From a virus, in the IMG/VR virus record IMGVR_UViG_3300017950_002312, positions 1-31,350 of that record: 31,350 bases of DNA; one strand, written 5' to 3'. Below, piece by piece: positions 1 to 31,350 of this stretch (position 1 is the stretch's first letter; every line of letters begins with the position of its first letter). Made by a program: the position numbers and the translations under genes. The notes beneath the pieces are model-generated. The model made no database searches. It saw nothing but the letters and a program-made list of their open reading frames with translations, and was not told the DNA's origin.

Positions 1-834
1 ATGATAAAAAAACAAGAGACTAAAACTCTTGTTACCAAACCTAATAACAATAGTGCTAACTGTATTGCACCTAATGTAATTTACGGCTGCTTTGGCGGTT
101 GTGTAAATACTTACTGTTATATGTCTAGGTATAATGGTGACAGAGTATTTGTAAATCAAAACGTAGATGCAATTTTTAATTCTGTAGTTGAGTGGGAAAA
201 AGACTATGTTAAAGTCCCTGATCAACAAGATCCTGTTTATACTATGGTAGACATAGCTTGTAACAGTGATCTAGTCTTAATGCAAAAGCACATGCCAGAG
301 CCTCTAATAGATTATCTTAAAAGATATGATGATCACCCTAGATTAAATAGTACAATGGCTACAAAGTATCCTGGATTACTTAAACTAGATGTAAATCATT
401 TCAATAAGAGACCTAGAGTTAGAGTTAGTGTTATGCCTCAGATATATGCTGATGTATTAGAACCTAATATGCAAAAAGTGCATAGTCGTATTGAAGACAT
501 AAACAGATTAAAATTACTAGGTTGGGAAGTTCATATTAATTACAGTCCTTTAATTTATGTAAAAGGTTGGAGTAAGGAATATGATAACTTATTCAAAACA
601 GTAAAAGATATTGCAGGGGAAAACAAATGTGAAGTTATAGCTTTAACTAATCATAAACTACAGATGGCTAGATCATCTGCTAAAGCTCAAGAGTTAATGA
701 AATACAGCTCTGAGATTAAAAACAATCAAGGTATAATGAGATATCCATTGAGTCATAAGAACCCATTGATAAATAAGTTTAAAGAAATTTACTCACAGTA
801 TTTTGATTTGTCTACAATTAGATACATATTTTAA
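1..834 (+). CDS. Radical-SAM-like protein (spore photoproduct lyase/DUF5131-like), non-canonical Cys spacing
   Basis: The 277-aa protein has an N-terminal cysteine cluster, C30, C34 and C39, followed by Tyr-Met (text YGCFGGC then VNTYCYM). This resembles the iron-sulphur loop of radical SAM enzymes related to spore photoproduct lyase, where CxxxCxxCY is usual. Here the spacing is CX3CX4C, two residues longer in the second gap. C21 is an extra nearby cysteine. A later segment (VDIACNSDLVL, about residues 83-93) resembles the conserved stretch after the cluster in that group. If active it would cleave S-adenosylmethionine; the substrate is unknown. The ATG is the first base of the window, so the gene could begin further upstream. 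A short gap separates it from a small Cys-rich gene. The family is moderately supported; the function is inferred only loosely. Confidence 0.55.
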   Translation: MIKKQETKTLVTKPNNNSANCIAPNVIYGCFGGCVNTYCYMSRYNGDRVFVNQNVDAIFNSVVEWEKDYVKVPDQQDPVYTMVDIACNSDLVLMQKHMPEPLIDYLKRYDDHPRLNSTMATKYPGLLKLDVNHFNKRPRVRVSVMPQIYADVLEPNMQKVHSRIEDINRLKLLGWEVHINYSPLIYVKGWSKEYDNLFKTVKDIAGENKCEVIALTNHKLQMARSSAKAQELMKYSSEIKNNQGIMRYPLSHKNPLINKFKEIYSQYFDLSTIRYIF

Positions 835-846
835 ATTAATCTAACT

Positions 847-1074
847 ATGTTAACTATACTAAAATGTAAAGGAGGCGATTGTCCTCTTAAAGGCAAGTGC
901 TATAGATATCTTTCCCCCTTTGATGATTTGTATTTTGAATCTATTCCTTGGGATGGTACAGATTGCAAACAGTTTTGGGAAGTAGGAGATTTAACTATAT
1001 GGCAAGATTTAATTAAAAATATGATCAAATCTGATTTTGATAATAATAACTCTAACAATGAAAAAACTAATTAA
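847..1074 (+). CDS. Small cysteine-rich protein, possible metal-binding knuckle
   Basis: This 75-aa protein is not recognised as a named family. Its first 40 residues hold four cysteines (CKGGDC, then KGKC, then DGTDCKQFW), a spacing that could bind a metal ion or form a small redox knuckle. The C-terminus is Asn/Asp-rich and looks unstructured. The start ATG follows the preceding stop by 12 bases and has an A/T-rich leader with no Shine-Dalgarno site. The end overlaps the start of the next gene by 17 bases, so the two are probably translated together. A weak hairpin (6 bp including one G-U pair) lies about 23 bases inside the gene and is not followed by a T tract. Confidence 0.6.
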   Translation: MLTILKCKGGDCPLKGKCYRYLSPFDDLYFESIPWDGTDCKQFWEVGDLTIWQDLIKNMIKSDFDNNNSNNEKTN

Positions 1075-1603
1075 AACATTAAAAAGAATTATGCAACTAC
1101 TTAAACTACCATTTTACATAGGAGACGAAGACTATGCAAAGTACCAAAAGAATTACACACCTAACTTTTCTAACAACCCAGATAGCTTAGAAGAATATTT
1201 TGAAACTTTAGAACGTACTAATACTGAATTCAAGGTAATAGGTAAAGCTTTTATCTGGAAAAGTAGTCCTGAAGGCTATGAGTATTGGAGAAAAGTTAAT
1301 CAACGTTTATGGCGTTCTATCCAACTTAACAATGCTAAAGAGAGATTGAATGAAAAAATCACTGATTTACTACAGGAAAAAGCTGAAGCTTTAGAGAGAA
1401 AGAAAGAAATTGAGAAAGAGTATAGAGAAGCTAAAAAAGTTTACGATAAACTTGATAGAGAATTACTTATAGTAAAAAATCAAGTAGAGAAAGTAAACTA
1501 CACTATTACTGTACTGGATAAAAACATTGCTAAAGTTCAGAAAGAAATAGAAAAGAATATTAAAGACTTTGAAAAACTCGATGAAGATGAAGATGACTTT
1601 TAA
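1058..1603 (+). CDS. Coiled-coil protein of unknown function
   Basis: The 181-aa protein starts with a basic/hydrophobic stretch, continues with an aromatic-rich part (residues about 15-85), and ends in a long heptad-like Lys/Glu-rich coiled coil (about residues 95-175) with an acidic C-terminus. I chose the ATG at 1058 because it gives a plain MKKL start with only 17 bases of overlap. An upstream in-frame ATG at 1037 would add seven hydrophobic codons, and ATG 1091 is a further alternative. The coiled coil suggests self-association or a scaffold role, but no function can be named. It lies between a Cys-rich microprotein and genes leading to a helicase. Confidence 0.65.
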   Translation: MKKLIKTLKRIMQLLKLPFYIGDEDYAKYQKNYTPNFSNNPDSLEEYFETLERTNTEFKVIGKAFIWKSSPEGYEYWRKVNQRLWRSIQLNNAKERLNEKITDLLQEKAEALERKKEIEKEYREAKKVYDKLDRELLIVKNQVEKVNYTITVLDKNIAKVQKEIEKNIKDFEKLDEDEDDF

Positions 1604-1850
1604 TTCCGAATTTAAATTTACTTACGAAACTGTAGCAGACTTTGATAGGGATAGAGCTTCTGGCTTCATCCCTAATGCTACTATAGTTAGGGTAAATTTA
1701 GTAAATAGAGATGGTTTAATAATAGATCGTCCTATTCACACAAAAGAAGAGTATTTGCAAGAAATTGAAAACATTAACCAAAATGATTACATAGTAGAGG
1801 CAAGTGCTTACACTAGTAATTATTATTTTGACATTAATGATTATGACTAA
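1593..1850 (+). CDS. Small protein of unknown function
   Basis: With the start at 1593 the product is 85 aa (MTFNSEFKFTYE...). A longer reading would begin at a TTG at 1569 or at ATGs at 1581 and 1587. I prefer 1593 because it trims the overlap with the upstream coiled-coil gene to 11 bases. The protein is acidic, mixes beta-strand-like segments with Asp/Asn/Tyr, and has no membrane segment or recognised motif. Its stop lies inside the start region of the helicase gene (8-base overlap), which indicates coupled translation with it. Function unknown. Confidence 0.6.
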   Translation: MTFNSEFKFTYETVADFDRDRASGFIPNATIVRVNLVNRDGLIIDRPIHTKEEYLQEIENINQNDYIVEASAYTSNYYFDINDYD

Positions 1851-2925
1851 TTTAAGAGATGAATTACAAAACGAAGCACTGATAGAGGCTTCTAGATTTC
1901 TTAGAGCAGGTTTAAACTTATCAGTTGGTTTCGGTAAAACAAAAGTAGGATTAATGTATTTAAACAAGTTTAGAGGTAAAACTTTAATAGTAGTCCCTAA
2001 GCTTGACATTATTAAATCTTGGCAAGATGACGCAGTTAAGTTTGGATATGAAGATGTTATTGAAGATTGTACTTTTAGTACTTATCTTTCTTTAACTAAA
2101 CATAATCCACAAGACTATAGTAATCTTGTTATGGATGAGGCTCATAATGCTAAATCATCTCACTTACCCTTCTTATCTAATTTTGAGGGAAGAATTCTAG
2201 GACTTACAGGTACACCACCTTCTTGGGCTACTAGTGAAAAAGGTCAAATAATGACAACATATTATCCAATAAGATACACATACACTACTGACGAAGCAGT
2301 AGATGATGATATCTTGAACGATTATAATATTAGAGTTCATTATATTCCTTTATCGCAAAAGAACAATATAGAAGTAACTTATGCTAAAGGTAAGTTTAAG
2401 ACAAGTGAGAGAAAGTCTTATGACTATTCTACTAAAAGAATTGATACAGCTAGCTTGAATCAAGTAAAGTTTGCACACATCAATCGTATTAACCAACTTA
2501 AAAGTTTTAAATCTAAAGAAAAATTTGTAAAACAATTGCTAAAGTACATCCCTGAAGACGAAAAAGTACTAATCTTCTGTAACACTATTGAGCAAGCAGA
2601 ACGCTTGTGTGAGAACTCTCACCACTCTAAACAGAAAGATAGTCCCTTAGAAGCGTTTAAACAGGGCTCTATTACAAGATTATCTTGTATTGAGCAGTTA
2701 AGTGAAGGTATTAACATACCAAATCTGAAACATGCTATTATTCTTCACACTTATTCTGGAGGATCTCCTAAAGCTAAACAGAAGTTTGGCCGATTAATGC
2801 GTTTACCTACTACAGAAACTGCAAGTATTCATATACTTTGTTATAAAGATACTGTAGATGAAAAGTGGGTTAATGAGAATTTAAAAAACTTTAACCAAGA
2901 CAAAATTAAAACCAAAACCTATTAA
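1843..2925 (+). CDS. Minimal superfamily 2 DNA helicase/translocase
   Basis: The roughly 360-aa protein carries the core SF2 motifs in order: motif I GFGKTK (residues 29-34), motif Ia region around LIVVPK, motif II DEAH (98-101), motif III LTGTPP (121-126), the second RecA domain with KVLIFCNT, motif V-like SEGINIPN, and motif VI QKFGRLMR. It uses ATP to unwind or move along nucleic acid. At this length there is little beyond the two RecA-like domains, so specificity must come from partners. I place the start at the ATG at 1843 (MTNLRDELQ) rather than a GTG at 1804, because it overlaps the upstream stop by only 8 bases and removes an unlikely hydrophobic leader. The exact role (replication restart, recombination or transcript remodelling) is not shown by the sequence. 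Confidence 0.88.
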   Translation: MTNLRDELQNEALIEASRFLRAGLNLSVGFGKTKVGLMYLNKFRGKTLIVVPKLDIIKSWQDDAVKFGYEDVIEDCTFSTYLSLTKHNPQDYSNLVMDEAHNAKSSHLPFLSNFEGRILGLTGTPPSWATSEKGQIMTTYYPIRYTYTTDEAVDDDILNDYNIRVHYIPLSQKNNIEVTYAKGKFKTSERKSYDYSTKRIDTASLNQVKFAHINRINQLKSFKSKEKFVKQLLKYIPEDEKVLIFCNTIEQAERLCENSHHSKQKDSPLEAFKQGSITRLSCIEQLSEGINIPNLKHAIILHTYSGGSPKAKQKFGRLMRLPTTETASIHILCYKDTVDEKWVNENLKNFNQDKIKTKTY

Positions 2926-2937
2926 AATTAATCAATT

Positions 2938-3114
2938 ATGGAAAAAACTAATCATTCAAAACAGACAATTGAGCTATTAAGAGAATTAGATGATTTAATT
3001 CAACGTGATTATGAAAAGGCTTTAGCTATGTTGGAAGAATTCAAGCAACAGAAATTTGAAGAAACCTTGGATAATCCACTGCAATTAACTATTTTTGATA
3101 CACAAACTGCATAG
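2938..3114 (+). CDS. Small helical protein, unknown
   Basis: A 58-aa reading frame (MEKTNHSKQTIELL...) begins 12 bases after the helicase stop and ends two bases before the next ATG. The leader AATTAATCAATT is A/T-rich like those of other genes here. The product is highly charged and predicted by eye to be mostly helical, with a short hydrophobic C-terminal strand (LQLTIFDTQ). It fills what would otherwise be an unusually long gap in a tightly packed operon, which is the main reason to call it. Function unknown. Confidence 0.6.
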   Translation: MEKTNHSKQTIELLRELDDLIQRDYEKALAMLEEFKQQKFEETLDNPLQLTIFDTQTA

Positions 3115-3116
3115 TT

Positions 3117-3497
3117 ATGGGTAAAATGAAAGACCTATACATGGAGTTAGTACAAGAAGAACGAATTAAAGAAGAAGTAAACAAAATGAACGCAGAAGAA
3201 ATTTTAAATAAGATCTCTGAAGTAGATAGAGAGAAACTTACAGAGAATGCTGACATCAAAAGTAAAGAACTTATTGCTGATGCAGAGAAAATTGTAACTG
3301 ATTACACAGGTAAAGAACCTATTAACTTTACAAAAGAAGACAGAAAGCTAGTTTCTAGTATTGGGCTATATTATTATAGCAAAATAGTACAAGAATTGCC
3401 TTTTGGAGATGAAAATCTACCTTCTTACTTCCATACCATTAAGGTATTTTGGGACAGAATTAAGGAAAATTTAGAAAACTACTGGGTTCAATTGTAA
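3117..3497 (+). CDS. Hypothetical protein, helical N-terminus
   Basis: The 126-aa protein has a long charged helical N-terminal half (residues about 1-60, rich in Glu and Lys) and a more aromatic C-terminal half that includes KEDRKLVSSIGLYYYSK. I do not recognise the family and see no catalytic motif, signal peptide or membrane span. It is the last gene before a strong intrinsic terminator at 3523, so it closes the first transcription unit of the window. An alternative ATG three codons downstream would hardly change the product. Confidence 0.65.
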   Translation: MGKMKDLYMELVQEERIKEEVNKMNAEEILNKISEVDREKLTENADIKSKELIADAEKIVTDYTGKEPINFTKEDRKLVSSIGLYYYSKIVQELPFGDENLPSYFHTIKVFWDRIKENLENYWVQL

Positions 3498-3522
3498 ACA
3501 TTATTAAAACTAAACTAACTAT

Positions 3523-3550
3523 AGGAGGCTTAACGGCCTCCTTTTTATTT
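3523..3550 (+). terminator. Intrinsic terminator after first operon
   Basis: A perfect 7-bp stem (AGGAGGC paired with GCCTCCT) with the 6-nt loop TTAACG is followed by TTTTTATTTT. It sits 25 bases after the stop of the preceding gene and ends 9 bases before the next ATG. No TAnnTTTG promoter is evident between it and the next start, so the downstream module may depend on read-through or on an unrecognised phage-specific promoter. Confidence 0.88.
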
Positions 3551-3558
3551 TAAAAAAA

Positions 3559-3780
3559 ATGGAAAAGAAAAAAACATTTAAAGTCCTAGCTACTTTTTCT
3601 CAAGAAGCTAGTTTATTACTAGATACAGAAAATGTACAGGATTTACTAGATTCTGATGATTTAACACAAGGAGTACATTGGGATGTTAAAGAATTTGAAA
3701 CTAAAGCTGAAGCTATTGCATACATAGATGGTATCAATGATGCAAATGGTTGGGCAGATCCTAATGCAGTTCTATTATGA
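3559..3780 (+). CDS. Small acidic protein preceding the VWA/MoxR pair
   Basis: The 73-aa product (MEKKKTFKVLATFSQEA...) is acidic with an alternating strand/helix pattern: a strand KTFKVLATF, an acidic helix with LLDSDD, then VKEFETKAEAIAYIDGIND. I recognise no named family. It is the first gene after a strong terminator, and its stop overlaps the VWA gene start as ATGA, so it should be translationally coupled to that gene. Such a neighbour could be an accessory or regulatory subunit of the VWA/MoxR module, but that is inference from position only. Confidence 0.65.
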   Translation: MEKKKTFKVLATFSQEASLLLDTENVQDLLDSDDLTQGVHWDVKEFETKAEAIAYIDGINDANGWADPNAVLL

Positions 3781-4973
3781 GACACGAAGAAGAATTATCA
3801 ATAGTCATTAAGACTATTATGTTAGAACAGCCCTTTTATGGGTTGTTTTTGTTAAATGTAAACAAAGAGTTTAATAAGAGAGTTCCTACAGCAGCAGTAA
3901 CTATTGAGGGAATAAACTATAAACTAATTGTTAATCCAGATTTCTGGGATAGTTTGTCTAATAACCATAAGCAAGGTTTGATTCTACATGAAGCCAAGCA
4001 TATTGTTTTTGGACACTTATTAATGAGAGATAGCTTTTCAAACCATAAGCTTGCTAACGTAGCTATGGATTGCGAGTTAAATCAATATATTAATAGCGAG
4101 CTATTACCGGATGGAGCTATACTACCTGAAACTCTAGAAGAGGAACTAGACATTATTCTAAGTGAAAAAGCAGGTACTCATTATTATTATAATGCTATTA
4201 ATAAACAACTACAAGAACAACAAGGTCAGGGTAATCCTGATAAAGCTTGTAATGGTGGTATGGGTGGAGATGGTTTACCAGACACACTAGATGACCATAG
4301 TACTTGGGATGAGATGGCAGATAATATGTCTGAAGCAGAAAGAAAGCTTGTAGAGAAACAAGCAGAACACTTAATTAAACAAGCTGCTGAAGAAACTTTG
4401 AAATCTAGAGGTCATTTACCTGGAGGTGTTCAAGAGATTTATAACCGTATTACACAAGTAACAGAAGCTAAATTTAATTGGAAAGCTTACTTACGTCAAT
4501 TTGTAAACGGTAGTATTAGATCTACTATGAAGTCTTCACGTAAAAAGATCAATAGACGATTGGAGAAACAAGATGTACCTGGTAAGAAATATCTTAGAAA
4601 GGTAAACATGCTTGTTGCAATAGATACTTCAGGTTCTGTAAGTTCTAACGAATTAAAAGAATTTATGAATGAGATACATCACATACATAAAAACGGAGCT
4701 GAAGTAACAATTATACAGTGTGATACAAGAATCAACTCTATTGATAAGTTTAATCCTAAAATGAATATAGAGATTAAAGGTAGAGGTGGAACTGAGTTTG
4801 ACCCTGTTATAGACTACTACAATAAGAATAGGAGCCAATTTACTTGCCTTGTTTATTTTACTGACGGAGAATGTCATTGTGAAATAAAACCACAAGGTAA
4901 ATTATTATGGGTACTATCTTCTGTTTCTAAAATTAACGAGTATCTTCCTGGTCCTCAAATTAAACTAAACTAA
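3777..4973 (+). CDS. HEXXH metallopeptidase-like plus VWA domain protein (DUF2201-like)
   Basis: The 398-aa protein has two recognisable parts. The N-terminal part has PFYGLFLLNV and then HEAKHIVFGH (H71, H75, with H80), the zinc-peptidase-like motif of the DUF2201 N-terminal family. The C-terminal VWA-like part has the MIDAS residues DTSGS (283-287), T339 in RGGTEFDP, and FTDGE (361-365). A Gln/Gly-rich linker (about 143-168) and a charged helix join them. Such proteins pair with MoxR-type AAA+ ATPases to remodel or load metal into targets, and the ATPase gene follows directly. The start overlaps the upstream stop as ATGA. An in-frame ATG at 3819 (MLEQPFYG) is possible, but both starts lie before a terminator-like hairpin at 3826. 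Confidence 0.88.
   Translation: MRHEEELSIVIKTIMLEQPFYGLFLLNVNKEFNKRVPTAAVTIEGINYKLIVNPDFWDSLSNNHKQGLILHEAKHIVFGHLLMRDSFSNHKLANVAMDCELNQYINSELLPDGAILPETLEEELDIILSEKAGTHYYYNAINKQLQEQQGQGNPDKACNGGMGGDGLPDTLDDHSTWDEMADNMSEAERKLVEKQAEHLIKQAAEETLKSRGHLPGGVQEIYNRITQVTEAKFNWKAYLRQFVNGSIRSTMKSSRKKINRRLEKQDVPGKKYLRKVNMLVAIDTSGSVSSNELKEFMNEIHHIHKNGAEVTIIQCDTRINSIDKFNPKMNIEIKGRGGTEFDPVIDYYNKNRSQFTCLVYFTDGECHCEIKPQGKLLWVLSSVSKINEYLPGPQIKLN
3826..3850 (+). terminator. Terminator-like hairpin inside the VWA gene
   Basis: Bases 3826-3833 (AACAGCCC) pair with 3840-3847 (GGGTTGTT) through eight pairs including one G-U, with a 6-nt loop, followed by T's to 3850. It has the shape of an intrinsic terminator but lies about 50 bases inside the coding region. 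The residues it encodes (PFYGLFLLN) belong to the conserved N-terminus of the family, so it cannot be upstream of the true start. It may act as a translation-sensitive attenuator. Confidence 0.5.
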
Positions 4974-5006
4974 ACAATTAACAACTAACAATTAAAAACT
5001 AAATCA

Positions 5007-6194
5007 ATGGCACAAGTAAATTTAAACACAGCAGAATTAAAAACATTTGTAAAGCAAATCATCGAAAATAATAGATACATTCAAGAAAAAGGAATGACAC
5101 CTGTAGCAGTTAATGTAGAGGGTGATCACGGTCTAGGTAAAACTACTGTAATTAGTCAAATTGCACAGGAAGAGGGACTAGACTTTGTAAAGATTAACGT
5201 AGCTCAGTTAGACGAGTTATCAGACTTAGTGGGTTTTCCATTAAAAGAATACCAAATCAGTAAAAATGTAGATGGAGTAGCTAAGACTAAGTGGGTTACA
5301 GAAATGGAAGCTGAAAGAGCTATTAAAGATCCTTCTGTTAGACTTACAGGTCTTAAGAGAACTTCTTATGCACCACCTGAGTGGATATCTGGTAAAGCTA
5401 ATGGCGGTATTCTTCTTCTTGACGATTATACTCGTGGTAGCCAAATTATGATGCAAGCTTGTATGGATTTAATCTATACTCAAGAGTATTATTCTTGGAA
5501 ACTTCCTAAAGATTGGCACATTATCTTAACTACTAATCCTGATAACGGTGACTATCAAGTTACTTCTATGGATGCTGCACAAAAGACTCGTTTTATTTCT
5601 TGTCAATTAAAGTTTGACGTAGACTGCTGGGCTAAGTGGGCAGAAGAAGTAGGTATGGATAACCGTTGTATTAACTTTGTTTTGAAACATCCGGAACTTA
5701 TAGGAGATAAAACTAATCCTCGTTCTATTACTACATTCTTTAACTCTATATCTGGGTTTGAGAACTTTGCAGACCAGTTACCTATTGTACAAATGATTGG
5801 CGAAGGTAGTATTGGACCTGAAGCAACTACTCTATTTACTACGTTTATTCATAATAAGCTAGATCAATTACCTCATCCTTCTGAAATACTAGACACTAAG
5901 ATTACTTCTGATACTTCTGTATCTAGATTAATTGATGTTATTGGTGAGGGTAATAATTATCGTGCAGACATTGCAAGCATATTAACTACTCGTATTGTAA
6001 ACTACAGTGTTAATTTCTCTAAAACTAATAAGATAGATGATAAATTTATCGAAAAGATTGAGAAAATCACTACATCCTCTGCTCTTACTATAGATTTAAA
6101 ATACATGTTTATTAGAAATCTAATGAAAGATGCAAAGCGTAAATTCCAACAATTATTAATGAATGAAGAAATTTTAGATTTAACAACTAAATAA
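5007..6194 (+). CDS. MoxR-type AAA+ ATPase
   Basis: The 395-aa protein has Walker A GDHGLGKTT (residues 39-47), Walker B ILLLDDYTRG (135-144) with the usual MoxR feature of acting on a small helical insert, sensor 1 in TTNPDNGDYQ (175-184), and a candidate arginine finger in KTRF. MoxR ATPases form hexamers that work with VWA proteins to mature, fold or metallate partner complexes. The adjacent VWA/HEXXH gene is the expected partner. The leader AACAATTAAAAACTAAATCA before the ATG closely resembles those of the Sak4-like and SSB-like genes, which suggests strong expression. Assignment is firm; the client protein in infection is unknown. Confidence 0.9.
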   Translation: MAQVNLNTAELKTFVKQIIENNRYIQEKGMTPVAVNVEGDHGLGKTTVISQIAQEEGLDFVKINVAQLDELSDLVGFPLKEYQISKNVDGVAKTKWVTEMEAERAIKDPSVRLTGLKRTSYAPPEWISGKANGGILLLDDYTRGSQIMMQACMDLIYTQEYYSWKLPKDWHIILTTNPDNGDYQVTSMDAAQKTRFISCQLKFDVDCWAKWAEEVGMDNRCINFVLKHPELIGDKTNPRSITTFFNSISGFENFADQLPIVQMIGEGSIGPEATTLFTTFIHNKLDQLPHPSEILDTKITSDTSVSRLIDVIGEGNNYRADIASILTTRIVNYSVNFSKTNKIDDKFIEKIEKITTSSALTIDLKYMFIRNLMKDAKRKFQQLLMNEEILDLTTK

Positions 6195-6200
6195 TAAATT

Positions 6201-7430
6201 ATGTTTACTAAAAAAATTAAAATAATAACTATAAATCATGATATTTTACCTAATCTGGTAAATCAGTGGAGTCTTAATGACGAAGATCGTTTGATAGTAC
6301 AATCTAGATTTCGTGAATTATTTAAAATACAGGAACAAACTTTTGTATATACGGAAGAAAAATTTAAAAACTTACCGATTTCAAATCGTAAATTAGTAGA
6401 CGGGGATAAGCTTTATGTTTATCCCACTACTAACTTGCCTAGGCATAAGATTAGAAATACTAGCAAACTAAATTTACAATTTAAAAGAAGTATTGAATCA
6501 GCTAATGTTTTAGTTATTGACTACAAAGCTTTTGAAAAAACTTTTAGTTATGGCTGGATATCTAGGCATGTTTTTCAAAGTAGTAGAAACGGTTTAAATA
6601 CTATATTTAATGCATTGTTTCAAGAATCTATAGAGGGTATATTCTCTGAAGAGGAAATTTCTGAAATGTTAGTTGATAATCAGCACATCTATTTTGATAA
6701 TATGGTTCATAAAGTATTTACTTCAGACCCTACATTTAATAGTAATTACTCACATCGTTTCACAGATTATTATAATAACGATTATAGCATTGTTCATGCT
6801 GATATATTAGCAAAGTCGTCTACTACTCAAATAGATAAGCTTAAGAGTGTTGAAATTCTAGAGTATGCATTAGCAAACAATTATGATATTATGTTACCTA
6901 ATAATGTCTTAAATGATGTATTGCCTAATACTATACTTACAGAGAAAACTTTTCAAAGGTTTGATCAAATGCTAAAAAGCGATGGAGACTCTATTAACCT
7001 TGCTCTTGAGATGCTTTGTAACTGTGATATAGAACGTTCTGCATTTTATCTTATCAGACTAATACAGGATAATATGAATAGTATTAAATGGTCTAAAACT
7101 TATAATAATGTAAATTTTAAAGCATTTAGAACAAGTGTAAATACTATATTTTCAGGACATGGACGGGATTATATCTTTGAACATAGTTTACGTTATTCAG
7201 AAATCTTTACTCTTTTAGGTAGTGCTAAACTTTTAACTAAAGAACATCTTGATTACTACAAAGAAGATGTTAAGAGAGACTTTAGCTATGTTCCAAGTAA
7301 TAAATTCTTTAAAGTAACAAAGATTGAAGCTACTGATGAACTAGTTAAGTTGTTAAATGAAAGTGCTGAATATCTTAAAAAACTAGGAGGAGAATTGGAA
7401 CCTGAGTTAACAGAAGAAGAAACTGTATGA
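6201..7430 (+). CDS. Unknown protein linked to the MoxR/VWA module
   Basis: This 409-aa protein is not recognised. It starts six bases after the MoxR stop and ends with an ATGA overlap to the next gene. The first 100 residues look like mixed strand and helix with YVYPTTNLPRHK. The middle is helical and rich in Asn, Phe and Tyr, and the C-terminus is a charged tail (GELEPELTEEETV). No signal peptide or membrane segment is seen. Its operon position and size suggest a client, scaffold or third component of the AAA+/VWA system. Equally, it could be an unrelated replication-associated protein. Confidence 0.75.
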   Translation: MFTKKIKIITINHDILPNLVNQWSLNDEDRLIVQSRFRELFKIQEQTFVYTEEKFKNLPISNRKLVDGDKLYVYPTTNLPRHKIRNTSKLNLQFKRSIESANVLVIDYKAFEKTFSYGWISRHVFQSSRNGLNTIFNALFQESIEGIFSEEEISEMLVDNQHIYFDNMVHKVFTSDPTFNSNYSHRFTDYYNNDYSIVHADILAKSSTTQIDKLKSVEILEYALANNYDIMLPNNVLNDVLPNTILTEKTFQRFDQMLKSDGDSINLALEMLCNCDIERSAFYLIRLIQDNMNSIKWSKTYNNVNFKAFRTSVNTIFSGHGRDYIFEHSLRYSEIFTLLGSAKLLTKEHLDYYKEDVKRDFSYVPSNKFFKVTKIEATDELVKLLNESAEYLKKLGGELEPELTEEETV

Positions 7431-7675
7431 CGTACTTAGATTTTAATTGTTATGGAGAAAGTCTGGATTCAACCCCAGACTTTTTTCATATGAAAAGACA
7501 ATATGAAGAGGATATGTTAATTAATTCAGTAGAAAATTTGGAAGAAAATTTGAATTTATTTTTGCCAGTAAATGAAAAAATTGGTAATTTTGATGCTACT
7601 AGAATTGTGGAAAACCTAGATATTGATTTAATTAAAGAAAAAAAGACAAATGACAGAGCAACCAAACCAACCTAG
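7427..7675 (+). CDS. Small protein with ambiguous start around an internal terminator
   Basis: From the ATGA-overlapping start the product is 82 aa. A perfect terminator hairpin occupies codons about 11-20, and an in-frame ATG (7490, MKRQYEEDM) follows it directly. If that is the real start the protein is 61 aa, and the hairpin simply lies between two genes. The body is acidic and Leu/Asn-rich, with no recognised motif. The gene overlaps the following one by 26 bases. I keep the longer form because ATGA coupling is common here, but the choice is open. Function unknown. Confidence 0.55.
   Translation: MTYLDFNCYGESLDSTPDFFHMKRQYEEDMLINSVENLEENLNLFLPVNEKIGNFDATRIVENLDIDLIKEKKTNDRATKPT
7458..7486 (+). 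terminator. Strong intrinsic terminator at the start of a coupled gene
   Basis: Bases 7458-7466 (AAAGTCTGG) pair perfectly with 7475-7483 (CCAGACTTT) around an 8-nt loop. The T tract runs from 7481 to 7486, and the stem can extend outward with A-U and G-U pairs. It lies 28 bases after the stop of the 409-aa gene and four bases before an in-frame ATG, so it could end the MoxR/VWA transcript or act as an attenuator before the replication genes. Confidence 0.75.
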
Positions 7676-8234
7676 AGTAAAGAAGTCCTTTTACGATGTA
7701 TTATGGGCACTTTGTGAAGACAAAGGTATTATTGAGTACTGGATTTCAGAAGGTTTATTAGGTAAATCAAATGACACTTTTTATTGGACAGCTAAAGCCC
7801 AAAACAAGTTCAACTATACTGTAGTTGGAGAAAGAAAAGGTTCAGTAGAATTACCAGTTTCTAAGAAACAGACTGAAAAACAGAAGAAAGAAGAATTCGA
7901 TAGTAAAGTTTCTGAAAATAAGTTAGAAGAGTTCTTGTCACTATTCTCAAGCAAAAACCTTGGTATTTCCGGTAAAAGAACACCTCACATTACTGTTGTA
8001 AAGAAATTGATTAAATTCTTTGAAGATTATCCTATGTATAACATGGACACTATTATCCGTGCTACTAAACTATATATAGAAGATCATAAGAAGAATGGAA
8101 CAATGCAGTACATCAGAGAGTGTGGCTACTTTATCTATAAAAAGATAGATGGAATTGACCAAAGTGATTTAGCTAAATGGTGTCAAGAAGCTCAAGATGG
8201 TGGGCAAAGTTATACTAGTCGCACTATCTTATAA
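7650..8234 (+). CDS. Possible helicase-loader or replication accessory protein
   Basis: The 194-aa protein lies immediately before the DnaB-like helicase gene. It has an aromatic N-terminal domain (FYDVLWALCEDKGIIEYW), a Lys/Glu-rich linker (about residues 70-95), and a helical C-terminal domain ending in YIRECGYFIYKK and WCQEAQDGG. Adaptor or loader proteins often sit next to phage replicative helicases, and the two-domain, linker-joined shape would suit that. I see no ATPase motif, so it is not a DnaC/DnaI-type loader. The assignment is positional inference only. It overlaps the preceding gene by 26 bases. Confidence 0.65.
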   Translation: MTEQPNQPRVKKSFYDVLWALCEDKGIIEYWISEGLLGKSNDTFYWTAKAQNKFNYTVVGERKGSVELPVSKKQTEKQKKEEFDSKVSENKLEEFLSLFSSKNLGISGKRTPHITVVKKLIKFFEDYPMYNMDTIIRATKLYIEDHKKNGTMQYIRECGYFIYKKIDGIDQSDLAKWCQEAQDGGQSYTSRTIL

Positions 8235-8241
8235 CTAACAT

Positions 8242-9384
8242 ATGAAATTTAGCACTATCCTTAAACAGATAGAACGTAATAAATCCATTAAGGAAGAGGG
8301 AGGATTGACTTCTATTCCCCCACCATTTCCTAGATTAGCTGAACACTATGGTGGATTTACTAAAGGTTCTATAAGTTGTATTACTTCTAGCTCAGGTACA
8401 GGTAAGACAAAGCTTACAAAGTTTTTGACTGTACTTAATATCTACAAGCAAACTTACAACACTAATATAACTCCTAAAATCTTCTACTTTGCTTTAGAAG
8501 AATCTGAAACTGATTTCTGGTTATCTTTTATCTCATTCTTTTTATACGAAAGATATAAGCTTACTGTAAGTATTTCTGACCTAAAATCATTAGGTAAGTT
8601 TACAGTAACTAATCAATTAATGGAGAAAGTTAAAGAGGCAGAAAAGTTTATACAGAAACTACAAGAGTTTGTAGAAGTTGTAGATTATATTAGAAATCCT
8701 ACTGGTATTGCAAAACATGTTAAAGCTTACTTTGATAATCCTGAAATAGGAGAACATAAGTACAAAGAGTCTACTGATAAGAACGGTAACACTAAAAAGT
8801 ATTTATCGCATTATGAGTATAAATCAGAAGATCATTGGGTTTTCTTTATTTTAGACCATATTAGTTTGTTGTCAAATGAGACAGCACCTGATACTAAAAT
8901 AAAACTAACGTCTTATCAGACATTTGACTTTATGATTAAAGACTACGTACTAGATGTTTTCTCAAAAAGATACAAAATAGCTAACATTATTGTACACCAA
9001 CAGACTCCTTCTTCAGAGAAGGCAGTATTTAGTTCTAGAGGTAATCTTATTGAAGAGAAACTAGAACCATCCTTAGAAGAGTTACACATTAATAAAGGTG
9101 TACACCAAGACTATGAAGTTGTAATAGGATTATTTAATCCTTCTAGATATGATATAGCTGTTCATAATGGCTATGATATATCTCTATTAGGTAAGACTTA
9201 CAGATCTCTTAAGATTCTTAAAGATCGACACTTTGGCTTAGAAAACGCTAGTGTTGGATTATTCTTTAATGGAGCTAACGGAGAGTTTGAAGAACTACCT
9301 AGACCTGAAGAAATGGTTACTACTAATTATTATGAAAAACTTAAAAACAAAATTAAAATAATGAAAGAAAATGAACAAAGATGA
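8242..9384 (+). CDS. DnaB-like replicative helicase (RecA-fold ATPase)
   Basis: The 380-aa protein begins its ATPase core with GGFTKGSISCITSSSGTGKTK; the Walker A is SSSGTGKT at residues 49-56. It continues with FYFALEESE (the catalytic Glu region near 86) and Walker B FFILDHISLL (201-210). Then come a Gln-containing motif (IIVHQQTPSSE) and basic residues RSLKILKDRHFG that fit the arginine-finger end of DnaB-family helicases. A separate N-terminal primase-binding domain of bacterial DnaB is not evident. It would unwind the phage fork, with the primase encoded further down. A small gene overlaps its end by 14 bases. Confidence 0.85.
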   Translation: MKFSTILKQIERNKSIKEEGGLTSIPPPFPRLAEHYGGFTKGSISCITSSSGTGKTKLTKFLTVLNIYKQTYNTNITPKIFYFALEESETDFWLSFISFFLYERYKLTVSISDLKSLGKFTVTNQLMEKVKEAEKFIQKLQEFVEVVDYIRNPTGIAKHVKAYFDNPEIGEHKYKESTDKNGNTKKYLSHYEYKSEDHWVFFILDHISLLSNETAPDTKIKLTSYQTFDFMIKDYVLDVFSKRYKIANIIVHQQTPSSEKAVFSSRGNLIEEKLEPSLEELHINKGVHQDYEVVIGLFNPSRYDIAVHNGYDISLLGKTYRSLKILKDRHFGLENASVGLFFNGANGEFEELPRPEEMVTTNYYEKLKNKIKIMKENEQR

Positions 9385-9667
9385 ATTTAGTCCTGCTTTG
9401 GAAAAAGTATTGACTATGATGTGTGAAAGTGTTGGAGTCAACTACGAAGATGTTGACTTTAATAAAGAAGAGTGGTACATGCAACATGATTGGACACAAG
9501 AACAACAAGACCAGTTTAAGCAAGATTTATATCAAGCAGTAACAGAGTCTCCTAAATTCTTTAAAGATCTATTTGCCTCTAGGGGTCCTAAAAGAAGACT
9601 TAAGGCCCAGATTGAGTTTTTTATCATGTCTTATGGCTGGAAGACTCACTATAACATTGAACATTAA
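9371..9667 (+). CDS. Small conserved-looking phage protein, unknown
   Basis: The 98-aa protein has a pattern I associate with small proteins of several phages: EEWYMQHDWTQEQQDQFK, a helical middle, and IEFFIMSYGWKTHYN at the end. I cannot name a function. It starts inside the helicase gene (14-base overlap), which suggests coupled expression with it. No membrane segment or catalytic motif is visible. Confidence 0.65.
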   Translation: MNKDEFSPALEKVLTMMCESVGVNYEDVDFNKEEWYMQHDWTQEQQDQFKQDLYQAVTESPKFFKDLFASRGPKRRLKAQIEFFIMSYGWKTHYNIEH

Positions 9668-9699
9668 AAATAATTAAAAAACTAATCAAAAAAATTAAT

Positions 9700-10524
9700 A
9701 TGTCTATTTTACCGAAAGAGATTGTAAAATCTACCGAAGAAGCACCAAAAGACTTGATTGTCTATTCACAACCCAAAATGGGTAAAACAACTATTATGGC
9801 AGAACTTACCAAACAAGTAAATGGTAAAGCTCTGATTCTTAACTTAGAATCAGGTGGAACTGACTACGTAGATGGTTATTATGTAAACTGCTATGAAACT
9901 CCTACAGATAGCTTTAAAGAAGCAATCTCACGTTACAAGCAAGTAATTAAAGAATTACAAGAGAACCCAGGAACCTATGATTATTTAATCATTGACAGTT
10001 TAACTGTATTGGATTCTTGGTCTGATATAGCAGGTACTTATAAATACATGAGTACTCCTATAGGTAAGAACTTTAATCGTGATCCTAAAACAGGTAGAGT
10101 ATTAAGCCATACAGATGCAGAATGGAAATCTGTTACTACACTAGGTGATGGTAATGGTTGGAGATTCCCTCGTATGTGGTTTATGGATCAAGTAGAATTA
10201 CTTAGTTCTCTTGCTCCTTACCGTATTTGGGTAGGTCACGTAAAAGATAAGTTTATTAAGCAAGATGGTGGTGCAGATATTATTTCTGGCCATGAGATTA
10301 ACTTAACAGGTAAACTTAAGAACATGCTTACTGTACGTGTAAGTACTTTAGCTAAACTTGTAGCTGAAGGAGATAAGAGATATCTTTCTTTTGAAATTGA
10401 TAATGATAATCTTATTGGTGGATCTCGTGTTCCTCACTTAACAGGAAAGATGTTAATATCAGAAAAAACAGCTAAAGGCTACAAAACTCACTGGAATGTA
10501 ATATATCCAAAAATTAAAAAGTAA
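9700..10524 (+). CDS. Sak4-like RecA-fold ATPase (recombination)
   Basis: The 274-aa protein has Walker A SQPKMGKTT (residues 23-31), a strand leading to NLESGG (about 49-54), Walker B YDYLIIDSL, and later KSVTTLGDGNGW and WVGHVKDKFI. This layout matches phage Sak4-type single-strand annealing proteins and RecA-like AAA ATPases, which work with a phage SSB in recombination. The next gene encodes an SSB-like protein, as is usual for Sak4. The leader is A-rich (AATTAAAAAACTAATCAAA) with no Shine-Dalgarno site. Alternative: a generic phage nucleotide-binding protein of the AAA_24 group. Confidence 0.8.
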   Translation: MSILPKEIVKSTEEAPKDLIVYSQPKMGKTTIMAELTKQVNGKALILNLESGGTDYVDGYYVNCYETPTDSFKEAISRYKQVIKELQENPGTYDYLIIDSLTVLDSWSDIAGTYKYMSTPIGKNFNRDPKTGRVLSHTDAEWKSVTTLGDGNGWRFPRMWFMDQVELLSSLAPYRIWVGHVKDKFIKQDGGADIISGHEINLTGKLKNMLTVRVSTLAKLVAEGDKRYLSFEIDNDNLIGGSRVPHLTGKMLISEKTAKGYKTHWNVIYPKIKK

Positions 10525-10564
10525 AACAAACAAAAAACAAATAAACAATTAAAAAATCAAAATT

Positions 10565-11425
10565 ATGAATTTAAACGAACTAGAAGTAAAAGGTCCTGGA
10601 TCAGGAGCATCAGAAGGACAAACAGGTAAGAAATTGTACACAGGTTTATTACCAATCCAAATTAAGTTAGTTAATCCAACCGAAAAACAACTTGCAGAGT
10701 TTTATGGCGTTGAAGAGAGTAAAATTAAAGAAGTAAGTTACATAAGAGAAAGAGATGGTGAGTCTACAACTCGTCTTGATTTCTACTATGAGAATCATTC
10801 ATCTTCAAAGCATAACATTAAGGGTAAATTTTCTATTTTTATTAGAAAAGAGACTAGACAATCTAAAGCAGGTAAGAAACAATACATAGATGATTTTACT
10901 AGAACTTCTTGGGCAATGAACTTATCTGAGTTAAGTCAAAATCAAGAACAAGTAAAAGATTTTATGCGTTTAGATATGAGCACTGCAAGAGAAGCTTTCC
11001 CAGGTGAAGAGACTATTTATAATTTACTTAAAGCTTATGGTAATATTATTCCTCGTAATAAGCCTCTAAAGTTAACCCACACAGATAATTTATTTGTAGC
11101 TGATGGATCAGAACTTCAGAAATTTTTTGACTTCTTTAATAATAAAGACGGAGGAATGCTAGCTATGTTAGGAGTAAAAGACTATAAATACCAAGAAGTA
11201 TTTACTGGACACTTTATGCCTTTACACAGTAAGCTTAGTGACTACGATAAAAGACAAATTGAAGGTGATTATGGCTTTAAAGCATACTTCGCTGGATATG
11301 TCTTGAGTGAATATGTTCCGGAAGCTGCACCAGAAGTAGATGAGGAAGAGTCATTATTTTCTTCAGGATCTAATTCTTTGAAATCTAATGTAGATGTAGA
11401 GGACGAAAATCCATTCTTACTTTAA
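10565..11425 (+). CDS. Probable phage single-stranded DNA-binding protein
   Basis: The 286-aa protein has a soluble, strand-rich body with many aromatic and basic residues. It ends in an acidic, disordered tail (EVDEEESLFSSGSNS... finishing VEDENPFLL). An acidic tail tipped by Pro-Phe is the interaction tip of SSB proteins, which recruits polymerase, primase and helicase. Position after a Sak4-like ATPase and before the primase supports this. An intrinsic terminator follows at 11433. No OB-fold can be proved by eye, so the fold assignment is inference. The A-rich leader suggests high expression, as expected for SSB. Confidence 0.65.
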   Translation: MNLNELEVKGPGSGASEGQTGKKLYTGLLPIQIKLVNPTEKQLAEFYGVEESKIKEVSYIRERDGESTTRLDFYYENHSSSKHNIKGKFSIFIRKETRQSKAGKKQYIDDFTRTSWAMNLSELSQNQEQVKDFMRLDMSTAREAFPGEETIYNLLKAYGNIIPRNKPLKLTHTDNLFVADGSELQKFFDFFNNKDGGMLAMLGVKDYKYQEVFTGHFMPLHSKLSDYDKRQIEGDYGFKAYFAGYVLSEYVPEAAPEVDEEESLFSSGSNSLKSNVDVEDENPFLL

Positions 11426-11432
11426 TCAAATC

Positions 11433-11465
11433 AAAGGGGGTACTTAGGTATCCCCTTTATTTTTA
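11433..11465 (+). terminator. Intrinsic terminator after SSB-like gene
   Basis: AAAGGGG at 11433-11439 pairs with CCCCTTT at 11452-11458, and the inner bases GTAC and GTAT extend the stem through a G-U pair around a TTAG loop. ATTTTT follows. This gives an 11-bp stem with a T-rich tail, eight bases after the SSB-like stop, so the strongly expressed SSB transcript probably ends here in part. Confidence 0.88.
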
Positions 11466-11477
11466 ATCTTCTATTAT

Positions 11478-12455
11478 ATGAATTTAGAACAACTAGAAAC
11501 ACGTACATCAATATCAACAATCTATGATTTATTAGGACAAGAGAGGATTATGTCTTTTTACTTTAACGACAGTGTAGTTATAGGTAAGAAGTATTTAAAT
11601 CCTTTTAGGGATGATAACCATCCTGCATGTACTTTTAGATGGACTAAGTCAGGCAATCTATATTTTAATGATTTTGCTACTGAGAAAGTAAGTTATAGTC
11701 CTATAGATATTGCTTGTATGCGTACAGGTTACGGTTTTCCAGATATTCTATATAAAATTGAGAAAGATTTTCACCTTACAAACTTAAACCTAGAAGACAG
11801 ACAACAACTAGAAGCTGAAACAAAAGCATTTAAACCACCAGAAATCAAACCATCAACAATTAAAGTAAGAGTAACTAAATTTAAAAAACAAGATTATGAT
11901 TACTGGGCACAGTTTGGAGTTACAACAGAGATTTTAAAATTTTACAATGTTCGTAGAGTTGATAAAGCATGGATAGGAAACAGTCTATGGTATGTAAATA
12001 ATGATATTGATCCTTGTTATAGATATAAGGAGAAGGATAAGTTTAAATTATATCGTCCTTTCTCTAAACCTACAACTAAGTGGCGCAGTACATACTTTGG
12101 AGGTATACTAGAAGGATATACTCAACTTCCTCATAGAGGGACACAACTTGTAATTACTAAAGGTCTCAAAGATGTAATGACTTTACATGCTGTAGGTATA
12201 AATGCAGTAGCTGTAAGAAGCGAAAACACTCCTATAACCGATAATGCTTATAATCTACTTAAAAACCGATTTGATAAAATTATTATATGGTTTGATGCAG
12301 ATGAGCCCGGAATTAAGGGTGCTAGAAAACTAGGTAGCATGTATGGTCTAAAAAATATAGAACATGATGCTAGTTTAGGTAAGGATCCAAGTGAGATTTA
12401 TAGAAATCACGGAAAAGAAAAATTATTAGAACTAATTAACAGTTATTTAAAATGA
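11478..12455 (+). CDS. DnaG-like primase with TOPRIM domain
   Basis: The 325-aa protein has an N-terminal region resembling the zinc-ribbon domain of DnaG-type primases (NPFRDDNHPACTF, about 41-53, then YFNDFA and DIACM). Only scattered cysteines remain, so zinc binding is doubtful. The TOPRIM core is LVITKGLKDVMTLHAVG (224-240) and IIIWFDADEPGIKGARKL (268-285). The acidic DxD (273 and 275) is present. The position usually held by the catalytic Glu in the first TOPRIM motif is Lys228. It would make RNA primers for the DnaB-like helicase and the family A polymerase. It overlaps the next gene by 4 bases (ATGA). Confidence 0.82.
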   Translation: MNLEQLETRTSISTIYDLLGQERIMSFYFNDSVVIGKKYLNPFRDDNHPACTFRWTKSGNLYFNDFATEKVSYSPIDIACMRTGYGFPDILYKIEKDFHLTNLNLEDRQQLEAETKAFKPPEIKPSTIKVRVTKFKKQDYDYWAQFGVTTEILKFYNVRRVDKAWIGNSLWYVNNDIDPCYRYKEKDKFKLYRPFSKPTTKWRSTYFGGILEGYTQLPHRGTQLVITKGLKDVMTLHAVGINAVAVRSENTPITDNAYNLLKNRFDKIIIWFDADEPGIKGARKLGSMYGLKNIEHDASLGKDPSEIYRNHGKEKLLELINSYLK

Positions 12456-13102
12456 AAGAAAAACAAATATTAACAGTAAAAGACGCTATAGAATATGTAA
12501 TAGGGTTAAGTGTAGAGCGGTTTAATAAAACTGAACTACACAAAGAAAGTTTACTAAAACAAGTAAACAACGACAAAAAGATTAAAAACCTGCTTAAAGT
12601 GAATATATTCAAAGCACAAAATGATATGGATATAGCTAAATCTTTAAACACATCACAAACTAAGACAGAATCTCAACAACTTCATCGTGTTTTAACTAAT
12701 AAAAACGTTCCTAGAAAGCATAAAGAAACTTTAATCCTTACTCACTACAAGAGTAAGGATGCAAGAACCTTGAAAGATGTAGAATTCAATATATTAAGTG
12801 AAGTAACTAAAGTACATGATTTAAATCCAGACGTTATTTTATCTAGATATAAAGGAATTGATGTAGTATTTGCTAGATATCAATACATGGTAATCTTACA
12901 TAGAAACTTAGGATACACATTAAGCAAAACAGGATCTCTTCTATCTAGAGATCACAGTACTGTTATTAATGCACTAAGAGTTCACGATGATATAATGAAA
13001 TTTAATCTTGACAAGCCTTACATAAAGAAGTTTAATAAGATCATGAGTAGTGTAAAAGAAAAGTATTCAGATGATTTAAATTTCCCAAGAGATCAAAGAT
13101 GA
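12452..13102 (+). CDS. DnaA domain IV-like DNA-binding protein
   Basis: The 216-aa protein has a C-terminal segment (about residues 125-185) matching the DNA-binding domain IV of DnaA: IDVVFARYQYMVILHRNLGYTLSKTGSLL followed by the signature SRDHSTVINAL (RDHST at 166-170). That helix-turn-helix recognises DnaA boxes in bacteria. There is no AAA+ domain, no Walker motif and no DnaA domain I. The N-terminal 110 residues are charged and helical and unrecognised. It lies between primase and uracil-DNA glycosylase, with 4-base overlaps on both sides, so it could mark the phage origin or repress transcription. Domain call is good; role is inferred. Confidence 0.75.
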   Translation: MKEKQILTVKDAIEYVIGLSVERFNKTELHKESLLKQVNNDKKIKNLLKVNIFKAQNDMDIAKSLNTSQTKTESQQLHRVLTNKNVPRKHKETLILTHYKSKDARTLKDVEFNILSEVTKVHDLNPDVILSRYKGIDVVFARYQYMVILHRNLGYTLSKTGSLLSRDHSTVINALRVHDDIMKFNLDKPYIKKFNKIMSSVKEKYSDDLNFPRDQR

Positions 13103-13797
13103 AGAAACTTATAGACATGTCAGATACCTGGTACAATAGACTAAGGCCAGTTATTGAATCTGATAAATTTAAAGAGTTAGCTACGTTTATAGCTGAAGAG
13201 AAGAAAACCAAAACAATTTACCCAAGCAGAGAAAATATATTTAAAGCGTTTAATTCAACTCCATTTGAAGAAGTAAGAGTAGTTCTATTAGGACAAGACC
13301 CATACCCTACTGAATTTAAAGGAGAACCTGTAGCATGTGGATTAGCATTTGCTCCAAACAATCCTGAATTTAAACCACCTTCCTTACGAATAATCTATAA
13401 TAATCTTAAAGACACTGTCTATAAGGATAGATTAACCTTCCCTGATGATTTAGATATGAGAACTTGGGCTGACCAAGGAGTATTATTGTTAAACATTGGA
13501 TTAACTGTAGTTAAAAGTAAAGCAGGCTCCCACATTAAACAGTGGGAGTTCTTTACTGAAGCTGTAATTAATACTTTGAATGACTCAGCTGGACTCATTT
13601 TTATAATGTGGGGTAAAGAAGCGCAGAAATATAAACATCTGATTGATGAAACTAAGCATTATATACTAGAAGCAGCTCATCCAGCCTCTTCTATTTATAG
13701 TGGACAACCGTGGAAATGTGATCATTTCTCTAAAGTAAATTACTATTTATCGTTAAATCACAATGAAGAGATTCATTGGTTAAAAAATCTAGACTAA
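13099..13797 (+). CDS. ung: Uracil-DNA glycosylase, family 1
   Basis: The 232-aa protein has the water-activating motif GQDPYP (65-70, D67), PPSLRIIYNNL, DQGVLLLN (125-132), the FIMWGKEAQKY segment, and the catalytic/minor-groove loop HPASSIYSG (194-202) ending CDHFSKVNYYL. These are the motifs of family 1 uracil-DNA glycosylases, which remove uracil from DNA. It is full length for the family. The leucine-loop motif HPSPLS is altered to HPASSI, which keeps the key His. It overlaps the DnaA-like gene by 4 bases. Confidence 0.93.
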   Translation: MKKLIDMSDTWYNRLRPVIESDKFKELATFIAEEKKTKTIYPSRENIFKAFNSTPFEEVRVVLLGQDPYPTEFKGEPVACGLAFAPNNPEFKPPSLRIIYNNLKDTVYKDRLTFPDDLDMRTWADQGVLLLNIGLTVVKSKAGSHIKQWEFFTEAVINTLNDSAGLIFIMWGKEAQKYKHLIDETKHYILEAAHPASSIYSGQPWKCDHFSKVNYYLSLNHNEEIHWLKNLD

Positions 13798-13800
13798 ATT

Positions 13801-14016
13801 ATGAAAAACATAGAAACCAAAACAGACCAAGACTTAAACAGTCTATTAAACAAACAAGAATTACGCAGTCAATTAATAACTTACGTACATAATCGTATTA
13901 GATTAGTACATGGAGTTCATGGCGCAGATGAATATGAATATACTCACAAGTTGGGTAGAATTCATGAATTAGAAGAACTGTTAGTATTCTGTGATACACT
14001 TAGATCAGCAGAATAA
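13801..14016 (+). CDS. Small hypothetical protein
   Basis: A 71-aa, mostly helical and charged product (MKNIETKTDQDLNSLL...), with a His/Arg-rich centre (YVHNRIRLVHGVHGADEYEYTHK) and a Leu/Glu-rich end. No family recognised and no membrane segment. It starts three bases after the uracil-DNA glycosylase stop and is the last gene before a 179-base non-coding leader, so it ends the replication-core operon. Function unknown. Confidence 0.6.
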   Translation: MKNIETKTDQDLNSLLNKQELRSQLITYVHNRIRLVHGVHGADEYEYTHKLGRIHELEELLVFCDTLRSAE

Positions 14017-14049
14017 TTATTGTGGAAAAAAATAAATAATAAGTAACTC

Positions 14050-14107
14050 TAGACAAAAAACTTTTATTAAGTTTGTACCTGTCTACTGTTGCTTCGTCTT
14101 TTAGACA
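14050..14107 (+). ncRNA. Candidate structured leader with alternative stems
   Basis: TAGACA (14050-14055), TGTCTA (14080-14085) and TAGACA (14102-14107) allow two mutually exclusive pairings of the middle segment. Between the first two lies a perfect AAACTT/AAGTTT hairpin (14058-14063 with 14069-14074). A T7 tract starts at 14113. A -7-like box TAAGTTTG (14068-14075) overlaps the hairpin, so the site may instead be a promoter. Candidate only; no known RNA family recognised. Confidence 0.35.
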
Positions 14108-14138
14108 TATCTGTTTTTTTCCATTGATTTAGTAAAAG

Positions 14139-14165
14139 AAGGGGGGTTTATGCCCTCCTTTTTTT
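14139..14165 (+). terminator. Intrinsic terminator before the polymerase operon
   Basis: AAGGGGGGT (14139-14147) pairs with GCCCTCCTT (14152-14160) through nine pairs, two of them G-U, around a TTAT loop, and TTTTT follows. It ends the upstream leader or operon, and the next promoter box begins within its T tract, so the two are tightly packed. Confidence 0.85.
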
Positions 14166-14172
14166 ATATTTG
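14165..14172 (+). promoter_or_regulatory. Bacteroidota-type -7 promoter box (TATATTTG)
   Basis: TATATTTG matches the TAnnTTTG consensus of the primary sigma factor in Bacteroidota. It lies 23 bases before the NinG start codon, giving a leader of roughly 15-20 bases. No convincing TTG element is found 19-20 bases upstream, where the terminator stem lies. Confidence 0.6.
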
Positions 14173-14195
14173 TAATACGTGAATTAAAACTAGAT

Positions 14196-14846
14196 ATGCT
14201 AAATAGAAAACCAAAACCTAAAAAGACACCTATAAAAGGTGAAGCTGTCAAAGTTGAAAAGGAAACTATCTGTTCTAACTGTAATAAGAAAAGACCTTAT
14301 GCTAACAAGACAAAAAAGCTTTGCCAATACTGTGTTAAAAAGATAGCTACAGAAAAAGCTAAGGAACGTAAAGCAAAAGAACGTAAGAAGAAAGCTGAGA
14401 CAATAACTCAAGCTAAACTAGACCAAGTTACTTCTTGGTTAGTTAGAGCCTTACATGAAGAAAAATGCCATGCTTGTGGTGTAGAACTACCTAAGAATAA
14501 ATTACAGTGTTGTCACTTTGTAAGTAGAACAAAGACTACTACAAGATTTAACTTACATAACATGTTACCTGGTTGCCAGGTTTGTAATATGTACACTCCT
14601 CATCACGTATGGGAATTAGGTAAATCTATTAACAAGAAATGGTCTGAAGATGAAACAGAAAAACTTTTAGAATTAGCAGGTAAACAACTCAAGTTAAACA
14701 ACAATGATAGAAGAGAAATCTATGATATCTATCTAGAGGCGCTACATGCTGCACAAAATAGAGAGTATTCTCTAGATGAAAGAATGCAGATACTTGATGC
14801 AGTTTACCAAGACTACTTAACAATTGTAAATAAATTAATAAAATGA
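14196..14846 (+). CDS. ninG: NinG/Rap-like Holliday-junction nuclease
   Basis: The 216-aa protein begins with a basic tail and a zinc knuckle (C26, C29, C43, C46), then a Lys/Glu/Arg helix. The core has CHACG (91-95), QCCHFVSRTKTTTRF with H107, N122, and PGCQVCNMYTPHH (C127, C130, H136/H137). This order matches NinG (lambda Rap), an HNH-like structure-specific endonuclease acting on recombination intermediates. It overlaps the polymerase start by 4 bases (ATGA) and has its own TATATTTG promoter. Length is close to that of the lambda protein. Its partners here may be the NinB-like and Sak4-like proteins. Confidence 0.8.
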   Translation: MLNRKPKPKKTPIKGEAVKVEKETICSNCNKKRPYANKTKKLCQYCVKKIATEKAKERKAKERKKKAETITQAKLDQVTSWLVRALHEEKCHACGVELPKNKLQCCHFVSRTKTTTRFNLHNMLPGCQVCNMYTPHHVWELGKSINKKWSEDETEKLLELAGKQLKLNNNDRREIYDIYLEALHAAQNREYSLDERMQILDAVYQDYLTIVNKLIK

Positions 14847-16843
14847 TAGGATTAGTAACAGAAAATCCTAATGTAATACAAAATATTAAAGGCAAACATG
14901 AAGAAGTTGTAATTGCTACCAAAGAAATGGCATTACAGTTTCTTGAAACACTAGATTGGATTGGTTTTGACGCAGAGACATTAGGTTTTGATCCTTATTT
15001 ATCTGACTTAATTACTATCCAGATGGGTAATAATAAGCACCAGTTTGTAATTGATGTAAAGACAGTAGACATAACTTACTTTAAAGACTTACTAGAGAGT
15101 AAACCTCTTATAGGTCATAACTTAAAGTTTGACTTACGTTTCTTATATCACTACAGAATTATACCCTACAAGGTATATGATACGTTTTTAGCTGAAAAAA
15201 CAACCCGATTGGGTATAACTACGCATAAATCTTCCTTAGCAGACACAGTCAAGAGACATTGTAATGTAATTCTTGATAAATCTGTACGAGCAAGTATTGA
15301 TGGTAGTTTTAATATACCCTTTATAATCTATTCTGCCCTAGATGTAAAGTACTTACATAGGATAAAAGAGACACAACTAAAGATTTTAGAAGAAGCAGAT
15401 TCACTAAAGTCAATTGAGTTAGACAATAGATTCGTAATAGTACTAGCGTACATTGAATATTGCGGATTTAAACTAGATGGTCAAAAGTGGCAAGAGAAAA
15501 CAAACAAAACAAGAATTAAAGCAGACAAAGCTAAAGAAGAACTTGATAAGTATATCTTAGAAAACAACATGTCTGACTTTATTAATTACCAAACTGATTT
15601 GTTTTCTTCCGGCTTAAGGACCAATATCAATTGGAATTCTCCTCAACAAGTAGTACAGTTCTTTAAACAAGTAGGTGTAAACACTACTATAGAAGAAAAA
15701 GGTGAGAAGAAAGATACAATTGACTCTAAGCACTTGGTTAAATTTCAAGAGAAGTTTCCTGTAATAGAAACTTATTTGAGATATAAGCAAGCACAGAAAG
15801 ACTTAGGAACTTATGGAGATAACTGGCTAAGACTAATTAACCCAGTAAGCGGTAGAGTTCACACTTCTTATAAACAATTAATGAATACCGGTAGATTATC
15901 TAGCGGTGGACGTAATAAAGAAACAGGTGAAGCTTATCCTAATTTTCAAAATATTCCTAGTGATGCAGAAACAAGAAGTTGTTTTGTAGCAGATGATGGT
16001 AATACTCTTATTACTTGTGACTACACAGGTCAAGAGCAGATTGTTCTAGTTAATAAATGTTTAGATAAAAACCTACTTGAGTTTTATGATCAAGATCTTG
16101 GAGACATGCACTCATTTGTTGCATCTAAGATGTATCCTGAACTTGATGGTATGGACTTAAAAGAAATTAAATCTAAACACAAAGACAAAAGACAAGCAGC
16201 TAAAGTTGCAGGCTTTGCAATTAACTACGGTGGTAGTGGTATAGGTATAGCTGATCAGCTTGGCTTAAGTGTAGAACAAGGTCAGCATATTTATGATTCT
16301 TATTTTAAAGCATTCCCTGGTTTAAAAGAATACTTTGATAAAACAAAGAAATTTGGCCTAGACAATGGATATGTTTTAATATCTCCTGTAACAGGTAAGA
16401 AATCTTATGTAGACTATTACGAAGACTTCCAAGAGACAAGTAAAGAGATTAAGAAAACAGGCTTCTGGGATGACTTTAAAAAGCATAAAGAAGCTATGAC
16501 AGTTACTTACTCTAGTTTAAAGAGAAAAGTGTCTCTATACTTCTCTAAGAAGGGTGATATAGAACGTATGTCTCTTAATTATCCTATCCAAGGAGAGAGT
16601 GCAGAGATAACTAAACTTTCTTGTGTTTACTTTTGGGAAGATTATCTTCTAACAAATAAGTTATTATTTACTGTTAAATTTGTAAATACAGTACATGATG
16701 AGAATGTAGTTGAGTGCCCAGACTCTATTGCAGAAGAAACAGCTAAAGCATTAGAAGATGCTATGGTTAAAGCCGGAGCTGTTTTCTGTAAGAGAGTACC
16801 ACTGAAAGCTGATCCATGTATTAGCAAGTATTGGCAAAAATAA
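14843..16843 (+). CDS. Family A DNA polymerase with 3'-5' exonuclease domain
   Basis: The 666-aa protein starts with a DnaQ-type exonuclease: FDAETLGFDP (D43, E45), GHNLKFDLRF (D97) and YSALDVKYLH (Y163, D167). The polymerase domain has NTGRLSS, motif A CDYTGQEQ (D393; the canonical form is DYSQIE), motif B RQAAKVAGFAINYGG (R450, K454, F458, Y462) and motif C VHDE (617-620). The residue equivalent to Phe762 of E. coli Pol I is Phe (458). There is no 5'-3' exonuclease domain, as is usual for phage replicative PolA enzymes. It follows NinG with an ATGA overlap. This is the probable replicase of the phage. Confidence 0.95.
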   Translation: MIGLVTENPNVIQNIKGKHEEVVIATKEMALQFLETLDWIGFDAETLGFDPYLSDLITIQMGNNKHQFVIDVKTVDITYFKDLLESKPLIGHNLKFDLRFLYHYRIIPYKVYDTFLAEKTTRLGITTHKSSLADTVKRHCNVILDKSVRASIDGSFNIPFIIYSALDVKYLHRIKETQLKILEEADSLKSIELDNRFVIVLAYIEYCGFKLDGQKWQEKTNKTRIKADKAKEELDKYILENNMSDFINYQTDLFSSGLRTNINWNSPQQVVQFFKQVGVNTTIEEKGEKKDTIDSKHLVKFQEKFPVIETYLRYKQAQKDLGTYGDNWLRLINPVSGRVHTSYKQLMNTGRLSSGGRNKETGEAYPNFQNIPSDAETRSCFVADDGNTLITCDYTGQEQIVLVNKCLDKNLLEFYDQDLGDMHSFVASKMYPELDGMDLKEIKSKHKDKRQAAKVAGFAINYGGSGIGIADQLGLSVEQGQHIYDSYFKAFPGLKEYFDKTKKFGLDNGYVLISPVTGKKSYVDYYEDFQETSKEIKKTGFWDDFKKHKEAMTVTYSSLKRKVSLYFSKKGDIERMSLNYPIQGESAEITKLSCVYFWEDYLLTNKLLFTVKFVNTVHDENVVECPDSIAEETAKALEDAMVKAGAVFCKRVPLKADPCISKYWQK

Positions 16844-16844
16844 T

Positions 16845-17006
16845 ATGAAACACGACTTAGAGAGAAGAAGGTTAGAAAACATTAAAAAGCTAGACCAATT
16901 AAGTTCTACTTTAGAAATGGTAAATGAAACAATTAAAAAACTAGAAGAGAAGAAATACCAGATTCTAGTTGATATTCACAATTTAAAAATTAGAAAAAAT
17001 GAATAG
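16845..17006 (+). CDS. Coiled-coil microprotein 1
   Basis: A 53-aa frame begins two bases after the polymerase stop. The product (MKHDLERRRLENIKKL...) is almost entirely a heptad-like helix, Lys/Glu-rich with Leu, Ile and Val at regular spacing. It overlaps the next microprotein gene by 8 bases. Its middle resembles that next protein (shared L-Q-L, V-N, I pattern), which suggests duplication. Likely a dimer or an adaptor to the polymerase region; function unknown. Confidence 0.55.
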   Translation: MKHDLERRRLENIKKLDQLSSTLEMVNETIKKLEEKKYQILVDIHNLKIRKNE

Positions 17007-17148
17007 CGTAAAAGAAAAAGCATTACAGGAAGTTTCTCAACTTAAGCGGGAGATGAAACTAGTTAATGCACAAATTGATCAACTTACAACACATAGAGCG
17101 TATTTAAAAGCAAGAATTAAAAAAGCACAAAATAGATTAAATGACTAA
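16999..17148 (+). CDS. Coiled-coil microprotein 2
   Basis: A 49-aa frame (MNSVKEKALQEVSQL...) overlaps its neighbours by 8 bases on both sides, the signature of a translated gene in this operon. The product is a basic amphipathic helix resembling the preceding microprotein when the QL...VN...I segments are aligned. It has no cysteine and no membrane segment. It may form a homo- or hetero-coiled coil with the first microprotein. Function unknown. Confidence 0.55.
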   Translation: MNSVKEKALQEVSQLKREMKLVNAQIDQLTTHRAYLKARIKKAQNRLND

Positions 17149-17449
17149 GTTAAGCAGGGAAGAAGTGTTACTTGATATAAAGAGGGCTTTTGTTATTGCA
17201 AAGGCCCTTAATTATCAATACGTACACATAAGAGAGCATTTATCACCAGAATTAAAGAAAGCAGTTAATGAGGCTAAATCACGTAACTCTTACTTTATTA
17301 AACAAATAGAGGATAGTTTTAGGAAAAATAAAATTGATAATTCTTTTTTAGAAGCAGAAGATGAATTATCTTTCCAATTACTAGAAAAACTAGAGGAAAT
17401 TAAAACAAATATTACAGATGTCAATCAACAGAATTTACTTACCGGCTAA
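17141..17449 (+). CDS. Small helical protein with internal hairpin, unknown
   Basis: The 102-aa product is helical and charged, beginning MTKLSREEVLLDIKRAF and including VHIREHLSPELKKAVNEAK, and ends in a Leu/Glu-rich helix. No family is recognised. The start overlaps the upstream stop by 8 bases and the end overlaps the NinB-like gene by 32 bases. A stable 11-bp hairpin lies at 17182-17209, about 42 bases inside the gene. Function unknown. Confidence 0.6.
   Translation: MTKLSREEVLLDIKRAFVIAKALNYQYVHIREHLSPELKKAVNEAKSRNSYFIKQIEDSFRKNKIDNSFLEAEDELSFQLLEKLEEIKTNITDVNQQNLLTG
17182..17209 (+). other. Stable intragenic hairpin
   Basis: AGGGCTTTTG (17183-17192) pairs with CAAAGGCCCT (17199-17208) with one internal G-U pair, closed by a further G-U pair, around the loop TTATTG. 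It lies in the coding sequence just after a coupled start. What follows is TTAATTAT, so it is a weaker terminator candidate than the hairpins at 3826 and 7458 and might act instead on translation or RNA stability. Confidence 0.4.
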
Positions 17450-17870
17450 AATAGCCAATAACATAGATGGAACCATACATATAAAGTATGACCGTGAGTT
17501 GATGCAATCCTACTTAAATGAAATTTTAGGTAGCGATCATTCTATAGATATCGAAATAAGTATACAGAGAGTAGATGGTAGACGAACTAATCCACAACTA
17601 GCATACTTTTTCGGTATAGTACTTCCTATCATTAAAGATCGTATTGAAGATCTTGAGGGAAGTAGCTTTACGAAAGAAGAAATTATCATGATTCTTAAAG
17701 ATAAGTTTTTCTATGAAGAAATATTCTTTGAAGGAGAATATAAGAAAGTACACATGTCATTATCTAAAGCAAAGAAATCTGAGGTTAAAGAGTTTATTAA
17801 CCAGTGTGTAGAATTTGCTACAGATATATTAGATGTTAAAATACCTGAACCAACTAGACCCCAACATTAA
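17418..17870 (+). CDS. NinB/Orf-like recombination protein
   Basis: The 150-aa protein has the pattern of the NinB/Orf recombination-mediator group: basic RRTNPQLAYFFGIVLPII (lambda NinB has a comparable RSLDQNRKLWA region), KEEIIMILKDKFF, then MSLSKAKKSEVKEFINQCVEFA and a C-terminal IPEP tail. In lambda, NinB binds single-stranded DNA and SSB and helps recombinases load. Here the Sak4-like ATPase, SSB-like protein and NinG are all encoded nearby. Length is near that of lambda NinB. Sequence support is partial, so the family assignment is moderate. It overlaps the gene before it by 32 bases. Confidence 0.55.
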   Translation: MSINRIYLPAKIANNIDGTIHIKYDRELMQSYLNEILGSDHSIDIEISIQRVDGRRTNPQLAYFFGIVLPIIKDRIEDLEGSSFTKEEIIMILKDKFFYEEIFFEGEYKKVHMSLSKAKKSEVKEFINQCVEFATDILDVKIPEPTRPQH

Positions 17871-17872
17871 TT

Positions 17873-18217
17873 ATGGAAAACAACAAAAAAGAGTCTCAAG
17901 CTTTGAGATACAACGAAGGAAAACTAAAATGGTCTCTAGTAGATTTTAAATCTCTAGAGTCTATGGTAAGAGTATTAGAAATGGGAGCTAAAAAATATGC
18001 TCCCTATAATTGGAAAAAAGGAATGCCTGTTAGTGAAGTAAGTGAGAGTCTTTTAAGACATATGTTTGCTTTTCTAGAAGGTGAAGACACAGATCCAGAA
18101 AGTGGTATAGATCACTTAGGACATGTTTTATGTAATGCAATGTTTCTTTCGTATATTATGAAAGAGAGACAACAGTTTGACGATAGATATAAATCAAAAG
18201 AAAATGATAACAGATAA
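17873..18217 (+). CDS. dATP/dGTP diphosphohydrolase-like protein (DUF5664/MazG-like)
   Basis: The 114-aa protein has the features of the MazG-like family whose N-terminal domain is named dATP/dGTP diphosphohydrolase: LRYNEGKLKWSLVDF, MGAKKYAPYNWKKGM (about 37-51), SLLRHMFAFLEGEDTDPESG (about 60-79) and HLGHVLCNAMFL. The acidic GEDTDPE and the His residues fit a metal-dependent nucleotide pyrophosphatase that turns a dNTP into dNMP plus pyrophosphate. It might adjust the dNTP pool or recycle host nucleotides. It overlaps the nuclease gene by 14 bases. A 2-aminoadenine role is considered in the findings but not claimed. Confidence 0.75.
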   Translation: MENNKKESQALRYNEGKLKWSLVDFKSLESMVRVLEMGAKKYAPYNWKKGMPVSEVSESLLRHMFAFLEGEDTDPESGIDHLGHVLCNAMFLSYIMKERQQFDDRYKSKENDNR

Positions 18218-19178
18218 CGAATATTTAGGCAACGTAGGAATAAGTCAGAGTAGACTTAAGAAAATCCTAATTCATCCAAACTACTATATTAATAATTCAT
18301 ATAGTGACTTTGATGAGCCCGCAGAAGTTACCTTAATAGGTGATGGTGTAGATTTAATTCTAACACAGGGAGAAGATGTATTTAACGAACAGATAGCAAT
18401 TGCTACTGTAGAACGTCCAGGTTCTATGATGGGAGAGTATGTATGGTCTTTATACATTAATAAAGATAGAGAAGATGCAGAGTTAATCGCCTATCAGAAA
18501 TCAGGATACAAGATAGCACCTGAAAAAGTACAAGCTAAGTTTGAGAAAGAAGGTATTGAGTATTATAATCAATTGATATCTTCTGAAGACAAAAAGCTTA
18601 TTACTCCTAAACAGTATGAGACTATCTTAGCTATGGTAGAAAGTTTTAAAACACACCCTTTTACTACAGAATTCTTTACTGACAGCAGGTATAAGAGATT
18701 GTATCAAGTTCCTTTGTATGGTACTTGGGGTAGTTTTAAAATGAAAGGTCTTCTAGATCTTTTAGTATATGATAAGAAAGATAATGTTGTTTATCCTATT
18801 GATATAAAAACTACCAGTAAATCTCTTTTAACTTTTGAAGATACTATCTTTCACCATAGATATGACTTCCAAGCTGCTTTCTATTTGGAGTTAATTCACC
18901 AAAACATTGGCATAATTCAAGAAGAATTTAAAGCTAATATCCTACCACATGTTACAAATTTTTCTTTTATTTGTGATAACCAAACTTATCCAGGTAGTCC
19001 TTTAATATTTAGAATGTCAGAAGACGCCATAAATGTAGGACGTAATGGTGGGGAGAGAAAAGGCAGATACTACGAAGGATTTAGCCAAGCATTTAAACGT
19101 CTTGAATTCCACAATCAATTAGATAAGTGGGCCTATAGAATGGAAGACTATAAAAATAAAGGAGTTAAATTAGTCTAA
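18204..19178 (+). CDS. PD-(D/E)XK exonuclease (RecE/Cas4/DUF3799-like)
   Basis: The 324-aa protein starts with SQSRLKKILIHPNYY, a beginning often seen in RecE/DUF3799-type nucleases. The catalytic core is MKGLLDLLVYDKKD (Asp near 185) and VYPIDIKTTS (D200, K202), followed by the helix with FQAAFYLELI. That is the D-xn-D-x-K signature of PD-(D/E)XK exonucleases. It would resect DNA ends to feed the annealing or RecA-like ATPase in recombination. I start at ATG 18204 (MITDNEYLGN); a TTG 27 bases upstream is the alternative. It overlaps the upstream gene by 14 bases. Confidence 0.8.
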   Translation: MITDNEYLGNVGISQSRLKKILIHPNYYINNSYSDFDEPAEVTLIGDGVDLILTQGEDVFNEQIAIATVERPGSMMGEYVWSLYINKDREDAELIAYQKSGYKIAPEKVQAKFEKEGIEYYNQLISSEDKKLITPKQYETILAMVESFKTHPFTTEFFTDSRYKRLYQVPLYGTWGSFKMKGLLDLLVYDKKDNVVYPIDIKTTSKSLLTFEDTIFHHRYDFQAAFYLELIHQNIGIIQEEFKANILPHVTNFSFICDNQTYPGSPLIFRMSEDAINVGRNGGERKGRYYEGFSQAFKRLEFHNQLDKWAYRMEDYKNKGVKLV

Positions 19179-19179
19179 G

Positions 19180-19650
19180 ATGAGAAATAGTAAACTTAAT
19201 AGTACTTCAAAATACTTATCTCACTTAATATTTCAAGGAGAAAGTTTTAATATTCTAAGAAACTACGGACTAGAGAATGTTTATATAGGTGATTATGGAT
19301 TCAAAAGAATTCATACTAACTGTTTATACTTCCTAGTTAATCCAACTATTGATATTGACAGTGAAAAATATAAGAAGTTTGAAGAGAAGATTATATCTTT
19401 TAATTCTTTTTATGACTGGTATGATGTCTTTGATAAAGTAGAGAAAAGAATGTATGTTTATAACATACATCCATCCTATAAAGAAGATTTTAATTCTTTT
19501 ATCAATAGTAACTTTGATAATTTATCAGATAAGTATTGGGGCTCTTTAGGAGCTAGAGTAAAACTAGATACTCAAGAAATTGATTTTTTAGTAGAGAATG
19601 AAGTTTACAGATTTGAAGATTCGTTGTTAATAAAAAAGGGAGATGTTTAG
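19180..19650 (+). CDS. Hypothetical protein, unknown
   Basis: The 156-aa protein is rich in Phe, Tyr, Asp and Asn, with an aromatic stretch FNSFYDWYDVFDKVEKRMY and an acidic end. No motif, signal peptide or membrane segment is recognised. It starts one base after the nuclease stop, so it is co-transcribed with it. Its own stop codon lies in the loop of a hairpin shared with the convergent minus-strand gene. Function unknown. Confidence 0.7.
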   Translation: MRNSKLNSTSKYLSHLIFQGESFNILRNYGLENVYIGDYGFKRIHTNCLYFLVNPTIDIDSEKYKKFEEKIISFNSFYDWYDVFDKVEKRMYVYNIHPSYKEDFNSFINSNFDNLSDKYWGSLGARVKLDTQEIDFLVENEVYRFEDSLLIKKGDV

Positions 19651-19658
19651 TCTCCCTT
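19632..19658 (-). terminator. Terminator between convergent genes
   Basis: AAGGGAGA (19636-19643) pairs with TCTCCCTT (19651-19658) around a 7-nt loop that holds the stop codon of the plus-strand gene. Read on the minus strand the stem is followed by a T tract (complement of the A run 19632-19637), so it is a strong terminator for the minus-strand gene ending at 19684. On the plus strand the downstream side is TTAATTAAAA, a poorer signal. Confidence 0.82.
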
Positions 19659-19683
19659 AATTAAAAAACACTTATTAGTACAC

Positions 19684-19974
19684 TTATATAGTATTTAATA
19701 CCTCTACTGTTTCTGCTGATGTTGTATCAGTAGATTCAACAGGGGTATTAGATAGTTGTCCAGCTGTATTCATTCTTTCAATGATTACATTTTTAGCTGA
19801 AGAAGCTAATCCATAAATTTCAGCTAACTGAGAAATAGGAACTTGTGAGATACTTACATGTTGTAAATCTACAGCTTGAAATAAAGCAGCTAATTCTGCA
19901 CCATTAATAGTGATTTCTGCTTTTGGGTCCCAATAAATTGTGGACATGTCTGAGTTTTTATTTTCGTCTGCCAT
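19684..19974 (-). CDS. Lone minus-strand small protein, unknown
   Basis: This 96-aa protein (MADENKNSDMSTIYWDPKA...) is the only minus-strand gene inside the plus-strand block. It has a hydrophobic core EITINGAELAALFQAVDL, an amphipathic helical middle, and a Ser/Thr/Glu-rich disordered C-terminus. No family can be named, though the WDPKA...ING pattern recalls small structural or virion-associated phage proteins. It has its own TATATTTG promoter box 15 bases upstream and a terminator 26 bases beyond its stop, so it is an independent transcription unit. It could be an early host-interaction gene or a late structural one. Confidence 0.7.
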   Translation of the reverse strand: MADENKNSDMSTIYWDPKAEITINGAELAALFQAVDLQHVSISQVPISQLAEIYGLASSAKNVIIERMNTAGQLSNTPVESTDTTSAETVEVLNTI

Positions 19975-19988
19975 AATAATTTTAGAAA

Positions 19989-19996
19989 CAAATATA
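19989..19996 (-). promoter_or_regulatory. Bacteroidota-type -7 box for the lone minus-strand gene
   Basis: On the minus strand the sequence reads TATATTTG, a perfect TAnnTTTG match, ending 14 bases before the ATG at 19974. The leader would be about 10 bases. A good TTG element at the expected distance is not present (the nearest candidate is TTC). Confidence 0.65.
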
Positions 19997-20022
19997 CTAT
20001 TTTTACCGAATAAAAAAGAACT

Positions 20023-20511
20023 ATGTTAAAAAAATACCCAATAAACCACTATAGTTTTGATAAAAAAGCTCTTTTATATCTTGACTTAATAGAAAGAATT
20101 GCCAAAGAATCTTATTGTAAAAGATTACAAGTAGGATCTTTAATTGTTAAAGATGATAATATAATTTCATTTGGTTATAACGGTACTGTAAAGGGCGCTA
20201 ATAATTGTTGTGAAGAAACAACAGAGACTGGAGATCTTGTTACATTGAAAACTGTAATACATTCTGAATCTAATTCTATTACCAAAGCATCTAAAACTAC
20301 TGTAAGTACAGAAGGAAGTACTATGTATTGTACACATTCCTGTTGTATTGATTGTGCCAAGTTGATTATTCAAAGTGGCATTACTAATTTTATTTATATT
20401 AATGACTATCGAGATATGCATGGTATAAACTTTTTACTTGATTCTAATATTCAAGTATTTAAATATGATCAAGAAAATAAAAAACTTGAAATCTTAACAA
20501 AAACAACTTAA
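20023..20511 (+). CDS. Deoxycytidylate (dCMP) deaminase-like protein
   Basis: The 162-aa protein has the cytidine/deoxycytidylate deaminase zinc motifs: HSE (H80, E82) and CCIDC (C108, C111) with the typical following AKLIIQSGI. The N-terminal part includes LQVGSLIVKDDNIISFGYNGT, as in dCMP deaminases, whose product dUMP feeds thymidylate synthesis. The usual Pro before the first zinc Cys is replaced by Cys107. Further cysteines (C62, C63, C103) could bind a structural metal, as in phage T4 dCMP deaminase. No thymidylate synthase is seen in this window. It starts 49 bases from the divergent minus-strand gene. Confidence 0.85.
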   Translation: MLKKYPINHYSFDKKALLYLDLIERIAKESYCKRLQVGSLIVKDDNIISFGYNGTVKGANNCCEETTETGDLVTLKTVIHSESNSITKASKTTVSTEGSTMYCTHSCCIDCAKLIIQSGITNFIYINDYRDMHGINFLLDSNIQVFKYDQENKKLEILTKTT

Positions 20512-20516
20512 TTTTG
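20486..20516 (+). promoter_or_regulatory. Bacteroidota-type promoter for the GroES-like operon
   Basis: TTG at 20486-20488, a 20-base spacer and TAATTTTG at 20509-20516 match the TTG/TAnnTTTG promoter of Bacteroidota. The -7 box overlaps the stop codon of the deaminase gene. The transcription start would be near 20521, giving a leader of about 12 bases before the ATG at 20534. Confidence 0.72.
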
Positions 20517-20533
20517 ATAAAAATATCCACCGT

Positions 20534-20809
20534 ATGAAAATTTTAAGAAAAATAATTTTATTAGACAAGCCAGAAATTGAAGAGTCTGTATTACAACTTA
20601 GTCCTGAAATGCAGGAAGAGTTTGAAAGAAAGCAAATTGCTAAATGGAAAAAGCTTCGTGTATTCGCTGTAGGTGATGAAGTAACTAAAGTTGTTGCCGG
20701 AGAGGAAGTATATGTATCTCCTACGCACTTACAAACTGCAGAATTAATCACTGTCGATGGTGAAGAGAAAATTATGATTGGAGAAATGCATATTTCAATT
20801 GTTTGGTAA
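20534..20809 (+). CDS. GroES-like co-chaperonin
   Basis: The 91-aa protein matches the GroES barrel: KIILLDKPE at the start, then a Glu/Leu segment containing SVLQLSP (about 18-24) where the GroES mobile loop has its hydrophobic triad, LRVFAVGDEVTKVVAGEEVYV (41-61), and ITVDGEEKIMIGEMHISIVW (72-91), very like the GroES C-terminal strand. Phage co-chaperonins such as T4 Gp31 replace host GroES so that large capsid proteins can fold in the GroEL cage. A good promoter precedes it. The roof hairpin is shorter than in GroES, so the assignment is probable rather than certain. Confidence 0.65.
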   Translation: MKILRKIILLDKPEIEESVLQLSPEMQEEFERKQIAKWKKLRVFAVGDEVTKVVAGEEVYVSPTHLQTAELITVDGEEKIMIGEMHISIVW

Positions 20810-20825
20810 TTAAATTTAAACTAAT

Positions 20826-21158
20826 ATGAACTTATTTTATTATACAGAAATCAAGGAGTCTCCAAGTGAGGCATTTGAAACAAAAACAGAAACTATCACA
20901 GGTTACTCTTTTAACATCGAAGATGTAATTCTAACTTACCCTAATGAAGGTACTTTAAACGTAGTATTATCTATGGGTGCAGACAAGATGAATCCAGTAG
21001 AGTATCAATACAAAAAAGATGCTTCAACAGGACAAAGAGTTCCTGTAAAAGTATCTAAGTATGAAATAACCAATGAGCCTATTGTGATCGAGTTGAAAGT
21101 AAAAGAGGAGATTAATCGCTTTTTTAGCTTGACTGGAGGTCCACAATGGGAGGAATAG
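20826..21158 (+). CDS. Hypothetical protein, beta-rich
   Basis: The 110-aa product is strand-rich (TETITGYSFNIEDVILTY, TLNVVLSMGAD, YEITNEPIVIELKVKEE) and acidic, with no motif I can name. It follows the GroES-like gene by 16 bases and its 3' end overlaps the UVR-motif gene by 13 bases. The overlap region carries GGAGG six bases before the next ATG. It is likely part of the same operon. Function unknown. Confidence 0.65.
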   Translation: MNLFYYTEIKESPSEAFETKTETITGYSFNIEDVILTYPNEGTLNVVLSMGADKMNPVEYQYKKDASTGQRVPVKVSKYEITNEPIVIELKVKEEINRFFSLTGGPQWEE

Positions 21159-21505
21159 ATGGATTTGATGGCTTCTTTGATTCATTTTGGGATGAAGAAG
21201 ACTTTGAAAAGAATGCTCGCTTAATTGAATCTAAAATAGTTGAGATTAAAGGAGAGAAGTATGTTGAAGAAGTTTGGGAATATGGAGATTCTATAGTAAC
21301 TAAAACTTATCAAGAACATAAAACTCCACTTGAAGATGAAGACTATGAAGAGGATAATAAGTATTACTTAGAACAACTTGCTTCAAACATAGAAGATCTT
21401 GAAGAAGAACTTAAAGAAGCTGTGGCTACAGAAAATTATGAGCGTGCATCTTCTGTAAAGAAACGTTTAGATCGTCTAAAAGAAATCCTAAAAAAGAAAA
21501 AATGA
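21146..21505 (+). CDS. Small acidic protein with UvrB/UvrC (UVR) motif
   Basis: The 119-aa protein has an acidic, aromatic N-terminus (IDGFDGFFDSFWDEEDFEK), a strand-rich segment with VEIKGEKYVEEVWEYGDS, and a C-terminal helical pair (about 83-117: LEEELKEAVATENYERASSVKKRLDRL) matching the UVR motif used by UvrB and UvrC, and by other proteins, to bind partners. It may tether a repair or chaperone protein. Unusually for this window, a canonical GGAGG lies six bases before the ATG (21135-21139). It overlaps the next gene as ATGA. Confidence 0.72.
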   Translation: MGGIDGFDGFFDSFWDEEDFEKNARLIESKIVEIKGEKYVEEVWEYGDSIVTKTYQEHKTPLEDEDYEEDNKYYLEQLASNIEDLEEELKEAVATENYERASSVKKRLDRLKEILKKKK

Positions 21506-21672
21506 TAATTACAGAAATGTTAGTCTTAATTATACTGTTTTGTATAATGGCTATTGGAAGTTACCTTCTCTACTTACACAGTAAAAAAGTTCGTCAAGAG
21601 ATGATGGATGAGTTAGATCAAGAACTAGCTGAAGATTGGGATGTAACTAATGAAGATGGATTAGAAGATTAA
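21502..21672 (+). CDS. Small single-pass membrane protein
   Basis: A 56-aa frame begins with an ATGA overlap to the UVR gene. It has one hydrophobic segment (about 5-25: EMLVLIILFCIMAIGSYLLY) followed by a charged, acidic tail (KKVRQEMMDELDQELAEDW). This topology suits a membrane-anchored regulator or a holin/antiholin-like accessory. It lies outside the lysis cluster, so its role is unclear. The next gene starts two bases later and also encodes a membrane protein. Confidence 0.6.
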   Translation: MIITEMLVLIILFCIMAIGSYLLYLHSKKVRQEMMDELDQELAEDWDVTNEDGLED

Positions 21673-21673
21673 T

Positions 21674-22084
21674 ATGTTAAGTTTACTTTTTATATTTTTA
21701 TTCGGAATAGCAGAGGCTGCAAAAGATATTCTTAGTTTTAGATATAGTAAATCTATATTTTCTAACTATAATAAAAACTTTTGGGATCCCCAGGCTAGTT
21801 GGATTAATAAATATAAAAAGAATAAACTTAATAATTCTACTGATCCTTGGTATTATTTTGGACTATACAAACCTAGATATGAAGAAAAGTTTCCGTACAG
21901 TACAACCTTTTTAGTTTTCTTGACTGATGGTTGGCATTTATGTAAAGGCTTCTCTCTTTTATTTCTATTTTTATCTCTTGTTTTGTATAGTCCACTTTTA
22001 AGTATTTGGGGAGATATTTGGATTTATTTCATTATCTACTCAATGTCTTTTAATCTTTTTGAAAATAAATTATTTTACAAGTAG
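21674..22084 (+). CDS. Membrane protein of unknown function, Bacteroidota-type
   Basis: The 136-aa protein has an N-terminal hydrophobic segment (LLFIFLFGIAEAAKDIL), an aromatic soluble middle (FWDPQASWINKYKK, DPWYYFGLYKPRYEE), FLVFLTDGWHLCKG, and two further hydrophobic segments (LLFLFLSLVLY, WIYFIIYSMS). I recall similar proteins (pattern of SWxNKYK and TDGWHL) as uncharacterised proteins in Bacteroidota genomes, which would suggest gene exchange with hosts. No enzyme motif is visible. It directly precedes the phoH promoter. Confidence 0.7.
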   Translation: MLSLLFIFLFGIAEAAKDILSFRYSKSIFSNYNKNFWDPQASWINKYKKNKLNNSTDPWYYFGLYKPRYEEKFPYSTTFLVFLTDGWHLCKGFSLLFLFLSLVLYSPLLSIWGDIWIYFIIYSMSFNLFENKLFYK

Positions 22085-22089
22085 TACTC

Positions 22090-22119
22090 TTGCATAAATA
22101 ACCTAATCCTTTATATTTG
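22090..22119 (+). promoter_or_regulatory. Bacteroidota-type promoter for phoH
   Basis: TTG at 22090-22092, a 19-base spacer and TATATTTG at 22112-22119 match the consensus exactly. The ATG at 22126 begins seven bases after the end of the box, close to the expected transcription start, so the mRNA may be leaderless. Confidence 0.78.
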
Positions 22120-22125
22120 CAGTAC

Positions 22126-22809
22126 ATGACAAATGTAAACGATGAGGTCTTTAAAGCTAAAAGAAGGCCAAAAAACCCAATCACGTTTAAAATTCAGCTC
22201 AATGAGGAGCAAAAAGAAGCGAAAGCTGTAATTCTTGAAAACACTATCACTGTTATAACAGGACAAGCTGGATCAGGTAAAACTCAACTTGCTACTATAA
22301 CAGGCTTAGATATGTTGTTTAGGCGTGAAGTAGAAAAATTAATTATTACAAGACCTGCAGTTCATGCAGAAGAAGATCTTGGTTATATACCAGGTAACTT
22401 AAATGAAAAGATGGACCCTTGGTTACAACCTATCTATCAGAATTTTTACGCAGCTTATGGTAAAGAAAAGATAGATAAGGAAATTGCTGAAGGTAATATA
22501 CAACTTCTTCCTATGGGTTACATAAGAGGTCTTACATTCACTAACTCTTTTATTATAGCAGACGAGGTACAGAATCTAACACATACTCAAACAGAGGCTT
22601 TATTAGGTCGTTTAGGCCAAGGTTCTAAAATGGTACTTTGTGGTGATATAGCCCAGATAGATCTGAAAAATAAAAAGATATCAGGATTATCATTCCTAAG
22701 AAGAATGGAAGAACATGTTCAAGGTTTTAAATTCTTTACTTTAAAGAATAACCACAGACATGAAATAGTACAAGCAGTACTAGATGTATACAAACTGTAT
22801 GCAGATTAA
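22126..22809 (+). CDS. phoH: PhoH-like ATPase
   Basis: The 227-aa protein has Walker A ITGQAGSGKTQLA, the family segment LIITRPAVHAEEDLGYIPGNLNEKMDPWLQPIY, Walker B FIIADEVQNL, and MVLCGDIAQIDL. It ends with KNNHRHEIVQAVLDVY. It is close to a full PhoH domain with no PIN or KH fusion. PhoH proteins are ATPases/RNA helicases common in phages, with an uncertain role during infection. I chose ATG 22126 rather than an upstream TTG because the promoter places the transcription start at about 22125. Its 3' end overlaps the opposite-strand gene by 4 bases. Confidence 0.93.
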   Translation: MTNVNDEVFKAKRRPKNPITFKIQLNEEQKEAKAVILENTITVITGQAGSGKTQLATITGLDMLFRREVEKLIITRPAVHAEEDLGYIPGNLNEKMDPWLQPIYQNFYAAYGKEKIDKEIAEGNIQLLPMGYIRGLTFTNSFIIADEVQNLTHTQTEALLGRLGQGSKMVLCGDIAQIDLKNKKISGLSFLRRMEEHVQGFKFFTLKNNHRHEIVQAVLDVYKLYAD

Positions 22810-22976
22810 TCCTGCTCGTCAGTGGCTATAGATGCTTTTTCCTTAAGCATAGCTTCATACTTTACTTTGTAATCAAAAGCTTCGTCATAAGTAGGAAACT
22901 GCTCAATCCACATTTGATTTACGTACACACGGTATTCTCTAACACCGTCAGTGTATCCTTCAACTATTCTTATCAT
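22806..22976 (-). CDS. Small protein, last gene of the minus-strand block
   Basis: A 56-aa minus-strand frame (MIRIVEGYTDGVREYRVYVN...) has a beta-strand start and an amphipathic helix (WIEQFPTYDEAFDYKVKYEAML). It overlaps the upstream minus-strand gene by 17 bases and the PhoH stop, tail to tail, by four bases (TTAA). No family recognised. Its overlaps with a minus-strand gene of the same operon support it as translated. Confidence 0.6.
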   Translation of the reverse strand: MIRIVEGYTDGVREYRVYVNQMWIEQFPTYDEAFDYKVKYEAMLKEKASIATDEQD

Positions 22977-23316
22977 TTATTTTGTAAGTATTTTCTCCTT
23001 TATCTATATTGAAATTTTTAACCAAAAGACCTTCATCTACCATGTTATCTAGTACTAGTTGGTAGTAAACTGCGCTATAACAATCATACAATTGTTCTTC
23101 AGTTATAACAGGAGAATCATAATCTAATTGATTTTCTTCAGATTTTAATCTAATCTCTTCTTCTAGGTTTTTTGCAAATTCTTCTATTGAACAAAAAGTT
23201 GGAGTATCTCCATTCATTGTATACAATTCTTCTAATGCAGAAGTACCTGTTTCATCTTTATCGTTTAGTCCTTTAAATAGGACCTCTATATATAAATCAA
23301 TTTCGTTCTTTTTCAT
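22960..23316 (-). CDS. Hypothetical acidic protein
   Basis: The 118-aa protein is strongly acidic, with ETGTSALEELYTMNGDTP, LEEEIRLKSEENQ, and a more hydrophobic segment LYDCYSAVYYQLVLDNMVDEGLLVKNFN near the end. The latter resembles a small winged-helix-like pattern, but no firm match is visible. It lies three bases after the preceding gene in the same direction and overlaps the next by 17 bases. Function unknown. Confidence 0.65.
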   Translation of the reverse strand: MKKNEIDLYIEVLFKGLNDKDETGTSALEELYTMNGDTPTFCSIEEFAKNLEEEIRLKSEENQLDYDSPVITEEQLYDCYSAVYYQLVLDNMVDEGLLVKNFNIDKGENTYKINDKNS

Positions 23317-23319
23317 AAC

Positions 23320-23541
23320 TTATAGTCTTAATAGTCTTGGCTTATCGATATAATCTATTAAAATTACCTCAAGTCCGCAAAGTGATTCTATCTTTATACT
23401 ACTTCTATCTTCTTTTGATAAGGATGGATAGTAAGAGTATAATTGATCTTCAGTTAATAATATTGTGTTAGGATAAACTCTGGCTTTGTTAGCCCAGTAA
23501 AATTTATGAATTCTTAAATATAAAGCAACAGTTAGTGACAT
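23320..23541 (-). CDS. Small hypothetical protein
   Basis: The 73-aa product is basic and aromatic at its N-terminus (LYLRIHKFYWANKARVY), then alternates short helical and strand segments, with LCGLEVILIDY near the end. No membrane segment is clear and no family is known to me. It lies between the metallophosphoesterase gene (11-base gap) and an acidic small gene (three-base gap). Function unknown. Confidence 0.6.
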   Translation of the reverse strand: MSLTVALYLRIHKFYWANKARVYPNTILLTEDQLYSYYPSLSKEDRSSIKIESLCGLEVILIDYIDKPRLLRL

Positions 23542-23552
23542 AGTTTTAGTTT

Positions 23553-24842
23553 TTAAAATTTAATATAAAAGGAATAAACTTCTTCACTCTTTCTCTCTAC
23601 GATATCAAAAGATACCCCAGCCATACCAGGACCAAAGTTAGAGTGAATCCATTTAGACGACCCATACAAAGATAATACATTTCTATATCTAAAATTAATA
23701 GTTAATTGCATGCTCTCTGTATGTAAATCTCCCTTTATTAAGTGGATGTTTTTGTTACGATCTAAATTATGGTATTCTATGTACTTCGTTATATAGTTTT
23801 CTGCTTTGTCGTTTAATTGAAGGGGAAGACCAAACTTACGATCTTCCGAATCTTTTCCATGAGTAAATATAAATATATGTTCGCCATATTCAAAATGTTC
23901 TAAGTATTTTTCCATTAAGACAACTTCCATTGAATATGCAGCTTCTAAATAATAAGATAGAGCTTTTGCAGTAATGTAAGAAAAATCCCCACCATGATTA
24001 TCATTGGTTTGGATTACTGTCTTGTAATTTTTTGCTGATCCAGAAGTTAGTAAGTTGTCGTAGAATTTTTTATGTTCTTCTACATAAGTTTTAAATACTT
24101 CTTTATTGTCCATGTTTTGAGGTAATCCATGACCACCTCTAGTGGTTAAACCATTCCAACCATCTACAGCATCACCTAAGTCACAAATATAAATAGTATC
24201 AAAAGTCCCAAAGTCATTGTGAGCTTGGATAATTCTTTCATATACTTTATTTAATCTTTGTGCAAAGACCATTCTGTCATAATGATTTTCATAAACAGAA
24301 TCTTGTTTAGTCATAGCTCCTATATGTTTATCACTCATATAAACAAATAAGGCTTTGTTATTAGTAGTCTTAACTAGAGGATAACTAACTTTTTTACTGT
24401 TAGAAAAAATGTCTGTTAATATATCTTGTAAGTCTTCTGCATTAAACTCTTGTTCTTTCTTGCGACTAAACATTGCAGATACTTGCCAACCATTAGACTT
24501 TTCTTTTGACCAGTACTGAGATAACTTCCATATAGAAGTATCTATTTGGTGTAGTTTAATAATATCATCAGATGTCCTAGGATTTTCAGCAAAGTCATTA
24601 ATAGTTAGACTTCCTGCATCTAGATTTTCATGAATAGATGTAGTTGAGTCTTCTGAAGGTTTTGTTTGTTTTATATCTCTAGTGTTTAAAGCTACTCTTT
24701 TAAGATCTCTTACAGCTTTTGCTCTTTTCTCCTTACTTAATTCTGGGCGAAAGTTATATCTTTTAGCTATATCTATAGCCTTTTCCGTAGAATTAGGATT
24801 GTTTTTGTAATATTCTACAATTAAATTTCGTGTGCTACTCAT
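23553..24842 (-). CDS. Calcineurin-like metallophosphoesterase with helical N-terminal extension
   Basis: The 429-aa protein has the five-block metallophosphoesterase core: SDKH (D171, H173), GDAVD (223-227), TNDNH (N280, H283 region), THGKD (H328) and GDLH (371-374). The usual GNHD block is replaced by NDNHGG and the final block is GDLH rather than GHTH. A 150-residue N-terminal region looks helical and basic (KRAKAVRDLKRVALN), possibly nucleic-acid binding. The family includes phosphatases and nucleases of the SbcD/Mre11 type, so it could act on DNA or on small phosphate esters. It is the largest gene after the lysis cluster, with a nine-base gap. Confidence 0.85.
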   Translation of the reverse strand: MSSTRNLIVEYYKNNPNSTEKAIDIAKRYNFRPELSKEKRAKAVRDLKRVALNTRDIKQTKPSEDSTTSIHENLDAGSLTINDFAENPRTSDDIIKLHQIDTSIWKLSQYWSKEKSNGWQVSAMFSRKKEQEFNAEDLQDILTDIFSNSKKVSYPLVKTTNNKALFVYMSDKHIGAMTKQDSVYENHYDRMVFAQRLNKVYERIIQAHNDFGTFDTIYICDLGDAVDGWNGLTTRGGHGLPQNMDNKEVFKTYVEEHKKFYDNLLTSGSAKNYKTVIQTNDNHGGDFSYITAKALSYYLEAAYSMEVVLMEKYLEHFEYGEHIFIFTHGKDSEDRKFGLPLQLNDKAENYITKYIEYHNLDRNKNIHLIKGDLHTESMQLTINFRYRNVLSLYGSSKWIHSNFGPGMAGVSFDIVERKSEEVYSFYIKF

Positions 24843-24851
24843 AGAATTTTT

Positions 24852-25202
24852 TTAGATTAACAAAAGCAACGTTACAGTTGCAGCAAGTAGTCCAGTAAGT
24901 TTATAGAAAAACTTTACTTCTTTGGTTTTCTTATCTAATTCTTTATCCAGAAACATTATTTCTGTCTTAGAAATATCTAAACCTTTTTGCATCGAAGGGA
25001 CAATACTGTCCTTATACAAAGAAAGTTGGATTGAGTCCAACTTTACTACCTGTTTTAATATATGTAATTTCTCTCTGGCTTCAATACCTTTAAGAAATTC
25101 GTCATTCAATTCCCTTATTGGTAAGGTATCTAGACTTTGAGAGTAGGAATAGTGTGGCATCCAAAGGAGGCATACTATCCACAATAATTTTAAGCGTATC
25201 AT
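24852..25202 (-). CDS. Secreted/anchored coiled-coil protein, spanin-like candidate
   Basis: The 116-aa protein has an N-terminal signal-like segment (MIRLKLLWIVCLLWMPHYSYS), a periplasmic coiled-coil-like body (about 30-95), and a C-terminal hydrophobic segment (FFYKLTGLLAATVTLLLLI). This topology, signal plus C-terminal membrane anchor, recalls a u-spanin. A canonical lipobox is not seen (Cys10 follows Val), which argues against a standard lipoprotein. Its 5' end overlaps the preceding membrane gene by 101 bases in another frame, as Rz1 overlaps Rz in other phages. The lysis role is inferred from context. Confidence 0.6.
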   Translation of the reverse strand: MIRLKLLWIVCLLWMPHYSYSQSLDTLPIRELNDEFLKGIEAREKLHILKQVVKLDSIQLSLYKDSIVPSMQKGLDISKTEIMFLDKELDKKTKEVKFFYKLTGLLAATVTLLLLI

Positions 25203-25458
25203 ACTTTAAAGTGGTTGTGTGATAAATAGTTATCTTTTCCTGTTTATTCAAAGCTAGAGAATCTAACTTAGAAAACAAAATTTTATTTTGTGCGTTAATA
25301 GAATCTAGATATTCTACTACTTTATTTTTTTCATATGGAACTTCTTTTTTTAAAGTTCTATAGTAGAGGTAACTTACTAGTAATAAGATAATTACAGTGT
25401 ACAAGTTGGTATAAATACGTATGTTTAATACCTCTAATAATTTTTTTATAGTACTCAT
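25102..25458 (-). CDS. Single-pass membrane protein, i-spanin (Rz)-like candidate
   Basis: The 118-aa protein has one N-terminal transmembrane segment (about 16-33: TNLYTVIILLLVSYLYYR) and a charged, helical periplasmic domain (EYLDSINAQNKILFSKLDSLALN). This is the topology of an inner-membrane spanin subunit. It starts with an ATGA overlap to the holin gene and overlaps the next gene by 101 bases out of frame. Sequence is too divergent for a motif-based call; the assignment rests on topology and position. Confidence 0.58.
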   Translation of the reverse strand: MSTIKKLLEVLNIRIYTNLYTVIILLLVSYLYYRTLKKEVPYEKNKVVEYLDSINAQNKILFSKLDSLALNKQEKITIYHTTTLKYDTLKIIVDSMPPLDATLFLLSKSRYLTNKGIE

Positions 25459-25862
25459 TTAATACTTTTATGCTTATCTATTTTATCCAAAATTGACGTT
25501 AATAATTCGTTTTGAATTAAACCAGCACGCTCTGCATTCTTCAAAGCAGAGATAAGTTGGAATAAAATAAAAGGAGCACAAACTGTCTCACTAAGCCAAG
25601 AAGTACCTTCAAAGCCCTTCTCAATCATTAATACTCCAGTTAGCATAAATACCCATACAAGTAATGTCTTAAGAACTTTAAGAGCTTTATAGGTCTTAAA
25701 GCCTTCTGTTTTAATTCCTCCCCATATACCAAAGAATCCATCCATAAATACAATTGCTACTACAGCTAAATACTGTTCTGCATTATCTGCAGTTATATTA
25801 AAAAAGTATGTGCCTAAAAAAGCACAAAATGCAGTAGAAATAAATAGTAATGAACTTTTCAT
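25455..25862 (-). CDS. Phage holin (holin family 4-like)
   Basis: The 135-aa protein has about three hydrophobic segments (LLFISTAFCAFLGTYFF, YLAVVAIVFMDGFFGIWGG, LLVWVFMLTGVLMI) and a fourth around FILFQLISALKNAERAG. The MDGFFG turn and the end pattern SALKNAERAGL...LLTSILDKIDK match the Phage_holin_4 family, where SILENAxxxG is typical. Holins permeabilise the inner membrane to trigger lysis. It has ATGA overlaps on both sides, so all genes of the cluster should be co-translated. No endolysin gene is recognisable beside it. Confidence 0.72.
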   Translation of the reverse strand: MKSSLLFISTAFCAFLGTYFFNITADNAEQYLAVVAIVFMDGFFGIWGGIKTEGFKTYKALKVLKTLLVWVFMLTGVLMIEKGFEGTSWLSETVCAPFILFQLISALKNAERAGLIQNELLTSILDKIDKHKSIK

Positions 25863-26059
25863 TCTTTTGGAAAATATTGGTCTAGTAAGGAATCATTTTT
25901 TAAGTGTAAGTAACGCAGTTCATTCAAAGCTGAATCAGTTAATTTTTTACTAGACTCCATTTGAATTTCTACACTTTCTTCTATAGTTGGTTTTTCTTCA
26001 AACATAGAAAAGAAAATCACCATTAAAATACCTACAACTGTGAATAATAAAGTTTTCAT
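25859..26059 (-). CDS. Small membrane protein of the lysis cluster
   Basis: The 66-aa protein has an N-terminal hydrophobic segment (LLFTVVGILMVIFFSMF) and an acidic, helical outer part (IEESVEIQMESSKKL) ending SLLDQYFPKE. It overlaps its neighbours by four bases on both sides (ATGA). No family is recognised. It could be an antiholin, a spanin component or a holin partner; topology alone cannot decide. Confidence 0.6.
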   Translation of the reverse strand: MKTLLFTVVGILMVIFFSMFEEKPTIEESVEIQMESSKKLTDSALNELRYLHLKNDSLLDQYFPKE

Positions 26060-26313
26060 ATTTTACCTAATGATCTATATATTTTTATTTCTGTAACCAA
26101 AGCAGAACATAAACTATCCTGACTCTTTAACATTACAGACATGTTTTTTAACTCAGCTTCGCACTTAATTAATCTTTTCTCACATACCTCATTTGCATAC
26201 TTAGCTTGATTTTCAGATCTAGCATATAAAGCCGCTACTACAAATAGTAATAAAAACATTAATGCTTTAGTAGGATCTTTACTAAATTGTTCAAAGCTAA
26301 CTGGTAATTTCAT
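26056..26313 (-). CDS. Small membrane/coiled-coil protein opening the lysis cluster
   Basis: The 85-aa protein starts with a short cytoplasmic segment, then a transmembrane helix (ALMFLLLFVVAALYARS, about 18-34), and a periplasmic coiled-coil-like region with three cysteines (C44, C52, C68). The pattern resembles an Rz-like spanin or an accessory of the holin. It is the first gene after a TTG/N19/TATATTTA promoter at 26353-26382, so the lysis cluster can be transcribed on its own. No family recognised. Confidence 0.6.
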   Translation of the reverse strand: MKLPVSFEQFSKDPTKALMFLLLFVVAALYARSENQAKYANEVCEKRLIKCEAELKNMSVMLKSQDSLCSALVTEIKIYRSLGKI

Positions 26314-26352
26314 GAGACAGTAAGTAATAAATAGTGTGAAAAATATTAAGTG

Positions 26353-26382
26353 TAAATATACTTAAATTAAAATTTTTGTCAA
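26353..26382 (-). promoter_or_regulatory. Bacteroidota-type promoter for the lysis cluster
   Basis: Read on the minus strand, TTG (26380-26382), a 19-base spacer and TATATTTA (26353-26360) match TTG/N19-20/TAnnTTTG with one deviation in the final base. The start would be near 26348, giving a leader of about 35 bases. It lies in the only non-coding gap (78 bases) of the left part of the minus-strand block. Confidence 0.6.
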
Positions 26383-26391
26383 TAGTTATAA

Positions 26392-28305
26392 TTAAATTAG
26401 ACTTGATAATTGATCTCCTGTACTATCTACAGTACTTGCATTTTTTAATCTCTTTCCTATAGACCCATCTGTATTCATTGCACTTGTTTGTGCATTCCAA
26501 ATGTCATCTGCTGTCAGTACTGCTGTACCTACTGTATTATCTACGGGTATACCGGATGATACTCGATTAGCAGGAGGAACAGCAAGAGTACCTTGATATG
26601 AACCTGCTCCATAAGTAACCCCCAATCTAACATCATCCCCATCAGGTAAATCAGCTAATGTATCTGGGCTTACTAGATTGTATGTACCATTAGGAGTTTG
26701 AGAAGGTGAAATTAAAAACATATTTTCATTTGTTCTAAATTGAATATAGGTATTTGTAGTATTTTGAATCCAATTTACTCTTCTAAGATTTAATATTGGA
26801 AACCACCCATAAGGTGAGCAAACAATAGGACCAGAAAATTCATAACCTTCACTACCTTCAGCATATAAAGCAAAACCATCAGCTTGAGTTTCTATTTTTC
26901 CTACCCAATTTAAAGTTCTACCAGTTGATCCTCCATTCCACAATATTCTATTGCTGTTTTCAAGCATATTGTTCATATTAGGTATGCTTTCCATTACATA
27001 ATCTCCTGTTATATTAACCTGAGAAGAATAAAATCTATAGGAATTATAGTTGTATTGACTTGTTGTATATCCCCATCTACCAGCATAATTTTCAATATTT
27101 CCAATAATGTTAACGATTGAATTACTAACATAAATTATATCGTTATTATCACCATTACCTCTGTATGTAAATGTTAAATTTCCTGTAATGTTTAATGTAT
27201 GATTATTAAAAGATAATATTCTATTGTCAGATACACGCGTGTCTTGTGTAATATTACCTACAATATTTGTAGTTCCTCCTGCTGTATTTGATGTTATTGC
27301 ATAACCATATCTATTATAATAGGGAACATAATGTCTATCAGTTGTTACGGGGAGCAAATAATTATCTCTTGTTTCTGACCAACTCTGTATACCTCTAATT
27401 ATATTTAATGTTCCTGTACCATTGTGTCTTATTAAAGTTTGATAAGCACTTGTACTAAAAGCATGATTTTTTTGAATAATACCATTTATAGTAAAATTTT
27501 TAGTTCCACTATATGTAACTACTTCTCCTGAACTATACCCACCTGCTAGTCCAACTATAGGATCATTAAGTGTTAAAGTAATACCACCAACATCTTCAGA
27601 ATCTAACGTAAGAAAACCTCCATTAGTATAAACACCATCAGTAATAGAAGAATTTGATTCTAAAAATGCCAAATAATATAGGTATATAGGATTTGAATTT
27701 AGATAACCTGTTTTTATTAATACTCTATAATGAGTATATGCTGTATCGTTATCAAAAGGTACATAATAACCACTACTTCCTGGAAGACCTGCAATGTTTT
27801 CTTCAAGTAGTGTGATCCATGTTTCTCCATCATTAGAAGATTGTATTTCTATATCTTGAATTTTCCTACTTACATTTGCCCCATAATTTTCTTTCATTGC
27901 AATCCTATTTATTATTTTAGGAACTGGAAAAGAATATCCTACAATAAATGGATTTGATGGACTAACATATATTTGAAATAATGATGCCTGAGAATTCCAA
28001 TTGGCAGTAAAAAGAGTCCAAGAAGGGTTAGTAAAAGGATTAAAAGGTCCTTCCATTATTATAGATCCTGTTTTAGAAGGATCTCCATAAGCTAAATTTT
28101 CACCATAATATTGAGGAATTTCACTAAGAGAATAAAATTCAATTTTATGATTGATAATAGCACGAACTTCAACACTCTGGTCAACATTTAGTGTAAACCC
28201 ATTTAATACAACAATTTGATCAGATGTAGGTAAAGTACCTCCATCCCAAATGTTGGAATCACTCCAATCACCTGATGCTACGAGTTTCTTTATACTACAT
28301 CTCAT
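26392..28305 (-). CDS. Tail-fibre-like protein with G8-like and discoidin-like regions
   Basis: The 637-aa protein begins with VASGDWSDSNIWDGGTLPTSDQ, resembling the W...WDGG.P start of G8-like surface domains. A second region (about 130-205) has NRIAMKENYG, IQSSNDGETWITLLE and THYRVLIK, resembling an F5/8-type-C (discoidin-like) carbohydrate-binding domain. The middle has many Asn-rich repeats (NITGNLTFTY, VNITGDYVM). The C-terminus ADDIWNAQTSAMNTDGSIGK then RLKNASTVDSTGDQ resembles phage fibre ends. Likely role: binding host surface sugars at the virion tail. No chaperone or signal peptide is seen. Domain calls are by eye and moderate. Confidence 0.65.
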   Translation of the reverse strand: MRCSIKKLVASGDWSDSNIWDGGTLPTSDQIVVLNGFTLNVDQSVEVRAIINHKIEFYSLSEIPQYYGENLAYGDPSKTGSIIMEGPFNPFTNPSWTLFTANWNSQASLFQIYVSPSNPFIVGYSFPVPKIINRIAMKENYGANVSRKIQDIEIQSSNDGETWITLLEENIAGLPGSSGYYVPFDNDTAYTHYRVLIKTGYLNSNPIYLYYLAFLESNSSITDGVYTNGGFLTLDSEDVGGITLTLNDPIVGLAGGYSSGEVVTYSGTKNFTINGIIQKNHAFSTSAYQTLIRHNGTGTLNIIRGIQSWSETRDNYLLPVTTDRHYVPYYNRYGYAITSNTAGGTTNIVGNITQDTRVSDNRILSFNNHTLNITGNLTFTYRGNGDNNDIIYVSNSIVNIIGNIENYAGRWGYTTSQYNYNSYRFYSSQVNITGDYVMESIPNMNNMLENSNRILWNGGSTGRTLNWVGKIETQADGFALYAEGSEGYEFSGPIVCSPYGWFPILNLRRVNWIQNTTNTYIQFRTNENMFLISPSQTPNGTYNLVSPDTLADLPDGDDVRLGVTYGAGSYQGTLAVPPANRVSSGIPVDNTVGTAVLTADDIWNAQTSAMNTDGSIGKRLKNASTVDSTGDQLSSLI

Positions 28306-28309
28306 ATTT

Positions 28310-28603
28310 TTATAATTCTTTATTATCTATTAAATTTTGAAGAGTATTCATTATACCTTGTATAGCATCTTCAAAAGCAGGATCCCCTTGTGCAGTTTCA
28401 AATATATCTAAAAGAGAAATTGCCTTAGGCTGACCAGGTAAACTTTCAAAAGTTCCATCCTCTAACTCTCTAAATGGAGTTAAACGAATTGCAACAGAAG
28501 CACCTAAACCTGGCTTCCACAATGGAGACATAGAAAGACTTACTGCGTAGTAAGGATATTCTATGCCATTTTTTATAATTGGTTTTTTTGCTTTTATCTT
28601 CAT
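28310..28603 (-). CDS. Hypothetical tail-region protein
   Basis: The 97-aa product has a beta-rich N-terminal half (KKPIIKNGIEYPYYAVSLSMSP, ASVAIRLTPFREL) and a helical C-terminal half (LLDIFETAQGDPAFEDAIQGIM). No family named. It overlaps the upstream gene as ATGA and precedes the fibre-like gene by four bases, so a virion or fibre-attachment role is plausible by position only. Confidence 0.6.
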   Translation of the reverse strand: MKIKAKKPIIKNGIEYPYYAVSLSMSPLWKPGLGASVAIRLTPFRELEDGTFESLPGQPKAISLLDIFETAQGDPAFEDAIQGIMNTLQNLIDNKEL

Positions 28604-28911
28604 GAGTAAGTATGTATATATCTATTAGTCCAATCTACACTAGTAGCTGAAGTTTTAACTGTAGTACCATCTTCTAAGATTTCTATCCTATAAATAGTCC
28701 AAACTTTATCAGAGTCTAGTGCTTCAGAAGATGCTTTACCACAATACGAATAGACATTAAAGTCATGTTTGCGTTGTATAAAAAAACTTCCTACAGAATA
28801 TTTAACTGTCTCACCAGTAACTGTAGACACACCTATTAAGTGTGTAGGTACACCTTCAGGTAAGTTAATTATCTTAACTACAGTAGCTGGTATGTGTGTA
28901 TTATTACTCAT
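28600..28911 (-). CDS. Hypothetical tail-region protein, beta-rich
   Basis: The 103-aa product is almost all short strands (ATVVKIINLPEGV, VTGETVKYSVGSFFIQ, KVWTIYRIEILEDG) with ATSVDWTNRYIHTY at the end, and no helix-rich stretch or membrane segment. Such a composition suits a small baseplate, neck or fibre-joining protein. It overlaps both neighbouring genes by four bases. No family recognised. Confidence 0.6.
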   Translation of the reverse strand: MSNNTHIPATVVKIINLPEGVPTHLIGVSTVTGETVKYSVGSFFIQRKHDFNVYSYCGKASSEALDSDKVWTIYRIEILEDGTTVKTSATSVDWTNRYIHTYS

Positions 28912-29270
28912 AAAGCAAGATACTCTCCCCCTTCAGTTAATAGACCACTTAGTTGTATTCTATTAGAAGGAAGTTTATCATCTATAAAAAGAAGTTTATA
29001 TTCAGGATGTTTTTCTTCAAATCTTAAACTACCATTTGCTCTAGTACTATCCTCTATAAGTTCAGTTATAAAAGAAACAGTAACTGTGGGCCCTACTAAT
29101 TTAAGTTTATTATTAGCTATAAATCTAGCTTGAGGAGATGTGGGAACAAACTTTCTTAAAACTAACAGATCATACGGATTTAAAAATACTTTAGCAGAAT
29201 AGCTATCAAATATTTTTTGAATTAATTGGTTTGAATATCCATTAGTTAAAAAGTCTGCTTTTCCTCTCAT
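28908..29270 (-). CDS. Hypothetical tail-region protein
   Basis: The 120-aa protein has a helical, basic N-terminus (RGKADFLTNGYSNQLIQKIFDSY), a central segment with LLVLRKFVPTSPQARFIANNK, and a strand-rich C-terminus ending GLLTEGGEYLAL. No recognised domain. It lies 20 bases after the next gene upstream in the minus-strand operon and overlaps the following one by four bases. Probably a virion component by context. Confidence 0.6.
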   Translation of the reverse strand: MRGKADFLTNGYSNQLIQKIFDSYSAKVFLNPYDLLVLRKFVPTSPQARFIANNKLKLVGPTVTVSFITELIEDSTRANGSLRFEEKHPEYKLLFIDDKLPSNRIQLSGLLTEGGEYLAL

Positions 29271-29290
29271 CCTCTAAATTGTTTAGCTAC

Positions 29291-29644
29291 TTAGGAAGAT
29301 ACATCTACAATTATTGGTTTTTTCCTCTCTTCAAGTCTATCTTGGAATTGCTTACGCTTTAACTCTGTAGGTGTTAATTCAGTTTTCTCTTCAGGAACAG
29401 ATATAACTCTTTCAACCTGTTCTTCAACCTTTTCTTCTGGAGCAACCTCTGTATTAAACTCAGTCTTTAGTTTGTCAAGCCACTCTGACTCAACTGTAGT
29501 TGTCCAAGTTTGTTCTGCATATCCCTCAACTACTTGATCTATATCTACAGAGCCATAAGTAAAATTAGTAGTCTTGTCTACCCAGAAAATCCAATAAGTC
29601 TTTTTTTCTGGGTATTTGATTTCGTGTATTATATATTCTGCCAT
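29291..29644 (-). CDS. Hypothetical protein with acidic C-terminal tail
   Basis: The 117-aa protein has a beta-like N-terminal domain (YIIHEIKYPEKKTYWIFWVD, FTYGSVDIDQVVEGY) and a Glu/Lys/Pro-rich disordered tail (about 68-110) with repeats of PEEK (VAPEEKVEE, SVPEEKTEL). No family recognised. It separates the repeat adhesin gene (19-base gap) from the smaller tail-region genes. It may be a chaperone or adaptor for the adhesin, inferred from position only. Confidence 0.6.
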   Translation of the reverse strand: MAEYIIHEIKYPEKKTYWIFWVDKTTNFTYGSVDIDQVVEGYAEQTWTTTVESEWLDKLKTEFNTEVAPEEKVEEQVERVISVPEEKTELTPTELKRKQFQDRLEERKKPIIVDVSS

Positions 29645-29663
29645 TTTTATAAGTATTTAATTA

Positions 29664-31350
29664 TTATACTGCTCCTCCATCTTGTACTACCCATCCTTTT
29701 GCTATTATAGCTGCTCTAGCTGCTGCTGCTGCTCCACCTCCTGTATATTTAGAACTACCAAAAGTTATGTATTCAGTACCAGGTATAGAAGAAACATCAG
29801 GTAACTTTTCAGACCATGCTATTAAAGTTGCATCATAAAGCGCTGTAGGATAAGTCATATTTTGCATAAATCGATATGCGCTTACTATGTTAGAAACATC
29901 CCAACCTGATATGTCTTGAGTATATCCTTTATTAGCATTAAAGAAATAATCTAGTTTTGTGTATTGAGAAAAATCCCAATGATCAAAAGGCTGATTAAAT
30001 ACTTCAGCATAATTCCAAGGAGCGTATAGGTAGTTGTTATAGAAGAAACGATTATCATTAGGAATTAACTCACCTCCATTATTAAACAGACCATTTGGTC
30101 CTCCAAAAGCGTACATATTACCAGGATTCGTAATAGATGCTGTAAAAGTCCCAGAACTCAAAATAGGGTAATTAAATGGAGTATTCCAAAACATCGATGA
30201 TGTAACAGCATTTGGATTCCAATTCCAACTCAAAACACCTTGATCATTAAAAGCACTATCGGCAAAAGCATTATTCCATCTTGTTACCCCAGAAACATCC
30301 CATAAGCTAACATCTTGATTAAAAGGCACTATTACATTTCCAGAGCTCCAACCAGAAAACATGTTTTGAGCATTTTGATTAGTTCCATTAAACGTGAATC
30401 TAGTCGGATTATTATATTCGGACTCACCAAACATCCAATTAATGTAAGCTGCCGGTATAGTCCAATCCAAAGGTTGTCCTCCATTTTGGAATACCTTGTT
30501 ATCATAAAACATACTGTTCAGATTTACACTACTTGAAAAATCCCAATTAGTAATGTTGAGGTTAAATGCTCCAGCTTGCTGAAATGTTCTCTCGAAATAC
30601 GTTCCACTAGATGTATCCCAATTGTTTATACCAGGATCCCCCCCGTTATTAAAATCTTTAGAATTGCTAAACAGGTAAGAAAAATACTCAATATTACTTA
30701 CATCCCAATTACTAAGAGATTGGTTAAATCCTTCATTATCTTGGAACCACCCCCAAAGAGAATCTAATTGTGATACATTCCAATTATCAATAGGTTGATT
30801 AAATGCTTTACAACCTTCAAAGGTATTTTCAGCATAGGTTAAACTAGCAAAGTTCCAATTATTAATATCAGGAGAGCCTCCATTATTAAATGCCTCTGCA
30901 TAATAGAATATTCCCCAAGCTTCTTCTACTTTTGATACGTCCCAACTACTAATGTCTTGATTAAATGCTTTGGTCTCTCCAAAAGGACCATTCATATAGA
31001 CAACATTGGAGGTATCCCACTTATCAAGTGGTTGATTAAATACTTCACAACCCCATAACACCCAATCTAGAATAGTAACTCCAGAAATATCCCAATCATT
31101 TAGTGATCCATTAAATGATAAACAACGATCAAAAGTACTTTCTAAAGTATCGGTTGCAATAATAGGAGCATCCGTAGCACTTGAAGTCATGTTTTCAAAT
31201 GCCCAAAAAGTCTTATTTTCAGTTATTATTAAACCATCCCACTGCTTAACGTCAAGAAGCTTATCTTTATCAGTGTTAATATAGGCCGATTTCCAACCAA
31301 AAATACCTCCTGTAATTTTTACAAGATACTCACCCTCTGTTGCGTATGTA
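29664..31350 (-). CDS. DUF285/BspA-like repeat adhesin (partial, 5' end outside window)
   Basis: The frame is open to the right window edge, so the true start lies beyond 31350. Reading minus-strand, the visible N-terminal part contains TGGIFGWKSAYINTD and QWDGLIITENKTFWAFENM, typical of the beginning of DUF285 proteins (itG.fgw...qWG...FenM...). After that come about 16 repeats of 16-30 residues built on FNQ(P/D)(I/L)..W(D/N)(V/F)S. Some have the insert NNGG plus a short turn (SPDINNW, DPGINNW). It ends in a Gly/Ala-rich turn and AIIAKGWVVQDGG. Such proteins are surface adhesins in Bacteroidota and Mollicutes; here it is likely a receptor-binding virion protein. Confidence 0.82.
   Translation of the reverse strand, partial: TYATEGEYLVKITGGIFGWKSAYINTDKDKLLDVKQWDGLIITENKTFWAFENMTSSATDAPIIATDTLESTFDRCLSFNGSLNDWDISGVTILDWVLWGCEVFNQPLDKWDTSNVVYMNGPFGETKAFNQDISSWDVSKVEEAWGIFYYAEAFNNGGSPDINNWNFASLTYAENTFEGCKAFNQPIDNWNVSQLDSLWGWFQDNEGFNQSLSNWDVSNIEYFSYLFSNSKDFNNGGDPGINNWDTSSGTYFERTFQQAGAFNLNITNWDFSSSVNLNSMFYDNKVFQNGGQPLDWTIPAAYINWMFGESEYNNPTRFTFNGTNQNAQNMFSGWSSGNVIVPFNQDVSLWDVSGVTRWNNAFADSAFNDQGVLSWNWNPNAVTSSMFWNTPFNYPILSSGTFTASITNPGNMYAFGGPNGLFNNGGELIPNDNRFFYNNYLYAPWNYAEVFNQPFDHWDFSQYTKLDYFFNANKGYTQDISGWDVSNIVSAYRFMQNMTYPTALYDATLIAWSEKLPDVSSIPGTEYITFGSSKYTGGGAAAAARAAIIAKGWVVQDGGAV
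29880..31115 (-). repeat. DUF285 tandem repeats within the adhesin gene
   Basis: The translated minus-strand sequence repeats the pattern FNQ..D.W(D/N)(V/F/T)S about 16 times, with spacing from about 16 to 30 residues and diverged copies in the middle (for example FTFNGTNQ and FNYPILSSG). Repeats of this type vary in number between strains in bacterial adhesins. Boundaries are approximate. Confidence 0.75.

Follow-up and report, generated by a model that had tools for sequence, protein, structure and literature searches.

A phage MoxR/VWA gene pair with a strictly linked third protein in environmental crAss-like phages

We know of pairs of a MoxR-type AAA+ ATPase and a vWA-domain protein in many phages, and of no proven function for them in tailed phages. 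The locus described here raises the question of what such a pair acts upon and whether a dedicated partner gene can point to it. The window, by which we mean the whole stretch of DNA that was analyzed, is a virus record of 31,350 bases (IMGVR_UViG_3300017950_002312). Four genes follow each other closely on its plus strand, encoding a 73-aa acidic protein (3559..3780), a 398-aa protein with HEXXH metallopeptidase-like and VWA (MIDAS) domains (3777..4973), a 395-aa MoxR-type AAA+ ATPase (5007..6194) and a 409-aa protein (6201..7430), the last being characterized through an AlphaFold2 model, a family alignment and co-occurrence. The coordinates of the initial annotation were confirmed exactly: the first two open reading frames share a 4-base ATGA overlap, and gaps of 33 and 6 bases separate VWA from MoxR and MoxR from the 409-aa gene, respectively. 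An ATGA overlap also joins the 409-aa gene to the next ORF (7427-7675). As other phage contigs carry homologues of all four genes at corresponding positions, the arrangement is not due to chance.

The 398-aa protein matches the Pfam families DUF2201_N (PF13203, E 2e-17) and DUF2201 (PF09967, E 3e-19), both over the cut-off, and the PHROG family phrog_1314 (7e-70). The sequence HEAKHIVFGH (3987..4016, plus strand) contains the HExxH motif and a further histidine, and the residues H71, E72, H75, and H80 are invariant in 76 relatives. The MIDAS motif of the VWA domain (DxSxS, T, D) is represented by DTSGS (4623..4637, plus strand), of which D283, S285, and S287 are invariant, as are T339 and D363 in the 76 distinct relatives. 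Both Pfam domains, the HEXXH motif and the MIDAS residues that define the DUF2201 metallopeptidase-VWA proteins are thus present. The family (phrog_1314) carries the label 'HNH endonuclease' in PHROGs and RefSeq (NC_031039, NC_021782), which conflicts with the assignment to DUF2201_N and DUF2201; the note in the AR9 record itself gives these domains.

The 395-aa protein matches phrog_1297 ('ATPase', 1.6e-38) and scores 16.4 bits against the Pfam AAA_3 profile, under the curated cut-off of 27. We therefore call it MoxR-type on the basis of the phrog_1297 match, its motifs and its linkage to the VWA gene rather than on Pfam AAA_3. Among 50 relatives, the Walker A and LLLDD Walker B motifs, the TTNPD sensor 1 and the TRF arginine finger are invariant or nearly so. 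Within the Walker A motif (GDHGLGKT, 5121..5144, plus strand), G39, G42, G44, K45, and T46 are invariant in these relatives, and D139 and D140 of the Walker B motif (5412..5426, plus strand) are found in 50/50; the second acidic residue is thus Asp in all of them, instead of the Glu of the usual Asp-Glu.

The sequence comparisons identify the window and its relatives as environmental crAss-like phages. The PolA, DnaB-like helicase, primase, exonuclease, a helicase and the uracil-DNA glycosylase homologue of the window match proteins of crAss001, and searches of the named phages with its PolA and Sak4 retrieve crAss-like phages. No terminase, portal or RNA polymerase gene was found in the window; homologues like those of crAss001 are present in three long relatives. 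The features by which Crassvirales are recognized (crAss-type replication genes together with terminase, portal and giant RNA polymerase homologues) were therefore found in the window's replication proteins and these three relatives combined. The module is absent from the first 100 kb of the 102.7-kb crAss001 genome; the crAss001 metalloprotease gp77 is no relative of the VWA protein. The best PolA match is Leptolyngbya phage Lbo-JY46 (PP438436; PolA 51%), which has other replication genes in common with the window, an observation that also concerns the loci L112 and L113. A search of the first 100 kb of Lbo-JY46 (125 kb) did not reveal the module.

To follow the 409-aa gene, loci were collected by IMG/VR scans from three seeds (the VWA protein, the MoxR protein and the 409-aa protein), and a locus was taken as informative when its contig continued past MoxR. 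A member of the 409-aa family follows MoxR in all 58 informative VWA-seeded loci of crAss-like environmental phages and in 19/19 MoxR-seeded loci. Conversely, MoxR lies directly upstream in 76 of the 77 loci seeded by the 409-aa family alone, and in the single exception an extra family member of 159 aa is inserted between MoxR and the 409-aa gene; all of these loci are uncultured and phylogenetically related contigs, so that the counts do not represent independent events. In three VWA-seeded loci without the family (L004, L011, L042) the contig ends too early to be informative, and two of them hold only a fragment of MoxR. In the scan with the 409-aa protein, 307 relatives were confirmed. The loci come from diverse phages, with 19 VWA clusters at 70% identity among the 52 distinct loci in which all four genes are complete. 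The 409-aa protein is thus a strict partner of the MoxR/VWA pair. The initial annotation had assigned it to the pair and had named its absence from syntenic loci as the observation that would speak against this; no such absence was encountered among the informative loci. In several lineages (loci L067, L091, L092, L097, L102, L162, and L170) the third component is present in tandem copies, and in L162 and L170 the first of the copies has a BRCT match.

The fate of the 73-aa gene, which had been put forward as a second general companion, is different. An HMM of the family finds it in 21 loci of the first set, all within the clade of the window, and in most of these it lies about 270 bp from the VWA gene without overlap. 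It has no Pfam family and a weak match to phrog_3627 (E 0.003), and we regard it as a gene of this clade that occupies the position before VWA. Elsewhere, this position is often filled by a gene for a protein of about 135 aa (130-150 aa), whose sequence is related to that of the C-terminal half of the 409-aa protein (lowest E value 1e-13, in a reciprocal search). The ~135-aa gene was found in 102 loci and the 73-aa family in 22, and no locus has both.

The AlphaFold2 model of the 409-aa protein (pLDDT 83.7, pTM 0.77) is alpha/beta towards the N-terminus and all-helical towards the C-terminus. In order, the protein consists of a BRCT-like N-terminal domain (approximately residues 68-140; 6402..6620, plus strand), a linker, an all-helical C-terminal domain (approximately residues 246-365; 6936..7295, plus strand), which is the region homologous to the stand-alone ~135-aa protein of most relatives, and an acidic C-terminus. 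Neither Pfam nor PHROG has a family for it, and tblastn against 50,697 named phage records gave no match, either with the protein itself or with a central family member as query. A Foldseek search of the full model against the PDB gave no significant match; against BFVD, three uncharacterized phage proteins were retrieved, one of which is labeled CrAss-like.

The BRCT-like domain is indicated by weak Pfam matches, a BRCT scan and the topology in a relative, L020. BRCT is the Pfam family that members match most often, albeit weakly (4/44 with an E value of 1 or less, the lowest being 0.003), and since the best score of 18.2 bits stays under the curated cut-off of 21.3, we use the term 'BRCT-like'. 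The N-terminal domain of L020 modeled alone (pLDDT 90.7, pTM 0.57) is predicted to have the order beta-alpha-beta-beta-alpha-beta-alpha, which is the BRCT topology. BRCT structures recur among the top Foldseek matches, none of them significant (E > 0.4, against a threshold of 0.001), and a profile search places the BRCT domain of PARP1 at E 0.85. The strongest point comes from an unbiased search for BRCT across 2.5 Mb of phage DNA in 36 records, in which all five matches fell within the 409-aa family. Together, these consistent but sub-threshold results suggest a BRCT relationship; in outline, the third protein looks like a scaffold of DNA repair. To our knowledge, phage proteins with a BRCT-like domain have not often been described. 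Our literature search returned no paper that mentions BRCT, MoxR and phage together, and none with both crAss-like phages and a MoxR or VWA domain.

How does this arrangement relate to known systems? The phage-borne pair that the initial annotation had recognized is real, but the pair itself is not new. The N4-like proteins gp24 (AAA+ ATPase) and gp25 belong to the same MoxR and HEXXH-VWA families as those of the window (phrog_1297 and phrog_1314), and this pair is conserved in N4-like viruses (PMC7650795). In the six named phages that we examined, MoxR precedes VWA, whereas the order in the window is VWA, MoxR, third gene; members of the 409-aa and ~135-aa families were not detected within approximately 5 kb of the pair in these six. 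Jumbo phages encode a two-gene chaperone pair with the same domains, MoxR and vWA-metallopeptidase, for which a role in virion assembly was proposed; the passage that describes it mentions no third component (Iyer et al. 2021, PMC7824862). The new part is therefore the 409-aa third protein. In its composition of MoxR, vWA and a dedicated third component in a fixed neighborhood, the locus has what characterizes the bacterial vWA-MoxR ternary systems, in which the third protein is of the VMAP, iSTAND, FtsH or beta-propeller type (Kaur et al. 2020, PMC7159879). Searches of Pfam, PHROG, NCBIfam and PADLOC gave no VMAP(-C), iSTAND, FtsH or propeller match for the third protein, so that the system of the window may be said to work like these four types without being a member of any of them. 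In addition, the VWA protein of the window has an N-terminal HEXXH domain and lacks a C-terminal effector, unlike the bacterial ternary systems. RavA-ViaA, CoxD-CoxE, Mg-chelatase and Rea1/midasin also combine a MoxR-clade AAA+ motor with a MIDAS domain (PMC7159879), but have other clients and no BRCT-like third subunit.

The genomic context points to DNA metabolism. The gene following the 409-aa gene matches the PD-(D/E)XK exonuclease of crAss001 in 101/128 loci, often with overlapping frames, and in many of the remaining loci a RusA-like gene is found at this position. Directly upstream of VWA lies a primase homologue in several loci and, close by, a RusA-like gene in others. In the three long relatives, the module is located within the replication block and is encoded on the other strand from terminase and portal. 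In the window, the exonuclease (18177..19178, plus strand), identified as a PD-(D/E)XK recombination exonuclease by a phrog_412 exonuclease VIII match (3.9e-28), an exonuclease HMM and synteny, is 11 kb away from the 409-aa gene, compared to directly after it in most relatives. These neighbors favor a function in replication or recombination over one in virion assembly, with the reservation that operon neighborhood in a phage gives no more than a weak hint of the client.

The proposed mode of action of MoxR-vWA pairs is binding of a peptide at the MIDAS, followed by its ATP-driven release in remodeled form (PMC7159879). By analogy, the third protein could be an adaptor or a client, and its tail a candidate ligand. 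With a confidence only slightly better than even, we propose that the genes specify a ternary MoxR-vWA machine, particular to phages, for the remodeling of replication-recombination complexes; the complex, its client, the peptide capture and any proteolysis are what we infer from the genes, active sites, linkage, domain relations and context described above. The MoxR AAA+ ring and its VWA/metallopeptidase partner would act on, or through, the third protein with its BRCT-like and helical domains, and in most relatives the fourth gene, before VWA, would supply a free copy of the helical domain. As an adaptor, the third protein would bring the motor to replication-recombination complexes, in line with the primase, PD-(D/E)XK exonuclease, Sak4 recombinase and RusA-like resolvase neighbors. 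The MIDAS of the VWA domain would capture an acidic peptide, ATP hydrolysis would then release or rebuild the complex, and the HEXXH domain may trim a client. The 409-aa protein had been named as the obvious candidate for the client; its linkage to the pair was borne out, and it may be adaptor, client or both. In either role, the strictly linked protein would name the probable adaptor or client of a phage MoxR-vWA pair.

Other functions have to be weighed against this proposal. A chaperone that assembles or processes capsid or tail proteins, a role suggested for jumbo phages and reported for the Acidianus two-tailed virus, with the third protein as scaffold or assembly factor, seems rather improbable to us. 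For group 2.2 jumbo phages, it was proposed for the same pair, in which the VWA protein carries a metallopeptidase domain at its N-terminus (Iyer et al. 2021, PMC7824862), yet in the crAss-like phages the module has exonuclease, primase and resolvase genes as neighbors, sits in the replication-recombination block opposite to terminase and portal in the three long relatives, and contains a BRCT-like domain that would be atypical of an assembly factor. In this lineage, the third protein would thus point to replication-recombination over virion assembly. Insertion of a metal cofactor, whereby the pair would activate a metalloenzyme as in CobS/CobT or CoxD/CoxE, is very improbable: bacterial MoxR-vWA pairs do perform this function (PMC7159879) and there is a weak match to phrog_249 ('porphyrin biosynthesis', 6e-6), but the phage pair families phrog_1297/1314 match far more strongly and no linked metalloenzyme gene was recognized.

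A role in counter-defense or host takeover is unlikely as well, if somewhat less so than virion assembly. Here, a fast-evolving third protein would recognize a variable host target, such as a defense or repair complex, that MoxR-vWA would dismantle. Sequence divergence fits this picture, as the 409-aa family has a mean pairwise identity of 27%, against 65% for MoxR and 60% for VWA, and evolves much faster than its partners by this measure; the third gene is tandemly duplicated in some lineages, and in bacteria the three-component vWA-MoxR systems serve in biological conflict (PMC7159879). However, a scaffold with disordered linkers is also expected to diverge fast, PADLOC gives one weak match only, and the module has a constant place in the replication block, unlike a variable accessory gene.

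Returning to the proposed remodeling machine, a candidate for the MIDAS ligand is found at the C-terminus of the third protein. A strongly acidic tail ending in [IFL][DES]WF is present in 44 of 109 distinct complete relatives of the 409-aa protein, and the WF ending occurs in 0/2,019 other ORFs; the copy of the window ends in ...EETV, without the WF motif. In many relatives, this tail is plausibly the captured peptide. Mimicry of an SSB tail was also considered, but could not be told apart from the idea of a MIDAS ligand. Many loci further encode a DUF932-like protein (L009:17675-18847 and homologues) with an acidic tail ending in ...PDFF, PDLF or SDFF. Both tails are present in 21 loci, neither in 17, and 3 are mixed, a pairing that may be explicable by clade membership alone. 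A more specific version of the proposal would make this a new class of ternary MoxR-vWA machine, with a BRCT-helical scaffold that binds to complexes on phage DNA, a C-terminal D-aromatic-F tail as MIDAS ligand and the ...PDFF of the DUF932-like protein as the mark of a second client; it is speculative and we consider it unlikely; if true, the similar tail would amount to a general 'remodel me' signal.

Another acidic tail was seen in the window at 10565-11425, a homologue of the hypothetical protein gp81 of crAss001 that ends in VEDENPFLL and is possibly a ssDNA-binding protein. Finally, the MoxR genes of several relatives are interrupted. Rfam group I introns lie directly before the MoxR 3' exon in L016, L077, L098, and L102, and the 5' exon of L098, L030, and L077 stops in the Walker B region (LLLDDYTRAD), while in L084, L027, and L014 the break is near codon 74. 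The gaps in these MoxR genes hold ORFs of approximately 250 aa with a GIY-YIG-like start (GIYKI...YIGSS).
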